A stretch of DNA of 64,000 nucleotides, from contig CAMHDS010000001.1 in assembly GCA_946183925.1 (NCBI GenBank), positions 1 to 64,000 of the forward strand. The letters run 5' to 3'. A program made the position numbers and the translations under genes. The DNA is from an uncultured Fibrobacter sp. GTDB taxonomy: Bacteria; Fibrobacterota; Fibrobacteria; Fibrobacterales; Fibrobacteraceae. The notes below the pieces were generated by a model, which saw only the letters and a program-made list of their open reading frames with translations, made no database searches and had not been told where the DNA came from. This document shows, piece by piece, positions 1-64,000 of the stretch. Numbering within the stretch: the stretch's first letter is position 1; each line of letters begins with the position of its first letter.

Positions 1-173
1 CCGACGCCGAACTCGACGCCCGCCGCAAGGAAATGGAATCCCGTGGCGCCAAGGCATGGCAGCCGGAACACCGCGACCGCGTTGTCAGCAAGGCCCTGCA
101 GGCATACGCCGCCATGGCATCGTCTGCTGACAAGGGCGCTGTCAGAGACCTGTCTCTGATTGGAGTTAAATAA
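1..173 (+). CDS. ilvD: Dihydroxy-acid dehydratase, C-terminal fragment (5' end outside window)
   Basis: Frame from nt 3 reads [56 protein letters not shown], matching the characteristic IlvD C-terminus ([11 protein letters not shown]). Confidence 0.85.
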
Positions 174-195
174 GCCATACGTTGAAGCTCTTACT

Positions 196-286
196 GTGAG
201 CCGTAGGCGACTCGTATTAACGAGTCGTCGAAGGCGAGAGCGAGCGCCAACCGGAGAAATCTAACCTGAATCTAGCGCGAGCGGTC
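196..286 (-). repeat. Two-hairpin repeat unit (reverse orientation)
   Basis: Reverse complement GACCGCTCGCGCTAGA...TTTCTCCGGTTGGCGCTCGCTCTCGC...CGACTCG-TTAATA-CGAGTCG...GGCTCAC aligns with units downstream of nth and of the Ala-rich gene. Confidence 0.75.
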
Positions 287-293
287 GCTACAG

Positions 294-332
294 GGTGCTG
301 TACGCGATTTGTCCTTGATTGGTGTGAAGTAA
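294..332 (+). pseudogene. Second copy of the ilvD C-terminal tail ([12 protein letters not shown]), detached
   Basis: ggt gct gta cgc gat ttg tcc ttg att ggt gtg aag taa encodes the same 12 residues plus stop as ilvD 135-173; differences are synonymous. Confidence 0.75.
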
Positions 333-343
333 TTCAAATCTAG

Positions 344-412
344 ATCCTTCGACTCCGCTGCGCTCCGCTCAGGATGACACGCCGGAGTTTACCCCGCACT
401 TGATGCGGGGCG
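344..412. repeat. Dispersed palindromic intergenic repeats (ATCCTTCG...CAGGATGAC and CCCCGCA...TGCGGGG types)
   Basis: ATCCTTCGACTCCGCTGCGCTCCGCTCAGGATGACA; related inverted copy at 16733-16763 (GTCATCCTGAGC...GCGAAGGATCC). Confidence 0.5.
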
Positions 413-526
413 GGGATGACAGCGCTGGACACGACTCCGCAAGACAGCACCCGTCCATCGCAAGCTGGGGCGGCGCCGAAGCATCCAGGGTTGTTTAAAC
501 CAGAGAAAAACAGGGCTATTAACCGC

Positions 527-555
527 AAAAGCCACCCCATCGGAGTGGCTTTTGT
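527..555. terminator. Hairpin terminator
   Basis: AAAAGCCACcccatcgGAGTGGCTTTTGTT stem-loop with T tract. Confidence 0.6.
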
Positions 556-584
556 TATAATTCCCGTAGTCGGAGGTCCATCTC

Positions 585-3191
585 ATGGATAGTAAAAAAC
601 TGGCTAGTGTAATGCGCGTAGCCATCATCGGTACCTTTCTTGCGGCAATCATCCTGGTTGCAGGCACCTTCTGGAATGGCAGGAGTGCCAGCGCCGATAC
701 CGAAAAGGCCGTCCGGAGCGTAAGCCTTTTGTACCTGAACGAACTGGCCGAACGCCGCGAGCAGGTAGTGGCCGCAAGGCTTGCCAACTACATAAGCGAC
801 ATGGACATCGCCGTAGGCCTAATCGAGAAAGAAGACCTCAATAGCATCGAAAGGCTCCAGAAGTACCAGGCCCGCATGAAACAGCTCTATGGCCTCGAAA
901 AGTTTGCCTTCGTCGATACCACGGGACTAATCTACACCTCCCGCGGAACCCGGACCGACATCGAACTTTACAATATCGACTACAACCACCTGACCAAACC
1001 CGAAATATCAATCAAGAACGTAGATGCAGAGAACAAGACCGTCATTATAGCCATCCCCGTGGACAGGCTCCCTCTCGAAAACCGGATTCTCGTGGTGTGC
1101 TTTATGGAAATAAGCGTTCCCAGCCTGATCGACGGGCTTTCCTTGCAGGGCGAAAAGAACAACGCCACCTTCTGCAACATCTATACCCAGGACGGCAATT
1201 CCCTCACCAACATGGTGCTGGGCGGCCTCGCCAGCGAAGACAACCTGCTGAATGCCGTCCAGCGGGCAAATTACGATACCGGATACTCCTTTGAAAAAGT
1301 GAAAGAAGATTTCGCCCAGCATAAGGAGGGCGTAGTGTCATTCACCTATAACAATATCCGGGAAACGCTGTACTATGTACCCGTGCACAACACGGACTGG
1401 ATGCTTACCTACCTTATCCGTGAAAGTATCATCAGCGAACAAATCGGGTCCATTTCTTCGGGAATCATCTTCCGTGGTCAGTGCCTCTCAGGGCTTACCG
1501 CACTTGTGCTGGTCGGCATGTTCGCCTTTGTCATCGTCCAGATCCGGCGCAACACGAGAATCCGGTTGGAACACGAAATCCAGGAAGCCAAGGACCGCAT
1601 CAAGCAGGAATCCTTGTCCGAAGCACTGAAGGTGGCAGAAGAATCCAACAAGGCGAAGACCATATTCCTTTCCAACATGAGCCACGAAATCCGCACTCCC
1701 ATGAACGCCATCATCGGTCTCGACAACCTGGCCCTTCACGAGCCGGACATTTCGGACAAAGTGCGGGACTACCTCACGAAAATTGGGGGCTCGGCAGAAC
1801 ACCTGTTAAAACTCATCAACGAAATACTGGACATGTCCCGCATCGAGGCGGGAAAATTCACCCTGAAAAAGGAGGAGTTCTCCTTCTCAAAACTCATGGA
1901 GCAGGTGAACACCATGTTCAGCGTCCAGTGCGAAGAAAAGGGACTCAGGTACAGCTGCCATCTTGCGGGCCAGATAGACGAATACTTTATTGGCGACGAC
2001 ATGAAACTCCGCCAGGTGCTCATCAACATCCTCGGCAATTCGGTCAAGTTCACCAACAAGGGCGGGCGCATCGACCTGAACGTAGAAAAGATTGCCTCGT
2101 TCGAAAGGAATTCAACGCTCCGCTTTGTCATTTCCGACACGGGCATCGGCATGAGCAAGGAATTCTTGCCAAAGATTTTCGACTCCTTCGCCCAGGAAAA
2201 CACAGGAAATTCCAGCAATTACGGCGGTTCGGGCCTTGGACTTGCCATTTCCAAGAGCATCGTGGAACTGATGAACGGAAACATCGAGGTGGAAAGCGAA
2301 AAGGGCCGGGGCACCACCTTTACCATCACGGTTACCCTGCAAGATTCCCACAGGAGCCATTCATCCGATGGGGATATCAATGTTCGGCTAAATGAACTGC
2401 ACGTACTTGTAGTCGATGACGACCCCGTGGCCCTGGAGCATGCCCGGCTTGTGCTTGAACTGGCGGGCATCACGACCGAGACGGCAAAGTCTGGCAAGGA
2501 AGCCGTTGAAATGGTCAAGCTGCGCCACGGACGAAGGGAGCCCTTCAACCTGATTATCATAGACTGGAAAATGCCCGAAATGGACGGAGTGGAAACGACA
2601 AGGCAAATCCGCGCCACCACCGGCGACGAGTCGGCAATCATCATCCTTACCGCCTACAACTGGGACGATGTCCTGGACGAAGCCATTCGGGCAGGCGTCG
2701 ACAGCTTTGTCGCAAAGCCGATTTTCACGGGGGCGCTGCTGGATGAATTCAAGAAAGTCCTCAAGAAAAAACAGGATGGTCACCTGGGCAGCCCCAAGAA
2801 GGCCGAGCTGCGGGGCAAGCGTATATTGCTTGCCGAAGACGTCGACGTGAATGCGCAAATCATGGAAAACGTGCTGGCCATGCGGGAAATACAAACCGAC
2901 ATAGCCACCAACGGGAAAATCGCCCTGGAAAAATTCAGCGAACACCCCGCGGGCTATTACGACGCCATTCTCATGGACATCCGCATGCCCGAAATGGACG
3001 GCCTGGAGGCAACCGCCGCTATACGTAAACTGGACCGCGAAGACGCCCAGAAAATTCCTATAATAGCACTTACGGCAAATGCCTTCGACGAAGACGTGCA
3101 GCGAAGTTTGCAGGCGGGCATGAACGCCCACCTCTCAAAACCGATCCAACCAGAAGCCCTTTTCGAGACCCTGGAAACGATACTTTCATAA
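585..3191 (+). CDS. Membrane sensor hybrid histidine kinase with two receiver domains
   Basis: N-terminal TM and periplasmic sensor; H-box MSHEIRTPMNAIIG; ATPase GGSGLGLAISKSIVELMNG; REC1 VVDDDP...IIIDWKMPEMDG; REC2 LLAEDV...ILMDIRMPEMDG. Confidence 0.92.
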   Translation: MDSKKLASVMRVAIIGTFLAAIILVAGTFWNGRSASADTEKAVRSVSLLYLNELAERREQVVAARLANYISDMDIAVGLIEKEDLNSIERLQKYQARMKQLYGLEKFAFVDTTGLIYTSRGTRTDIELYNIDYNHLTKPEISIKNVDAENKTVIIAIPVDRLPLENRILVVCFMEISVPSLIDGLSLQGEKNNATFCNIYTQDGNSLTNMVLGGLASEDNLLNAVQRANYDTGYSFEKVKEDFAQHKEGVVSFTYNNIRETLYYVPVHNTDWMLTYLIRESIISEQIGSISSGIIFRGQCLSGLTALVLVGMFAFVIVQIRRNTRIRLEHEIQEAKDRIKQESLSEALKVAEESNKAKTIFLSNMSHEIRTPMNAIIGLDNLALHEPDISDKVRDYLTKIGGSAEHLLKLINEILDMSRIEAGKFTLKKEEFSFSKLMEQVNTMFSVQCEEKGLRYSCHLAGQIDEYFIGDDMKLRQVLINILGNSVKFTNKGGRIDLNVEKIASFERNSTLRFVISDTGIGMSKEFLPKIFDSFAQENTGNSSNYGGSGLGLAISKSIVELMNGNIEVESEKGRGTTFTITVTLQDSHRSHSSDGDINVRLNELHVLVVDDDPVALEHARLVLELAGITTETAKSGKEAVEMVKLRHGRREPFNLIIIDWKMPEMDGVETTRQIRATTGDESAIIILTAYNWDDVLDEAIRAGVDSFVAKPIFTGALLDEFKKVLKKKQDGHLGSPKKAELRGKRILLAEDVDVNAQIMENVLAMREIQTDIATNGKIALEKFSEHPAGYYDAILMDIRMPEMDGLEATAAIRKLDREDAQKIPIIALTANAFDEDVQRSLQAGMNAHLSKPIQPEALFETLETILS

Positions 3192-3203
3192 CGGAGAAAC
3201 CCG

Positions 3204-4904
3204 ATGAAGAAATTTCGACAGAACAGGACCATCAAGAGAAACGTACTCATTGTAGACGACGAGATAGTCAACCGAGAAATCCTCGGAAACATCCTCTCTA
3301 CGGAGTACTCGGTAAGTTACGCCGACAATGCGGAGCATGCCCTGAAAATCCTTGCAGGGGCCGATTCGGACTTTTCGTTGGTGCTTCTGGACTTGCTCAT
3401 GCCCGTCATGGACGGTTTCGCTTTCCTGCAAAGGCGTTCCGAAGATGAAACGCTCAAGCGCATTCCCGTCATCGTGATGACCTCGGAAAAGGAATCCGAG
3501 GTACGGAGCCTGAAACTGGGAGCCGCCGACTTTATCAAGAAGCCCTTCGACCTGCCCGAGGTGGTACTTGCCCGCTGTGAACGAATCATCGAACTCTTCG
3601 AGGACAAGAACCTCATCAAGCAGACCGAAAGGGATGCCGTGACAGGACTCTACACCCAGGACTACTTCTTCGAATACATCCGCCAGATCGAGCACTGGGA
3701 CAGCGACACCTGCCGGGACGCCCTGGTCATCGACATCGAGCGGTTCCACCTGGTCAACGAATTCTGCGGAAGGCCCTTTGGAGACCTGTTGCTTTCCAAG
3801 ATTGCTGAAGCCCTGGAAAAGGAACTTCCGTCCATGAGAGCCATTGCCTGCCGGTCAAACGCAGACACGTTCTACATTTACGCCGCCCACCAGGAGGGCT
3901 ACAGGAACGTTTACGACGCTATCCAGAGCGTGCTCGCCGACTTCAAGATGAACAACATTCGCGTGCGTTGCGGCCTCTGGGAAAACGTTTCGAAGGATGT
4001 GGAAGTAGAAGCGTGGTTCGACCGCGCCAAGATTGCCTGCGACCAGATTCGCGGTGACTACACCCACACCCTCGCCCGCTACGACAGCGAAATCCACGCA
4101 AGGCAGGTTTTCGAGGAAACACTCATCCACGACTTGCCCGAAGCTATTGCCAACAAGGACCTGAAGGTCTATTATCAGCCCAAGTACAATATCGAAGGGG
4201 ACTCCCCAAGGCTTTCCAGTGCCGAGGCGCTCATCCGCTGGATTCACCCGAAGCTCGGGTTTATCAACCCTGGAGACTTTATCCCGCTTTTCGAATCCAA
4301 CGGGCTTATCCAGAAAGTGGACAACTTTGTCTGGAACGAAGCCGCCACCCAGATTCGCAAATGGAAAGAACAGTATGGAATCACCGTGCCCGTTTCGGTG
4401 AACGTATCCCGCATCGACATCCTGGACCCGGCTCTCGAAGCCAAGCTGGACGGAATTCTCAAGGAAAACGGGCTCTCTTCCGAGGAATACCTGCTGGAAA
4501 TCACCGAAAGCGCCTATTCCGAAAACGCCACGAGGCTAATCGAAATGGTGGAGAACCTGCGCAGGAAGGGTTTCCGTATCGAGATGGACGATTTCGGTTC
4601 CGGATATTCCTCGCTCAACATGATAACGAGCCTCCCCATCGACATATTGAAAATCGACATGTCGTTTATCCGCAATATGGAAAAGGACGAACGGAACATG
4701 AAGCTTGTAGAACTGGTCACCGACATCGCCAGGTTCCTGAACGTGCCCACCGTGGCCGAAGGCGTAGAAACGGAATCCCAGCTGAACACCCTGAAAAAGA
4801 TGGGCTGCCAGATTATCCAGGGATACTACTTCTCGAAGCCCATGGCTCCACAAGAATTCGCGCAGTTCATCGAGAAGGAACTTGAACGCAGGAAGGGCGC
4901 ATGA
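3204..4904 (+). CDS. Response regulator with degenerate GGDEF and EAL phosphodiesterase domains
   Basis: REC NVLIVDDEIVNRE...VLLDLLMPVMDG; GGDEF position reads RSNADTF; EAL with SSAEALIRW, YYQPKYN, DDFGSGYSSL, VAEGVET. Confidence 0.92.
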   Translation: MKKFRQNRTIKRNVLIVDDEIVNREILGNILSTEYSVSYADNAEHALKILAGADSDFSLVLLDLLMPVMDGFAFLQRRSEDETLKRIPVIVMTSEKESEVRSLKLGAADFIKKPFDLPEVVLARCERIIELFEDKNLIKQTERDAVTGLYTQDYFFEYIRQIEHWDSDTCRDALVIDIERFHLVNEFCGRPFGDLLLSKIAEALEKELPSMRAIACRSNADTFYIYAAHQEGYRNVYDAIQSVLADFKMNNIRVRCGLWENVSKDVEVEAWFDRAKIACDQIRGDYTHTLARYDSEIHARQVFEETLIHDLPEAIANKDLKVYYQPKYNIEGDSPRLSSAEALIRWIHPKLGFINPGDFIPLFESNGLIQKVDNFVWNEAATQIRKWKEQYGITVPVSVNVSRIDILDPALEAKLDGILKENGLSSEEYLLEITESAYSENATRLIEMVENLRRKGFRIEMDDFGSGYSSLNMITSLPIDILKIDMSFIRNMEKDERNMKLVELVTDIARFLNVPTVAEGVETESQLNTLKKMGCQIIQGYYFSKPMAPQEFAQFIEKELERRKGA

Positions 4905-5242
4905 TTACCATAGGATCCCTGAAAGCCTTTGGGGCAAATACCGAAGAAGGGCTTGCCCGCTGCATGGGAAACCAGGCCCTTTACCTGAAACTCGTAGGCG
5001 TCATGCTTGCCGACAAGAACTTCGACAAACTCAGGAGCGCCATCGAAAGCGGGAACCTGGACGAAGCCTTCGAAGCGGCCCACGCCCTGAAAGGTGCCCT
5101 CGGGAACCTCGCCCTCACGCCACTGTTCGACATGGCCGTAAAGATTACGGAACCTTTGCGTAACCGTACCGCCATGGATTACAGCGGAATGGTTTCGGAA
5201 CTGCTAACTCTCCGTGATAAATTGTCGGAGCTGTGCGCATAA
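4901..5242 (+). CDS. Hpt (histidine phosphotransfer) domain protein
   Basis: AAHALKGALGNLAL Hpt motif; ATGA overlap with upstream EAL gene. Confidence 0.88.
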   Translation: MITIGSLKAFGANTEEGLARCMGNQALYLKLVGVMLADKNFDKLRSAIESGNLDEAFEAAHALKGALGNLALTPLFDMAVKITEPLRNRTAMDYSGMVSELLTLRDKLSELCA

Positions 5243-5265
5243 CAACTTAGCCTAAAGGTGTCGCC

Positions 5266-7710
5266 ATGTTCAACCATTTCAAGCTGAACGACAAGAACAT
5301 GTCCATCGTGGAAGACATCGGGCGCTACATGCCCGGTGGATTCTTCATCTACAAGGCTCAGGGTGATGGAGAACTGCTCTACGCAAACCACACGGTGTTC
5401 GATATTTTCGGGTGCCATGACCTGGACGAATTCAAGTCACTGACCGGTTTCACCTTCAAGGGCATGGTTTACACCGAGGATTACGAAAAAATTCAGTCCT
5501 CTATCGACAAGCAGATTGTCAAGTCCAGTGAAAAGCTGGACTATGTTGAGTACCGCATCAAGCGTAAAGACGGAAAGCTCCGCTGGGTGGACGATTACGG
5601 ACACTACGCCGACAGCGAAAACTACGGCGGGCTCTACTACGTGTTTATTTCGGACATTACCGAAAAGCACGAACAAATTGAACAGAAGCTGTTGGAAGGT
5701 CAAAAACAGCGGGCACAGCTGGACAGCATGATTACCGCCATGGCCTCGGACTACCGAAGCGTCTATCACGTGGACCTCGACAAGGACGACGCAGTCTGTT
5801 ACCGCGGCGACCCCGAAGACCACCACCAGCATGCCGAAGGAGTGCATTTCCCCTACCTGGAACGGTTCCGGGACTACGGCAACAACTGCGTTACGGAAAA
5901 ATACCGCGAAGGTTTCTTGAACTTCATCGAGCCCGCGAACATCCGCGAGGCGCTCCAGAACGAACAACTGATTGCCTACCGCTACTTGGCCCGCCGGGAC
6001 GGCAAGGAATACTACGAGATGATCCGCATGGCAGGGGTGCATCACCCCGAAGACCGCAAGGACCACATGGTGCATGCGGTAGGAATGGGGCTTACCATCA
6101 TCGATGCCGAAATGCGGGATTCCATGGCCAAGAACCAGGCCCTGGGCGAAGCGCTGGATGCGGCGGAAGAGGCCAGCAAGGCAAAGACGGCCTTCCTTTC
6201 GAACATGAGCCACGAAATCCGCACGCCCATGAACGCCATCATCGGCCTCAACAGCCTAGCCCTGAGAGACCCGACCATTTCTGAGCGGACCCGCGAATAC
6301 CTGGAAAAGATTGGCGGGAGTGCACGACACCTGCTGGGGCTCATCAACGACATTCTGGACATGAGCCGAATCGAATCCGGCAGGCTGGTGATGCGCAAGG
6401 AGGAATTCTCCTTTGCCGGGATGCTGGAACAGATCAACACCATGGTCATGTCCCAGTGCTCGGACAAGGGTCTCAAATTCGAATGCCACATCGAGGGCCA
6501 CGTTGACGACTACTTTATCGGCGACGATATGAAGCTCAAGCAGGTGTTCATCAACATTTTGAGCAACGCCATCAAGTTTACCGAAGCCCCCGGGAGCATC
6601 ACCCTCACTATTTCCAAGGTTGCGCAGTTCGAAGACCAGAGCACCCTGAGATTCGAGGTGAAGGACACGGGTATCGGCATGGACGAATCGTTTATCCCGA
6701 AGGTGTTCGATTCCTTTACCCAAGAAGATTCCAGCCGCAAGAACAAGTTCGGTTCCACAGGGCTTGGCATGGCGATTACCAAGAACATCGTGGAAATGAT
6801 GAACGGGACCATCTCGGTAAAGTCAAAGAAAGGCGAAGGTTCCGTGTTCACGGTGGTGGTGACCCTCAAGAACTGCGACCACGAGGTAGTGTCGATAGAC
6901 CACGTGAACCTGCGCGACATCAGCGTGCTGGTCGTCGATGACGACGCCATCGCCTGCGAACACGCGCGGTTCGTGCTGGACGAGGCGGGCATCAAGGCGG
7001 ACACCAGCACCAGCGGCGAAGAAGCCCTGCAGATGCTGGAGGTAAAGCACGCCAAGCACGAGCCCTACAACCTGGTGCTTCTGGACTGGAAAATGCCCAA
7101 CATGGACGGCCTGGAAGTGGCGAAAAAGATCCGTGAACGTTACGACAACGAGACTACGGTGATTATCCTTACCGCCTACAACTGGGACGAAATTATGGAC
7201 GAGGCGCTGCATATCGGGGTGGACAGTTTCCTTGCGAAACCGCTCTTTGCAAGCAACGTCATCGATGAGTTCGAACGTATCGCCCGTCGAAACAACATGA
7301 ACCTTTTCAAGAAAAAGTGCCGTGCAAGCCTCGCCGGGCGGCATATCCTGCTGGCCGAAGACATCCTCATCAATGCCGAAATCATGAAGGAGCTGTTGAC
7401 GATAAAAGACGCCATCGTCGATTACGCCGTAAACGGCCAGATTGCACTGGACATGTTCGCCAAGAGCGACGAAAATTTCTACGACGCCATCTTGATGGAC
7501 ATCCGCATGCCCGAAATGGACGGTCTGGAAGCGACCAGGGCCATACGCTCCCTGGACCGGGAAGACGCGAAAAGCATCCCCATCATCGCCCTCACCGCAA
7601 ACGCCTTCGACGAAGACGTGCAGAACAGCCTGCAAGCAGGCCTCAACGCCCATCTGAGCAAGCCCATAGAGGCAGAAACCCTGTACCAGACCCTGGAAGA
7701 ACTGCTGTAA
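5266..7710 (+). CDS. PAS-domain hybrid histidine kinase with two receiver domains
   Basis: PAS-like N-terminus (DEFKSLTGFTFKGMVYTEDY), H-box MSHEIRTPMNAIIG, two REC domains; paralogous to 585-3191. Confidence 0.92.
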   Translation: MFNHFKLNDKNMSIVEDIGRYMPGGFFIYKAQGDGELLYANHTVFDIFGCHDLDEFKSLTGFTFKGMVYTEDYEKIQSSIDKQIVKSSEKLDYVEYRIKRKDGKLRWVDDYGHYADSENYGGLYYVFISDITEKHEQIEQKLLEGQKQRAQLDSMITAMASDYRSVYHVDLDKDDAVCYRGDPEDHHQHAEGVHFPYLERFRDYGNNCVTEKYREGFLNFIEPANIREALQNEQLIAYRYLARRDGKEYYEMIRMAGVHHPEDRKDHMVHAVGMGLTIIDAEMRDSMAKNQALGEALDAAEEASKAKTAFLSNMSHEIRTPMNAIIGLNSLALRDPTISERTREYLEKIGGSARHLLGLINDILDMSRIESGRLVMRKEEFSFAGMLEQINTMVMSQCSDKGLKFECHIEGHVDDYFIGDDMKLKQVFINILSNAIKFTEAPGSITLTISKVAQFEDQSTLRFEVKDTGIGMDESFIPKVFDSFTQEDSSRKNKFGSTGLGMAITKNIVEMMNGTISVKSKKGEGSVFTVVVTLKNCDHEVVSIDHVNLRDISVLVVDDDAIACEHARFVLDEAGIKADTSTSGEEALQMLEVKHAKHEPYNLVLLDWKMPNMDGLEVAKKIRERYDNETTVIILTAYNWDEIMDEALHIGVDSFLAKPLFASNVIDEFERIARRNNMNLFKKKCRASLAGRHILLAEDILINAEIMKELLTIKDAIVDYAVNGQIALDMFAKSDENFYDAILMDIRMPEMDGLEATRAIRSLDREDAKSIPIIALTANAFDEDVQNSLQAGLNAHLSKPIEAETLYQTLEELL

Positions 7711-7822
7711 AAAGGCGGCAGGCACGCCCCGCTCCCCCTCTTGTCATGCCCGCGAAGGCGGGCATCTCCTTTATAGTTTCTATCTTTTTTGTGTTAATTT
7801 ATCGGGGTTCCCTACCCCAAGG

Positions 7823-10800
7823 ATGGTCAATATGATTGGGTTTATACTGTTCACCCTTTTCCTTGCCACCGGAACTTTTGCCGAAAGTGTATTCTCCGGC
7901 GGAGACGGCTCGTCCGACAACCCCTACCTGATAGCAACTACCGACGACATGGCCCAACTGGCGGCTGATGTCAACGCCGTGGGCGAGAATTTGTATTATG
8001 GAAAGCACTTTCGCCTCACAAGCAACCTAGACTACACCAACGTCACAAAGGATGAAGCCGGGAACAACTACACCCCGGTAGGCCTCTTCTATTCCGATGG
8101 CATAACCAACAAACCCTTCAGGGGGTTCTTCGATGGATACGGGCACACCATTAAAGGCATCCGTGTGTCTTATAGAAACGACATATCCGGTGGAACAAAC
8201 GGGGTCGGCATTTTCGGCTTTATCCAAGACGGATCCGTGAAAAACCTGACAGTCGAAGACTGCGTCTTTAAGGGAACGACCGTAGGTGGAGTAGTCGGTT
8301 ACAACTACGGAGCAACAATCAAAAACACCCACGTAAAAAGCTCGGTTATCATTAGTTCTGATGAATCTCCTACGGCAAACCATGGTGGCATCGCAGGGCG
8401 CAACCATCTCGGAACCGTAGAAGGAAACATCAGCGAAGCTCAAGTCATCTGCAACGAGGGTCAATCTTGCAGTATTTTCGGAGGCATTGTTGGTCACGCC
8501 CTTAGCAGCACCACCAAGAACAACCTATACCTCGGTACCACGGTAGAAGGCGGCAGCTATGTGGGATGGATTGTCGGAAAAATCGAAAACACTTATCCCT
8601 TCGACGGAAACATCTATCCCAGTTCCCTTGTGGGTGGCGGCGCCGGCAGGGAAAATGAAAGTACAGGTCTTGACATCGCAGGGGCCGCAAAGCCGCGCTC
8701 TATTTCCCTACAAGATAACATTTCCCTTGTTCCCGGTGAACCAGAAGTCTCATACTCCAACGGACTCAAGGTTTACTCTTGGGGCTTAAAGTATGACGGT
8801 GTCACCTACTACAAGCCCAACGGTACAATCTCCCTCGCTTATAACGGCAACACCTTTATATCCGGATTCCAGTGCTCCGGCAGCGACGGCTGCGATGTTT
8901 CCGGAAGCACACTTACCATCGGGTTCGACGTTGAAGGAACCGCTACCGAAGTGAGTACTGTTGCTAGCACCGGCTCTGCCAACGACCCGTACCTGATTAT
9001 GTCCGCAAGCGACTGGGATCATCTGGTTCAAATGGTGGCCCAAGGGGAAACATTCTCGGGGAAATTCTTCAAACTGACAAACAATATTTCTGTTACCACC
9101 ATGGTGGGCAGCGATTCTACTACAAAATACTTTGCAGGAACTTTTGATGGTGCGGGCAATACCATAACGGTCTCCTATGGAGATTCAGACCACCGCATAA
9201 AGCAACCTTTTACGGCACCTTTCCGATTTGTGAATAGCGGCACCATCAAGAACCTTCATACGGCAGGAAGCATTTACATCGGTGCCCAGAAGGACTACAA
9301 ATTCGCCGGAGGAATCGCTGGGCGTGTTGCCGGGAACTCACTTATTGATAATTGCCACTCCAGAGTCACCATAGACACAGATGCTTATGGAGACCGAAGC
9401 CATGGGGGGCTAGTCGGCATCATCAAAAACGGAGCAACAACCATAAGCAATTCCTATTTCAACGGAAAACTCCTGGGACAACTTGTCCACGGTATCGGTG
9501 GACTGGTCGGCTGGGCAGAATCAAGAGCAGGCGCAGGCCCAACCACACTCACCCTCACAAATTGTCTATTCAAGCCGACACAGGTCTATTTAGCTACTGC
9601 TGATAATAGTGACTTCGCCACACTTGCTAGAACTAGCGGAAGCAATTTAATCATTACTAACTGCTATTACACTCAAGCACTAGGAACAGTTCAAGGCACA
9701 AAAGTTTCCAAATCCGTCTCTACAAACGACCTCGACACAATTGTTACCGCAGCTGACGGCGAAGTCTATTATATCCCCACCAACGCAACCATAAGCGGAA
9801 TCAGCAACACCTACAATCAAGGCACATCTACTGCCGACGTAGTTCCCGTAGTAGAAATTGGGGGGCAAGCTCTTACCTACGGGGACGACTACACCTTCTC
9901 AATAACCAAAGGCGAAAATCCCGTCGGTGAAACATTGAGCGAATTGGGCGAACATACCATAACTATCCAAGGAAACAGGAAGTACGCCGGTACAATCTCC
10001 ACCACATTCCAAGTTGTCCACGTATCGCAGTATGGAGCCATAACCATTACCGCTAACGGAACCAGCACCATAGCCTACATAGATGGAGACTTCCGCGAAA
10101 AGGTGGAGACCGTTATCGATCACAATATCGAAGTAAGCTCGGTAACTTTCAACCGTACGTTCAACGTGCGTTCAGATGACACTCCAGTCTACTCCACTAT
10201 CATGTTGCCCTTCTCTATCAAAGCTGGCGAAGTAGGCGGCGCCACCTTCTACCAGCTTACTGGCTTTGAAAAGAATGCCGAAGGCAAGTGGAAGGAAGCT
10301 GTCGTCACTCCGATTGGCAACAATGTCGACCTGGCCGCCAATACCCCGTACCTGCTGGAAGCCACCGAGTCTACAATTTCTTTCAACAACCAGAGTCCGC
10401 TTACCCTGAACACTACCACAGGAACTAAGAGCGTCTCCTTCGGGAATTGGGAGTTCCGCGGAACCTACAGCTATATCGAGTATGCAGACTCCTTGCAGCT
10501 AATCGGTCGCGCTTACGGCTTTGCCGGACAAAATAATGACGGCATTAAGATTGGTGAGTTCGTAAAGGTCGGCTCTGGAGCTTGGACCGTGCCTATGCGT
10601 GCCTACCTTGTGTACATCGAAGATAATTCCTCGCCCAAATCCGCCGCCGGCGCAGCCTTTGACCTACCCGAAACAATGGAGGTGGTCATCGTGAACAGCG
10701 AGGGCAAGTCCATCGGAGGCGGCACCCTGAACACCGTCACTGGCGAAATCCGCATGGACCGCTGGTACGACCTGCAGGGCCGCAAGCTGAATGGCAAGCC

Positions 10801-10852
10801 CACCACCAAGGGAACCTACTACCACAACGGCAAGAGAGTTATAATTAAATAG
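7823..10852 (+). CDS. Secreted GLUG-type repeat surface protein with C-terminal sorting-like tail
   Basis: Signal peptide; GLUG-type segments (GGVVGYNYGATIKNTHV; GGIAGRVAGNSLIDNCHS); tail MDRWYDLQGRKLNGKPTTKGTYYHNGKRVIIK. Confidence 0.75.
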   Translation: MVNMIGFILFTLFLATGTFAESVFSGGDGSSDNPYLIATTDDMAQLAADVNAVGENLYYGKHFRLTSNLDYTNVTKDEAGNNYTPVGLFYSDGITNKPFRGFFDGYGHTIKGIRVSYRNDISGGTNGVGIFGFIQDGSVKNLTVEDCVFKGTTVGGVVGYNYGATIKNTHVKSSVIISSDESPTANHGGIAGRNHLGTVEGNISEAQVICNEGQSCSIFGGIVGHALSSTTKNNLYLGTTVEGGSYVGWIVGKIENTYPFDGNIYPSSLVGGGAGRENESTGLDIAGAAKPRSISLQDNISLVPGEPEVSYSNGLKVYSWGLKYDGVTYYKPNGTISLAYNGNTFISGFQCSGSDGCDVSGSTLTIGFDVEGTATEVSTVASTGSANDPYLIMSASDWDHLVQMVAQGETFSGKFFKLTNNISVTTMVGSDSTTKYFAGTFDGAGNTITVSYGDSDHRIKQPFTAPFRFVNSGTIKNLHTAGSIYIGAQKDYKFAGGIAGRVAGNSLIDNCHSRVTIDTDAYGDRSHGGLVGIIKNGATTISNSYFNGKLLGQLVHGIGGLVGWAESRAGAGPTTLTLTNCLFKPTQVYLATADNSDFATLARTSGSNLIITNCYYTQALGTVQGTKVSKSVSTNDLDTIVTAADGEVYYIPTNATISGISNTYNQGTSTADVVPVVEIGGQALTYGDDYTFSITKGENPVGETLSELGEHTITIQGNRKYAGTISTTFQVVHVSQYGAITITANGTSTIAYIDGDFREKVETVIDHNIEVSSVTFNRTFNVRSDDTPVYSTIMLPFSIKAGEVGGATFYQLTGFEKNAEGKWKEAVVTPIGNNVDLAANTPYLLEATESTISFNNQSPLTLNTTTGTKSVSFGNWEFRGTYSYIEYADSLQLIGRAYGFAGQNNDGIKIGEFVKVGSGAWTVPMRAYLVYIEDNSSPKSAAGAAFDLPETMEVVIVNSEGKSIGGGTLNTVTGEIRMDRWYDLQGRKLNGKPTTKGTYYHNGKRVIIK

Positions 10853-10860
10853 GAGCAATC

Positions 10861-10998
10861 ATGAATCAGGAAACCAAAAAGAAAGAATACACCAAGCCCG
10901 AGATGGAAATGATGGCATTTAGCCACCAAACAAATCTTCTCCTTGACTGTAGCGATCCAGGAAATGATGGTTGTTTGCATAGCGGCGGTACCGACTAA
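10861..10998 (+). CDS. Small Cys-containing peptide, possible RiPP-like/FCB KPE-type peptide
   Basis: ATG...TAA encodes MNQETKKKEYTKPEMEMMAFSHQTNLLLDCSDPGNDGCLHSGGTD (45 aa), 8 nt after the upstream stop; too short for the ORF track. Confidence 0.6.
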   Translation: MNQETKKKEYTKPEMEMMAFSHQTNLLLDCSDPGNDGCLHSGGTD

Positions 10999-11098
10999 CC
11001 CCTCCCCTTGTCATGGTTTATGATCATCGGCACAAAGATTTCCCGTCAAGCGTGGAATGACAATGCCGGTTTTAGCATCGCCCATTCAACACAACGGA

Positions 11099-11130
11099 AA
11101 GGTCCCGCATTTCTGCGGGACTTTTCCTTT
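11099..11130. terminator. Hairpin terminator
   Basis: AAGGTCCCGCAtttcTGCGGGACTTTTCCTTTT. Confidence 0.7.
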
Positions 11131-11146
11131 TAAACATCAACGGGAA

Positions 11147-11887
11147 TTACTTTCCGAATTCCTTGGTGTAGGCGGCGGTATTCTTGGCACCGGCCTTCTT
11201 CAGTTCCTTGATCAGGCGGGTGTAGCCTTCGTTCTTGGCCCAGTCCATCACGGAGTAGCCTTGGCCGCACTTTACGTTCACATCTACGCCCTTCTTGATG
11301 AGGAACATCATGGCGTCGTAGTGACCACCCTTCACCGTCAGGTGAATCGGATAATAACCATCAGGGCTCTTGACTTCGAGGGGGGCGCCTGCGTCGGCCA
11401 GCAGTTCCAGCATGTCCACCTTGCCAGTCTTGGCGGCAATGGTCACGGCCGTGCCCAGGTTCTGCACGTCTACGCCCTCTTTCTTGAGCTGGGCAAGGAG
11501 CAGGCTCACCACTTCCTTGTTGCCCATCATCACGGCGTTGTCGATTACCTGTTCGCCGTTACCGTTACGAACGTTGGCCTTGGCGCCATGCTCGAACAAG
11601 TAGTTCAGCACCATCACGTTGCCCTTGTTGGCGGCGATGGCCACGGCGTTGTTGCCATTGTCAGCGGCGGCGTCAATTTCCATAGAAGCCTGCAAGAACA
11701 AGGTCATCTTGGCGGTATCGCTGTTCACCGCATAAGACACGAACTGGTTCGGCGTAAAGGCGATTTTCTGCTTCGTCAGGTACTTACGCACGGACTGGGG
11801 ATCGTTGGGGTCCATCGTATCGTTACAGGCGGTAAGGCCAGCTGCCAGCAGGCCCATAGCGCACAATCCAAGGATTTTTTTGTTCAT
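11147..11887 (-). CDS. Ankyrin-repeat lipoprotein
   Basis: MNKKILGLCAMGLLAAGLTACND lipobox; ankyrin-like repeats (GNNAVAIAANKGNVMVLNYLFEHGAKANVRN; GYYPIHLTVKGGHYDAMMFLIKKGVDVNVK). Confidence 0.85.
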   Translation of the reverse strand: MNKKILGLCAMGLLAAGLTACNDTMDPNDPQSVRKYLTKQKIAFTPNQFVSYAVNSDTAKMTLFLQASMEIDAAADNGNNAVAIAANKGNVMVLNYLFEHGAKANVRNGNGEQVIDNAVMMGNKEVVSLLLAQLKKEGVDVQNLGTAVTIAAKTGKVDMLELLADAGAPLEVKSPDGYYPIHLTVKGGHYDAMMFLIKKGVDVNVKCGQGYSVMDWAKNEGYTRLIKELKKAGAKNTAAYTKEFGK

Positions 11888-11986
11888 TTTCGGGGCTCCG
11901 TAATAGTTTTTTCGTTTTCTGTCACTAAAATTACACTTTTTTTCGGGAAAATACACAATTTTTTCAAAAAAAAGCGATTTTTTGCA

Positions 11987-14134
11987 TTATTTTCGGATGA
12001 TGAGCTTGTCGCCAATGCGGATTTTGGTATCCTTGAGGTCGTTCCAGCGGACAATGTCCTCGATGGTCACGCCGTACTGGCGAGAAATGTCCCACAGACC
12101 CTCCCCCTTCTTGACCACATGGACCCGCTCCTTGGCGGACTTTGCCGGCTTGGCCGACGATTTCTCGCTAGAAGACTTGTCCGCCTTAGCCTGCTTTTCA
12201 GAAGATTTCGGGGCGTTCTTCACCACGGTCTGGGTAAACTCCGGAATCACCAGGGAATCCCCTACAGAAAGGCGGTGGCTGTAGCCGCCGTTGGCCTCCA
12301 GAAGCATCACCACAGGCACGCCGAACTTCTTCGCGATCTCGGCATAGGTGTCGCCCTCACCCACCACGTAGCGTTCGCCCTTGGCAAGCTTCGGAGCCGA
12401 ACTCGCCTGGGGCACCACGGGTTTCAGTTCCGGCTTGGACACGAATAGGGTATCCCCTGGATTCACCACGTGATCTTCCTTCATGGAATTCCACACTCGG
12501 ATGCTTTCTTGAGATACGCCAAAGAGCCGAGCCACCGTAGCCACGTTGTCGCCCAGCTTGGCCACATAGGTCTTGACCTTCGCAGGCTTCTTGCCCGTAG
12601 ATTTCTTGGGGGTGACCTTGATGGGAATCAGCAGGGTCTGCCCCGCACGGATACGGGTGCCCTTCATGTCGTTGGCCTGCTGGAGTTCCTTCACCGAAAT
12701 GCCATACTGGCGCGAAATCACGCCCAGGCTTTCGCCCCGCTTGACCTTGTGGTGGTGCCAGCTAGAAAAGTTGTTCTTTTCCATCTTGTCGTAGCCATCT
12801 ACAAAGGCGCTGCGGGTTCCCACCGGCAGACGCAACAGGTAAGAATCCCTGTTGGGCGGCGTGCACCACTTGACCAGTTCCATGTTCAGGCTCCGCAGGG
12901 TGTCTTCAGGGACCTTCAAAACCTTGGCCACTTCCTCCAGCGGGAAAGAGTCAAAAACCGTCACCGTATCAAAGTCGGGCCTGTACTGGCGATTGATTTT
13001 CATGTCGTACTGTTCAGGATAATGCCCGATAACCATAGCGGCCAAAATGCGAGGCACATAGCGCATGGTTTCCTTGGGCAGTTCCAGGTCCCAGTAGGTC
13101 ACCACCTGGGTGGTGTCCCAGGTAGAATCGGCCATCTTCTCCTTGACTAGGCGGCGCACGCGGCCCTCACCGCAATTGTAGGCGGCCATGGCCAACAGCC
13201 AGTCGTTGAATTCGTTGTACAGGCGCGACAGATACTTGAGGGCAGCCGTAGTGGCCATTTCCGGATTGCGGCGCATGTCCACCCAATAATCGACTTGAAG
13301 GCCATAGCGTTTGCCCGTCTCCGGAATGAACTGCCACATGCCGCTGGCCTTGGCACGGCTATAGGCCTTCAGCTTGAAACCGGATTCCACCAGGGCGAGG
13401 TAAATCAGGTCGCGGGGCATGCCCATCTCGTCGAGTTTAGAATAAACTAACGAATCATAGGCAGTCTTGCGGTTAAGGGAGCCTTCTGTAAAGGACCTCG
13501 CCCCGCCGCTCATGTAGAAAATTTCTTGCATCACCCTTTCGTTGAACACCACGGGCAGCGTAAACTGAGCCACATCCACCGTATCCAAGAAGTTTTCGAT
13601 AACCTGCAAGGCAGCGCTATCCGCGGCGCTTTCGTCCAGGGCATCCACGCCCTCGATAGACACTTCGTTCTGCTCGAACACCCCTGCATCTACACCGATT
13701 TCAGAAATGTTGGGGTAAACCTCGTCCAGGGCATCCACAATGCGGAGCGGCATCTGTGCCCGGTATATGGAATCAACGGATTCGGGAACGTTATGGTAAA
13801 GGGTGTCGTGCTTTTCGGCGATGAACTGCCGCAGGGATTCGTCCAGGTAATGCCTGGCCAAGAGCCATTCCTGGTTGTCCATGGCCTCCAGGGCGTACTG
13901 GTAATAGGTCCAAGAAGGCCTTACCGCCAGGGAATCGTGAACCCTTTCCCGGAGGGCCACCTGGGCAAAGGACTCAGAGCCATCTTCGGAATACACCAAA
14001 GAATCGGGCTTGCCGACAGGGCCGCCCGAAGGAACATCGTTTGCAACTGGAGCCTGTGCCGGGGCACAGGCGGCTAGCAGGATAGCCGAAAGAAAGGTTC
14101 CTAGTACTACGATATGCCTAGAAAGGCATATCAC
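11987..14134 (-). CDS. mltD: Membrane-bound lytic murein transglycosylase D-like lipoprotein with LysM repeats
   Basis: SLT domain (ALVESGFKLKAYSRAKASGMWQFIPETGKRYGL; AAYNCGEGRV) and LysM-type repeats; GTG start overlaps the upstream TGA. Confidence 0.85.
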   Translation of the reverse strand: MICLSRHIVVLGTFLSAILLAACAPAQAPVANDVPSGGPVGKPDSLVYSEDGSESFAQVALRERVHDSLAVRPSWTYYQYALEAMDNQEWLLARHYLDESLRQFIAEKHDTLYHNVPESVDSIYRAQMPLRIVDALDEVYPNISEIGVDAGVFEQNEVSIEGVDALDESAADSAALQVIENFLDTVDVAQFTLPVVFNERVMQEIFYMSGGARSFTEGSLNRKTAYDSLVYSKLDEMGMPRDLIYLALVESGFKLKAYSRAKASGMWQFIPETGKRYGLQVDYWVDMRRNPEMATTAALKYLSRLYNEFNDWLLAMAAYNCGEGRVRRLVKEKMADSTWDTTQVVTYWDLELPKETMRYVPRILAAMVIGHYPEQYDMKINRQYRPDFDTVTVFDSFPLEEVAKVLKVPEDTLRSLNMELVKWCTPPNRDSYLLRLPVGTRSAFVDGYDKMEKNNFSSWHHHKVKRGESLGVISRQYGISVKELQQANDMKGTRIRAGQTLLIPIKVTPKKSTGKKPAKVKTYVAKLGDNVATVARLFGVSQESIRVWNSMKEDHVVNPGDTLFVSKPELKPVVPQASSAPKLAKGERYVVGEGDTYAEIAKKFGVPVVMLLEANGGYSHRLSVGDSLVIPEFTQTVVKNAPKSSEKQAKADKSSSEKSSAKPAKSAKERVHVVKKGEGLWDISRQYGVTIEDIVRWNDLKDTKIRIGDKLIIRK
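14111..14132. promoter_or_regulatory. Perfect inverted repeat over the coupled stop/start of the acidic protein and mltD
   Basis: GATATGCCT-agaa-AGGCATATC (9-bp stem, 4-nt loop). Confidence 0.5.
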
Positions 14135-14334
14135 TGGTCGTAATCCAGGTCTTCGGCGTAGTCGGACCAAATCTGGTCGCGCTTGAAGGACGGCTGGTCA
14201 AAATCGACCTCTTCGTCCAGTTCTTCCTCCTCCTCCTCGATTTCCTCTTCGATTTCCTCGTTGGGGAAAGGAAGGGAATTATCAAAAGAATCACTCTTCG
14301 GCCTACGGCCGCAATGGTACGCATAGTTCAACAT
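14131..14334 (-). CDS. Small highly acidic protein
   Basis: MLNYAYHCGRRPKSDSFDNSLPFPNEEIEEEIEEEEEELDEEVDFDQPSFKRDQIWSDYAEDLDYDQ; stop overlaps the mltD GTG. Confidence 0.5.
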   Translation of the reverse strand: MLNYAYHCGRRPKSDSFDNSLPFPNEEIEEEIEEEEEELDEEVDFDQPSFKRDQIWSDYAEDLDYDQ

Positions 14335-14344
14335 AGAATTCTCC

Positions 14345-14530
14345 TCAGTGCAGGACACGACTGATTCCAACCAGGATTACCCCGCTCATCACCAAAGACG
14401 CCACTATCTGGAGCACGATGATGACCCTATTGACGCGGTAGGCCTTTTGGGCCTTTCTGTGCCAAGGAGGGAGTCCTGATTTAGTCTCTCGGTTCGGTTC
14501 CACGAGTGGAAATGTATACATAAACTTCAA
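14345..14530 (-). CDS. Small single-TM membrane protein
   Basis: RVIIVLQIVASLVMSGVILVGI hydrophobic segment; co-oriented with downstream genes. Confidence 0.45.
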   Translation of the reverse strand: MKFMYTFPLVEPNRETKSGLPPWHRKAQKAYRVNRVIIVLQIVASLVMSGVILVGISRVLH

Positions 14531-14570
14531 AAAGTCAATACCTTTGTGAAAAAAAATTAAATTTTTTGCG

Positions 14571-16607
14571 ATGAATGCCAGAAAAATATTCCTAAGTCTT
14601 TGTCTAGCAACGACTTACGCTTTTTCGCATACCGGTGCCATTCGCAACGGTGACGGCTTCAGGGTACCCTCGTCCACCACCCTAGGTCAGGGATTTTTCT
14701 TCTTTTCCGGGAATTTCGAGAACCTGAGCGACGGCTCCCCCATGGCTATCGACGGATTTAACGAATCCAGAAACAACCGAAAATACAAAGTTCCAAGTAA
14801 TATTCCCTCCTCAGGAGGTGCCTTACAAGCTTCATACGCCCCTTTGGACTTTTTTGAATTCGGTCTATACCAACCCATCTACTACGATGGAAAAGTTGAG
14901 GAAACTGAATTCGACGCCATAGGACTCGGAGATTTGCAGATATACGGCAAAGCCTCTCTCCCTACAGATTTTCCTCTAAAACCCGCAATATCTTTCGAAG
15001 TTTTCTCCCCTACTGGTTCCAAAGATGCAGGTTTTAGGCCAAGACGCATCTGGAACATCAAAGACAACAAGACACATGCCTATACCTATGACAACTGGTC
15101 CGTAGCCACGACCTTGTTCCTAACGCTTGAACTCTTTGAAGTAGTACAATGGAACAACTACATAGGACACTTTAGTACCGAGTACGTGATGTGGGGAACC
15201 GGCCTAAATCTTTTTCCACACAAATTAATTTCTGTTATCCTCGAAATATCTGGAGAAACCAAGATTACCAAGACAAGAATCAGCAATCATCTAGTCAACG
15301 ATGCACTCCGCTTTTCTCCGGCATTAAAACTGCACCTGCCCCAAAATTTCAATTTACTTCTTGGCGTAGATTTAGGATTGGACTATTTTCGAGGAACAAA
15401 ACTTAGTAACGGACATCTAGTAAAACGAGACAATGGCAATAAAGAAATTTCTTATGCGGTCTCCGGATCGCCAAAGATTTCAATGACCGTCGGCATTAGC
15501 AAAGCCATTGACTTCAGTTGGAAAGACGCCGACCGCGATGGTGTGCCCGATCGTTTGGATATGTGTCCGGGATCTGCACGCGACATGGTGGTAAACAACC
15601 GCGGATGCCCCGTTGACGAAGACCAGGATGGTGTGCTAAATATCGTGGACGACTGTCCGGGAACACCCTTGGGCGTAAAGGTGGACTTTTTGGGATGTCC
15701 GCTGGATCAAGACAAAGACGGAGTACCCGACTACAAGGACACTTGCGCCAACACTCCAGACGGCATGGCCGTAGATGCAGTCGGCTGCAAGCTGGACACC
15801 GATGGCGACGGAGTTGACGACAATGCGGACCAGTGCCCGAACACCCGCAAAGACGACCCCGTAGACGGCAAGGGCTGTCCCCTGGACGAAGACCACGACG
15901 GAGTGCTTAACGAAAACGATGCCTGTCCGAACACGCCCGAGGGCTGGAAAATCAACGCCTTCGGATGCCCCATGGACGAAGACCGGGACGGAATCCCCGA
16001 CGAGGTAGATTCCTGCCCCGGCACGGAGCTTGGGGAAACCGTTAACAAGGACGGTTGTCCCGTAGATACCGACGGAGACGGTGTTTCCGACCTGCACGAC
16101 AACTGCACCGAAACCCCGAAGGACTACCCCGTAGACAAAGACGGTTGTCCGACGGACACCGACAAAGACGGGGTACCAGATGCTATCGACCAATGCCCCA
16201 AAACCCCTGCAGGAGCCGTTGTAGACAGCCTGGGATGCATCATGGACTCCGATTTTGACGGAGTGCCCGACCATCTGGACAAATGCCCTGCCACACTTCC
16301 AAAAGTCAAGGTAGACGAAAGCGGATGCGCCCGCAACACCAAGCAGGACCTGAGCGCAATCGCCAAAGAAATCAAGTTCTTCAAGAACTCCGACAAGCTT
16401 ATCGCCTCTAGCTACACCGCTCTGAACGACGTCATAGAACTCATGCGCAAGCACAATTTTACGCTTGAGGTAAGTGGTCCCGAAGGAAAGATAAACGCCA
16501 TCGGCAAGTACCTAGATGGCAAGGGATTTGACTCCAAGCTCGTGACGCTCACGCCCAAGGCTGGCGAAATCAAGTTCATCGCCACCGGCGTAAAGTACGA
16601 GGAGTAG
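14571..16607 (+). CDS. Outer-membrane protein with thrombospondin type 3 repeats and OmpA-like C-terminus
   Basis: Signal peptide; repeated DxDxDGVPDxxDxCPxTPxGxxVDxxGCPxD units (about 8-9). Confidence 0.88.
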   Translation: MNARKIFLSLCLATTYAFSHTGAIRNGDGFRVPSSTTLGQGFFFFSGNFENLSDGSPMAIDGFNESRNNRKYKVPSNIPSSGGALQASYAPLDFFEFGLYQPIYYDGKVEETEFDAIGLGDLQIYGKASLPTDFPLKPAISFEVFSPTGSKDAGFRPRRIWNIKDNKTHAYTYDNWSVATTLFLTLELFEVVQWNNYIGHFSTEYVMWGTGLNLFPHKLISVILEISGETKITKTRISNHLVNDALRFSPALKLHLPQNFNLLLGVDLGLDYFRGTKLSNGHLVKRDNGNKEISYAVSGSPKISMTVGISKAIDFSWKDADRDGVPDRLDMCPGSARDMVVNNRGCPVDEDQDGVLNIVDDCPGTPLGVKVDFLGCPLDQDKDGVPDYKDTCANTPDGMAVDAVGCKLDTDGDGVDDNADQCPNTRKDDPVDGKGCPLDEDHDGVLNENDACPNTPEGWKINAFGCPMDEDRDGIPDEVDSCPGTELGETVNKDGCPVDTDGDGVSDLHDNCTETPKDYPVDKDGCPTDTDKDGVPDAIDQCPKTPAGAVVDSLGCIMDSDFDGVPDHLDKCPATLPKVKVDESGCARNTKQDLSAIAKEIKFFKNSDKLIASSYTALNDVIELMRKHNFTLEVSGPEGKINAIGKYLDGKGFDSKLVTLTPKAGEIKFIATGVKYEE

Positions 16608-16715
16608 GGGTTAGGGGCTAGGATTTAGGATTTAGGATCTAGGGGCTAGGATCTAGGGGCTAGGATCTAGGGACTAGGATCTAGGGGTTAGGTTTTAGGT
16701 TATAGGAATTAGGGT
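16605..16715 (+). repeat. Degenerate heptamer array (NTAGGNN), starting at the stop codon
   Basis: TAGGGGT TAGGGGC TAGGATT TAGGATT TAGGATC TAGGGGC TAGGATC ... TAGGTTT TAGGTTA TAGGAAT TAGGGT. Confidence 0.9.
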
Positions 16716-16794
16716 CGCGGGTCTCAAGAAGTGTCATCCTGAGCGCGACCGCGCGAAGGATCCAGGCCAGCGTTTCGTCTCTGGTATAAACGGC

Positions 16795-16822
16795 AAAAGC
16801 CCTGCGTTGCAGGGCTTTTTAC
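16795..16822. terminator. Hairpin terminator
   Basis: AAAAGCCCTGCgtTGCAGGGCTTTTT. Confidence 0.7.
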
Positions 16823-16872
16823 TTATAGTCTTGTTCGTGTTTTCCCGGCATTCGCCGGGATGACAGCCAAGG

Positions 16873-19800
16873 CTACTTCTTGCCGGACTTGGGACGCTTG
16901 TAACCGAAGGACTTCAGCAGATCCTCCGTGACCTTCTTCTTTCGTCCCATCACGTTCGTATTGGCGGCGTCATCAAAGGGAGGCAGATCGCAGCGTAGCT
17001 CACTCCTCATGGTGATTTCCGTCTTGTAAATGTAAGCCCCGGTAGCATACAGGCGGCCACTATCGGTATGGAGGTCGCCGTTTTTGTCGGGCTTCATTTC
17101 AAAGTACAGGGTCAGCACACCGGCATCGCTTGCATAGCTCGGGTCGTTCAACTCCTGAGTGAAGCCGAAGTAGTCCACAAACTGTCCCAAGGAAGTATAG
17201 ACCCAAATCTTTGCCTTCATCTCGGTGTTGTACAGGTTCGCCTTGCTGATATCGCTACCCAGCTCCGCCTTGAAATCGGCATCGCAATGATCCTTGACGA
17301 ATTCATCGACAGTAACCCTCTTGCTGCCCACGGCATCCACTGCATCCAGCAAAATCATGCCATCTGCACCGACCAGGTCGTCAAGTGTGGCAAGACCATC
17401 AACAGAATTGATTACCGGCACCTTGGTCTGAATTCCAAGGGTCGGTCCCAGGTGGCCCTTCAGACCAGGATAAACGGAATCATGAGCCACTTCCTTGTTC
17501 TTGAAACTTCCGCCCACCTGAGTCTCGATTTCCTTGTCGGCCTGAGGATTGTAAATGGATATAGCGAAGGTCTGACCCTTTTCAGGCTCCTTGCTGGCGT
17601 AATACTTATCCACATCTTCCTGGGTAATGGACGTTACCGGCTTTTCCACGGAAATATCCACGTCCTTGGTGTTCTTGGCCATGACAAACACCACATCGGA
17701 GGCCTCGTTACCGGCCTTGTCACGATAGAGGCGGACAATCTCGTTCACTTCGCCAGATTGCAGGCCTTCGAATGTAAGACTATCCTGGGGCACGCATCCA
17801 CGACCATCGCCGAAATCAACGCACCACATTACTTCAACCATGTTGGAATGAAGCACTGAGTCATTTGCAGGCGACATAATCTTCACCTTGGGTGGAATCA
17901 GGTCCACAACGATGTACACGGACTGGGTCGAAGAATTACCCATCTCGTTCACATAGGTATAGCTTACTGAATAACCAACGTTGCCATCCTTGTCCTTAGT
18001 CACCTTGCCCTTCTGGTCCACCGTGTAGCTCACCTGTACCGTGGTCTCACCCATGCCCTTAGCCTTTGTGGTAAAGTCGTAGGTCACGGAGTACAGAATC
18101 TCGCCCTCGGTCAGGGAGTACATATACACAGGAGCAGCATCGCCGGTACCAGAGTTTGCACTTCCGGAACCACTGTTACCACTGGAGCCATTGCCACCAT
18201 TGGAGCCACTGTTCGTCCCAGCGTTCGTACCGCTGTTGCCGCCGTTAGAGCCGGACCCGCCGTTGGAACCGGAATTCCCAGCATTGGAGCCTGAGCCGCT
18301 ATTAGAGGCCGTATTGTTCACCGTGGTGGTCTTCAGGGGCTGACCTGTAGCAGCATCGGCCATATAGGACACATTCACCACTTTGCCGCCCACATTCACC
18401 TGGTAAGATACCGTAATGACCTCGATGGAATCAATCTTTCCGTTGGCGCCAATCACCGGGATCTTTTCCACGTTGCCGTCCTTATCCATCACGTACGAAA
18501 TCGTCACATCCACGCCGGCAACCTTTTCCGTGTAAGAGACCTTGACCAGGTCTTTGTTGTACTGGGAGTATGTTACTTCGGTAGCAGGATGTTCATTGAG
18601 CACCGGCGCCGCAGCGGTGATTTTGTCCATGACGTTGTAAGTACTAGACGGGATGGTCACTGGTTCCAGCTCCGTATTCACCGTAAAGGTATGGCTTTCG
18701 TAATTGCAAGTCGAATCCGTATAGGACTGATCAAGAACCGGTTCCTTCACCGTAATCACGATGTCGTTGTTCTTCTTGTTCACGTATACAGAGGTGTCTC
18801 CCTCGGCAGGGGTTTCCACCAGGGTGTAAATATTTGCGCCATTATCGTGGTTGGCAGAAGTAGTCACCGTCACTTCGGGAGTTCGCGTACTGACAAAGAT
18901 TCCCACGGTCTCTGTAACACCACTATTCTTGGCAGGGTCCGTATAGGTCAGAGTCACCACATTGAAGCCTTCCTTGAGGTTTGTCAGCAGGGTGTCGGGC
19001 ATCTGCTTACCATCGGCTGTCCACTGAAGGAGCATGGTATTCTCGTTAATGTACAGGGTTCCCTCTGGATTGGTCTGGCTCCAGGCGCCACTACCCGTTT
19101 CGGCGTATGTCACCTGAATGTTGGAGGTTTCCTTGACATCCGTAATCTTGATGGTAACAGTCGCCGTGTCGGCATTGCCGTCCTGGTCGTAGACACGTAC
19201 CACTAAGCTGTAAGAAGTCTTGGCTTCGTAATCGAATACTGCGCTAGTCTTGATGACACCCGTCTTTGAATCGATAGTGAACAAGTCCGTATCACCACCG
19301 ATAGCCTGGTAGGTGTTCTGCAGGTTCTCGTTCTTTGTATCCGGATCATAGAGTTCCAAGGTTCCCACCTTGGTTCCCTTGGGCTGGTTCTCAGCCACCG
19401 TCATGGTGGCGTCCTCGATTTCGGCACCATCGTTGATATCGCGGATGGCGATAGTTACAATCGTCTCTGTACTACGGAGTTCTTCTGCATCCTTGGAGAA
19501 CACCTTAATCTTGAATACCGAGTCAGCACGGACAGCCATCAGAGTTTCAAAATCGATATCCTTGGCAACCGTAATTATTCCCGTTACAGAATCAATGGCA
19601 AAGACCTGGCCATCGTTACCGCCGTTAAAGTGGTATGTCAGTGCGCCATTTTCCGGATCTGTTCCGGTAATGGTCCCAACCACAGTGCCCACGACCGTAT
19701 GTTCGTCAATGGTCTGGTCTGGAATTCCAGTAACAGAAGGTTTTTCATTGCCATCGCTCACAGTAATCTTTACGGTCTTGTCAACATAAAGAGTGTCCTT

Positions 19801-22800
19801 TAGTTCACCCGGCTTTCCATTGTCACGGATGCGAATGGTCAGGTTATATTCCTGCTGTTTTTCATAGTCGATAATATCCTTCGCTACCAAGATGTCACCC
19901 ACAGAATTAACTGTGAATGCTCCTTCCGGGTCACCAGCAATAATAGTGTAGGTCAGCGTGGTATTCGCATCTACGTCTTGTCCCTTGACACAGTAGTAGG
20001 CATTCCCGCTAGCATCGGAGCCACAGTCCACATAGGTTCCCACAGGTGAATTCTCGTCAATGGTGCCGTTCTTGACCACAGCTGTGGGAGGCTCATTAAC
20101 ATCGATAATCGTAATGGTCGCCTGGGCATAAACTGTATTTTCCAAATTTCCAGCTTTGTTTCTATCCTTGACGGAGATGTACAAAATTGTCCCAGTGAAT
20201 TTTTCGTAATCTGGAGCCCTTTTTACAGTAATGACGCCGGTAGAATCATTGATTGCAAATATGGGATTGCTGCCATCCATGACATTACCAGCTTCGATTT
20301 TGAATGTCAACTTACGATTTTCCGGGTCTACCGACACAATCTTGCAATTGCTACCATTGGTAAACGCCGTAGTTTTTTCTTTGACAGAGCACGCTATATC
20401 TACATGCGATGGCGGCTCATTTATATCGGTAACATTAATTGTCGCCGTAACCGTAGTGTCATTTCCGCCAGTGTCCGATACCTTGACATTCAGCGTATAA
20501 TACTTGGGCGACATCGTGTCGTAGTCAATCGAAACATCCCCATTCACGGAGATATTTCCATCACTGTCTATGGTGAATAATCCCTTACCGGTTCCCCCCG
20601 TGATATTATATTTCAATTTTTTATATCCATCTTCTGGGTCATCGGCTTGAATCCAGCACCCCGTCGGCGCATTAATATCTGGATTTTCAGTAATTGACCC
20701 AGTGCAGCCCTTGGCAGTGGGTTTCTCGTCTACATTGAGAATGGTAACATTCACGGGGACAACCGTTTTAGCGCCTTGCTTATCGGTTACCGTAACCTGC
20801 AACGGATAGAACTTGATTCGCTCGTAATTCAACTTACCATTGACAGTAATCGCGCCTGTTGACGCATTGATGGCAAAAGGTTTATTGTTTTCTTCATCCA
20901 AGGCAACACCATCGTTTCCGTAAGTGATTGCATAGGTCATGCCACCTTCGTTTTCTGGATCGACAGCCGAAACGGCACAAACAGCGGTTCCCTTAGCACT
21001 ATTCTCATATACATCGGCATTGCATCCCGTACCTCTCGGAGGGTCGTTGACGGGATTTATGTTGATGGTCATCGTCTTTGTTTCAGTGTCCGCATTTTCT
21101 GGTATGGCATGCAGGTGGAACGTGATCGTCGTAAAGTTGTTTCCATACTGATCCGCAGGAGGCGTGTACATCAGGCCATTCAAATTTCCGCTGGGGATAG
21201 GCTGATTCTTTTGAACAGGAACCCCATTGTAGGTCAAGACACCCTTTCCACTAGGCGGCAAGGTCTCTATATACACGCTATAGTTAAGCATGTTCGAACC
21301 ATCGTCGTAGGTCGCCGGGAACGAGGAAATGATTATAGGCACATCTTCATTCGTAGTAATGGTAAAATTACTTGTTTGCGGGACCAAGGGGACTAAATCG
21401 TCGTCGTCGTTGATGAACATACGCACGCGCCATTCGCGGGTATTGTCTCCAAATACGCCACCATCCAAATCCCAAATCTTCAGCTGGAAAGCTTCCGTAT
21501 TTTCAATCAGGTCGTCGTCGTTTATCCAAATCTTGATGTCCGTTGCCGGCTTTCTTGTTCCGGCAGCAACATGGGCTATCCTGTACACTGAATTGTCATC
21601 TTGGCAAAGAGGCAAGGCATGATTCCCCGACAGGTCCACATCATCCGTGGCGGCCTTGTAACTATCGGTAGATTTATCACCATTGAGAGCTCCATCGAAG
21701 GTAAAGCAGTACTTGAAGTTGACATCCGTTGTGGGAGTCTTGGTGAGTTTGATGTCCAAAACACTGCCCCCATTATCGTTATAATAACCCGCAACCTTGC
21801 CTTCGGCTTCGGACAGTTGCTGGTTTACCGCCATGTCCAAGGAAATCAGGGGTGGGTCAAAGGGCACATAGCGAAAATCCCCGACAAACTTGGCTCGGAT
21901 ATGAATGCTATCCGCAATAAGCTGTCCTGCAACTGTAAAGTCGTTTCCTATTTCCAGCGTTCCCGAAGTAATGAAAGAACCCTGATAGCTGGGGTGATCC
22001 GTAGAGCCCCATGTCACATTCTTGTCAGTATAGAATAAAAGATTTCCCGCATAATTTTGATTGCTAACATAGGTAAAGTCAGCTTTGCCGGACATATCCC
22101 ACTGTCCCGTCGTCTTATTGAACTTTGTTCCCGGTGTCACATAAACAACTTGAATCAAAGGCTCATGGGACGAATTGTCTATGTTGAATCCATCTCGAAC
22201 AAATATGCGAGTCAGCCGTCCACCAGGAGGCATAACCACAAACAGTTCAAATTTCGGACATGCGGTCGCTCGTAAGTCCGCTATATACTTATCAAATGTT
22301 CCATATTCGTTAGTGTATATCGAATCTGGTGGTACATGGATATAGTGAACCTGATTTCCCGGAGTAGCATTTATTCCCGGATCCCAATCATTATCATTTC
22401 GAGCCGGAATTTTAGGTACAGACAAATGCGTATCAACGTTAGGAACCTTAGCGGGGCAGCTTCCGTAATCATCCCCCACATACACGCCATCTCTAACTTT
22501 GGCTCTCCATGTGCTATCCGTTTTATCCCACTCTCCCGCGTTACCAGTAACCGACTCACGAATACAATAAGGTCCTTCAAATCGAGTACCAGCGCTATTC
22601 AAATCATTCGTGCTCCACGACGGAATTTTTACGCTAGCCAAGGTACGCAAAGGGCCTCCAAGCATTTCGGCATTAGAAAAATGCAAGAACACGATAGTAT
22701 CACCCGCCAGTACAGGCCCCCCAAAGTGATAATCATGACCAAATTGAATCTTACCAGTTGCCGTACCGCTATAACCAGTCGTATCTTCCAAACGAACTTC

Positions 22801-23007
22801 GCCTTCATCTGTCAGTATAATACCGCGGGTTCCCCACAGTTTGTACTTCATCAGGCTTTCCCAGTAATCCTGTTGTTTCCCAGGCTGTTCACTAGATGAC
22901 GCTCCGAGACTCTCGAAGTAGAATGGAGCCACGGTCGCCGCATGCACCATTCCCACAGCCCCGACCACCAGGGCTAGTCCAAGTAAACTTTTTTTAAGAA
23001 ACCACAT
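16873..23007 (-). CDS. Very large secreted adhesin: N-terminal domain, Calx-beta, multiple cadherin repeats, Gly/Ser/Asn-rich linker, C-terminal domain
   Basis: Signal peptide MWFLKKSLLGLALVVGAVGMVHA; repeated DxDxGxxxV/LDYE cadherin motifs (FAINASTGAITVNGKLNYE; FTIDSKTGVIKTSAVFDYE); Calx-beta WINDDDLIENTEAFQL; GSGSNAGNSGSNGG linker. Confidence 0.88.
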   Translation of the reverse strand: MWFLKKSLLGLALVVGAVGMVHAATVAPFYFESLGASSSEQPGKQQDYWESLMKYKLWGTRGIILTDEGEVRLEDTTGYSGTATGKIQFGHDYHFGGPVLAGDTIVFLHFSNAEMLGGPLRTLASVKIPSWSTNDLNSAGTRFEGPYCIRESVTGNAGEWDKTDSTWRAKVRDGVYVGDDYGSCPAKVPNVDTHLSVPKIPARNDNDWDPGINATPGNQVHYIHVPPDSIYTNEYGTFDKYIADLRATACPKFELFVVMPPGGRLTRIFVRDGFNIDNSSHEPLIQVVYVTPGTKFNKTTGQWDMSGKADFTYVSNQNYAGNLLFYTDKNVTWGSTDHPSYQGSFITSGTLEIGNDFTVAGQLIADSIHIRAKFVGDFRYVPFDPPLISLDMAVNQQLSEAEGKVAGYYNDNGGSVLDIKLTKTPTTDVNFKYCFTFDGALNGDKSTDSYKAATDDVDLSGNHALPLCQDDNSVYRIAHVAAGTRKPATDIKIWINDDDLIENTEAFQLKIWDLDGGVFGDNTREWRVRMFINDDDDLVPLVPQTSNFTITTNEDVPIIISSFPATYDDGSNMLNYSVYIETLPPSGKGVLTYNGVPVQKNQPIPSGNLNGLMYTPPADQYGNNFTTITFHLHAIPENADTETKTMTININPVNDPPRGTGCNADVYENSAKGTAVCAVSAVDPENEGGMTYAITYGNDGVALDEENNKPFAINASTGAITVNGKLNYERIKFYPLQVTVTDKQGAKTVVPVNVTILNVDEKPTAKGCTGSITENPDINAPTGCWIQADDPEDGYKKLKYNITGGTGKGLFTIDSDGNISVNGDVSIDYDTMSPKYYTLNVKVSDTGGNDTTVTATINVTDINEPPSHVDIACSVKEKTTAFTNGSNCKIVSVDPENRKLTFKIEAGNVMDGSNPIFAINDSTGVITVKRAPDYEKFTGTILYISVKDRNKAGNLENTVYAQATITIIDVNEPPTAVVKNGTIDENSPVGTYVDCGSDASGNAYYCVKGQDVDANTTLTYTIIAGDPEGAFTVNSVGDILVAKDIIDYEKQQEYNLTIRIRDNGKPGELKDTLYVDKTVKITVSDGNEKPSVTGIPDQTIDEHTVVGTVVGTITGTDPENGALTYHFNGGNDGQVFAIDSVTGIITVAKDIDFETLMAVRADSVFKIKVFSKDAEELRSTETIVTIAIRDINDGAEIEDATMTVAENQPKGTKVGTLELYDPDTKNENLQNTYQAIGGDTDLFTIDSKTGVIKTSAVFDYEAKTSYSLVVRVYDQDGNADTATVTIKITDVKETSNIQVTYAETGSGAWSQTNPEGTLYINENTMLLQWTADGKQMPDTLLTNLKEGFNVVTLTYTDPAKNSGVTETVGIFVSTRTPEVTVTTSANHDNGANIYTLVETPAEGDTSVYVNKKNNDIVITVKEPVLDQSYTDSTCNYESHTFTVNTELEPVTIPSSTYNVMDKITAAAPVLNEHPATEVTYSQYNKDLVKVSYTEKVAGVDVTISYVMDKDGNVEKIPVIGANGKIDSIEVITVSYQVNVGGKVVNVSYMADAATGQPLKTTTVNNTASNSGSGSNAGNSGSNGGSGSNGGNSGTNAGTNSGSNGGNGSSGNSGSGSANSGTGDAAPVYMYSLTEGEILYSVTYDFTTKAKGMGETTVQVSYTVDQKGKVTKDKDGNVGYSVSYTYVNEMGNSSTQSVYIVVDLIPPKVKIMSPANDSVLHSNMVEVMWCVDFGDGRGCVPQDSLTFEGLQSGEVNEIVRLYRDKAGNEASDVVFVMAKNTKDVDISVEKPVTSITQEDVDKYYASKEPEKGQTFAISIYNPQADKEIETQVGGSFKNKEVAHDSVYPGLKGHLGPTLGIQTKVPVINSVDGLATLDDLVGADGMILLDAVDAVGSKRVTVDEFVKDHCDADFKAELGSDISKANLYNTEMKAKIWVYTSLGQFVDYFGFTQELNDPSYASDAGVLTLYFEMKPDKNGDLHTDSGRLYATGAYIYKTEITMRSELRCDLPPFDDAANTNVMGRKKKVTEDLLKSFGYKRPKSGKK

Positions 23008-23169
23008 ACACCGTCTCCTGGGCCAGGCCCAAATCCGCAAGGTCCCCTCGACAATGCGGCACACACACGTAAAAATAAATTAATAAAAATTCTTATGCAA
23101 CAATTTTGTTTCTTTTTGGATACAATTTTGCAAGAAAATCGTCTTTTTTTTTCAGATCTACACGCATGG

Positions 23170-24273
23170 TTATTGAGAAACGGTAACTGGAAGACAGTTA
23201 AACCGCTTGCCATCCATGAAAAAGATCGTCTGTTCCTTCTTTTCCGCTATGGAAAACGCGGCGACAAAGGACAATCCACCCGACTGCTTCAGGGTTCCGT
23301 CAGCTGTCAAAATTTGACTATCGTTTCCCTTAATGTTTCCATCATTCAAACTTTGCCATTCTATGTTCCCATCTGAACAGGTCCCCGGATCGGGAGTGTA
23401 AGTCCAAGTGACTTGTTCGTTGAGAGCAACACTATTTTTATCTGGAACGCAGGTCCCCTCAATAGCCTTATCCCCACACAACTTTGCCGAAGCACTTGAC
23501 GAGCCCGTTCCATTATTTTTAGAACTACTAGAATTGCCTGATGTTCCGGAGGCAACACTTACATAGATTGGTTCCACAGAACTACTGCTTGGAACCTCGG
23601 TATTCGCACTGATAACAATCTCAGAAGCGCTACTACGACTATGGGAACTCATGGAGCCGGTATAAGTCCCTCGGCTTGAGCTGCTGGGGTTCGTGTACTG
23701 CGAAGCGTCTATGGAGCTGCTGTTGCCAGACCCATTTCTGGAGCTGCTGCTTTCCTCGGCGTGGTTCCTGGATTTGCCTCCCGAACCTGAGCTATTGGGA
23801 TCATCACCAAACTCACTTCCTTCATCTTTTTCAAAGCCGCTGGCACTGCTCCGCTTGCTGGAACTCCCCGAAGTAGCAGTACTTCCGTTGCTGGTCACGT
23901 CATCGTCGTCATCGTCGTTACTATTGGAGGAAAAATTAAAAACCGGGAGCTTCTTGCCGTCTTTCCAGACAAAGGCGGAATCCCCCTCTACAACGAGAGA
24001 ATCCCCTCCCGTAACAAGCCGTAAGAGCGTCGTATCGGGGATCTTGAAATAAAAGTCGCCCAAGAAAATTTCACCCGTTTTTTCAAACTTTTTCCAGCAC
24101 TCCCCATTCTTGTAACAAACCAGAACAATACTGTCTCTCATATCGACCGGATCAAACCTGCTAATCATTAGCAGTTCCTTGTCACCTAGGGCATCCACCG
24201 AACCATCACCACAGGACCAAACCAAAAGCCCTGCAACAAGGAGAGTCAAACCACAAACACGCTTTTTCCACAT
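23170..24273 (-). CDS. Lipoprotein with Ser-rich linker
   Basis: MWKKRVCGLTLLVAGLLVWSCGDGS lipobox; SSSSRNGSGNSSS-type linker; Cys-rich C-terminal domain. Confidence 0.7.
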   Translation of the reverse strand: MWKKRVCGLTLLVAGLLVWSCGDGSVDALGDKELLMISRFDPVDMRDSIVLVCYKNGECWKKFEKTGEIFLGDFYFKIPDTTLLRLVTGGDSLVVEGDSAFVWKDGKKLPVFNFSSNSNDDDDDDVTSNGSTATSGSSSKRSSASGFEKDEGSEFGDDPNSSGSGGKSRNHAEESSSSRNGSGNSSSIDASQYTNPSSSSRGTYTGSMSSHSRSSASEIVISANTEVPSSSSVEPIYVSVASGTSGNSSSSKNNGTGSSSASAKLCGDKAIEGTCVPDKNSVALNEQVTWTYTPDPGTCSDGNIEWQSLNDGNIKGNDSQILTADGTLKQSGGLSFVAAFSIAEKKEQTIFFMDGKRFNCLPVTVSQ

Positions 24274-24429
24274 AAATCCCCTCCGTACATCTAAAAACGA
24301 CCAGAGTGTAGTATAAATATAACTTTTGGAGAGCCTTTTTGCCAACGAATGTAAAAAAAAGTATGCATTTTATCACATGGAAATGCCGGACCACCCCTTG
24401 TCGTTCAGGCAAAAACAAGCTAAATTGCG

Positions 24430-24536
24430 TGTTCCCAGGCCCTGAACAATGATTATTTGCGGGCAATTCGCCAGGGCGAAAGCAGCAACGGACTTGCGAA
24501 TCTTTATGTGTTCAGGTCGCCTGGGACTTTTTTTTA
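24430..24536 (+). ncRNA. ffs: Signal recognition particle RNA (4.5S-like)
   Basis: Closing stem GTTCCCAGGC-CCTGAAC / GTTCAGGTCGCCTGGGAC; apical CCAGG-GC-GAAA-GC-AGCA matches SRP RNA helix 8 (CAGG...GNRA...AGCA); followed by a T8 run. Confidence 0.82.
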
Positions 24537-24542
24537 CGAGAA

Positions 24543-24565
24543 AGGAACCTGCTGTACAGGTTCCT
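24543..24565. terminator. Bidirectional hairpin terminator between SRP RNA and trpS
   Basis: AGGAACCTGctgtaCAGGTTCCT flanked by A/T tracts. Confidence 0.65.
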
Positions 24566-24572
24566 ATCTCTT

Positions 24573-24589
24573 TTTTAGCCCGAGCGGTC
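24573..24589 (-). repeat. Partial two-hairpin repeat (left box) just after the trpS stop
   Basis: Reverse complement GACCGCTCGGGCTAAAA versus unit left box GACCGYTCGCGCTAAA. Confidence 0.45.
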
Positions 24590-24590
24590 G

Positions 24591-25586
24591 TTAATACGTC
24601 CCAAGAAGACTCCTAACCTTCTCCATCATTGCCTTGGATTTAACGCGGGCCTTCTCCTTGCCGTACGCGAGAATCTTGTCGATTTCTTCGGTGTGGGAGA
24701 GCAGGTAGAAGTACTTTTCGCGGGCAGCGCCCAGGTGTTCCTCAAGAACATTCTGGAGTTCCTGCTTGGCGTGTCCCCAACCCATACCACCGGCACGGTA
24801 ACGGGCGGCGAGCGCCTCGGTCTGTTCCGGCGTGGCAAACAGCTTGTACAGCTTGAACACGTTGCAAGTGTCCGGGTCCTTCGGTTCTTCGATGCCCTGG
24901 GAGTTCGTGACAATCTTGCCAATTTTCTTCTTGAGGGCCTTGCTCTCGAGGAAGATGTCGATGACGTTGTCGTAGGACTTGCTCATCTTGCGGCCATCAA
25001 GACCCGGGATGATTCCCGTCGTCTCCTGGAACACGGGTTCCGGAATAGTGAACACGTCTTCGCCAAAATGCTTGTTGAACTTGATGGCGATATCGCGGGC
25101 AAATTCCACGTGCTGCTTCTGGTCCTTGCCCACGGGCACGATATCGGCGCTGAACATCAGGATGTCTGCATCCATCAGGCACGGGTAGCAATAGAGGCCC
25201 ATGTTCACGTTGGCATCCGGATCTTCACCAGCGGCGTTGTTCGCTTCGACCTTCGCCTTGTAAGCGTGAGCGCGGTTCATGAAGCCCTTCGGCGTAAAGC
25301 AGCTGAGCGCCCAACTGAGTTCAAAAATCTCGGGAATGTCGCTCTGCTTGTAGAACAGGCCTTCTTCGGGGTTCAGGCCAAGGGCAAGCCAGGTGGCGGC
25401 AATCTTGTAAATGTTCGCCCGCATCTCGGCACCGTTCTGCACGGTGGTAAGAGCATGGTAGTCGGCGATAAAATAGACCGTATCGTAGGTCTTGGAAAGT
25501 TCAAGAGCGGGGCGAATGGCGCCCAAGTAGTTGCCTAAGTGCGGCGTGCCAGTGGGCTTGATGCCCGTGAGAGAAATTTTTTTCAT
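24591..25586 (-). CDS. trpS: Tryptophanyl-tRNA synthetase
   Basis: MKKISLTGIKPTGTPHLGNYLGAI...; signature LDGRKMSKSYDN. Confidence 0.95.
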   Translation of the reverse strand: MKKISLTGIKPTGTPHLGNYLGAIRPALELSKTYDTVYFIADYHALTTVQNGAEMRANIYKIAATWLALGLNPEEGLFYKQSDIPEIFELSWALSCFTPKGFMNRAHAYKAKVEANNAAGEDPDANVNMGLYCYPCLMDADILMFSADIVPVGKDQKQHVEFARDIAIKFNKHFGEDVFTIPEPVFQETTGIIPGLDGRKMSKSYDNVIDIFLESKALKKKIGKIVTNSQGIEEPKDPDTCNVFKLYKLFATPEQTEALAARYRAGGMGWGHAKQELQNVLEEHLGAAREKYFYLLSHTEEIDKILAYGKEKARVKSKAMMEKVRSLLGTY

Positions 25587-25615
25587 GAGCACAAAGGTAG
25601 TATATTTTTATTAGG

Positions 25616-25772
25616 CCACCTCTAAAAATTGCTTTGATAAAAAGAATTTGAGCGAAACCGAGCGCAGGCAGGAACGAAAAGTGGTGAATACTGGAGGTCT
25701 TTACCACTTTGAGTGACGAAACTGCGCGATGTGTTGCAGCCAAATTTTTGAAAATGAATTTTTAGAGGTGGT
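25616..25772. mobile_element. MITE-like palindromic element with terminal inverted repeats
   Basis: Terminal CCACCTCTAAAAATT (25616-25630) and AATTTTTAGAGGTGG (25757-25771); internal AAAGTGGT...ACCACTTT hairpin; no ORF. Confidence 0.6.
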
Positions 25773-25795
25773 CTTTTATTACATTTCACCCTGCA

Positions 25796-26950
25796 ATGCT
25801 CCAAGACGAGAAATACATACTGGTAGATAGCGAAGAAAGCCTCGTAAGCCTGCTGGCCGACCTGGAACTTTACGATATGGCGGCGGTAGATACCGAAGCC
25901 GACTCCATGCACCATTACGAATCAAAACTCTGTCTGATACAGATTACCATCGGCGACCATCACTATATAGTGGACCCTCTCTGCGGGCTAGACATTTCCC
26001 GTCTTTTCAAGGCCAGGGCCATGCAGACCCTTATTTTTCACGGGGCGGACTACGACCTGCGGCTTTTGTGGCAGACCTTCGGTTTTTCTCCCAAGAAGAT
26101 TTTTGACACCATGCTGGCTTCCAAGTTCCTGGGCGAAGAACACCTGGGACTTGCCGACCTTGTCCGCAAGTATTTTGGCGACGAACTGAAAAAAGAGAAC
26201 CAGCGGGCGGACTGGTCCATACGGCCGCTCCCCCTGGAAATGTGCGAGTACGCCATCCACGACACCTTTTACCTGCACGAGCTGTGTGCCATCCTGGCCG
26301 GAAAGCTGCAAGAGACTGGACGCCTGCAATGGCTTATGGAGCAATGCGACGCTCTAATAGAACATTCCAAAGAACAAGGTCACCCTAAAAAGGACCCCTG
26401 GAGGATTCCCGGTTCCAATGTTTTCCCGCCCTTGGGACTGAATATTTTGAAGCATGTGTGGGAATGGCGCGAAAAACAGGCCGAAGCCATGGACCGTCCT
26501 CCATACAAGGTCATGCCCGCCGAACTCATGCTTTCCATTGTCCGGCACGTGATGCGGGATTACCCGGACCTGAAACAAGAAAGGCTCCCCAGACTTCCCC
26601 GGAATTTCAGGGAAGAACGGCTGGATTCCTTCATGGCCATGCTTCAGCAGGCGATTGACACTCCCGAAGGCGAATGGCCCGAAAAGCTCCCCAGGTCGGC
26701 TCCCCCTGCGGTCATTCCCCATTCGGAACTGCTGGCCGCCCTGAAGCTCTGGCGGGACGAAAAGGCCGAACAGCTAAACCTGGACACATGCCTGGTGGCC
26801 AACAAGAACCAGCTGGTGTGGCTTGCCGTTCCAGGAGACACTCCCTGGGAAGCCCGCTACGAAAACGCCCACCTGCTGGGCTGGCAAAAAAAAGTGTGGA
26901 ACCAGATTCTGCAGGAACACCTGGACAAGGCCGAAAGGATAGGAGAATAA
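25796..26950 (+). CDS. rnd: Ribonuclease D-like 3'-5' exonuclease with HRDC-type C-terminus
   Basis: AAVDTEADSMHHYESKLCLIQI; FHGADYDLRLL; HDTFYLHEL DEDD exonuclease motifs. Confidence 0.88.
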   Translation: MLQDEKYILVDSEESLVSLLADLELYDMAAVDTEADSMHHYESKLCLIQITIGDHHYIVDPLCGLDISRLFKARAMQTLIFHGADYDLRLLWQTFGFSPKKIFDTMLASKFLGEEHLGLADLVRKYFGDELKKENQRADWSIRPLPLEMCEYAIHDTFYLHELCAILAGKLQETGRLQWLMEQCDALIEHSKEQGHPKKDPWRIPGSNVFPPLGLNILKHVWEWREKQAEAMDRPPYKVMPAELMLSIVRHVMRDYPDLKQERLPRLPRNFREERLDSFMAMLQQAIDTPEGEWPEKLPRSAPPAVIPHSELLAALKLWRDEKAEQLNLDTCLVANKNQLVWLAVPGDTPWEARYENAHLLGWQKKVWNQILQEHLDKAERIGE

Positions 26951-26953
26951 CCA

Positions 26954-27538
26954 ATGGCCGCCTCCATCGCTATTGCAATTCTTGTCATTCTCGTGTTCAG
27001 TTCCAGCGCCATCGTGGAACTGATCCAAAAGAAACGCCATGAAAAGACGGGAGAATCCATTATCAAGGAGCCCTGGGTTGAAATCCACCAGATTCCAGGC
27101 TACCGGGACGCCCGAAAAGTGGCCGCCTTCTACCCCCTCAAGGGCGAACCCAACATTATGCCCATCGTGCAGGAACTCTCCATGGAAGGCAGGCTTCTAC
27201 TGCCCAAGGTGACGGGCGAAACCACCATGGAATTCTACCCCATCGAAAGCCTGAAAAAAGATTTGGTTCAGGGGCATTTTGGCATCATGGAACCCCGTGA
27301 AGGAATCGCCCCCTGGGAAGGCCCCATCACCGTATTCCTGGTTCCGGGAACAAAGTTCAACTGGGATGGAAGCAGGCAAGGCCATGGCAAAGGCTTCTAC
27401 GACCGGTACCTGGCCAAGTTCCCTAGTGCCTACAAGGCGGGTATTGCCACACCGGCACAAATTTCCGACACACCCCTAGAGCAGAAACCGACGGACATCC
27501 AGATGAATTCCGTTATCGCCTGCAAAGAGAGGTACTGA
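26954..27538 (+). CDS. 5-formyltetrahydrofolate cyclo-ligase-like protein with N-terminal TM helix
   Basis: VPGTKFNWDGSRQGHGKGFYDRYLAKF; N-terminus ASIAIAILVILVFSSSAIVELIQKKRH. Confidence 0.82.
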   Translation: MAASIAIAILVILVFSSSAIVELIQKKRHEKTGESIIKEPWVEIHQIPGYRDARKVAAFYPLKGEPNIMPIVQELSMEGRLLLPKVTGETTMEFYPIESLKKDLVQGHFGIMEPREGIAPWEGPITVFLVPGTKFNWDGSRQGHGKGFYDRYLAKFPSAYKAGIATPAQISDTPLEQKPTDIQMNSVIACKERY

Positions 27539-27539
27539 T

Positions 27540-28445
27540 ATGAGTTTCGAAAACAACGACAAGAAATTCGAACGACGCGGCTTCGGAGAAGAACGGCGTT
27601 TTTCTCAGGCAAATACGGCGCGGCCTCGTTTTGACAAGCCCCGCTTTGACCGCCCGCGCCCAGAAAACGTGGTCCGGGCCATCGGCGACAAGGACGCAGC
27701 ACCCCAAGTTGCCGTAGGCGGCCTTAAAGAGGTAGAAGCTCTTCTCGAGAACGAGCCCCTGAAGGTCCATCGGGTGCTGTTCATGCACCAGTCCAAAAAT
27801 CCAAAGCTCTACAGCCTGCAGAAGCTGGCCAAAAAGGCCCACGTGCATGTGCAACAAGTGGATTCTAAAATTTTAGACAGTTATGCGCGACCGAATCAGG
27901 GCGTGGTGGCCTTGATGAACGAAAAGGAACTGCTGGCCTGGGAAGACGTGCGGGGAGAATTTTTCAACGCCCGCGATACCGGCGAAAGAAAGCTTATCGC
28001 CGTAGCCACCAACATCGAAGACCCGCGAAACCTGGGAGCCTGTATCCGTAGCTGCCTCGCCCTGGGCGTGGACCTGTTCATGATTCCCGCAAAAGGCATG
28101 TGCGGAATTACGCCAAGCGTAGAGCGGACCTCTGCCGGAGCGCTACAAAAAATGCGAATTTGCAGGCCTGACAACCTGGAAGGGGCCATCGGGGAGCTGA
28201 AACTGGCGGGTTACCAGATTCTGGGCCTGGACGCCGACACCGAGACGAACCTGGCCGGGTTTGACTTTGCAGACCATGCGGTCATTGCCGTAGGCGGCGA
28301 AGACGTGGGCCTTCCGCCCTTCGTGAAAAAACAGTGCGATGCCGTGCTCCGGATTCCCATGATGCCCGAAGCACACTCCTACAACGCCTCCGTAGCCCTA
28401 TCTTTGGGCCTGTACGAATACGCGAGACTTCGCATCAAGAATTAA
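27540..28445 (+). CDS. TrmH/SpoU-family RNA 2'-O-methyltransferase
   Basis: ATNIEDPRNLGACIRSCLALGVD; VAVGGEDVGLP; IPMMPEAHSYNASVALSLGLYEY SpoU motifs. Confidence 0.9.
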   Translation: MSFENNDKKFERRGFGEERRFSQANTARPRFDKPRFDRPRPENVVRAIGDKDAAPQVAVGGLKEVEALLENEPLKVHRVLFMHQSKNPKLYSLQKLAKKAHVHVQQVDSKILDSYARPNQGVVALMNEKELLAWEDVRGEFFNARDTGERKLIAVATNIEDPRNLGACIRSCLALGVDLFMIPAKGMCGITPSVERTSAGALQKMRICRPDNLEGAIGELKLAGYQILGLDADTETNLAGFDFADHAVIAVGGEDVGLPPFVKKQCDAVLRIPMMPEAHSYNASVALSLGLYEYARLRIKN

Positions 28446-28486
28446 TTATTTATTTTGGAAGGGATAGCAACTAAGAAGGATTCATT

Positions 28487-30205
28487 ATGGAAAGCGCAAG
28501 AAAGATTGTCAACCAGTTTCTGAAAGGAAAATTCGAGGACAAGGACCTAAAGAGCGAGCTGTACAAGGCCGCCGAAGCCGCCATGGAAGACGGCTGGACC
28601 TTTATGGACACTTCCTTCCAGATTGGAGGCCTCGCCCGTGAACGGGGCTTGGCCGACGACGAAGTGGAACAGATTCTGCGCAGGGCCTTCTCCAGCGAAA
28701 AGCGTTCTTCTGAACGGGAAGAAGCAAAGGCCGAAGCCCATAAGGAATCCTCCCAGGCGGTGCCGCCACAGACCACCATCATGCCGGCATTCAACGCCAG
28801 CATGATTCCCATGGAACAGATGCTGGCCATGGGTCTTGACACCCAGTCCCTGGAACTGTTGCAGAACTTCAAGATTGACCCCGAAGCCCTTTCCATCCCA
28901 TGGCCTGCCGCCGACTGGCGTAAGGACCTGGCCAAGCTTCTGGAAGCCACTTTCGAAGAAGACGAAACCATCGACTTCAAGATTTCGGACACTCCCACCG
29001 CCACGTCGGAACTGGTGTCCAACATCGTAGGCCAGGACGACGCCATCAAGAAAATCATGAAGAGCCTGGACAGCCCCGAAGGAGCCCTTATCTGCATCAA
29101 CGCCACCAAGGGTGGCGAAGACGCCTCTGACGAGAGCTGGAAATACCGTTACGTGATGGTGGACAACCCCAAGATGACTTTGGCCAAACAGTTGGCCTAC
29201 TTCAAGGCATTGAACCTCCCCTGCGCCGCCCTCATCAACACCGGCGCAAATTCCGTGCAGGCCTGGGTAAAGATTGGGGCCGACAACCAAGAAGAATACG
29301 ACGAACGGGTAGACTTTCTGTTCAGCACCCTTGCCTCCCAAGGTTTCCAGGTGGATTCCAGCAACAGGAATCCCAATATGATGGTCCGCATGCCGGGCGT
29401 GCTCCGGGGCGGAAAGCAGCAGTACCTGATCAGCCTGGAACAGGGCGCCAAGAATTTTGTCGAATGGAAACAGTGGGTAGAATACTCCCTAGACGGCAAG
29501 CCCCTCATCGAGCTTGCCAGCGACAGCGAAGAGGCTCCGAAAAAAGACGAAGTCCTAATCCAGAACATGCTCCAGGCCGGTGAATTCTTCTTGTTCACCG
29601 CTCCCCCCAAATGCGGAAAATCCATGGCCCTGATGGACCTGGGTCTTTCGCTGTGCTATGGCGAGGAATGGTTCGGAAACGCCACCACCATGAGCGACGT
29701 GCTGTTCATCAACTTCGAACTGACCAAGTCCGTATTCCTGAACCGCCTGTACCTGCTGGCCAACAAGCGCGGGCTCCCCGCCAGCACCGGAAACTTCGGC
29801 TTCTTGAATTTGCGTGGAGTCGCCCTTTCTCCGCTGGAGACGGCACAGCTTATCGCAAAGCGCGTAGAAGGTGCGAAGAAGATGGGAAACCACAACTACC
29901 GCACCATCGTCATCGACCCCATTTCAGCGGTGTTCCACAATCCCAAGGCCATGCGCATTACCGGGGCACCCCACCAGATTTTGATGCAGATGGTGGATAC
30001 CATCATCGCCCTCACGGGCTGTGCCGTAGTGGCGGCCTGCAACAACGACGAGTACCCCTACCTGGAATCCCGGGCTGACAGCGTGCTGAAACTCACGCCG
30101 GTAGAAGGCGGCCTGAACCAGTTCCAGATCAACGGCTCCTTCAGGGAATTCCCGAAGCTCCTGGCTCGGGACTGCTCCTGGATTTACCCGAGATTCTGGG
30201 TTTAG
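28487..30205 (+). CDS. AEP primase-like domain fused to RepA/RecA-like ATPase
   Basis: KMTLAKQLAYFKALNLPCAALINTGANSVQAWVKI...MVRMPGVLRGGKQQYL resembles plasmid/phage AEP primases; Walker A APPKCGKSMALMDLGLSL; Walker B TIVIDPISAVF. Confidence 0.7.
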   Translation: MESARKIVNQFLKGKFEDKDLKSELYKAAEAAMEDGWTFMDTSFQIGGLARERGLADDEVEQILRRAFSSEKRSSEREEAKAEAHKESSQAVPPQTTIMPAFNASMIPMEQMLAMGLDTQSLELLQNFKIDPEALSIPWPAADWRKDLAKLLEATFEEDETIDFKISDTPTATSELVSNIVGQDDAIKKIMKSLDSPEGALICINATKGGEDASDESWKYRYVMVDNPKMTLAKQLAYFKALNLPCAALINTGANSVQAWVKIGADNQEEYDERVDFLFSTLASQGFQVDSSNRNPNMMVRMPGVLRGGKQQYLISLEQGAKNFVEWKQWVEYSLDGKPLIELASDSEEAPKKDEVLIQNMLQAGEFFLFTAPPKCGKSMALMDLGLSLCYGEEWFGNATTMSDVLFINFELTKSVFLNRLYLLANKRGLPASTGNFGFLNLRGVALSPLETAQLIAKRVEGAKKMGNHNYRTIVIDPISAVFHNPKAMRITGAPHQILMQMVDTIIALTGCAVVAACNNDEYPYLESRADSVLKLTPVEGGLNQFQINGSFREFPKLLARDCSWIYPRFWV

Positions 30206-30245
30206 TGGTTAGGGGTTAGGGGCTAGGATCTAGGGGATAGGGTTG
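30203..30245 (+). repeat. Degenerate heptamer array
   Basis: TAGTGGT TAGGGGT TAGGGGC TAGGATC TAGGGGA TAGGGTT; begins at the stop codon. Confidence 0.85.
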
Positions 30246-30307
30246 CGAAGGATCCTGTCCAGAGAAATCTACAAACCAGGGTCCTCAGCCATTTGAATAG
30301 GTAAGAA

Positions 30308-31567
30308 ATGAATCGTTTTGTAAAAAAAGGTGACGTAAGAAAACGTCCACAACAAGAAACTCCGAAGGCCGCACCAAAGCCAATTATCCGCAGGGCAGCT
30401 AGTTTCGAAGATATCCAGAAACAGTTCAGTTCCTGGACCAACGACATGAGAATCCCCGGAAAAGTCCAGGCCTGGTTCACCGCTGAAGCAAAGCCCGAAA
30501 ACTCCGACTGGAAAATCTACAACAAGCTCATAAACAGCCACGAAAGCCTGCTGTTGGACACTCCCGCAAAGGGGATGGACACACCCGAAGTCGTCACGCA
30601 GATTTTCGAGCAAATCAAAAAAGAACACTTGCGCAATTTCCGCAAAGCCATCCGGACCATTTGGTTCAGGGCCTGCGGCAACGGAAACTTCGCCCTGGTA
30701 GTGCAGGCAAACCTACGTGGCAAAAATTCCGCCCACGAATGCAAGACCTTCGTTGACTTTCTAGAGCGTTCCTGCCCCGAAATCATCAGTTGCCACCAGA
30801 TACAATGCCAGCCTTTCGTTCCCTTTGACCCTACCGTACATCAAAGCACCCGCATCGAATCCAGGTGCAATTTCGGCAAGGACTTCATGCCCCTAGGCGA
30901 TTCCGGATTCTGCATGCATGTGCTGGACTGGGCTCCCCGCATCAAAGACGCCTGGTTAAAGCTACCGGAAAAAATTGCAGGCGCCATCCACCCTGCAAAG
31001 GGTGACAAGCTCTTCGAATTCTACTCGGGCTCAAGCTTTGTAGCCGCTTCCCTTTCCCCGCTGTTTGCTCAAGTGGAAAGCCAGGACTGCCGCGAAACGT
31101 CCATAGAATCCAGCCGGCAGAACAGCCGCCTCGCTCCACAAGACAACATGCGGTTCCACAGGGGATTCTTTGACCCGGGATTTCTCTCCAAGTTCTTTTC
31201 CAAGTCTGAAAACGACGGACGGTGGACCTTCTATTTCAACCTTCCCGAAGGGGAACCCCTGCCGGCAGGTTCCGTGGAAACCATTGCCGGGGTACGGCCG
31301 GAGCGTATTCTGATCGAAACCGCCGACCTGGAACAGGCCCAAAAACTCATCAAGCAGTTCAGGAACCAGGGGTACGTGCTCCGCAAAACCATACCTCTCT
31401 ACCTGGAACCCGGCCGAGGGAAATTCGAAATTTTGGCCATTTTCGTACCGGATCGGGTGGGGCTTCTTGGCGGAAAACGGCAAAAACCTGTCCAAAATCC
31501 CATAAAACCCGCCCATAAAACACTTTTTGTGCAAAAAAGCCCTACTTTTAGGCAAAGAAAAGATTAA
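30308..31567 (+). CDS. RumA/TrmA-like methyltransferase-fold protein, apparently lacking catalytic motifs
   Basis: LFEFYSGSSFVAASLSPLFAQVESQDCRETSIESSRQNSRL resembles the RlmD SAM motif; DPPR and SCNP motifs not found. Confidence 0.6.
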   Translation: MNRFVKKGDVRKRPQQETPKAAPKPIIRRAASFEDIQKQFSSWTNDMRIPGKVQAWFTAEAKPENSDWKIYNKLINSHESLLLDTPAKGMDTPEVVTQIFEQIKKEHLRNFRKAIRTIWFRACGNGNFALVVQANLRGKNSAHECKTFVDFLERSCPEIISCHQIQCQPFVPFDPTVHQSTRIESRCNFGKDFMPLGDSGFCMHVLDWAPRIKDAWLKLPEKIAGAIHPAKGDKLFEFYSGSSFVAASLSPLFAQVESQDCRETSIESSRQNSRLAPQDNMRFHRGFFDPGFLSKFFSKSENDGRWTFYFNLPEGEPLPAGSVETIAGVRPERILIETADLEQAQKLIKQFRNQGYVLRKTIPLYLEPGRGKFEILAIFVPDRVGLLGGKRQKPVQNPIKPAHKTLFVQKSPTFRQRKD

Positions 31568-31612
31568 ATTATTACATAACTTGTTCACGTTCAAAGAGTT
31601 ACAAGGATTACT

Positions 31613-32779
31613 ATGGGATTTTTGAAAACTGCGACTTTGTGCCTCGGTCTGGGAGTGCTGGTTGCGTCTGCCTATATTGTCAAGGAAGGCGACACCCTCT
31701 GGGACCTGAGTGACGAATTCCTGAACGACCCCTTCGCCTGGCCCGACTTGTGGGAAAACAACAGGCACATCCAGGACCCCCACTGGATTTATCCTGGTGA
31801 TTCCATCTACTTCGGGGACAGCACCCGCGAAGAGCCTGTAGCCATCCCCACTTCGCAGAACCGCTACCCCTGTGGTGGTGCCATCGCCGATACCAACCTG
31901 CCCAAGGGCGTTTCCGCCGTGGGCTGCGACCAGGGAGATGCTCGGAACGGAGACTTCGAGAACATGCTGGGCGACCTGCGCAACCGCGACAAGCGTCCCA
32001 AGAAGGTCAAAAAAGAGGACGAGTACTACTACAAGCAGCGTCCGGCACCCAAGATTTTCAATGGCTATTACCAAATTCTTGCCCCTGAAATCTATGACGT
32101 AGAACAGTTGAAAGAAGACGACCGATTCTTCTCTATCCGTTCTGGCGAGCGCAAGGAGCCCATTCTTCACATTCCAGAAATGGAAGTGGTGGTTGGAATC
32201 GGCAAAAAGACCGATATCAAAGCAAAGAAGGGCGACCTGGTGGAAATCCTAGATGCACGAGCTATCGAAGTCCCCGGCACCCATGGAAAGAGCTTTGACA
32301 CCTACGCCATGCTTAGACTTTCGGGTATTGCAAAAATCACCGCCGTTGGCGACACCTTGTCCCGTGCACAAATTGTGCAGAGTTTCAGGGAAATCAAGAT
32401 CCACCAGTCCAAGGCACGTGTCAAAAAAGCCCCGAAAGTCTTAAACGTCAGCAGCTATGGCAAGGAACAGAAAGCGGATATCGAAGAAATGGCCACCATA
32501 CGCTATTCTATGGATCCTATGCTGATTATCGGAGCCTATTCCTATGTTCTGATTGACAAAGGCAAAGAGGACAAGTTCCGTACCGGAGATGCTATTGCCA
32601 TCTGGGAACAGGACAAATCTGACGAAAGCATTCCGCCTCGTCTGCTTGGTCGAGGCATCATTGCCCGTGCCACCGACCACGAGGCCGCCGTGCTGATTCG
32701 TGAAATCTATTCCAACAACCGCCGCGTAGAAATGGGTCACAAGGTTTCTGTCACCCATAGAGCACAAATAGCCAAGTGA
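31613..32779 (+). CDS. LysM-domain exported protein
   Basis: Signal peptide; AYIVKEGDTLWDLSDEFLNDPFAWPDLWENNRHIQDPHWIYPGDSI. Confidence 0.88.
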   Translation: MGFLKTATLCLGLGVLVASAYIVKEGDTLWDLSDEFLNDPFAWPDLWENNRHIQDPHWIYPGDSIYFGDSTREEPVAIPTSQNRYPCGGAIADTNLPKGVSAVGCDQGDARNGDFENMLGDLRNRDKRPKKVKKEDEYYYKQRPAPKIFNGYYQILAPEIYDVEQLKEDDRFFSIRSGERKEPILHIPEMEVVVGIGKKTDIKAKKGDLVEILDARAIEVPGTHGKSFDTYAMLRLSGIAKITAVGDTLSRAQIVQSFREIKIHQSKARVKKAPKVLNVSSYGKEQKADIEEMATIRYSMDPMLIIGAYSYVLIDKGKEDKFRTGDAIAIWEQDKSDESIPPRLLGRGIIARATDHEAAVLIREIYSNNRRVEMGHKVSVTHRAQIAK

Positions 32780-32892
32780 CAAAAACACTAATCGCCATAT
32801 CGGCCCTGGCCTTTTCGCTGGTCACTTTACTGATGGGGACCAGCGTCCTCATATTGCTGTTCCCCAGTATCTCGTCGCACCTTCCCTTCTAG
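32776..32892 (+). CDS. Small TM protein, GTG start overlapping the LysM gene stop
   Basis: VTKTLIAISALAFSLVTLLMGTSVLILLFPSISSHLPF* (38 codons). Confidence 0.45.
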   Translation: MTKTLIAISALAFSLVTLLMGTSVLILLFPSISSHLPF

Positions 32893-32965
32893 ATTTAGGA
32901 GGTGACGGCTGAGAATCTCACGCAACAACCTCCTGTTCTTTGGCTTTTTTGCTGGAGCCATCGTT

Positions 32966-34937
32966 TTGCCGATGGCGATTCTTTCGTATTTAAGTTTTCG
33001 TAATATTCAAAACGAGAATTACCTCATTCAGAAGAACTTTGACGAAAACCAAATTTCATTACAAAAAGAGCTGGAAGATGCTCTAGATAAAGAACAGAGC
33101 AAAATACTCCAAGAAACAAAAGCTGCTTCCCTATTTTTGTACGAGCTCCCCAAAAGCCTATTGGAATTCGGCAATGCTGCCAACTTCAAAGATGTCCAGG
33201 GAATAGAAGCTATATTCCTTTACAACAATGGGACCTTAGTCTATCCAGACATTTCTTCAAAATTATTGGCGACTACAAGCCAATTTTCAAATTCCAAGCC
33301 CAACTTCACAGAAAGTGCACTATACCAAAGTGAGCAAGACCCCCAAAAAAAGCAAGAAGCTCTATTCGCCCGCGAAATGCTCGCCCGAAATCCACTACTA
33401 TCTCCAAAAGACCAAACTCAAAACATTCTCGGTCTTGTACGCATAGCCTACAAAGAAAAAAATTACAGTGAGGCGCTTCGTTTGCTAAAAAATTTAGAAA
33501 CGAGACCCAAACTGCAAGGGTATCTTCATTCAGACCTCACAAGATCAATCAACCTACTGCATTTTGACATCCTGGTAAAAATGAAAAATCACCAAGAGGC
33601 AGAAGACTACTGCCTATCGGTATTAAACCAGTTTTTACAAGGAAACACCATCGAAGACATTCCCTCCACAAGATTCTTCTTTGAGTCTGCTTTTACCCAA
33701 ATTCTCTCTTTTGAAAATCTAAAACAAGAAAAACGCGAGGCCTTCTGGAACCTGAGAGCCAACTTTAACAGACAGCTAAATTACACCGATATTCTTATTC
33801 ACAACCAGGAGCTATTCCAAAATACCTTACATAGTGAAAGCGCCTCTAAATCGGGCGTTCTTATTAAGTCTGAAGGGGATGTCACCCTATTCAAGTTGAC
33901 TTACCCGATGCTTTCGGGAAATCAAGTTGTCATTGCAAAAGTAAACGAATCTGTTTATAACCATCGTATTTTAGATAAATTAAGAAACGTTGCTCAACGA
34001 TGGAACAACATTCCATTTTCTATTACCGATGGCAAGGATTCCCTACTACTTGGAGCAATCCCCGATAGTGCAAATATCGTTTCACAAGCCTTCTTTAATA
34101 CAGCCCCTTCGTGGCAGCTAAGCCTTTATGAAAAAGACATAGGCGAAATCCATAAAGAAACCCAGCACAGAATGTTCTTGATGTATGGGCTTTTATTCTT
34201 CTCCCTCATCACAGTCATCTTCGGTTCGTTCTTTATGCTACGAACACAAATTACTGGCCATGAAGGCGAATTTCCTTTCAAGTGTATCCCATGAACTAAA
34301 AACGCCCCTCACTTCTATCAAAATGTTTGCCGAGATGATGGCTCGGGGTCGCGTTATGAAGGTCGAAAAAGTTCAAGAGTACTCGAGGCTCATCAATAAA
34401 GAAGCATCCCGTCTTGAAAACTTAATTGGTGCAATCTTGAACTACACCCGCATGGAACATGGTACGGGAGCTTTCAAATGGGAGAAACTGGATTTTTCCG
34501 TATGTGTCAAGAAAGTTTTTGAAGCCGTAGAAGATATTGGTGTTGAAAAGGGGCTTTCTTTCAAAACCCATTTTGACCCCAAAGTGTATGTCATGGGAGA
34601 CTATACGGCTTTGTACAGCCTCGCCCAAAACTTGATAGAAAACGCCATCAAGTACACCAACGTCCCAGGCGACATCGAAATCAAAGTATACAACGAAGAC
34701 GATCGCGCCGTATTTTCAGTAATTGATACGGGCGTAGGCATCCCTTCTTCGGAACAAAAAAATATATTTAATGATTTTTACAGGGTTGGCGACGAGATGA
34801 CTCGTAGTACAAAAGGCTCAGGACTGGGACTTGCCATAGTGAAACGGGTGGCAGAAACACACAAGGCGACTATTTCCTTGGTAAGTAAACCCGGCAAGGG
34901 CTCCAACTTTACGGTAAGATTTAGAAAGGTGGATTAA
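32966..34937 (+). pseudogene. Membrane sensor histidine kinase split by a frameshift near 34244-34262
   Basis: ORF 32966-34294 (TM-sensor-TM) and ORF 34185-34937 (FLSSVSHELKTPLTSIKM H-box, N/G boxes). Removing one A at ACACAAATTACTGG restores TQLLAMKANFLSSVSHELKT in one frame. Confidence 0.8.
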
Positions 34938-34938
34938 T

Positions 34939-35646
34939 ATGCAACACAAAATCCTCATCGTAGAAGACGAAGAAATCATCCGGCTCGGTCTGCAAGACAA
35001 TTTCGAGCTAGAGAATTACATCGTAGAAACCGCTGCCGATGGCGAAGAAGCTATCGCCAAAGCGGATTCCTTTATGCCGCACCTGGTGATTCTCGACCTG
35101 ATGATTCCCAAGAAAAGCGGGTTCGAAGTTTGCCGAGTCATCCGCAAGAAACACCCCCAAACATTCATTATCATGCTAACCGCCAAGACCGAAGAAACCA
35201 GCAAGGTGGCCGGACTAGAAATGGGTGCCGATGACTACGTGACCAAACCGTTCTCTATTTTGGAACTATTGGCCCGAGTTAAAGCGTTCCTCCGTAGGGT
35301 TGATGCAGACGCCGCCCCCACACAGGTAGCAGCACCTTCCGATGTAGTAGATTTTGCTGACATTCACCTAGATTTCAAAAAATACGAAGCTACAAAGGGT
35401 GGTGTCCCCCTGGAAATGTCCGCCAGGGAATTCCAGATTCTCAAGTATTTCTGGCAGCATAAGGGCGAGGTTGTTTTGCGAGAAGACCTACTACAAGACA
35501 TCTGGGGCTACACCACCGACAACATGCCATCCACCAGAACTATTGACAACCATATCGTGAACCTCCGCAAAAAGCTAGAAGACGATCAAGCCAATCCAAA
35601 AATCATTCTTTCTATCAGAGGTGCAGGCTATAAGTTTGATGTGTGA
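34939..35646 (+). CDS. OmpR/PhoB-family response regulator
   Basis: ILIVEDEEIIRLG...LVILDLMIPKKSGFE; winged helix RTIDNHIVNLRKKLEDD. Confidence 0.93.
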   Translation: MQHKILIVEDEEIIRLGLQDNFELENYIVETAADGEEAIAKADSFMPHLVILDLMIPKKSGFEVCRVIRKKHPQTFIIMLTAKTEETSKVAGLEMGADDYVTKPFSILELLARVKAFLRRVDADAAPTQVAAPSDVVDFADIHLDFKKYEATKGGVPLEMSAREFQILKYFWQHKGEVVLREDLLQDIWGYTTDNMPSTRTIDNHIVNLRKKLEDDQANPKIILSIRGAGYKFDV

Positions 35647-35647
35647 T

Positions 35648-35684
35648 AAATAGTGAGTTATGAGTAGCGAGTTCTAAAATATGG
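35648..35684 (+). repeat. Short degenerate heptamer array
   Basis: AAATAGT GAGTTAT GAGTAGC GAGTTCT starting at the regulator stop codon. Confidence 0.55.
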
Positions 35685-35705
35685 CTGGAAACTGACAACG
35701 GATAA

Positions 35706-38240
35706 ATGGGAAAAATGCTGAAACGCAAAACAAACATAAGGCTTTTCGGAATACACACAGCATTAATGCTTGTGTGGCTATGTGGTCTTATGTCATTTGC
35801 GAGCGCAGAAAAGATGGAGACTTCTATTCAAGAAGCCTTGTATCTATTCGAAATGAAAGGCGAATTTTCAAAAGCAATTGGCATTCTAGAAAAAGTTGTT
35901 AGCGAAGGAGACAATGAAGATCGGGAGCAGGCTAGTTTTTACCTTGGAAAAATTCAAGAACTTGCAGGAAACAGACAATCAGCACACCTTTACTACAAAC
36001 AGAGCCTTCAAAACAATAAATCCGCAAGCAAAGCCTACTGGCTTGCAGAAAGACTTGCCGCCACCGCAAGTGATCCAGAGACAATCCAAAAAAATACCAT
36101 ACGGTTAAAATCCCCCATACGAAAGGTTTTTGAAGGGAATCCTTCATATATCCTTTTGCAGAACGGGAATGTATACAAGATTCTTAAAGACTCTCTCATC
36201 AACGTACCTACCGGACTCGCAGGTTCTTCTGATATTTTGAAAGCGGATAATACGGGCATTTGGTATTCCACTCCAGAAAAAGATAAGATTTACTTCAAGC
36301 CTTTCAACAATATTCGAAAGCCCATGTCATTTTCCCTAAGAAACCCCAAAGATTTAGCGTTGGGCAATAGTAAAGACCTTATTCAGGGTGACTATGCAAT
36401 TATTCTTGTAAACAAAAAAGGTGATCTTGAACAAACAAACGACAAGTACAACGAATGTTTATTAGAAATGTTTTATGCACCTACGGGACATTTCATAATG
36501 AATTGCCCCGACAATGCACTCCATTTTCTTTCTGATGAGAATCTTTCCGAAACATTCTCAATTAGCCTGTTTGACGCCATTCAGCATGTTTCGTCTTTTG
36601 GAAACAACCTTTTATTCTATTCCGGAGGAAATCTATTCTGTTACAATCCTCAAAAAAATTTAGACCCTCTATGGCGAATTCCATTCAACAATGTGGAAAG
36701 CATCATCCCCTTTGGAAGCAATATTGCTGTTTTAGAAGCCTCTGGCCGTATTTCATTGATTAATTTACAATCAGGAAATTTAATCACTTCTACACGAAGT
36801 GATGCTGACAGGATTCATCAACTTGCTGTAGGAACTCTTGGTATATTCACTAGCGAAGGAGCGCTTATTGTATTAGACTCCTTACTTCACCCCCTTTGGA
36901 ATTTTAACTTTGCTAAGCCTCTTTCTATCTCGCCCCTGCACACCAACGGCAACATCTACTTGTGCTTTGATGGACAGAACCTTCAAGGAATTGCGCCACA
37001 TTATTACGGGAAAACGCCGCTTGCATCAACGATTCTTGCACAGCGAGCAGCTTTCTTAGCAGAAACGGCGCAATGGAACGAGTTAACCACAGTCCTTGAT
37101 ACACTACTCGCTTTAGAACCAGGCAACGCAGAAGCATGGCTTTTCAAAGCCTTAAAATTAGAAAGTACGCAAGGAAAGGAACAGGAGCGACAAATAGCCT
37201 GGTCCGAAGCCGTTAGACTTTCAATCAGCAATCCCCAAGTAACCCCCTTAATCCTAAGCCGCTATAGCAAAGCAATTGGAGCTAAATTTGTAAGTCTTTT
37301 GAATATATCTCCCAAAACCAAATACCCACAATTCTTTGGAAGCAAGAAAAATCTTTACACAGTTGATCCTGCAGCGAGTCGTCTCATTTGCATCAATGCA
37401 GAAACTGGCGAATTACGTTGGACTAGAGCATTGTCCAAATTGGACAACAGTCCAACCCTTAGTAGTGATGAAAAATCGCTTGTTCTTGCCTCGGGGTTCA
37501 ACCTTAACATATACGAGCTTAGCAAAGATGGTACAAAGACAACCATTCAACTTCCTGGAAAAGCGTTCAATATCTCTTTAGAAAATGAAGCCATTTACAT
37601 TTCCACTTGGAACGGATTCTTAATCAAACTTACAAGGCCCGATGGAAGGCTAGCTTGGTCAAGAAAAATATATGACCTACCATTCTTGTTTGCAAGGGAA
37701 AATTCTCAAATTATAACAGCAAGTCTTGAAGGGAACATTACTCACCTTTGGGAAGGCTCTGGGCAAATAAAGCATGAATCTGAGCAAGTTCAAGCCGGCA
37801 TTTCACAAATAACACGAATAGATTCTTTGATTGCCTTTGCTACAAATAATAATAGGTTGCTGATTTATGATTCTAGGCACCCTGACAAGGAACCGTTACA
37901 AATTTTGATGGAATCCCCCATTTCCTCGTTGCAAGCAGTTTCCTTACATGGGTCAAAAAATTTCTTAGTGGGACTAGCAAACCAGAACCTGCTACTATAC
38001 TCCATTTCTGGAACCCCCCTTTGGAGATTCCATGGAAAAAACTCCATTTTCTCTACGCCTTTTATTGATGAAGAAATCGCATGGTTAGACCAAGGAAATG
38101 AAGTCATTGCTATAGACCTCTCTAACGGAGAAATTACCAAACACTTCAGTACCCCTGGAGGCGCAGGGACCCCATTTGTCTTAAACAAGACCCTATTCAG
38201 CGCCTCGTCAAAGCGACTCCTATACGGTTTTTCGCTCTAA
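35706..38240 (+). CDS. TPR plus PQQ-like beta-propeller exported protein
   Basis: Signal/TM N-terminus, TPR-like ALYLFEMKGEFSKAIGILEKVV; propeller repeats (RLICINAETGELRWTRALSKLD; GTPLWRFHGKNSIFSTPFID). Confidence 0.75.
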   Translation: MGKMLKRKTNIRLFGIHTALMLVWLCGLMSFASAEKMETSIQEALYLFEMKGEFSKAIGILEKVVSEGDNEDREQASFYLGKIQELAGNRQSAHLYYKQSLQNNKSASKAYWLAERLAATASDPETIQKNTIRLKSPIRKVFEGNPSYILLQNGNVYKILKDSLINVPTGLAGSSDILKADNTGIWYSTPEKDKIYFKPFNNIRKPMSFSLRNPKDLALGNSKDLIQGDYAIILVNKKGDLEQTNDKYNECLLEMFYAPTGHFIMNCPDNALHFLSDENLSETFSISLFDAIQHVSSFGNNLLFYSGGNLFCYNPQKNLDPLWRIPFNNVESIIPFGSNIAVLEASGRISLINLQSGNLITSTRSDADRIHQLAVGTLGIFTSEGALIVLDSLLHPLWNFNFAKPLSISPLHTNGNIYLCFDGQNLQGIAPHYYGKTPLASTILAQRAAFLAETAQWNELTTVLDTLLALEPGNAEAWLFKALKLESTQGKEQERQIAWSEAVRLSISNPQVTPLILSRYSKAIGAKFVSLLNISPKTKYPQFFGSKKNLYTVDPAASRLICINAETGELRWTRALSKLDNSPTLSSDEKSLVLASGFNLNIYELSKDGTKTTIQLPGKAFNISLENEAIYISTWNGFLIKLTRPDGRLAWSRKIYDLPFLFARENSQIITASLEGNITHLWEGSGQIKHESEQVQAGISQITRIDSLIAFATNNNRLLIYDSRHPDKEPLQILMESPISSLQAVSLHGSKNFLVGLANQNLLLYSISGTPLWRFHGKNSIFSTPFIDEEIAWLDQGNEVIAIDLSNGEITKHFSTPGGAGTPFVLNKTLFSASSKRLLYGFSL

Positions 38241-38354
38241 TTATGCTGCATCCGCGATAAATACTCCAATTTAGACAGGTTTTGGGAGAAAAACAGTAGT
38301 TTTTTTTCAAAAAAACAATTACATTTTTTCTGTGTACTAAGGTTTTTTAGAAGG

Positions 38355-40124
38355 ATGAAGCCCTTGACTCGTTTTAGCTTTTTTAACATCATTCTCTTCA
38401 CCGGCGTCCTGCTCGTTTACTCCGGTTGCAAGACCGAAGACAATGCCGAAGTTGCCCAAGATCAGCAGGAATACCCTAGAAGCGAGACACTTTACATTGG
38501 CGGCTTTGACTGGGCGCCTCCGTCAACGTTCAACCCGCTGGACTACGACCCCAACTTCCCCATCGACGGGAATGTGCGGCTTATGTATGAGACCCTGGTC
38601 ACTTACAACCAGCTGGATGGAGTGTTGGAACCGATGCTGGCAGATAGCTTTACGCAAACCGACGATGCCATTGTGGTACATCTGGACGAAAATGCCAAGT
38701 GGAACAACGGCCAACCGGTTACCGTGGACGACGTCCTATACTCGTTCTTTATCGACTCAATCCTGCCTACACCCCGTCATGGCAACTGGAATTACATCGA
38801 ACGCATCACTGCTGACAAGTCCAACAATATCACATTTTCCTTCGTGAAAAACAACCGCAATCCGCTAATTCTCTCTAACGCCATTGCTGAAACATCAATT
38901 TTGCCAAAGTCGGTGTTTCAACCGATTATTGAAGGGGCTAAGAACGGTAATTCTTACGATTTTTCAAAGGTAACCGAATTTAAGAACGATTTTAAGCCCG
39001 TTGTCTCCGGTCCCTATGACTTAAAAACCTTCTCTCCAGACAAAATTGTCTTGGAAAGGAACGATAGCTATTGGGGTAATATCAAACACAACGGTAAAAA
39101 ACCTGCTCCCAGGTTCATCATCCACTCCCTATACAACGGAAACAATCATTTCAACAGCGCCATGGTCAAGGGCAACCTGGACGTATCCTCTATTTTCCTG
39201 CCACGTATTTGGGACAAGGCCAAGGACAGCATTCGCGCCTGGAGCAGGAACGAACCCTACCATCAACCAGGATCCATTACCACGTTATTGATAGCTCATC
39301 ATCAAAAGCCCTTTAGTGATGTTGCTTTCCGCAGAGCCCTTGCCCACAGCATCAACTTTGAAAAAGTCAAAACCCGCGCTATATCAAACTATACACCGGC
39401 CATGCAGTCTGGTTTTATCCTGCCCTTTGGCACGGAAAGCAAATTTTTCAACAAGGATGATGCCGAAAAATATGGCTACGAATTCGACCTGGACAAAGCC
39501 CGCAACATCTTGAAAGAGGCCGGCTACTCCTGGAATTCCGAAGGTGCTCTCTTAGACCCCGATGGCACCCCCGTCCGGCCCATCAAGTTGGAATGCCCTC
39601 AAGGTTGGACCGACTGGGAAGATGCCATCAAAGTCATCGCCGGAACGTTCCAGGAAATCGGCATTCCTGCCGAAGAATACTTTGTTGATTACGGTGTCTG
39701 GGATAAGGATCTGCGCCATGGATCTTTTGATCTCGCCATGAAAACCCAAACTGCAGAGCTATCCGCAGCAACTCCCTGGACCAGATTCTCCCAAATTATG
39801 GGTCCCATCGGGCTCAAACCTCTAGGCGAGGATGCCTTCTCCAACCAAGGTCGCTTCAGCAATGACGCTGCAAACAAGCTATTGGATAAAATCCCCACCA
39901 TTCGCGATGAAGCCGAGTTGGCACTTGCCTATCGTGAGCTGAACAAGATATTCATGGAGACTATACCGGTACTTCCGGTCATGTACAGGCCTACCCAGTA
40001 CTACCAGTTCTCCACCAAGCACTGGACCAATTTCCCAACAGAAGAGAATCCTTACGCACCGCCACAGCACTTGATTGTTGCCGCCGGAGTGAAGGCGCTT
40101 TGGGAAATTCAAGCCGTAAAATGA
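38355..40124 (+). CDS. ABC transporter substrate-binding lipoprotein (family 5, peptide/oligopeptide type)
   Basis: VLLVYSGCKTED lipobox; YETLVTYN...LADSFTQTDDAIVVHLDENAKWNNGQPVTVDDVLYSF. Confidence 0.9.
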   Translation: MKPLTRFSFFNIILFTGVLLVYSGCKTEDNAEVAQDQQEYPRSETLYIGGFDWAPPSTFNPLDYDPNFPIDGNVRLMYETLVTYNQLDGVLEPMLADSFTQTDDAIVVHLDENAKWNNGQPVTVDDVLYSFFIDSILPTPRHGNWNYIERITADKSNNITFSFVKNNRNPLILSNAIAETSILPKSVFQPIIEGAKNGNSYDFSKVTEFKNDFKPVVSGPYDLKTFSPDKIVLERNDSYWGNIKHNGKKPAPRFIIHSLYNGNNHFNSAMVKGNLDVSSIFLPRIWDKAKDSIRAWSRNEPYHQPGSITTLLIAHHQKPFSDVAFRRALAHSINFEKVKTRAISNYTPAMQSGFILPFGTESKFFNKDDAEKYGYEFDLDKARNILKEAGYSWNSEGALLDPDGTPVRPIKLECPQGWTDWEDAIKVIAGTFQEIGIPAEEYFVDYGVWDKDLRHGSFDLAMKTQTAELSAATPWTRFSQIMGPIGLKPLGEDAFSNQGRFSNDAANKLLDKIPTIRDEAELALAYRELNKIFMETIPVLPVMYRPTQYYQFSTKHWTNFPTEENPYAPPQHLIVAAGVKALWEIQAVK

Positions 40125-40157
40125 TTTCGGATTTCGGATTTCAGAATTAGGATCTGT
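40123..40157 (+). repeat. Short degenerate heptamer array
   Basis: GATTTCG GATTTCG GATTTCA GAATTAG GATCTGT, at the stop codon of the upstream gene. Confidence 0.7.
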
Positions 40158-40177
40158 CCCGAATTAAATTTTTAGAT

Positions 40178-41008
40178 TTGTGTTGTAAAAACAAGGAGTT
40201 GATCGTGGGAAAATCTCGTTTTATTTTGCCGAATGCGTTTACCAGCATGAACTTTTTGTTGGGCGTTTTCGCCATCTGTTGGGTTACAGGAGCCTTTGAT
40301 TCTTTCACCTCTACAGACACGCTCCGAATGGGGGCTTATTTCGTGATGCTCAGTATGCTTCTCGATAAACTGGACGGTTTCGCCGCACGCCTTGTGAACG
40401 CCAGCTCCGAATTCGGAGCCCAGTTCGATAGCCTTGCCGACTTGATTGCCTTCGGACTTGCTCCAGCTTTCTGCGTGTTTTTCACCTATAAGATTTGCGC
40501 CCCCCAATTCTTTGAACAGAACGCCGCCCTACTGGTGGTGACATTCTCTATCTACGTTCTCTGTGCTGCCATGCGCCTGGCCAAGTACAACGCTTGCGAT
40601 TCCGACACTTATCACCATCACTTTTCTGGGCTCCCCTCCACCTTTGCTGGCGCCATCAACGCCACCCTGGTCGTATTCCTGAAATCCAAGGGGATCTTTG
40701 CCGACCCTAACTCCGCACTGGTGTTTATCCCGGTCATCGTGATGCTTGCCACAGGCATCTTGATGGTGAGTCCCCTGTTCTTGCCCAAGCTTCAGCCCCG
40801 CAAGAACAAGGCATTCAACATTTTCCAAGGCGTACTGATTGTCCTCACCTACATCGCCGGATTCATGTTCATTTCTGAGAAGGTTCCCTACGTGTTGGAA
40901 TACCTGCTTATTCTCGGCGGCTGCTACCTAGTTATCGGTTTTAGCGTTGGTCTTATCAACCGCAGCAAGATTATTGAAGAGGCCAAGGCTTCGAAGAGCA
41001 GTGACTAG
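40178..41008 (+). CDS. pssA: CDP-diacylglycerol--serine O-phosphatidyltransferase
   Basis: FILPNAFTSMNFLLGVFAI; DKLDGFAARLVNASSEFGAQFDSLADLIAFGLAPA (CDP-alcohol transferase motif). Confidence 0.92.
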   Translation: MCCKNKELIVGKSRFILPNAFTSMNFLLGVFAICWVTGAFDSFTSTDTLRMGAYFVMLSMLLDKLDGFAARLVNASSEFGAQFDSLADLIAFGLAPAFCVFFTYKICAPQFFEQNAALLVVTFSIYVLCAAMRLAKYNACDSDTYHHHFSGLPSTFAGAINATLVVFLKSKGIFADPNSALVFIPVIVMLATGILMVSPLFLPKLQPRKNKAFNIFQGVLIVLTYIAGFMFISEKVPYVLEYLLILGGCYLVIGFSVGLINRSKIIEEAKASKSSD

Positions 41009-41028
41009 GAATCAGATTTTCTGATGTC

Positions 41029-41058
41029 ACCCCGGCTTACCTGCCGGGGTATTTTTTT
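41029..41058. terminator. Bidirectional hairpin terminator
   Basis: ACCCCGGcttaccTGCCGGGGTATTTTTTT between convergent genes. Confidence 0.75.
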
Positions 41059-41720
41059 AGGAATTCTACAAAGTTTAAACCGTAGCGTTCGTACAAAAGT
41101 TCGGGAGCAAGACGCGGAAGTTCCATGGTCACACATTCCGGATTACATTCTTTACACCAGGTACCAAAACTACCAGGCGTGCTGTACCCGATATCTTTTA
41201 CATAGGGAACATTGAACACCGCCTGAAGATTCTTCACAAGAGTCGTTTCTTCGGGAGCGTCAATGCATCCGATGGGACTGTGGAGAGACAATACCGCCTG
41301 TGGCGCCAGTGTCTCCACCAGCTGGATTAAGGCCTTGGTTTCCGGTTCACTGGCGGGAGCCTTTCCTGTGGAAAGTTCCATATCCCGTTCCGCCTCCAAG
41401 ATGGAGCGGGAACACACCGGAGCCGCACTCCAGTTTTTTGTGGGAAAGTTTCGGTTCAGGTCTACACCGTTGGCGTTTCCGCGGGTTCCAAGAGCTACAC
41501 CATCAGGATTAGCACATAGCACAAAAGCTATGGACTCAAGATTTTCGTCAAAGGCGCGCAGGGCACGACTCAACAAGAAAGTCGTCTCCGGTTCTTCACC
41601 ATGAATTCCTGCCATTACAAGTAAACGGCATGCGCCTTTGCAGGGAAAATACAAGAGAGGGGCCCCCAGCACGCTGGTGCCGTATGGCTTGTATTTCAAT
41701 TTGATGGAACCGGAAAGCAT
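41037..41720 (-). CDS. M14-family zinc carboxypeptidase (MpaA-like murein peptide amidase)
   Basis: MAGIHGEEPETTFLL; GVDLNRNFPTKNW; VLSLHSPIGC. Confidence 0.85.
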   Translation of the reverse strand: MLSGSIKLKYKPYGTSVLGAPLLYFPCKGACRLLVMAGIHGEEPETTFLLSRALRAFDENLESIAFVLCANPDGVALGTRGNANGVDLNRNFPTKNWSAAPVCSRSILEAERDMELSTGKAPASEPETKALIQLVETLAPQAVLSLHSPIGCIDAPEETTLVKNLQAVFNVPYVKDIGYSTPGSFGTWCKECNPECVTMELPRLAPELLYERYGLNFVEFLKKYPGR

Positions 41721-41721
41721 A

Positions 41722-41784
41722 ATGAGGTGTGGGGTGTGAGGTGTGAGATTAATTCGGAATTAGGAATTCGGATTTCGGAATTAG
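41722..41784 (+). repeat. Degenerate heptamer array (forward arm)
   Basis: ATGAGGT GTGGGGT GTGAGGT GTGAGAT TAATTCG GAATTAG GAATTCG GATTTCG GAATTAG (9 in-phase heptads). Confidence 0.9.
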
Positions 41785-41801
41785 TTTTTTATTCTAAAGA
41801 A

Positions 41802-41836
41802 CAATTCCTAATTCATAACTCCGAATTCTGAACTAG
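41802..41836 (-). repeat. Degenerate heptamer array (inverted arm)
   Basis: CAATTCC TAATTCA TAACTCC GAATTCT GAACTAG; reverse complement shares words with 41722-41784. Confidence 0.8.
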
Positions 41837-42543
41837 ATAAAGTACGGATAGATGTATTCCTCCGCCAGTTGAGGGAGACGGGCAAGGACCACCCGCTTGC
41901 AAGCCATGTCCGAACCTTCGTAAATCTTGCGGAGCGTGTCCAGCGAAAAACGCTCCAGACGCTTGCGGGAGGTAGGCAGGTGGGCGATGTGCCAGCCTTC
42001 GGGCCGAATTTTTCCGCGACCTGGGACGAACACCCGGTCAAAACCGAAAGCTCCGTCGGTGGCAAAGCGTTCATCCAAAAACTTGTGGAAGGCGGCAAAC
42101 ATCCCGGAGCACTCCTCCGGCGTAAGCTGGACTTCGTAACCTTCGGGACAGGCACGACCATCAACCACGTCCAGGTCTGTCCCAAGATGATGGCGGCTCG
42201 CTCCCGGAAGGGCCGACCAGGTGAGAATGGCATACATCAGTTCTTCTTCGTCTTGAGGACGTTCCATAGGAACACCTTCTGCCGAAAGCAGGGGCAGTTC
42301 CCCACGGGCCTTGCGGTTCCAGATGGAAAGCTGCCGTTCAAAAGGGCGGTAAGCCGATTCTATCTGGAGTTCAAATCCTTCCGCCGCAGCCACATTTTTT
42401 AATTTGTTCAAAAAAGGTAGGATTTCGGCATCCACAAAATATCCCGGAGCCGCCTCTACAAGGTTCGGCGTTCCAAGTCCGTAGGGCAACAAATCTTCGG
42501 TCATTAAATTTCCACTCCCATCTTCTTGATCAGGTCTTTCCAC
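41833..42543 (-). CDS. VanY-family D-alanyl-D-alanine carboxypeptidase
   Basis: ALPGASRHHLGTDLDVVDGRAC...RPEGWHIAHLP. Confidence 0.85.
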   Translation of the reverse strand: MERPDQEDGSGNLMTEDLLPYGLGTPNLVEAAPGYFVDAEILPFLNKLKNVAAAEGFELQIESAYRPFERQLSIWNRKARGELPLLSAEGVPMERPQDEEELMYAILTWSALPGASRHHLGTDLDVVDGRACPEGYEVQLTPEECSGMFAAFHKFLDERFATDGAFGFDRVFVPGRGKIRPEGWHIAHLPTSRKRLERFSLDTLRKIYEGSDMACKRVVLARLPQLAEEYIYPYFI

Positions 42544-43109
42544 TGCTGGACAGAGGCCTTTTTCTTGCGGACCGTAGGCCGTTTTTTCAGAGCCGCAGTC
42601 AAGGGCGGCGGATTTCCGTGGGTCCAGGCGATAGCCAGGGCGTCCGAAGCGTCCAGCGGAAGGTCCGAGCCCTCTATGCCAAGCTGTGCAAAGACCATGT
42701 GGGCCACCTGTTCCTTGGAGGCGGCACCATCGCCAGTAACGGACTGCTTGACCACCTTGGGCGGGTACTCGTCAAAGGACATGCCCCGCTTGCGGCAGGC
42801 CACAAGGACAGCCCCGCGAATATGCCCGAGCACCAGGGCACTCTTGGCATTCTTCGCAAAGAACACTCCTTCCATGGCCAAGGCATCTGGGCGATACTGG
42901 TCCAGCAGGGATTCCAGCTTGGTGATAATCTGTAATAGACGGTCCTCCAACGACTTAGACGACGGCGAATGAAGAGTACCGTATTCCAGCACCGAAAACC
43001 CCTTCGGATTCTTTTCCAGAAAGGCGTATCCTGTCGTAATAGAGCCCGGGTCAATGCCGAGAATAACCATAGCCAAAAAGTAGATAAAATGACCTAAAAA
43101 GTGTTCCAT
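42504..43109 (-). CDS. ruvC: Crossover junction endodeoxyribonuclease RuvC (start probably MVILGIDPG)
   Basis: MVILGIDPGSITTGYA; ALAMEGVFFAKNAKSALVLGHIRGAVL; DASDALAIAWTH. Confidence 0.93.
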   Translation of the reverse strand: MEHFLGHFIYFLAMVILGIDPGSITTGYAFLEKNPKGFSVLEYGTLHSPSSKSLEDRLLQIITKLESLLDQYRPDALAMEGVFFAKNAKSALVLGHIRGAVLVACRKRGMSFDEYPPKVVKQSVTGDGAASKEQVAHMVFAQLGIEGSDLPLDASDALAIAWTHGNPPPLTAALKKRPTVRKKKASVQQWKDLIKKMGVEI

Positions 43110-43149
43110 TCCGTGTATTTTTTATTAGATTCCTATATGGAGGCTCCCT

Positions 43150-45033
43150 ATGCTTATCGACCAGGAAAACTCAGGCTTTGTACATGTAAAGACTCACCCT
43201 CGCCAATTGGGAATCCCCCTCAGTCGGTGGGGCCGTAACCTGATTTCCAGTTGTCCATTCCACGCTCCCGAAGAGACCTCCCTGTTCTTCTACGACGCCC
43301 TAGGCTACTGGCGTTACCGCTGCCTCCAGTGCGGTAGCGAAGGCGACCTGGTGGAATTTGTGATGCGGAGCCGTTTCAACGGCATGGATGAGCCTGCCGC
43401 TCGGGCCGAAGCCCTGGAATTCTTGGGCGGCCTCGAACAGGAACAGGACACCAAGAAAGACGACCACCTTTTGCTCAAGGAAGTAGGCGGCGAAAAGTCC
43501 AAGGTTCTGGAATGTTTTGTGAGGTACTGCCACTGGGCAGCCTGCAAGAGCCCCTCTTCCGAAGAATTTCTGCAGTCCAGGGGCTGGAACATCGGTCAGG
43601 CCCAGCTCTACGGCCTGGGCTACTACAGTGGCGATCCAGAGCCCTTCTTCAGTTATTGTATGCTTTCTGGGCTAGAACGCCACCAGGTCAGTTTTTATCT
43701 GGATAACCTGGAAGCCTACCACGAACCTCGAATTACTATTCCCGCACGCAATTCCAAGGGGCTCATCCATTCTGTATATGGACGTCTCATGGAAGACGAC
43801 GGCAAGCCCCACCCCTACGTTTCTTTTGCCTCGGGCCCAAGCGACATTCCTTTCAATATCCAACCCGAAAACAGCAATCCCATCATCGTAGAAGGATTTT
43901 TTGATGCTCTGACTGCAGACCTGGCGGGGATTCCCGGCGTGGTTTCCACCATGTACCAGGAATTGACCCTGAGCCATCTGCTCAAGCTCAAGGCCTGCGG
44001 AGCCGATTCCGCTACCGTCATTCTCAGGCGCGAAGACAACCGTCGCGAACAGGAATACCGTATCCAGGGTTACCTGAAAATGGCCGAAGAACTGGACATG
44101 CGATTCAAGTCCATCGTGCTGTCCAAAGATGAAACGGTAGACGTTCTGGTCCGCGACAAGGGCGCCGATTACCTGCTTGACCTTATCGACAAGACCGAAG
44201 AGGACACGGTTCACACCCACCGCCGTTCCATGCTGCTCCAGGATATCAAGGAGAACTACGATGCCGCCATGGGTTGCCCTCCGGATACCAGCGTGGGCTA
44301 TACCCTGAACAATTTCCCTAAACTCACCAAGGAAATTGACGGTATCCAGTCCGGTTGCTTCTTCGTTTCTTCCAAACCCTTTGGCCTCAAGACATCGCTT
44401 CTGTCTAGCCTTGCCCTGGATCTCATAGACAGCAACCCTATCTTGAAGATTATCTACATCGCCCTGGAAACGCCCCGCCGGCAAATTTTTGACCGCATGG
44501 TGGCTATGGAAACAGGGGAATCGATCCTTACGGTACGAAAGCAAAACGAGGACGACGCGATTAACGGAAAGATTCTTGAAGCCACCAAAAAGCTCATGAA
44601 CCTGGTCCGCACCAACCGTCTCGAAATCTGGGAAGACTACCCCACCTTCGACAACAACGAGATGATGAGCATCTTGAAAGAAGAACGGAAGCAGAATTCC
44701 GACCTCATCGTGATGATTGACGGTCTGGACCACTTGAAGATAGACGGACGGCTTGAGCTTGACGACATTCACGAGCGCAGATCCTTCGTGATGCTGGACC
44801 TGTACAAGAGCCTGGACATTCCCCTGTTCCTTGGCGGAGAACTGATACCCACCGAAGAAGGCTTTGAAGGCCCGAGGCCCTACCTGCGTGATTCCGACGC
44901 CATCTACTGGCTGGATTCCCAGAACAAGACCCTCACCCTGTCCGTGAATTCCAACAGGCTGGGCGTAAGCCACAAGTACAACTGCCCCATCTTCATTGAC
45001 CCCATGTCCAACAAGATGCAAGAAGCGGAATAG
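43150..45033 (+). CDS. T7 gp4/Twinkle-like primase-helicase (CHC2 zinc finger, Toprim, DnaB/RecA-like ATPase), divergent
   Basis: CPFHAPEETSLFFYDALGYWRYRCLQCGSEGDLVEFV; IIVEGFFDALTADLAGIPGVVST; SSKPFGLKTSLLSSLAL; LIVMIDGLDHL. Confidence 0.78.
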   Translation: MLIDQENSGFVHVKTHPRQLGIPLSRWGRNLISSCPFHAPEETSLFFYDALGYWRYRCLQCGSEGDLVEFVMRSRFNGMDEPAARAEALEFLGGLEQEQDTKKDDHLLLKEVGGEKSKVLECFVRYCHWAACKSPSSEEFLQSRGWNIGQAQLYGLGYYSGDPEPFFSYCMLSGLERHQVSFYLDNLEAYHEPRITIPARNSKGLIHSVYGRLMEDDGKPHPYVSFASGPSDIPFNIQPENSNPIIVEGFFDALTADLAGIPGVVSTMYQELTLSHLLKLKACGADSATVILRREDNRREQEYRIQGYLKMAEELDMRFKSIVLSKDETVDVLVRDKGADYLLDLIDKTEEDTVHTHRRSMLLQDIKENYDAAMGCPPDTSVGYTLNNFPKLTKEIDGIQSGCFFVSSKPFGLKTSLLSSLALDLIDSNPILKIIYIALETPRRQIFDRMVAMETGESILTVRKQNEDDAINGKILEATKKLMNLVRTNRLEIWEDYPTFDNNEMMSILKEERKQNSDLIVMIDGLDHLKIDGRLELDDIHERRSFVMLDLYKSLDIPLFLGGELIPTEEGFEGPRPYLRDSDAIYWLDSQNKTLTLSVNSNRLGVSHKYNCPIFIDPMSNKMQEAE

Positions 45034-45043
45034 TCTGCGTTCC

Positions 45044-46243
45044 ATGCCGCAAGCGCCCTTCACCATCGTCGATTTCAACAACTTCTGGAGTCCGTCCGGA
45101 GGCGGTGTTCGGCGTTATCACCTGCAAAAGATGGCATTCTACGAGAACCGCCAAGATGTGCTGAGCGTATTCGTGATGCCCGACAGCCGCACCTTCACCG
45201 AGAAAAGAGGGACGGGACTCATTATTGAGCATGTTGATGCCTACCGTTTCCCCGGAAACTGGGAATACCGCTTTATCTGGAAGCAAAAACAGATTCGCCC
45301 CATCCTGAAAAAGTACATGCCCCAGGTCATCGAGGTGGGTTCTCCCTATATTTTACCGACTGTAGTCCGCAAGGCTGCCAAGAGGATTTGCCCTGAAGCC
45401 ATACTCCTCAGTTTCTGGCACGCCGACTTCCCTGTCACCTATGTGGGCCGCCCTGTTGCAAACAAACTAGGCCGCATTTTCGGCCGCCTTGCCGAGCGGG
45501 TCGCTTTCTGGTACGCCAAGCAAGAATTCAAGAAGTTCGACGGAATTCAGGTCTCTTGCAAGGAGGTGATGGACCGGCTGGAAAAGCGCCACCTCCCCCA
45601 CAGCCACTGGATTCCCCTAGGTTGCGACATCCAGATGTTTTCGCCCTCCAAGCGGGACGAGGCCCTGGTGGCCGACTTCAAGGGCGGAAATCCCGACAGG
45701 CTTACCATATTTTTCCCGCACCGGTTCTGCGAAGAAAAAGGCATTGAACTTTTGCTTGGAGCTTACGACGAACTGACGGAGCAGCTGGGCGTCGAGCCGG
45801 AAATCATCTTGGCGGGCACGGGGCCGTATCTGCCCCAAGTTAAAGAGGCTGTACAAAAGTACAAGCACATCCGCTATGTAGGCTTTATCAAGTCCATCGA
45901 CGAAATGGCCCGCCACTACGCCAGCGTAGATATGGGGCTTGCCCTTTCGGGCTGGGAAACCTTCGGGCTTTCTATCCTGGAAAGCATGGCCAGCGGAAAC
46001 GCCCAGATTGGAGCCTCTACCGGAGCCGCCTTTGAACACGTGACGGAATCGGGAGCGGGCAAAATTCTTCAGGAGCGCACCCCACATGCCCTGGCAGAGG
46101 CCATCGTGGAGCTGTACCGCTCCGATATGCAGGCCATGAAACAAAAGGCCCGGGCCTACGCCGAGAAATTCAGCTGGAACGACTGTTTTGGGCGTCAGCT
46201 CGACCTATACCGGAAACTTTATCAAGAAAAGAGGAACTCATGA
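45044..46243 (+). CDS. Glycosyltransferase family 4
   Basis: NFWSPSGGGVRRYHLQKM...WIPLGCDIQMFSPSKRDE...GWETFGLSILESMASGNAQIGASTGA. Confidence 0.9.
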   Translation: MPQAPFTIVDFNNFWSPSGGGVRRYHLQKMAFYENRQDVLSVFVMPDSRTFTEKRGTGLIIEHVDAYRFPGNWEYRFIWKQKQIRPILKKYMPQVIEVGSPYILPTVVRKAAKRICPEAILLSFWHADFPVTYVGRPVANKLGRIFGRLAERVAFWYAKQEFKKFDGIQVSCKEVMDRLEKRHLPHSHWIPLGCDIQMFSPSKRDEALVADFKGGNPDRLTIFFPHRFCEEKGIELLLGAYDELTEQLGVEPEIILAGTGPYLPQVKEAVQKYKHIRYVGFIKSIDEMARHYASVDMGLALSGWETFGLSILESMASGNAQIGASTGAAFEHVTESGAGKILQERTPHALAEAIVELYRSDMQAMKQKARAYAEKFSWNDCFGRQLDLYRKLYQEKRNS

Positions 46244-46557
46244 TCAGACACATCGTATTCTGGAAACTGAAGGCCGAAGCCGAAGGCGCCACCGCCAAGG
46301 AAAACGGCCAAAAGATGGTGGACGCCTTCCACGCCCTGGAAGGTAAAATTCCCGGTCTCGTGAGCATCGAATCTGGACTGAACTTCGGCAAGGCCGAACT
46401 CGGGAATGGCGACGTGGAATACGACATCGCCCTGGACACCACCTTCCGCACCAAGGAAGCCCTCGATTTCTATCAAGGACACCCGGAACACCAGGCTATT
46501 GTCTCCTTCGTGAAGAAGGTAGTCACCGAACGCCGTGCGGTAGATTTCGAGTTCTAG
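46240..46557 (+). CDS. Dabb (stress-responsive A/B barrel) domain protein
   Basis: MIRHIVFWKLK...FYQGHPEHQAIVSFVKKV. Confidence 0.85.
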   Translation: MIRHIVFWKLKAEAEGATAKENGQKMVDAFHALEGKIPGLVSIESGLNFGKAELGNGDVEYDIALDTTFRTKEALDFYQGHPEHQAIVSFVKKVVTERRAVDFEF

Positions 46558-46620
46558 AGATGAGGCGTGAGGTATGTGTAATGTGTAATGTGTAATGTGT
46601 AATGTGGAATGTGGTATTCG
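46558..46620 (+). repeat. Degenerate heptamer array (forward arm)
   Basis: GATGAGG CGTGAGG TATGTGT AATGTGT AATGTGT AATGTGT AATGTGG AATGTGG TATTCGT. Confidence 0.88.
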
Positions 46621-46673
46621 TCATGTTCGTTCCGCAATAAAGTCCGGGACGAGGATGACAACGTTTAAGACCC

Positions 46674-46746
46674 ATACCCCGAACCTCGTGCCTCGAACCT
46701 ACTACCTAGCCCCTAGATCCTAGCCCCTAAATCCTAGCATCCTTCC
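46674..46746 (-). repeat. Degenerate heptamer array (inverted arm)
   Basis: GAACCTC GTGCCTC GAACCTA CTACCTA GCCCCTA GATCCTA GCCCCTA AATCCTA GCATCCT. Confidence 0.88.
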
Positions 46747-46768
46747 CTTTTTACTACATTTTTCACGT

Positions 46769-47263
46769 ATGGTCCAACTGAGTCAAACATCGTGGCAAGA
46801 GTTCTCCCTGAAGAACGTTCTGGAGACGCTACAGTACGCCCCGATGAACCTGACCATGGGCAAGAACCCCCAGTTGCACTACACCTTCCCCAAAAATATT
46901 GAACCGGGCACCACGGTGCGCTACAACCTCCAGTGGGGGTTCAAGACCTTAAAGTGGACCGGCATTGTCAGTTCCGTCAAAGAAAACAAGATTACCGTGC
47001 GTCTTGGCGAAGGTCCCTTCCGCGGGTTCACCGCAAAGCATTGCTTCTCTGACGAAGGGAATATGACCGCCTGCTACGACGAGATGAGCTTCCAGGGGTT
47101 CACGGATATTCCCGAAGAAGTTTTCGCCGAGATTATCGACAAGGCAAACATAGTGTACGGCATTTATTCCCGCAAGGATACCCGCGACGTGATGCTGGCC
47201 TACGAAGCCCAGAAAAAGACCCAGTCCATCGAGGCCCTGGACCAGAGCGCTACCGCAGGTTAA
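46769..47263 (+). CDS. SRPBCC-like ligand-binding/cyclase-like protein
   Basis: Domain pattern LHYTFPKNIEPGTTVRYNLQWGFKTLKWTGIV...MSFQGFTDIPEEVFAEIIDKA; fold inferred only. Confidence 0.45.
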   Translation: MVQLSQTSWQEFSLKNVLETLQYAPMNLTMGKNPQLHYTFPKNIEPGTTVRYNLQWGFKTLKWTGIVSSVKENKITVRLGEGPFRGFTAKHCFSDEGNMTACYDEMSFQGFTDIPEEVFAEIIDKANIVYGIYSRKDTRDVMLAYEAQKKTQSIEALDQSATAG

Positions 47264-47287
47264 GGGCTTTACAACCTGGGGATTTCC

Positions 47288-49123
47288 ATGTACGTGAGCC
47301 TAAAACAAGCCCTGCTTGATTTGGAAAAAGCGGGGATGTTGAAACGCATCCGCTGCGAAGTGGACCCGAACCTGGAAATGGCCGAAATGGCCCGAATCGC
47401 CTTTGAAAAGGGCGGTCCTGCCCTGCTGTTCGAGAACGTGAAAGGCAGCAAGTTCCCGGCGGTGGCGAACCTTTACGGCACGCAACAACGCATGGACTTT
47501 CTGTTCCGCGACACCCTGGAAAGCACCAAGGCCGCAGTGCTGTTCAAGTCTAATCCCGTGAATTTTTTCAAGCGATCCCGTCTCGGGAATTTGATACTGG
47601 CGGCAAAAGCCGGACTCCACAGCCTGCCCGTTAAAAGCGGAAGCATTGCAGACTTCGAAGAGTGTTCCCTGCAAGACTTGCCGCAAATCAGATGCGCCCC
47701 GGGCGACGGCGGAGCGTTCCTCACGCTCCCCCAGGTGGCAAGCCGTCCAGGCAAAAATGCAAGCATCATGACCACGAACCTGGGAATGTACCGTATCCAG
47801 ATTTCGGGGAACGAATACGGTCCAGACGAATGCGGGCTCCATTACCAGATCAAGCGGGACATCGCCAAACATCACCAAAAAGCGATAGAAGAAGGCCGCC
47901 CGCTGAAGGTCAGCATTTTCTTGGGAGGGCCGCCGGCACACACCATCGCCGCCATTATGCCCATGCCCGAGAACCTGTCGGAACTGCTTTTCGCAGGTAT
48001 GCTCTCCGGCCGAAGGTTCCGCTATTTTATCCATAACGGTTACCTCGTTTCTAGCGACGCGGACTTCTGCATCTTGGGAGAGGTGGCGCCGGACTTGAAG
48101 CCGGAAGGCCCCTTCGCAGACCATGTGGGTTACTACTCCGGAAAGCACCTGTTCCCCTACCTGAAGGTAAAGAAGGTCCTCTGCAAAAGGAACGCCATCT
48201 ACCCCTTTACCGTAGTAGGCCGCCCGCCGCAAGAAGACACCCTTTTCGGGAACTTTATCCATAAGATTACAAGACCCATGGTGCCTGCGTCTTTGCCGGG
48301 CGTCCTCGCCGTACATGCCGTAGATGCGGCGGGCGTGCACCCGCTCTGCCTAGCCCTTGGCTCGGAAAGTTTCAGGCCTTATGTAAAGCCCGAAGAACGG
48401 GAACCCATGGAACTTTTGAAGACGGCAAACGCCCTGCTAGGATTTAACCAGGTGAGCCTTACCAAGTACCTGATGATTGCCGCCAAAGAGGACAATCCAA
48501 AGCTGGACGTGAACAAGATTCCAGAATTTTTCGTCCACATGCTGGAACGGATCGATTTCGGCAGGGATTTGCACTTTCAGACAGAAACTACCACGGACAC
48601 GCTGGACTACACGGGAGGCTCCTTAAATCACGGCTCCAAGCTGGTCATTGCCGCCGCAGGGCCCAAGATTCGCGACCTGCGAAGCGACACCGCCGACCTG
48701 CAAAGCCTACGCCTACCCGCCTCTTTCGTCGAGCCCAAAATTGTAATGCCTGGAGTCGTTGTGCTGAAATGGAACAGCGATATGGCGGAATCTTTCGAGA
48801 GCGGAATTGCCGCCTTGCGGGATTCCCTTGCGAAATGGAATTTCCGCGAGAACTACCCATGGGTAAGCATCGTAGATGACACCTCTACATTGGGAGAGGA
48901 ACACCCGCAGACAAACCTCCAAGACTTCTTGTGGCTGACCTTTACCCGGTCGGATCCGGCCAGGGATTTGTACGGCCTGAACGAGCAATACGTCCACAAG
49001 CACTGGGCCTGCGAAGCACCCCTGATTGTGGATGCCCGAATCAAGCCTCACCACCAGAAAGCCATTACCTTCGACAAAGACGTCAGGGAAACGGCCATAA
49101 AAAAATTGCAAGGTATTCTGTAG
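47288..49123 (+). CDS. UbiD-family decarboxylase
   Basis: ENVKGSKFPAVANLYGTQQRM; MGMYRIQ-like NLGMYRIQISGNEYG; VPGSLPGV-like MVPASLPGVLAVHAVDAAGVHPLCLAL. Confidence 0.88.
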   Translation: MYVSLKQALLDLEKAGMLKRIRCEVDPNLEMAEMARIAFEKGGPALLFENVKGSKFPAVANLYGTQQRMDFLFRDTLESTKAAVLFKSNPVNFFKRSRLGNLILAAKAGLHSLPVKSGSIADFEECSLQDLPQIRCAPGDGGAFLTLPQVASRPGKNASIMTTNLGMYRIQISGNEYGPDECGLHYQIKRDIAKHHQKAIEEGRPLKVSIFLGGPPAHTIAAIMPMPENLSELLFAGMLSGRRFRYFIHNGYLVSSDADFCILGEVAPDLKPEGPFADHVGYYSGKHLFPYLKVKKVLCKRNAIYPFTVVGRPPQEDTLFGNFIHKITRPMVPASLPGVLAVHAVDAAGVHPLCLALGSESFRPYVKPEEREPMELLKTANALLGFNQVSLTKYLMIAAKEDNPKLDVNKIPEFFVHMLERIDFGRDLHFQTETTTDTLDYTGGSLNHGSKLVIAAAGPKIRDLRSDTADLQSLRLPASFVEPKIVMPGVVVLKWNSDMAESFESGIAALRDSLAKWNFRENYPWVSIVDDTSTLGEEHPQTNLQDFLWLTFTRSDPARDLYGLNEQYVHKHWACEAPLIVDARIKPHHQKAITFDKDVRETAIKKLQGIL

Positions 49124-49131
49124 GAGCGACC

Positions 49132-50772
49132 GTGTCCAGAGCTTTGCGAAACCTTTTGAATGTTTGGATAATCCTTGCGACTACGCTGGCCGTTTCTGTC
49201 TTTGCCCATGGACGGTGCGGCACCATGCAGGCTGTAGAAAGCTGGATAGAGAACAAGGGAAAACTCACGTCTGCAGCAACAACCACACTGGGGTCCTGCG
49301 AAGTCGAGGACTACTACGATTCTGTCTATTCTAAGACTACCGCCCATTTCCAAATTTTCTATGTACTGAACGGGCCTCATGCCACTACGGAAAAATTCGT
49401 AGACAGCCTGGCCGTCAACCTGGAAAAAGCCTGGGACCTGCATGTTACAAAAAATAAAATGTTGGTTCCAAAAGGCAGGGACACCACCGTCCATTACCAA
49501 AAGCCCGTTAAGTCCGGACTCTACGGAGTTGAAGTCTTGGAGCTGAACCTTGTCCGCAATCCCAAAACCGTTCACGGCAGCTCCGGTTTTTGCGAAGAAT
49601 GCTTTGCCGTCACGAATTTCTCCGGCAGAAACAACTGGCAGACTTCGGAGCTTATGATCGACAACGATTTTATGGTCATTGACTTGTTCAATCCCGAATA
49701 CGCCAGCCTGGATGTAGGTGGAAAGAAATGCAAATACTGGAAATCCACAAAGCCGATTATCCACGCCACCGAAAAATATTCCTACGCCGAAAAATGGGAC
49801 AAGGCCATCCGCGTCACCGCATTCCACGAACTGTACCACGCCATCCAGGTCCGCTACCTGAGCCCTTACGAGCACATGAATTTCTGGTTCGAGGCTTCTG
49901 CCACCGGCATGGAAGAGGTCGGCGCCCCCGAAGTGAACGACTACGTCCGTTATATTCCAGAGTTCCTGGATCAGACCGGAACCCCAATTGACCAAAATAC
50001 GGCCATCTACGGAGCCTCCCTCTTTTTCCTGTACCTCCACAACCGTGTAGATTCCCTCTTTGACAAGTCCATCTGGGAAAACTTCTCCAAAAATCCTGAA
50101 GGTTCTTTCCGGCAACAGTACGCAAGTGCTGTCGAGGCCCGCAAGAAAAATCCGCAAGAAATTTTCCAGGATTTTGCGGAACGCCTGACCTATTCCGGCA
50201 AGAACAGCAAGACCGTAGATTCCAATGCCTGGTTTTCTGCGGATCAGCCTCTCTGGAAATCGGTCCCGTACATTTATAGCACAGAGGGATTTAGACCCGA
50301 TTCCTCCATATTCGCCTACAATTACTATGTTGCCGGTTTTCCGAATCTCGAAAACTATGCCGGCAAGGCCTCTATGCTGCTGTTCAAAGACGGTCACGCC
50401 CGCCTGCGGAAAATTTCCAGCATAAACACTCTAGATTCTCTGCGTACCGAAAGCTTTGACGCCGATTCCATCATCTGGATTTTCAGCCGTTTCGAGAACC
50501 CTCCTCCCCTGCCCGGAAAACTAGCCTCAAAGTCCCTACGGGCCTACCCTACCCCCTGGCGTCATGGGAACCTATGCTTCGCCCCACTACCGCTAGACAA
50601 GAAATTCATTGAGGTTCGCAACCGCAGGGGCGACCTGGTTTTCCGCGAAAAATATGATGGCGAGACCCTCTGCCTAGACGAGAACTTTGTAAAATCCAAG
50701 ATGGTTCCAGGAGTTTATCGTTATAGGGCGGGCTCCAACGGCAAAACCAAGGATTTGATGATTGTCTACTAA
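49132..50772 (+). CDS. Exported putative zinc metalloprotease (HExxH), GTG start
   Basis: VSRALRNLLNVWIILATTLAVSVFAHG signal; VTAFHELYHAIQVRYLSPYEHMNFWFEASATGMEEV. Confidence 0.72.
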   Translation: MSRALRNLLNVWIILATTLAVSVFAHGRCGTMQAVESWIENKGKLTSAATTTLGSCEVEDYYDSVYSKTTAHFQIFYVLNGPHATTEKFVDSLAVNLEKAWDLHVTKNKMLVPKGRDTTVHYQKPVKSGLYGVEVLELNLVRNPKTVHGSSGFCEECFAVTNFSGRNNWQTSELMIDNDFMVIDLFNPEYASLDVGGKKCKYWKSTKPIIHATEKYSYAEKWDKAIRVTAFHELYHAIQVRYLSPYEHMNFWFEASATGMEEVGAPEVNDYVRYIPEFLDQTGTPIDQNTAIYGASLFFLYLHNRVDSLFDKSIWENFSKNPEGSFRQQYASAVEARKKNPQEIFQDFAERLTYSGKNSKTVDSNAWFSADQPLWKSVPYIYSTEGFRPDSSIFAYNYYVAGFPNLENYAGKASMLLFKDGHARLRKISSINTLDSLRTESFDADSIIWIFSRFENPPPLPGKLASKSLRAYPTPWRHGNLCFAPLPLDKKFIEVRNRRGDLVFREKYDGETLCLDENFVKSKMVPGVYRYRAGSNGKTKDLMIVY

Positions 50773-50788
50773 TCCCTAATTTCTAAAT

Positions 50789-51586
50789 TTGAGCGTGATG
50801 ACTATTGACGAAATCGAAAAGGAACTGCGGAAAGACGCCCAGGAACTTGTGAAGCAGGAGCCCCTTTCCCGCCTAATGCTGGAAGAACAAATCCTGAGCC
50901 GCAAGAACTTTGCGGAAATGCTTTCGGTAACCCTTGCCTGTCAGTTGGCCGGCGAAGTTATTGACCGAGCCGAACTGGAAAAGATTTTCAACGAACTGTA
51001 CGTCAAGCATCCGGAGCTTTTGGACGACGCCATTCACGACTTGCGGGCCACCGTGCTTCGCGATCCCGCCTGCACGGGCTATCTGGAACCGCTTCTGCTT
51101 TTCAAGGGATTCCAGGGACTGCAAGCCTACCGCGTAGCCCATGTGCTCTGGGAAGAAGACCGGCAGTTCCCGGCCAAGATGCTCCAGAACATCATCAGCC
51201 GCAAGTTCGGCATGGATTTCCACCCGGCTGCAAAGATTGGCCATGGAATCCTTGTGGACCACGCCACCAATATCGTCATCGGCGAAACTGCCGTAGTTGG
51301 GAACAACGTGAGCTTTTTGCATGGAGTGACCCTGGGCGGTACCGGCAACGAAGTCGGAGACCGTCATCCGAAAATCGGGAACGGCGTGATGCTTGGTGCC
51401 CACGCACAGCTTTTAGGGAACATCCACATCGGCGACTGCGCAAAAATTGGCGCCGGAGCGGTGGTGCTGACCGACGTACCTCCCCACACCACCTACGCAG
51501 GGGTCCCTGCCGTAGAAGTGGGCCACCCCGACGACGAAACCCCCAGCTTCAACATGCAGCAGGACTTCACCAGGGACTGTAAATAG
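50789..51586 (+). CDS. cysE: Serine O-acetyltransferase
   Basis: Left-handed beta-helix hexapeptides: GIDxxP-like FHPAAKIGHGILVDHATNIVIGETAVVGNNVSFLHGVTLGGTG. Confidence 0.93.
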   Translation: MSVMTIDEIEKELRKDAQELVKQEPLSRLMLEEQILSRKNFAEMLSVTLACQLAGEVIDRAELEKIFNELYVKHPELLDDAIHDLRATVLRDPACTGYLEPLLLFKGFQGLQAYRVAHVLWEEDRQFPAKMLQNIISRKFGMDFHPAAKIGHGILVDHATNIVIGETAVVGNNVSFLHGVTLGGTGNEVGDRHPKIGNGVMLGAHAQLLGNIHIGDCAKIGAGAVVLTDVPPHTTYAGVPAVEVGHPDDETPSFNMQQDFTRDCK

Positions 51587-52242
51587 TGGCCAGGGTAAAG
51601 CCGGACAAAATCAAATTTATCGGGGAAAAGCTGGACGAACTTTTCCCGAACCCGCCCATTCCCCTGGATTACAAAAGCCCCTACACGCTGCTGGTGGCGG
51701 TGGTGCTCAGCGCCCAGTGCACCGACGTACGGGTAAACCAGGTGACCAAGGTTCTTTTCAAGGAAGCCTCTACTCCTGCCGCCATGGTCAAGCTGGGCGT
51801 GAAACGCATCGCCGAAATCATCAAGCCCTGCGGATTTTTCAACACCAAGAGCGTGAACATTTTCAACCTGTCCAAGACCCTGGTAGAAAAACACAAGGGT
51901 AAAGTCCCCTGCTCCTTCGAAGAACTGGAAGCCCTGCCTGGCGTAGGCCACAAGACTGCCAGCGTGGTCATGAGCCACGCCTACAAGATTCCCGCATTCC
52001 CGGTGGATACACATATCCACCGTCTGGCAGAGCGATGGGGCCTAAGTGACGGTAGCTCTGTGGAGCAAACCGAAAAAGACCTGAAGAAAATCTTTCCCGA
52101 AAACGAATGGGAAAAGCGCCACCTGCAGATTATCTACTACGGACGCACCTATTGCAAGGCCAGGGGTCACAAGGTCGAAGACTGTCCCATTTGCAGCATG
52201 ATGACCGTTCGCGCTAAAGCCAGGAACAAATTCTCTGGTTAG
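51586..52242 (+). CDS. nth: Endonuclease III; last ~13 codons coincide with a repeat unit
   Basis: VVLSAQCTDVRVN; LEALPGVGHKTASVVMSHAY; FPVDTHIHRLAERWG; ends CKARGHKVEDCPICSMMTVRAKARNKFSG*. Confidence 0.93.
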   Translation: MARVKPDKIKFIGEKLDELFPNPPIPLDYKSPYTLLVAVVLSAQCTDVRVNQVTKVLFKEASTPAAMVKLGVKRIAEIIKPCGFFNTKSVNIFNLSKTLVEKHKGKVPCSFEELEALPGVGHKTASVVMSHAYKIPAFPVDTHIHRLAERWGLSDGSSVEQTEKDLKKIFPENEWEKRHLQIIYYGRTYCKARGHKVEDCPICSMMTVRAKARNKFSG

Positions 52243-52293
52243 CGCTCACTCTCGCAACCACCCCTGTTTAATAACAGGGGCTTTGTTGCTCAC
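52201..52293 (+). repeat. Two-hairpin repeat unit 1 (overlaps nth 3' end)
   Basis: ATGACCGTTCGCGCTAAAGCC...TTCTCTGGTTAGCGCTCACTCTCGCAACCaCCCCTGTTTAATAACAGGGGCTTTGTTGCTCAC. Confidence 0.9.
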
Positions 52294-52295
52294 AT

Positions 52296-52387
52296 ATGAC
52301 CGTTCGCGCTAAAACCAAGAGCAACTTCTCCGGCTAGCGCTCACTCTCGCAACCACGCCCCGTTAATACGAGGCGCTTGTTGCTCAC
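52296..52387 (+). repeat. Two-hairpin repeat unit 2 (tandem, 95-bp period)
   Basis: ATGACCGTTCGCGCTAAAACC...TTCTCCGGCTAGCGCTCACTCTCGCAACCACGCCCCGTTAATACGAGGCGCTTGTTGCTCAC. Confidence 0.9.
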
Positions 52388-52398
52388 GGGTAAAATTA

Positions 52399-52902
52399 TT
52401 AAAACCTAAAATTCCTAATCCATTCCCGCTGGTGGAATACGGGCACCTCTGCCTGGGCTAGCTTGCGGGCGATTTTTCTGCCGGCGTCAGTAGCCATCTT
52501 TTCTTCCATAGGGTAAATCCCTACACGGCCCAAGTCCAGACGGTCTGCATCGAAACAAGTGTCTATGGTGATGTCACCAGTTTGCCGCTCCGTAGTATGC
52601 AAGCGACAGGCCGTACGAAGCTTTTCCAGGCGCTCAGCATCGAGTTCGAGCCTTTTTTTCGCAATGCAACAGTCAATAAACTCTACCGCACGGGGTCCAT
52701 GTTCACCGTCATAGGCGTCGTCCATGCGCCTGCAGTCATGGAATAAAGCAAAGAGCCTAACCACCGTAATGTCCGCTCCCGTTTTGGAAGCCAACAAAAG
52801 CCCGTTGAACTCCACCTGATGCCAATGTTCCAGCCCATGGTAGGCAGAATCATACAGGCGTTCCGCAAAGGCGTAATCTAGAAGTCCAGTAAAGTCGAGC
52901 AT
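52399..52902 (-). CDS. HD-domain protein (predicted metal-dependent phosphohydrolase)
   Basis: YHGLEHWHQVEFNGLLLA...LFALFHDCRRMDDAYDGEHGPRAVEFI. Confidence 0.8.
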   Translation of the reverse strand: MLDFTGLLDYAFAERLYDSAYHGLEHWHQVEFNGLLLASKTGADITVVRLFALFHDCRRMDDAYDGEHGPRAVEFIDCCIAKKRLELDAERLEKLRTACRLHTTERQTGDITIDTCFDADRLDLGRVGIYPMEEKMATDAGRKIARKLAQAEVPVFHQREWIRNFRF

Positions 52903-53021
52903 AGGTTAGGGATTAGGATCTAGGGGCTAGGATCTAGGGAGATGTGAAGTGTGAGATTAGTAATGAGTTTTCAGTTATGAGTTGTGAAGCTCAGGGTTCG
53001 GGGTTCGAGGCTTGTGTAGGT
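52903..53021 (+). repeat. Long degenerate heptamer array with drifting word (17 in-phase heptads)
   Basis: AGGTTAG GGATTAG GATCTAG GGGCTAG GATCTAG GGAGATG TGAAGTG TGAGATT AGTAATG AGTTTTC AGTTATG AGTTGTG AAGCTCA GGGTTCG GGGTTCG AGGCTTG TGTAGGT. Confidence 0.88.
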
Positions 53022-53049
53022 TCCATAAATTTACCTACATTTCTACCAA

Positions 53050-53601
53050 ATGTCCACCGTTATCCTTTTCAACAAGCCCTACGGAGTGCTGAGCCAGTTC
53101 ACCCCCGAAGCAGGCCACCCCGCCCTAGACTCCTTCGGATTCCCTGCCGGTGTTTATGCGGCGGGCAGGCTGGACCACGACAGCGAAGGAGCCCTGCTCC
53201 TGACGGACAACGGCAAGCTTATCAAGAAACTCCTGGATCCGGAATTTGAACACCCCCGGACCTACCTGGCCCAGGTCGAAGGACAAATTAGCGAAGAAGC
53301 CATCAGGCAACTGCAAGAGGGCGTCTCCATCAAGGGGTACCGTACCAAGCCCTGCAGGGCCGAAATCGCCACCGAGCCGGATTGGCTCTGGTCCCGCAAC
53401 CCGCCGGTGCGGTTTCGGGCAAACATTCCCACCAGCTGGGTGCAACTGACCCTTATCGAAGGCAAAAACCGGCAGGTGCGACACATGACCGCAGCCGTCG
53501 GATTTCCGACACTACGGCTTATCCGTATAAAAATCGGGAACATTGCCCTTGGAGATTTAAAGCCTGGACAGTGGCGGCTAATTACAGAAAAAGTGATTTA
53601 G
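53050..53601 (+). CDS. RluE/RsuA-family pseudouridine synthase
   Basis: ILFNKPYGVLSQFT; AAGRLDHDSEGALLLTDNG; LIEGKNRQVRHMTAAVGFPTLRLIRI. Confidence 0.93.
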   Translation: MSTVILFNKPYGVLSQFTPEAGHPALDSFGFPAGVYAAGRLDHDSEGALLLTDNGKLIKKLLDPEFEHPRTYLAQVEGQISEEAIRQLQEGVSIKGYRTKPCRAEIATEPDWLWSRNPPVRFRANIPTSWVQLTLIEGKNRQVRHMTAAVGFPTLRLIRIKIGNIALGDLKPGQWRLITEKVI

Positions 53602-53625
53602 CAGCCCATATCTCGGTCAAGGAAA

Positions 53626-54930
53626 TTATTCCAGGGTCACCTTTTCCCAGGCCTTACTCTCCTTGAAGAGGCCGAGAATATCGCCATCCAGATCCCCCGC
53701 TTTTACCATGCTTTCCAAAATGGAAAAAGCCTTTTCTATCGGCATGGGCCTCTTGTAGGGGCGGTCTTTTGCCGTCAAAGCTTCGAAGATGTCCAAGATG
53801 GTCAGCAGGCGAACTTCTTTTGGGATCTGGGCGCCACTCAAATGGTACGGATAGCCGCGACCACTTAAAAGTTCGTGATGTTCAGAGGCCCATATAGGCA
53901 CATGGCAATACTCGTTAGGGAACTGAATCTGGTCAAGGATTCTCCCGGTCACTACCGCATGACTCTGGATAACGGCTCGTTCCCTGTCATTCAGAGTCCC
54001 TTTTCGAATAGATAGATTCTCAATTTCTTCGTCCGTCAGAATAGGCTTTTCGTCGCCGTTTTCGTCATGGTACTTTTCCACCATGATTTTTTTCAGAAGT
54101 TCCAACTTGTCATCGGGAACAAATTCCGCACGATTGATGCGACGAATTTCGTCCAAGGCGCTGTTCCGTTCGAGCTTGCGGCTTTCCTTTTCTTCGGCGG
54201 TAATTTCTCCGCGGTATACGGCAATTTCATCCAGCAGGGAAATCTTGACAAACCGGTCCTCGATTACCTTCATCTGGGCGCCCAGCTTGCTTTCCTTGTC
54301 CATGATTTCTAGAGGCACTGCCAGCTTACCTACATCATGGAGCCAGACACTCATGAGAAAACTGCGGCGACGGGATTCCTCAAATTTCCAAGGATGGTCC
54401 GTCTTGTCCAACCAATCCAAAAAACTTTCGGCAATCTGGACCATATTACGGGTATGGTTTGCCGTATAGGACGATCGTTCATCGATAGCCTGAGAAAGAG
54501 TCCGGACTACGGAGTCCAGCAACCGCTGGGTCTGTTCCGCGGCACGAGCTCTCTGCTCCACAAATTCCGTCACATCTCCAATCACCACAATGACCCCAAC
54601 CTTCTTCCCATTTTCACGAAGAATGGAGGCTATCATGTGCAATTGGATGATTTTTCCGTTAGCACAGTATGGAACAAGGCTTTCATGTACAGCGCCATCC
54701 TTGTCATAAATGGCATCCATAATAGTCTGGTTGAACTCGTCATTGAGTTCAGACTCAAAGAAAGCGGACACCACGGACTTGCCCTCTAGCTGATCTCTTG
54801 TTTTTCTGAGAATCATCTCTGTGGCGTTGTTCACATAGCTGATGACACCATCGCAGTTGACGGCTATCACGCCTTCCATCATGTCCTTGACGATGATGTC
54901 ACTGATTTGCGAATGAATTGTTCCGTCCAT
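53626..54930 (-). CDS. PAS plus HD-GYP-type phosphodiesterase
   Basis: PAS NCDGVISYVNNATEMILRK; WLHDVGKLAVPLEIMDKESKL; SEHHELLSGRGYPYHLSGAQIPKEVRLLTILDIFEALTAKDRPYK. Confidence 0.88.
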   Translation of the reverse strand: MDGTIHSQISDIIVKDMMEGVIAVNCDGVISYVNNATEMILRKTRDQLEGKSVVSAFFESELNDEFNQTIMDAIYDKDGAVHESLVPYCANGKIIQLHMIASILRENGKKVGVIVVIGDVTEFVEQRARAAEQTQRLLDSVVRTLSQAIDERSSYTANHTRNMVQIAESFLDWLDKTDHPWKFEESRRRSFLMSVWLHDVGKLAVPLEIMDKESKLGAQMKVIEDRFVKISLLDEIAVYRGEITAEEKESRKLERNSALDEIRRINRAEFVPDDKLELLKKIMVEKYHDENGDEKPILTDEEIENLSIRKGTLNDRERAVIQSHAVVTGRILDQIQFPNEYCHVPIWASEHHELLSGRGYPYHLSGAQIPKEVRLLTILDIFEALTAKDRPYKRPMPIEKAFSILESMVKAGDLDGDILGLFKESKAWEKVTLE

Positions 54931-54953
54931 AACCAGACCCAGATTATCTTGGA

Positions 54954-55583
54954 TTAGAAGGCCTTTTTCACCACGATATCTACTTGACCGCCCTGCAAGG
55001 CCACAACCACGTCATCGGCCAGGTTTGCCACGATGGACTTTTCCAATTCGTCCCAAGTCTCGCCCTTGGCTTTCTTTGCCCCTTCACGGTAAGCATTGAG
55101 GGTCCACAGAGGGTCGGCCAAACTGACCACCGAGGGGGTTCCCGGAATATAGAAGGTTTCCGACATGCTGGCGCTCCTTTCGTAGTCCACCAGCATGAAC
55201 TCGGCGGCCAGACGAATTTTGGCCATAATACCTACGGCAGCGGCATTGGTCTTGGAAGTCGAAACATCCAGTAGCTTTTTGCGGCGTTCCGCGGTCAGGA
55301 GTTGGTTCGGGCGCAAGGTCACATGAAGTTCAAAACTCTTACCTTCGCTTTCTACCCAGAACTTGCCTTCTGAAAAACGAAGCAGTGCCGGAAGCATTTC
55401 CACCAGTTCCTCGGCCAACAGGCGAAGGCGGTAGGTTTCCTTCTTGTCCAGTTCCCTATAGGCGGCGGACTTGGCCGTTTCTTTCAGTACGGTTTTAAGG
55501 TCAGCGGCATTGACGGAAAGCTCACAAACATCAGATTTCATGGGAACCCTCTCTAGTATGAAATAACATCTTAAAAATAACAT
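54954..55583 (-). CDS. Hypothetical protein, possibly anti-sigma/HATPase-like
   Basis: Long intact ORF; LRLLAEELVEMLPALLRFSEGKFWVESEGKSFELHVTLRP, weak resemblance to HATPase proteins. Confidence 0.5.
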   Translation of the reverse strand: MLFLRCYFILERVPMKSDVCELSVNAADLKTVLKETAKSAAYRELDKKETYRLRLLAEELVEMLPALLRFSEGKFWVESEGKSFELHVTLRPNQLLTAERRKKLLDVSTSKTNAAAVGIMAKIRLAAEFMLVDYERSASMSETFYIPGTPSVVSLADPLWTLNAYREGAKKAKGETWDELEKSIVANLADDVVVALQGGQVDIVVKKAF

Positions 55584-55653
55584 TCCTCAAAAGAAAAACA
55601 ATTCATTTTTCATACATAATGGGCAAATTGGGATTTTTTGTTTATATTCCCTT

Positions 55654-57828
55654 ATGGAGGTGTATATGGGTTTTTCAAAAAAAAGCTACTTAAGCCTCAT
55701 TTGGCGTTACTTTATCCTAGCTGGGGTTTCTTTTTCCTTTGCCCAAGATGTTTTCATCACGGTGGACCAGTTCGGTTACCGTCCTTCGGCAAAGAAGGTC
55801 GCCGTGCTCCGGTCTCCAGAAAAAGGGTTTGACGCAGCCCTTTCCTACACCCCCGGAACCACCATGGAAGTGGTTGATTCCGCCACATCGAAGGTGGTAT
55901 TTTCAGGTGCCCCCGTCGCCTTCCAAGAAGGGGCCATCGACACGTCTTCGGGCGACAAAATCTGGTGGTTCGATTTTTCCAACGTCATAACTCCCGGCAC
56001 CTACTATGTGCGGGACAAGTCCGACAACCTTAAGCAATCATTCTATTTCCACATCAAGGACGATGTTTACAACGACATCTTGAAGGCCGCCATGCGCATG
56101 ATGTTCTACCAGCGGGTAGGCATGGCAAAAGAGGCCAAGTACGCAGGCAAGGAATGGGCAGATGCCATCAACCACGAGCAGGACAAGCACGCCCGTCTGT
56201 TTACGGACAGCACCAATACCGCTACCGAACGAGATGTAAGCGGAGGCTGGTTCGATGCCGGCGACTTCAACAAATACACTATCTGGAACGGCAACTACAT
56301 CGAGATGCTCTTGCGGGCCTATCTCGAAAAACCAAAGGCCTTTACTGACGACTACAACATTCCCGAATCCGGGAACGGCATTCCCGATATCCTGGACGAG
56401 GTCAAGTGGGGTATGGACCACCTGCTCCGCATGCAGAATACAGACGGCTCCGTACTTTCAGTAGTTGACGAGGACCACGCCTCGCCGCCTTCGGCCGCCA
56501 TGGGCAACAGTTACTACGGAGCGCCCAACGCCATGTCGGCCTACTCCGCCGCCAAGGCTTTCGCCCTGGGTTCAATCGTCGCCGACAAGCGTGGGAATAC
56601 CACCTATGCAGCCACACTGAAAGATGCTGCCCAACGCGCATTTAAATGGGCCGAAGCCCACCCGGATTCCATGTTCTACAACAACAGAGCCGAATACGGA
56701 ACCAAGGACCTGGCCGCAGGCCAACAAGAAATCGACACCAACTATGTAACAGGAGCACGCTTCGTAGTGAAGGTAGCCGCAGACTTTGCCATGTACGAAA
56801 TGACCGAAGACCCCAAGTACCTAAAGCGTTTCGAAGGCGCAACCGACAGTCTACCCCTAATGCGCCAGTACGGCAGCTGGGCCCTGGACCAATACCGCAT
56901 CGCCCACGACCTACTCTACCTGCTTTACCTGGGGTATAAAGACGCCAACGCAGAAACAAAAAGTCTTGTACAAGAGCGTTTCGTGACGGTATTCAAGAGT
57001 AGTAACTACATCGTCGATGGATTAGGCAAGGACGGTTACCGGGCCTACATTCGCGATTACAACTGGGGTTCCAACTCTGCCAAGGCATCGAGCGGACTTC
57101 TCTACGAAAAAATGGAGAACCACGATGCCGCCGAAGACTACCTGCACTACCTGCACGGCGTAAACCCCTTCGGCATGGTGTACCTTTCCAACATGGGCAT
57201 CTATGGGGCAGAAAAAAGCGTCACCGCCTTTTACCATGGCTGGTTTAATGACGAAAATCCTGCGCCCGGGTACCTGGTAGGAGGCGCCAACTCCCGCTAC
57301 ACCTGGGCGGATTGCTGTAAGCAATACGATGCCGACCATTCTGCCAAGGGCTGCGGAAGCGCAAGCAACAACGCCCTCTGCTATGCAGTTTCTATCCCCG
57401 TAGGGGAACCCCACGAAAAGATGTACAGCAACATCAATAGCGGATGGCCCATCGATTCCTGGGAACTCACAGAACCGAGCCTCGGTTACCAGACCTACTA
57501 CATCCGCTTGATTTCCAATTTCGTTCAAGAAAAAGGCGTGGATATCGGCGAAAAATTTCCAAGCACTATCAAAAAGCCCGTGATGACATCGGAAAGTAAT
57601 TCTACATTCGGCGTCACTTCCATACACAAAGCTCTCCTGATAAGCTCGCCGCAAGAAGCCCCCATCAACATCTGCATTTTCGACATGCAGGGCAACAAGG
57701 TGAAAACCGCCCAAGTAAGCATCCGCGGGACTCAAAAAGTTTCACTTGAAACTCTGCCCCAGGGGTACTATATCGCCCGCATCGCAAACGGGAATGCCGC
57801 AAAGAGCATTCCAATTGCCATCAGGTAA
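55654..57828 (+). CDS. Glycoside hydrolase family 9 endoglucanase with Ig-like N-terminus and C-terminal sorting-like domain
   Basis: CelD_N-like DQFGYRPSAKKVAVL; GGWFDAGDFNKYTIWNG; DEVKWGMDHLLRMQ; YLHGVNPFGMVYLSN; tail INICIFDMQGNKVKTAQVSIRGTQKVSLETLPQGYYIARIANG. Confidence 0.93.
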   Translation: MEVYMGFSKKSYLSLIWRYFILAGVSFSFAQDVFITVDQFGYRPSAKKVAVLRSPEKGFDAALSYTPGTTMEVVDSATSKVVFSGAPVAFQEGAIDTSSGDKIWWFDFSNVITPGTYYVRDKSDNLKQSFYFHIKDDVYNDILKAAMRMMFYQRVGMAKEAKYAGKEWADAINHEQDKHARLFTDSTNTATERDVSGGWFDAGDFNKYTIWNGNYIEMLLRAYLEKPKAFTDDYNIPESGNGIPDILDEVKWGMDHLLRMQNTDGSVLSVVDEDHASPPSAAMGNSYYGAPNAMSAYSAAKAFALGSIVADKRGNTTYAATLKDAAQRAFKWAEAHPDSMFYNNRAEYGTKDLAAGQQEIDTNYVTGARFVVKVAADFAMYEMTEDPKYLKRFEGATDSLPLMRQYGSWALDQYRIAHDLLYLLYLGYKDANAETKSLVQERFVTVFKSSNYIVDGLGKDGYRAYIRDYNWGSNSAKASSGLLYEKMENHDAAEDYLHYLHGVNPFGMVYLSNMGIYGAEKSVTAFYHGWFNDENPAPGYLVGGANSRYTWADCCKQYDADHSAKGCGSASNNALCYAVSIPVGEPHEKMYSNINSGWPIDSWELTEPSLGYQTYYIRLISNFVQEKGVDIGEKFPSTIKKPVMTSESNSTFGVTSIHKALLISSPQEAPINICIFDMQGNKVKTAQVSIRGTQKVSLETLPQGYYIARIANGNAAKSIPIAIR

Positions 57829-57848
57829 CACCAAAGCGCTTCGTTATG

Positions 57849-57885
57849 ACAAAAATCCCGCCGGTTATTCCGACGGGATTTTTCT
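57849..57885. terminator. Bidirectional hairpin terminator
   Basis: AAAAATCCCGcCGGttattCCGaCGGGATTTTTCTTTT. Confidence 0.75.
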
Positions 57886-57942
57886 TTTGGCCAGGTTCCT
57901 TCGGCCTCTGGCCTCAGGATGACCCTATATTAGAGCAAGTCC

Positions 57943-59580
57943 TTAGAGAAGATCCTTAAAGAAGTCATTTCCCTTGTCATCCACGAGGATAAATGCCGGG
58001 AAGTCCTTGATGGTAATCTTGCGGATGGCTTCCATGCCCAGTTCCGGGAAGGCCACGATGTCGTTGCTCAAAATGTTCTGCTCGGCAAGGATAGCCGCCG
58101 GGCCGCCGATGGAGCCCAGGTAGAAGCCGCCGTACTTGTGGCAAGCGTCGGTCACGTCCTGGCTGCGGTTGCCCTTCGCCACCATAATCATGGAAGCACC
58201 CTTGCTCTGGAAGCGCATCACGTACGGGTCCATGCGGCCGGCGGTCGTGGGTCCGAAGCTTCCGGTGGGCATGCCTTCCGGAGTCTTGGCCGGGCCGGCG
58301 TAGTAAATCGGGTGGTTGCTCACCACTTCGAGCACAGTCTTCTCGATATCGGTGAGGGCCTCGCCCTTCTCCTGCTTGTCAAAGATTTCGGCAATCTTCG
58401 CATGAGCCATGTCGCGGGCCACAATCATGGTACCCTTCAGGTTCAGGCGGGTCTTCACCGGGTACTTGGTAAGTTCGGCAAGCACGTCCTTCATGGGGCG
58501 GTCGAGGTCGATTTCTACCGCCGGGGCCATGTTCACGGCATCGCCCTTGGGCAGGTACTGTTCCGGGTGGTGTTCCATCTTTTCGAGCCAGAGGCCGTTC
58601 TCGTCAATCTTCGCCTTGATGTTGCGGTCGGCAGAGCAAGAGACACCGATGGAGACCGGGCAGCTAGCCGCATGGCGCGGGCAGCGGATCACGCGCACAT
58701 CGTGCACAAAATACTTGCCACCGAACTGGGCGCCAATGCCCGTCTTCTGGCAGATGTGCAGAACCTTTTCTTCCATTTCCAGGTCGCGGAACATGCGTCC
58801 GCCTTCGGAACCCGTAGTCGGAAGGTCGTCCAGGTAGCCGCAGCTAGCCAGCTTCACTGTGTGGGTGTTCATTTCGGCAGAAGTTCCGCCAATGACGATG
58901 GCCAAGTGGTACGGGGGGCAAGCCGCGGTGCCGAGCGTCTTTACTTTGTCCGAAATGAACTTTTCAAGGGACTTGGGGTTGAGGAGTGCCTTGGTCATGG
59001 GCCAGTAGTAAGTTTTGTTGGCAGAGCCGCCGCCCTTGGCGACGAACAGGAACTTGAGGTCAGCCCCTTCTTCGGCGTGGATGTCAATCTGGGCGGGCAA
59101 GTTGCAGGCCGTGTTCTTCTCCTCGTACATGGTGAGGGGGGCAATCTGGCTGTAGCGCAGGTTCTTGCCGGTGTAGGCGTTGTAGATACCTTCAGAAATC
59201 GCCTTCGCATCGTCGGCGCCGGTCCAGACCTGCTGGCCCTTGTGGCAAATACAGATGGCAGTACCGGTGTCCTGGCAGAACGGGAGGATTCCCTTAGCGG
59301 CCACGCAGGCGTTCTTCAAAAGCGTGAGGGCCACGAACTTGTCGTTGTCCGATGCCTCCGGGTCCTGCAAAATCTTTGCCACCTTCTGGGTGTGGGCCGG
59401 GCGGAGCCTGAAGCTCACTTCCTCGAACGCCGCCTGGGCGATCTTGGTCAGCGCCTCGGGGGCGACCTTCAAAATCTTCTTGCCTTCGAACTCGGCGACA
59501 GAAATGCCGTCCTTGCCGAGGTTCACGTATTCAGTCTTGTCTTCGCCGTGCTGCACGGTCGCTTCGTATTTGAATGCCAT
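57943..59580 (-). CDS. Class I fumarate hydratase
   Basis: [84 protein letters not shown]. Confidence 0.93.
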
Positions 59581-59629
59581 AGTTAGGTTTTAGGTTGTAG
59601 GTTGTAGGTGTTAGGTTGATTAGTTACAG
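59581..59629 (-). repeat. Degenerate heptamer array directly upstream of the fumarase ATG
   Basis: AGTTAGG TTTTAGG TTGTAGG TTGTAGG TGTTAGG TTGATTA GTTACAG. Confidence 0.82.
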
Positions 59630-59659
59630 GAAGTTTACGTCAAAAGTCAAAGAAGGGCC

Positions 59660-59747
59660 GTGAGCCACAAGCGACTCGTATTGACGAGGCGTGGTGGCGA
59701 GAGTGAGGCGATGCCGGAGGTACACCCCCGAGATTGAGCCGAACGGT
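59660..59747 (-). repeat. Two-hairpin repeat unit (reverse orientation)
   Basis: GTGAGCCACAAGCGACTCGTATTGACGAGGCGTGGTGGCGAGAGTGAGGCGATGCCGGAGGT...GAACGGT; outer stem GCCAC/GTGGC. Confidence 0.78.
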
Positions 59748-59753
59748 AATTAA

Positions 59754-59844
59754 AGGGGAAAGCCTTCCCCTCGCTCCATAATAGCCGACTTGAGCCGTCT
59801 ATTATTTCGCTACCCTTTCTAGCGGGCTTCAATCGCCAGCCCGC
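59754..59844 (-). other. Three consecutive hairpins (possible structured RNA/leader or dispersed repeat)
   Basis: AGGGGAA-agcc-TTCCCCT; ATAATAG-N14-CTATTAT; GCGGGCT-N9-AGCCCGC. Confidence 0.5.
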
Positions 59845-60054
59845 AACGCCTGGCTTACAGTTCATATATTACAAGATAAAATTTCCATGCCCAAATGGAG
59901 CGTTTTCGGCTCTTTTAGGCCGCAATAATCAGCAAAAAAGCGACAAAAGAATAAAAAAAGCGGACAAAATGATTTTTTTTGAAAAAAAGTGAGCAAATCG
60001 GACAAAGAAGTGCTATTTTTAGAGCGTTAAAGTTTAAACATAGAGAGGATTACT

Positions 60055-60726
60055 ATGAAGATTAAGAATCTGTTGCTGGCAACCATGCTGGCTTCTGCCG
60101 TTGCCTTTGCAGCTGATGCCGCAAAGCCTGCCGCCGCAGCCCCCGCTGCCGCTCCCGCAAAGACCGAAGCCGCCGCTCCCGCTGCTGCTCCTGCACCTGC
60201 TGCTGAAGCCGCTGCTCCCGCAGCTGCCGCTCCTGCTGAGGCCGCACCGGCACCCGCTGCCGAAGCTGCTCCTGCAGCCGCTCCCGCCGAAGCCGCCGCT
60301 CCTGCTACCGCTGCTGCTCCTGCTGATTCTGCTGCCCAACCTGCTACCGAAGCCGCCCCCGCAGCCGAAGCTGCTGCCGCCACGGCTGACTCTGCCGCAG
60401 CTCCCGCTGAAGCTGCCGCTGCTCCGGCCGACTCCGCTGCCGCCGCTCCTGCTGAAGCCGTAGCCACTGCCGACACCACCAAGGCAGACTCCGCCGAAGT
60501 GCTGGAAGCCAAGACCGAAGAAGCTCCGGTTGACAGCGCCGCCCTCGCCCAGTCCGAAGCTGACAAGAAGGCCGCCGAAGAAGCCGCCAAGGCCGAGGCC
60601 GCCGCTCAGCCCTCCGAGGCTACCGCTTCTGCCAAGTCTTCCATCATGGAAAACCCCTGGGAATTCCTGATTGTGTCCGCTGCCTTCGTGGCATCCGTGC
60701 TGGTGATTATCTTCACTGGGGACTGA
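60055..60726 (+). CDS. Exported Ala/Pro/Glu-rich low-complexity protein with C-terminal TM helix
   Basis: Signal MKIKNLLLATMLASAVAFAADA; (AAPAEAAP)n; SIMENPWEFLIVSAAFVASVLVIIFTGD. Confidence 0.75.
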   Translation: MKIKNLLLATMLASAVAFAADAAKPAAAAPAAAPAKTEAAAPAAAPAPAAEAAAPAAAAPAEAAPAPAAEAAPAAAPAEAAAPATAAAPADSAAQPATEAAPAAEAAAATADSAAAPAEAAAAPADSAAAAPAEAVATADTTKADSAEVLEAKTEEAPVDSAALAQSEADKKAAEEAAKAEAAAQPSEATASAKSSIMENPWEFLIVSAAFVASVLVIIFTGD

Positions 60727-60729
60727 TAC

Positions 60730-60822
60730 TGACCGCTCGTTCGTTTTTTGAGTGAAATTCCTCCGGAATCTCACTCGCTCTTGCGACCGCCCCTAGTTAA
60801 TACTAGGGGCTTTGTTGCTCAC
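60730..60822 (+). repeat. Two-hairpin repeat, tandem unit 1
   Basis: TGACCGCTCGTTCG...GAGTGAAATTCC-TCC-GGAATCTCACTC...GCCCCTAG-TTAATA-CTAGGGGCTTTGTTGCTCAC. Confidence 0.88.
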
Positions 60823-60828
60823 AAAAAA

Positions 60829-60919
60829 GACCGCAAAGTCTAAAAGCTATAAGAATAAGTTGCTATAGACTTTGCTCTCGCAACCGCCCCTAGTTAATAC
60901 TAGGGGCTTTGTTGCTCAC
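60829..60919 (+). repeat. Two-hairpin repeat, tandem unit 2
   Basis: GACC-GCAAAGTCTA...TAGACTTTGC-TCTCGCAACC-GCCCCTAG-TTAATA-CTAGGGGC-TTTGTTGCTCAC. Confidence 0.88.
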
Positions 60920-60925
60920 AAAAGC

Positions 60926-61013
60926 GAGCGTTCACGATAAATTTGAGAACAACGTTTCCGGACAGTGCACACTCTCACAAAAACACTGGTTTTCAACAAC
61001 CGGTGTTTTGTAT
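60926..61013 (+). repeat. Two-hairpin repeat, tandem unit 3 (diverged, terminator-like)
   Basis: GAGCGTTCACGATAAATTTGAGAACAACGTTTCCGGACAGTGCACACTCTCAC then CAAAAACACTGGTTttcaacAACCGGTGTTTTG. Confidence 0.7.
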
Positions 61014-61023
61014 TTTGGCCGGC

Positions 61024-62250
61024 ATGAATTTTAGCAACGCCTGGTGCAAAGCACACTTGACCACTCCCCTACCCACGCCAGCAGGCGGTAACCCTGCCGC
61101 CCTGTACCTGGGCATGGCAAACATCCACGACGAAATGCTGCTGGAACGCATCCGTTTTTCGCACGACGGGCCCGTTGTTCCCTGCCCCATGACCGAAGCC
61201 GAAGTGCTCCGGACCATACGGATGAACTTCGCAAGCGAGGCGGAAGCTCTGCAAGAAAGCAAGGCCAACTCCTGGGAATCGGAACCGGTCATCAACCTGG
61301 TGGATTCGCTGCTAGACAAGGCCCTGGAGCAATGTGCCAGCGACATCCACCTGGAACCCACCGAAAAAGACCTGAAAGTGCGGTTCCGCATCGACGGACT
61401 GCTGCAATTCCACAGAAGTCTGCCCCCATGGCTGAAAGACCCGGTCCTGGTACGGCTAAAGCTCCTGGCCCAAGTGGACATTACAGACAAGCGAATTCCC
61501 CATGACGGGAGTTTCAAATTCCAGGGTGTTTCGGGAACGGTGCGGGTCCGGCTCAGCACCCTGCCGGTGCAACATGGTGAGACCTGCGTACTGCGGCTTT
61601 TACCCGCCAAGGACGAAGGCGGCACCCTGGACGATCTGCAATTCAGCCCGAAAATCCTTACAGAACTCCGACGAATCTTTTCCATGCCCCAGGGACTGTT
61701 CCTGATAACAGGCCCCACCGGCAGCGGCAAGACCACCACGCTGTACGCGGGCCTGCGTGAAATCATCCAGAAAAAGATAAATGTCACCACCATCGAAGAC
61801 CCGGTGGAATACAGCCTCAATGGCGCAAACCAGGTGCAGGTCAACGAAAAATGCGGGTTCACCTTCGCTGTAGCGCTCCGCTCCATACTCAGGCAAGACC
61901 CCGACGTAATTCTGGTAGGCGAAATCCGGGACGAAGAGACTGCCCGCATTGCGCTCCGCGCCGCAGAAACGGGCCACCTGGTGCTTTCCACGTTACACAC
62001 CAACAGTGCAAGGGGCGCCTTTGCACGACTCCAGGACTTAGGAATTTCTGGCGCCGCCCTGCAGGACTCCCTGCTGGGGGTAATGGCCCAAAGGCTCCTA
62101 CGGAAAAAGTCCGGCGGGCGCATCGCCGCACTGGAACTGTTACGGCCCGACGGCACCTACGCCGACGGAACGCTGCAGGAATACGCAGACCGAATTGTAC
62201 AGAACGGGCTTGTAGAAAAAGAAGAACTAGTTCGCATCTTGGGGAACTGA
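61024..62250 (+). CDS. GspE/PilB-family type II secretion/type IV pilus assembly ATPase
   Basis: ASDIHLEPTEKDLKVRFRIDG; Walker A ITGPTGSGKTTTLYA; Asp box TTIEDPVEY; Walker B DPDVILVGEIRD; LSTLHTNSARG. Confidence 0.93.
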   Translation: MNFSNAWCKAHLTTPLPTPAGGNPAALYLGMANIHDEMLLERIRFSHDGPVVPCPMTEAEVLRTIRMNFASEAEALQESKANSWESEPVINLVDSLLDKALEQCASDIHLEPTEKDLKVRFRIDGLLQFHRSLPPWLKDPVLVRLKLLAQVDITDKRIPHDGSFKFQGVSGTVRVRLSTLPVQHGETCVLRLLPAKDEGGTLDDLQFSPKILTELRRIFSMPQGLFLITGPTGSGKTTTLYAGLREIIQKKINVTTIEDPVEYSLNGANQVQVNEKCGFTFAVALRSILRQDPDVILVGEIRDEETARIALRAAETGHLVLSTLHTNSARGAFARLQDLGISGAALQDSLLGVMAQRLLRKKSGGRIAALELLRPDGTYADGTLQEYADRIVQNGLVEKEELVRILGN

Positions 62251-62259
62251 AGGATCGGA

Positions 62260-63174
62260 TTATTCCGATACAGGGGTCGAACTTTCCACAACCGCAGACT
62301 CGGCAGCCGCAGGAGCCGGCGCCGCCACAGGTTCTGTAGGAGGCGGTGCCATCAGTTGCCTTAAGGAATCCACCAGCAGGCTGTCCTTCTTGGGGAACAT
62401 GTTCTGGTAGATGACCGCCCGGCGTTTAGCCATGAACTGGCTTTCCCGCATGTTGGGGTGGTGCTTGCCGGGGCTAGCCAGCATGGCGGCCAGATTGATG
62501 GCCTGGTCCACGCTAAGCTTGCTGCAACTCTTCTTGTAATAGGTGGAGCAAGCCGCCTGACATCCGAAAATATCCTTGCCCCACTGGGCGTAATTTAGGT
62601 ACAGTTCCAGAATGCGGTCCTTCCCCAGCTCGTGTTCCATCAAAAGTGCGTAGGCCAGCTCCTTGAACTTCCGCTCCCAGGAGCGTTCCCCACTCAAGAA
62701 CAGGTTCTTGGCCAGCTGTTGCGTGATAGTAGACCCGCCAAACTTGGTCTTGCCGGACATCTTGTTGGCGTTCAAGGCCTCGGCGATGGCGTTCACGTCA
62801 AAGCCCGGGTGGAAATAGAACCCTGCGTCTTCGCTGGCAATCACCGCCTTCTGCAGGTAGGGGCTGATGGAATCCAGAGGTACATAGGTATGCTTGATTT
62901 CTACCGCCGGATTGGAATCCACCAAGGCCTGCATGTAGCGGCTCATCTCGGGCTGGGTATCTTTCAGGGACGCCACACCGTCGTACAAGTTGTAGCCGTA
63001 AATAAAAGCCTTGTACAGGGCCACAGAGGCCACAATGCTGAACACCGCCGAATAGATGATGAGAATCAGCAGAGCACAACGCAACAAAAAGTTGATAAAC
63101 CCGTATATTCCCTTGAAAATCTTGAAAGCAAGACTGCCCCTGATCTTCTCGATGATGTCCTTAACTTTTTTCAT
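62260..63174 (-). CDS. mtgA: Monofunctional biosynthetic peptidoglycan transglycosylase (GT51)
   Basis: VIASEDAGFYFHPGFDVNAIAEALNANKMSGKTKFGGSTITQQLAKNLFLSGERSWERKFKELAYALLMEHELGKDRILELYLN. Confidence 0.92.
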   Translation of the reverse strand: MKKVKDIIEKIRGSLAFKIFKGIYGFINFLLRCALLILIIYSAVFSIVASVALYKAFIYGYNLYDGVASLKDTQPEMSRYMQALVDSNPAVEIKHTYVPLDSISPYLQKAVIASEDAGFYFHPGFDVNAIAEALNANKMSGKTKFGGSTITQQLAKNLFLSGERSWERKFKELAYALLMEHELGKDRILELYLNYAQWGKDIFGCQAACSTYYKKSCSKLSVDQAINLAAMLASPGKHHPNMRESQFMAKRRAVIYQNMFPKKDSLLVDSLRQLMAPPPTEPVAAPAPAAAESAVVESSTPVSE

Positions 63175-63203
63175 AAATCAACCGCACCAATATATAGTAT
63201 TTG

Positions 63204-63998
63204 TCAGTGCTTTCCGCCGAACCAGTCGTTCACGTCTTCGCCTTCCTTTATAGAAGAATCCAGATGTTCCATGCCCTCCCCCAGCACGATGGTGCGGATT
63301 CCCGCATTGCCGAACACCTCTTGCAGGTACTTGGTGGCCTCGCGACCGGCGTTGTCCTTGTCCATGCACAACACCACGTTCTTGTTCTTGAACAGGGGCA
63401 GCCATTCCACCTTGAAACTGCGCACACCGGGTATGCCCACCGCTTCGATTTTACGGCCTAAAAAGGTGAGGGTGTCCACCACTCCCTCGCACAGGTAAAC
63501 CCAGCCCGGCTTCTCGTCCAGGGCAGACATATTGTACGGGTAAGGCACCGTGCCCCGCAGGTTCATTTCCTTGGGCACTACGGAACTTTCCAGCGCACGG
63601 GACTGGAAATAAAAAGCCCTGCGCTGGGTGTCCAGGTACGGGAATATCAACGGGTGCTTGTAGAACTTCAGGTTTCCCTTCTCGTTGAACAGGCCCACGT
63701 ACTGCAAGACATCCATGCTGTAGGTGTCCTTGAGGGCGTTGTTCAGCTGGCCGTAGTCCTTGATGGTCCTAAGGAGCATCTTGTCCCATACGGGCTTGAA
63801 GATGCGACGCCCCATAAGCCAAGCGGCGGCCTGGGTTCCGTCTACCGGCGAAAGCATCTTCAAAAAATTCAGGATGATCTTTTTGCGTTCGTCTTCGCTG
63901 ACCAGCTCCTCTGCCGGTGCCGGTTCCGGCATGGGCATAGGCTCCGTAGCGTAGATTTCCTGGGGAGCCTGAGCGGCAACATTATGATGGGTGCCCAC
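63204..63998 (-). CDS. DnaG-type primase Toprim domain protein (probably continues beyond window)
   Basis: VYLCEGVVDTLTFLGRKIEAVGIPGVRSFK...VVLCMDKDNAGREATKYL Toprim with E and DxD. Confidence 0.72.
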   Translation of the reverse strand: MGTHHNVAAQAPQEIYATEPMPMPEPAPAEELVSEDERKKIILNFLKMLSPVDGTQAAAWLMGRRIFKPVWDKMLLRTIKDYGQLNNALKDTYSMDVLQYVGLFNEKGNLKFYKHPLIFPYLDTQRRAFYFQSRALESSVVPKEMNLRGTVPYPYNMSALDEKPGWVYLCEGVVDTLTFLGRKIEAVGIPGVRSFKVEWLPLFKNKNVVLCMDKDNAGREATKYLQEVFGNAGIRTIVLGEGMEHLDSSIKEGEDVNDWFGGKH

Positions 63999-64000
63999 AA

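Follow-up and report, generated by a model that had tools for sequence, protein, structure and literature searches.

In bacteria other than those considered here, REP elements often lie 3' of genes and are thought to act as RNA elements (PMC3733652). In the REP superfamilies the hairpin foot is marked by a GTAG or CGTC tetranucleotide, and for most REPs head-to-tail arrays are absent or under-represented (PMC3733652). The bulge in the stem of E. coli REPs is required for cleavage (PMC8266576). We analysed a stretch of 64,000 nucleotides (the window; contig CAMHDS010000001.1, positions 1 to 64,000) from the 2.76-Mb draft genome of an uncultured Fibrobacter sp. The window holds six copies of a ~90-bp unit that is repeated throughout the genus, and a search with a right-half covariance model (R1) gave 36 copies in the source genome. 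We propose that the units are probably non-autonomous mobile DNA elements of REP/PATE-like logic, recognised by their structure and moved by a putative trans-acting enzyme, a reading based on sequence comparison.

Comparison of the genome copies and of ~160 distinct units with both halves gave the unit order as GACCG, a left hairpin, the linker CTCTCGC, a right hairpin with a TTAATA-type loop, and GCTCAC, which is often followed by RG. One arm of the left hairpin abuts the 3' side of GACCG and the other the 5' side of the linker; a CTCCGG-type motif is usual on its apical 3' side. The right hairpin has two stems, an outer one (GCNNC/GNNGC) and an inner one of 7-8 bp, with an unequal internal loop between them and the TTAATA-type loop at the apex. 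All stems and loops quoted in the initial annotation are present in the window, at 196-286 and at 52.2-52.4, 59.7 and 60.7-60.9 kb; the loop that it called fixed is kept as a type (TYAAKA) and is not strictly constant. The right hairpin of nth unit 2 contains one C-A mismatch. As DNA, the second 60.8-kb unit folds better than shuffled sequences (z -6.9), and the ilvD copy alone does no better than they do (z -0.36). Further dispersed intergenic sequences adjoin units at 59740-59860 and 340-480 of the window, for example GGGGAAGGCTTTCCCC and repeats of GTCATCC/GCGGGG type.

Table 1. Units and a probable unit remnant in the 64-kb window.
Feature	Position	Strand	Description
ilvD unit	196-286	-	3' of ilvD-like gene and facing it; right half 196-240, left half 241-286; exactly one unit
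nth unit 1	52203-52293	+	At 3' end of nth, stop codon of nth within left half; right-hairpin stem CCCCTGTT/AACAGGGG
nth unit 2	52298-52387	+	In tandem with nth unit 1
Fumarase unit (name from the initial annotation)	59660-59748	-	Upstream of 60.0 kb; outer stem GCCAC/GTGGC
60.8-kb pair, unit 1	60731-60822	+	Follows the 60055-60726 frame, beginning 7 nt after the first base of its stop codon
60.8-kb pair, unit 2	60829-60919	+	Left hairpin fully paired (CAAAGTCTA/TAGACTTTG)
Probable degenerate third left half	60925-60979	+	GCGAGCGTTCACG...CACACTCTCAC, after the 60.8-kb pair; spotted by eye

The family was found in 79 of 80 Fibrobacter genomes, at 1 to ~60 copies each, and in six genomes of sister genera from the same taxonomic family, five belonging to a second genus and one to a third. 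No unit was detected in the other genomes of the phylum that were searched, nor in phage and plasmid sequences, and in a scan of named-species genomes all of the matches listed belonged to Fibrobacter or Fibrobacterales. We found no earlier description in the literature searched; one may nevertheless exist.

Both hairpins covary strongly. In an alignment of 77 distinct right halves (A2), 94.5% of stem cells were paired compared with 66.9% in shuffles, and the covariation score was 0.631, compared with 0.171 after shuffling and at most 0.099 with slid partners. Two-sided changes occurred in 222 stem cells of this alignment, and one-sided intermediates were very rare. We also carried out an R-scape-like test on both hairpins (77 sequences and 63 columns), placing the substitutions anew on a FastTree tree; because the implementation is our own and the tree was built from the same short alignment, the E-values are rough. 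Eight stem pairs (LEFT 1, 4, 5 and 6, OUTER 3, and INNER 3, 5 and 6) exceeded all 70,800 null values, and the 12 top-scoring pairs at a separation of at least 4 were all predicted stem pairs. The initial annotation had named a lack of significant covariation across a full copy set as the outcome that would refute its reading; this test was run and did not refute it.

Paired changes could also be produced by mutation without selection, through template switching at quasi-palindromes that copies one arm onto the other, or through gene conversion that swaps whole hairpins. The scarcity of one-sided intermediates favours such an origin, as does the observation that, at the same gene end, related copies with a common left half can differ by the entire right hairpin. 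Such whole-hairpin differences mean that the covariation is not all stepwise compensation, and module exchange contributes to the pattern. However, a T-C/C-T 2x2 mismatch is kept in 108 of 148 left stems while the flanking pairs covary. Arm correction should erase this mismatch, and likewise the unequal internal loop in the right hairpin, yet both persist in most copies; the loop and linkers are conserved as well. The retained mismatch fits recognition of one specific imperfect hairpin and speaks against simple arm-to-arm correction, and we consider an origin without selection to be quite improbable. A second alternative is that the units are 3'-untranslated RNA structures selected for mRNA-end stability or transcript separation, their spread being secondary. 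Their sense orientation right at stop codons would suit such a role, nth unit 2 folds better than shuffles as RNA (z -3.4), and the REPs of other bacteria provide a precedent (PMC3733652). Among 132 distinct right hairpins, the inner stem was Watson-Crick paired in 894 of 920 cells, with 5 G-T and 13 A-C, and the outer stem had 5 G-T and 8 A-C. RNA helices tolerate G-U, so selection on a sense RNA should leave G-U far above A-C. That G-T is no commoner than A-C fits DNA and not sense-strand RNA; the selection on structure put forward in the initial annotation, as RNA or as extruded DNA, is accordingly upheld for structure and narrowed to DNA. Moreover, no Rfam covariance model matched the unit, the unit is missing at the same gene in many species, and the copy number per genome varies widely. 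We regard the RNA explanation as unlikely, if the most serious of the competing accounts.

Orthologous sites that are empty in relatives show that the family is mobile. Such sites were found for nth (G002, G028), site 2 (G022, G016), site 7 (G116, G022), site 8 (G022), site 9 (G043) and site 10 (G116, G016). The insertion at site 10 has altered the end of the encoded protein, which we interpret as LrgB-like; in the window, the nth frame terminates within a unit. Insertion junctions vary, and the empty-site comparisons revealed neither a fixed target duplication nor a clean target consensus. We rejected the idea that the left arm is a mere copy of the host target: it was suggested by site 4, where a 12-nt host sequence flanks the unit, but at site 10 and at nth the arm evidently came in together with the inserted unit. 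A preference for same-strand stop codons is seen in first units. Among those with enough upstream sequence, and taking frames of at least 120 codons, 63 of 121 have their GACCG 1-12 nt after the first base of such a stop codon; a mirror-image test of the opposite unit end gave 7 of 75 and thus no comparable bias. Reading frames run through 1 of 143 units in Fibrobacter, on the antisense strand. In a sister-genus genome (G160, locus L341) a unit lies antisense and in frame within a long open reading frame, to which it would add ~30 residues; the residues flanking it read like acyl-CoA dehydrogenase. A malate dehydrogenase-like gene end bears three tandem units in the second genus, and several Fibrobacter species have units there too. 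Units at this end (residues KNAEWVDAHT followed by the stop) have differing left arms, in Fibrobacter (L153, L156, L200, L084) and in the sister genus (L349, L356, L345). The site is either an insertion hotspot or the seat of an old unit with fast-changing stems.

Neighbouring units were arranged head-to-tail in 24 cases against 3, mostly with a period of 92-99 bp. For 32% of last units, a stretch matching the unit's own left half was found 3-6 nt downstream, compared with 21% when the left half of another unit was the query and 3-4% in a control stretch 150 nt downstream. At a stricter score of 10, the values for own and other left halves were 21% and 2%. The 2-4 host nucleotides that precede a unit often recur before the trailing partial left half. 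Two other sequences occur within units. A second dispersed element, CCACCTAAAGGTGGCCATGTNCAC...GTGNCCAAAGG, has its own variable hairpin, with N/N stem positions that appear to covary; it is present in 45 of 80 Fibrobacter genomes (for example on source-genome contigs C146, C42 and C44, and at L268, L275 and L286) and in many cases lies within a unit, flanked by CTC and TCGC. A third sequence of ~80 bp (AACCTAAGCCGAACACAGCAGAAACAAG...) is inserted in the TTAATA loop of the right hairpin at L134, L315 and L291, which suggests a mobile element that targets this loop.

The initial annotation had suggested looking for a transposase such as a REP-associated tyrosine transposase (RAYT), and the units could be REP elements moved by such an enzyme. 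In being high-copy extragenic palindromes, with one stem mismatched, they do recall E. coli REPs. However, only 28 of the 80 Fibrobacter genomes had Y1_Tnp, which is missing from several with the most copies (G033, G026 and G055, 52-59 copies each). None of the Y1 genes has unit ends around it; a single unrelated unit lies near 1 of 31 Fibrobacter IS200-like loci, and the ends of these loci differ from those of the units. Nor did the unit hairpins show a GTAG or CGTC tag, their conserved flanks being GACCG, CTCTCGC and GCTCAC, and the head-to-tail arrays are unlike most REPs. On the grounds of distribution and flanks we rejected RAYT/IS200 as a general driver, and we consider the proposed link very improbable. 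Two proteins that match Y1_Tnp weakly (311 and 322 aa) are encoded on very short contigs of the source-genome assembly (C161, C159) and may be its own or contaminants; C159 also carries several GAAGGTCCAGAGTGTGGACCTTC repeats. Folded sites just 3' of stop codons, in sense orientation and in head-to-tail arrays, also recall the attC-like sites on which an integron integrase acts. Yet none of the 80 genomes had an integron integrase above the curated cut-off, and the genes that precede the units are of housekeeping type, lie at syntenic loci and do not form cassette arrays; we rejected this candidate and give it almost no credence. A reverse-transcriptase driver was discarded because RVT_1 is missing from most genomes (found in 20 of 80, and in neither G033 nor G026).

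The mobile-element reading is drawn from the empty orthologous sites, the tree-aware covariation of both hairpins, the kept 2x2 mismatch together with the lack of a G-T excess, the preference for stop codons, the head-to-tail arrays with partial left halves, and the near-universal presence in the genus. Against it we count the failure of the Y1_Tnp, integron integrase and RVT_1 searches to reveal a linked transposase, the variable junctions, and the 40 of 148 left hairpins in which the 2x2 mismatch is missing. In our model, a trans-acting recombinase would act on a folded single strand of DNA, reading its shape, its loop and its linkers and not the stem sequence, and would insert the strand next to TAA-type sites, most often where genes end. 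Either multimer insertion, in a rolling-circle-like manner, or tandem duplication after insertion may underlie the arrays and the trailing partial left halves; an HUH-type activity of the putative enzyme is conceivable by analogy only. The precise 5' end, the head-to-tail copies and the variable partial copy at the 3' end are what point to possible rolling-circle multimers. More tentatively, the units may represent a new mobile system of the Fibrobacteraceae, composed of two-hairpin single-strand DNA elements whose putative enzyme targets gene ends at stop codons and possibly inserts such multimers, although we hold this fuller version to be doubtful. The family offers a clean natural case of structure-conserving covariation, apparently at the DNA level; its preference for stop codons is unusual, and Fibrobacter species are major degraders of fibre in the rumen. 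With copies from some 80 species in hand, the hunt for the enzyme and the question of RNA versus DNA become directly testable.

Like REP, BIME and REPIN sequences (PMC3733652, PMC3116915), the units are short, high-copy, mostly extragenic palindromic DNA with a stem mismatch, probably non-autonomous and often 3' of genes. They differ in having two unlike hairpins per ~90 bp and no visible tetranucleotide tag, and in being head-to-tail, strictly sense at stop codons and without a linked RAYT. With IS200/IS605 elements, which have subterminal hairpins, and their PATE-like derivatives (enzymes: PMC6006769), the units share a hairpin near each end, the absence of terminal inverted repeats and an apparent preference for TAA-type sites on the left. 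The single-strand DNA hairpins near the ends that mark IS200/IS605 elements also appear to be present in the units, judging from two covarying hairpins without an excess of wobble pairs. In contrast to that group, we found no Y1 transposase with matching ends, and the right junction varies and shows partial copies of the left half. MITEs of the DDE type are likewise small, dispersed and non-autonomous, but the units have no terminal inverted repeats (GACCG and GCTCAC are not inverted) and showed no constant target duplication. The palindromic elements of Rickettsia are repeats that can enter or extend reading frames. The units resemble them at nth, in the LrgB-like gene and in the one in-frame insertion at L341, but differ in sequence and host and lie mostly just 3' of stop codons. 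The family fails the tested features that define REPs, yet it works like REP or PATE elements.

Follow-up and report, generated by a model that had tools for sequence, protein, structure and literature searches.

The window analysed here is a stretch of 64,000 nucleotides from an uncultured Fibrobacter sp. (contig CAMHDS010000001.1, positions 1 to 64,000). On its plus strand, a gene for an Ala-rich secreted or membrane protein (60055-60726) ends with a TGA 4 nt ahead of a repeat array that starts at 60731 and lies upstream of a GspE/PilB gene. The array consists of two plus-strand units arranged head to tail, each about 92 bp long plus a short spacer. Unit 1 (60731-60822) comprises GACC, a left hairpin (60749-60777), a right hairpin (60783-60818) and GCTCAC. 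Unit 2 (60829-60919) has the same order, with the left hairpin GCAAAGTCTA/TAGACTTTGC at 60833-60875 and the right hairpin at 60880-60915. The right halves of the two units are identical over 39 nt and the left halves differ. Both units fold far better than their dinucleotide shuffles (z = -6.0 and -6.9 for units 1 and 2, with 0 of 200 shuffles as good), and a shortened right-hairpin motif, CCCTAGTTAATACTAGGG, occurs twice in the window against 0.03 occurrences expected.

An earlier note, made from the sequence alone, had described three two-hairpin units with a period of about 97-99 bp, the first two sharing the same right half. The spacing (97-98 bp) and the shared right half are borne out, and so are the first two units, but the third, taken for a diverged two-hairpin unit, has to be withdrawn. 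The stretch 60920-61020 folds weakly (z = -1.5), and the terminator-like hairpin found there, AAACACTGGTT/AACCGGTGTTT (60981 to about 61008-61016, plus strand), also stands upstream of GspE in seven relatives that lack the array (G034, G144, G016, G150, G017, G071 and G002). Hence, this hairpin belongs to the GspE locus and lies outside the repeat family. Between it and unit 2, a segment without a right hairpin (60924-60979, plus strand) resembles by eye intact left halves such as that of G017; judging from its letters, it is probably a decayed left half at best.

The array had also been regarded as purely local, and this no longer holds, as 30 family copies are dispersed in the window's own genome (G000). 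Within the window, right-hairpin cores form another tandem pair on the plus strand behind an endonuclease III-like gene (52249-52293 and 52344-52387), a further core lies on the minus strand in the divergent gap between a fumarase-like gene and the Ala-rich gene (59660-59703), and a weaker match is found near the window edge (196-240, minus strand, E 3.6e-7). The left half at 52195-52242 supplies the last codons, TVRAKARNKFSG, and the stop of the endonuclease III-like gene, which ends earlier in G002, a relative without a unit there. The Ala-rich gene (window 60055-60726) encodes a hydrophobic tail, MENPWEFLIVSAAFVASVLVIIFTGD, in its 3' part, and this part has matches nearly genus-wide among the matches listed.

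A separate matter from the nature of the family is whether the tandem order seen in the window is real. The array could be an assembly join of two repeat-bearing loci in this metagenome-assembled genome, a reading that we consider improbable. Among the matches listed from the 80 genomes searched, G000 is the only genome in which the Ala-rich and GspE genes are neighbours, and the combination of identical right halves with different left halves would suit such a join. Against it, tandem arrays of the same period are present in many other genomes, and the upstream neighbour of GspE varies between species anyway. Both a repeat-mediated rearrangement and a mis-join are possible origins of this junction.

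Anatomy and pairing of the unit

Across the family, a unit of about 95 bp reads GACC, left hairpin, TCTCGCAACC, a 7-bp arm, TTAATA, the opposite arm and GTTGCTCAC. The core of the right hairpin is flanked by CTCTCGCAACC/GTTGCTCAC, and a GCAAC/GTTGC pairing lies beneath the 7-bp stem. This stem is perfectly paired (7/7) in 189 of 215 distinct units and occurs in 35 different versions; genome-wide, then, there are at least 35 perfectly paired stems, and the constant right half proposed in the earlier note is a feature of the two units of the array. The TTAATA loop is retained in 171 of the 189.

Covariation supports this pairing. In an alignment of 34 distinct cores, 96.6% of cells are paired, with 75 two-sided changes; the covariation score reaches 0.468 against 0.135 in shuffled alignments, and all slid registers collapse. 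A second alignment, which comprises 111 matches found in other genomes, scores 0.544 (shuffled, 0.146); this value leans towards structure because the alignment was fitted to the model. The left arms, despite their differing sequences, also form stems, as had been proposed: 52 distinct arm pairs are Watson-Crick at 72% of positions, compared with 42% in shuffles (maximum 49%). Structure unconserved genome-wide, or left halves unrelated to one another, had been named as findings that would speak against the original reading; we found the opposite, with pairing conserved and the left arms related by pairing.

Among the 35 stem versions there are 40 pairs that lie one base pair apart, and just 8 of the 80 possible mismatched intermediates were seen, each once. 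G-U pairs account for 8 of the 16 distinct single defects, and the rarity of G-U does not by itself discriminate between explanations. Template switching yields perfect stems and instantaneous compensatory changes without intermediates (PMC8794818). The scarcity of mismatched intermediates fits such a process, and strong selection would fit too. Template switching has, however, been described for rRNA gene histories and can invert loops (PMC8794818), whereas our loop-inversion scan of the right hairpins never found an inverted loop. The set of stems constitutes a natural experiment on stem change.

Left and right modules are found in many combinations. Their mutual information is 2.03, compared with 1.70 in shuffles (maximum 1.90), a value inflated by related species; the two modules are not fully independent. 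Some copies (L069, L009, L049, L067 and L071) have a double-hairpin module (CCACCTAAAGGTGG...AAGTGG) in the middle, precisely between the left and right hairpins, and L069 and L003 represent one orthologous site with and without it. Other units are interrupted or embedded in different ways. Behind an nth-like gene of G017 (L285), the loop of the right hairpin holds an insertion of about 75 nt with hairpins of its own. At L086 and L108, the unit's left arm falls within the sequence that encodes the tail of a Lys/Cys-rich protein, and similar coding-like sequence resumes past the unit.

This composite plan of left, optional middle and right modules recalls the BOX elements of Streptococcus pneumoniae, which are small, interspersed and modular (boxA-boxB(n)-boxC), are predicted to form stem-loops when transcribed, and sometimes provide the upstream gene with its stop codon, according to the parts of the description consulted (PMC3049150). 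The likeness is one of modularity; the host phylum and the module plan differ. Moreover, those parts of the BOX description mention neither arms that are hypervariable yet perfectly paired nor an anchoring to stop codons, both of which mark the Fibrobacter units (PMC3049150).

Family extent, mobility and module exchange

Copies per genome were counted with R2, a covariance model built on the right hairpin. It detects the 30 copies of G000, where a search with the array as query alone gave about a dozen dispersed ones, and 1-63 copies in 60 of the 61 Fibrobacter genomes tested. A few genomes of sister genera hold 1-4 copies; R2 found none in the other families of the phylum, so that all of its matches in the phylum fall within Fibrobacteraceae. 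When 84,980 species were scanned with a pattern, at least 115 stretches were returned, those listed being labelled Fibrobacter, Fibrobacteraceae or Fibrobacterales, and the viral contigs, phages and plasmids searched gave zero family matches. Rfam has no gathering-level match in the window and only sub-threshold matches at the array, and such repeats were not found described for Fibrobacter in the open-access literature. The family is thus restricted to Fibrobacter/Fibrobacteraceae and apparently undescribed, which adds a genus-wide repeat family to a major gut fibre degrader.

For four sites of G000, the flanks were searched in 16 relatives and the junctions were read. The site C1:96905 is unoccupied, with contiguous flanks, in G016 and G034, and it carries the unit in opposite orientation in G002. 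At C1:52249, the two units of G000 contrast with their absence in G002 and a left-half remnant in four other relatives. The site C37:9411 is empty in G034, holds one unit in G016 and in G150, and two in G000. The empty orthologous sites and the opposite-orientation copy indicate that the units move. At C37:9411, the flanks and left half of G150 and G016 are near-identical while the right hairpin differs throughout, inner and outer stem together; right hairpins of the G016 type (2 mismatches) are found elsewhere in G016. More generally, orthologous genes of different species bear units at the same place with unrelated left or right arms. As read from these aligned junctions, mobility between species and exchange of modules at orthologous sites are established. 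The swap of one module alone at an orthologous site, along with the many left/right combinations, agrees with the original view of modular elements rather than decaying duplicates, and sites such as this one allow block copying to be tested directly against stepwise compensation. A further GACC lies 3-6 nt past the last units in 64 of 177 cases, against 10 of 177 at a downstream control, which suggests recombination between unit starts. L284 and L008 show the unit in opposite orientations in two species at one orthologous site.

How the units are mobilised was approached through candidate enzymes and unit ends. The Y1/RAYT transposase (PF01797) is absent from G000 and from the complete copy-bearing genomes G003, G010 and G014, and reverse transcriptases are absent from several copy-rich genomes; neither family tracks copy number, and both were set aside as the mobiliser. 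GACC...GGTC ends occur in few copies only, with no consistent terminal inverted repeat resolved, no IS matching the unit ends was found, and the pairs of empty and filled sites reveal no single consistent target duplication. The units resemble MITEs in being non-autonomous, short and intergenic and in having empty sites; as a difference from MITEs, no parent IS, consistent terminal inverted repeats or clear target duplication was found for them. Integron attC sites, whose ends follow the consensus RYYYAAC/GTTRRRY, were set aside by eye, the unit ends being a misfit.

REP/BIME elements, which are associated with RAYT (TnpAREP), are short palindromic intergenic repeats whose sub-families show complementary stem changes, and roles in mRNA stabilisation and termination have been suggested for them (PMC3733652, PMC8266576). 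The Fibrobacter repeat is likewise a high-copy intergenic palindrome, with up to 63 copies. In contrast, it has two hairpins instead of one, G-T pairs are rare in it and often seen in GTAG families, no GTAG/CGTC tetranucleotide marks the hairpin base, and RAYT-type genes are absent from several copy-rich complete Fibrobacter genomes. Having neither the GTAG/CGTC tag nor a RAYT in those genomes, the family is not a REP.

Position behind stop codons and nature of the array

Gene context, obtained with a simple codon-usage gene caller, places the leading units mainly in convergent gaps (56) and in co-directional gaps in sense (33), with 13 in antisense and 6 in divergent gaps; predicted genes are overlapped by 2 of 143 units. 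Most units start within -3 to +8 nt of a sense stop; of the 96 leading units that have such a stop at most 400 nt away, 61 begin at -2 to +8 nt and a single one at 9-49 nt. Of these stops, 48 of 59 are TAA, whose share over all genes is 55% (p = 8e-5). The same triplet also stands ahead of 27 of 52 units located far from stop codons (controls, 3-5 of 52), and it precedes certain tandem junctions too, so that target-site preference probably contributes to the TAA enrichment. In this sense, the anchoring at stop codons may reflect target-site preference and not a function in the 3' UTR.

Such a target preference is central to the view of the units as purely selfish palindromes of MITE or REP type, whose hairpins serve transposition without gain for the host. 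If a TAA-containing target is preferred and purifying selection clears genes of insertions, the survivors would sit behind stop codons. The occurrence of TAA ahead of units even far from stops, the empty sites, the opposite-orientation copy, the restriction to the genus and the variable copy number all agree with this account, which we regard as a serious possibility though less probable than the reading favoured below. It has to contend with the lack of a linked transposase, given that Y1/RAYT-type and reverse transcriptase genes are missing from several complete copy-rich genomes, and with the strong sense polarity of the units and their bias to genes of high codon bias. Unit-bearing genes indeed have a higher codon bias, a proxy of expression (p = 1.3e-8), and this could also arise if insertion favours well-expressed loci. 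Among the upstream genes, nine chosen from clusters, and so not a random sample, were identified by Pfam: EF-G, EF-P, malate/lactate dehydrogenase, fructose-bisphosphate aldolase, isopropylmalate/isocitrate dehydrogenase, the acetolactate synthase small subunit (ilvN), ArgJ, rubrerythrin and a class I tRNA synthetase.

Another idea is that of a cis-regulatory RNA element in which a protein reads the UUAAUA loop and controls a regulon of metabolic and translation genes. An invariant loop and stem base combined with free arm sequences would suit recognition of this kind, as would the orthologous positions shared across species. A range of 0-63 copies across related genomes and several sites that are empty in close relatives would nevertheless be unusual for a regulon, and we consider this explanation very unlikely.

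Equally remote is the notion that the units are transcription terminators of their upstream genes, a role for which the earlier note had proposed a check at the array. The right hairpin is GC-rich and followed by a T-richer stretch, TTTGTTGCT, and behind the Ala-rich gene of G017 an intrinsic terminator of the same layout takes the place of the right hairpin. The units lack a real U-tract, however, and of the convergent gaps, 62% of those with a unit and 42% of those without have a separate sense terminator (any terminator, 64% and 67%). The presence of a unit thus does not go along with a loss of separate terminators, which places the units within the expected transcript. Nor do they behave as intrinsic terminators, which combine a GC-rich hairpin with a U-tract and would replace other terminators. 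A general terminator role of the array is accordingly unsupported.

On balance, we lean towards reading the array as a tandem pair of copies of a REP/BOX-like Fibrobacteraceae hairpin repeat, modular, mobile and non-autonomous, that resides in 3' UTRs and is tolerated or used there as a 3'-end structure. The units are lodged immediately behind stop codons, TAA above all, in the sense direction and ahead of the terminator; given this location, their transcription as a double-hairpin 3' UTR is expected. Arm sequences are free to change while the pairing, the TTAATA loop and the short constant flanks are kept. We infer that two processes keep the pairing of the arms perfect: hairpins are copied blockwise from other copies, possibly via gene conversion or template switching, and broken stems are selected against. 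The host may simply tolerate the units or may use them to shield the mRNAs of well-expressed genes at their 3' end. Both the transcription as 3' UTR and the benefit to the mRNA are putative; if this role is true, the units would provide ready mRNA 3'-end elements for Fibrobacter genetics.

A bolder version, which we put forward as speculative and rather doubtful, is that a dedicated system copies interchangeable hairpin cassettes behind stop codons, replacing one hairpin per event, so that the 3' UTRs of well-expressed genes come to carry shuffled, near-always-perfect stems around an invariant loop. In relatives, different intergenic repeat families flank these genes, namely clusters of CGTCATTCCGGGCTTGACCCGGAATC, and GGGAGGGCTTCCGCCCTCCC together with TTGTATTCGC (L276, L280; L269, L270).
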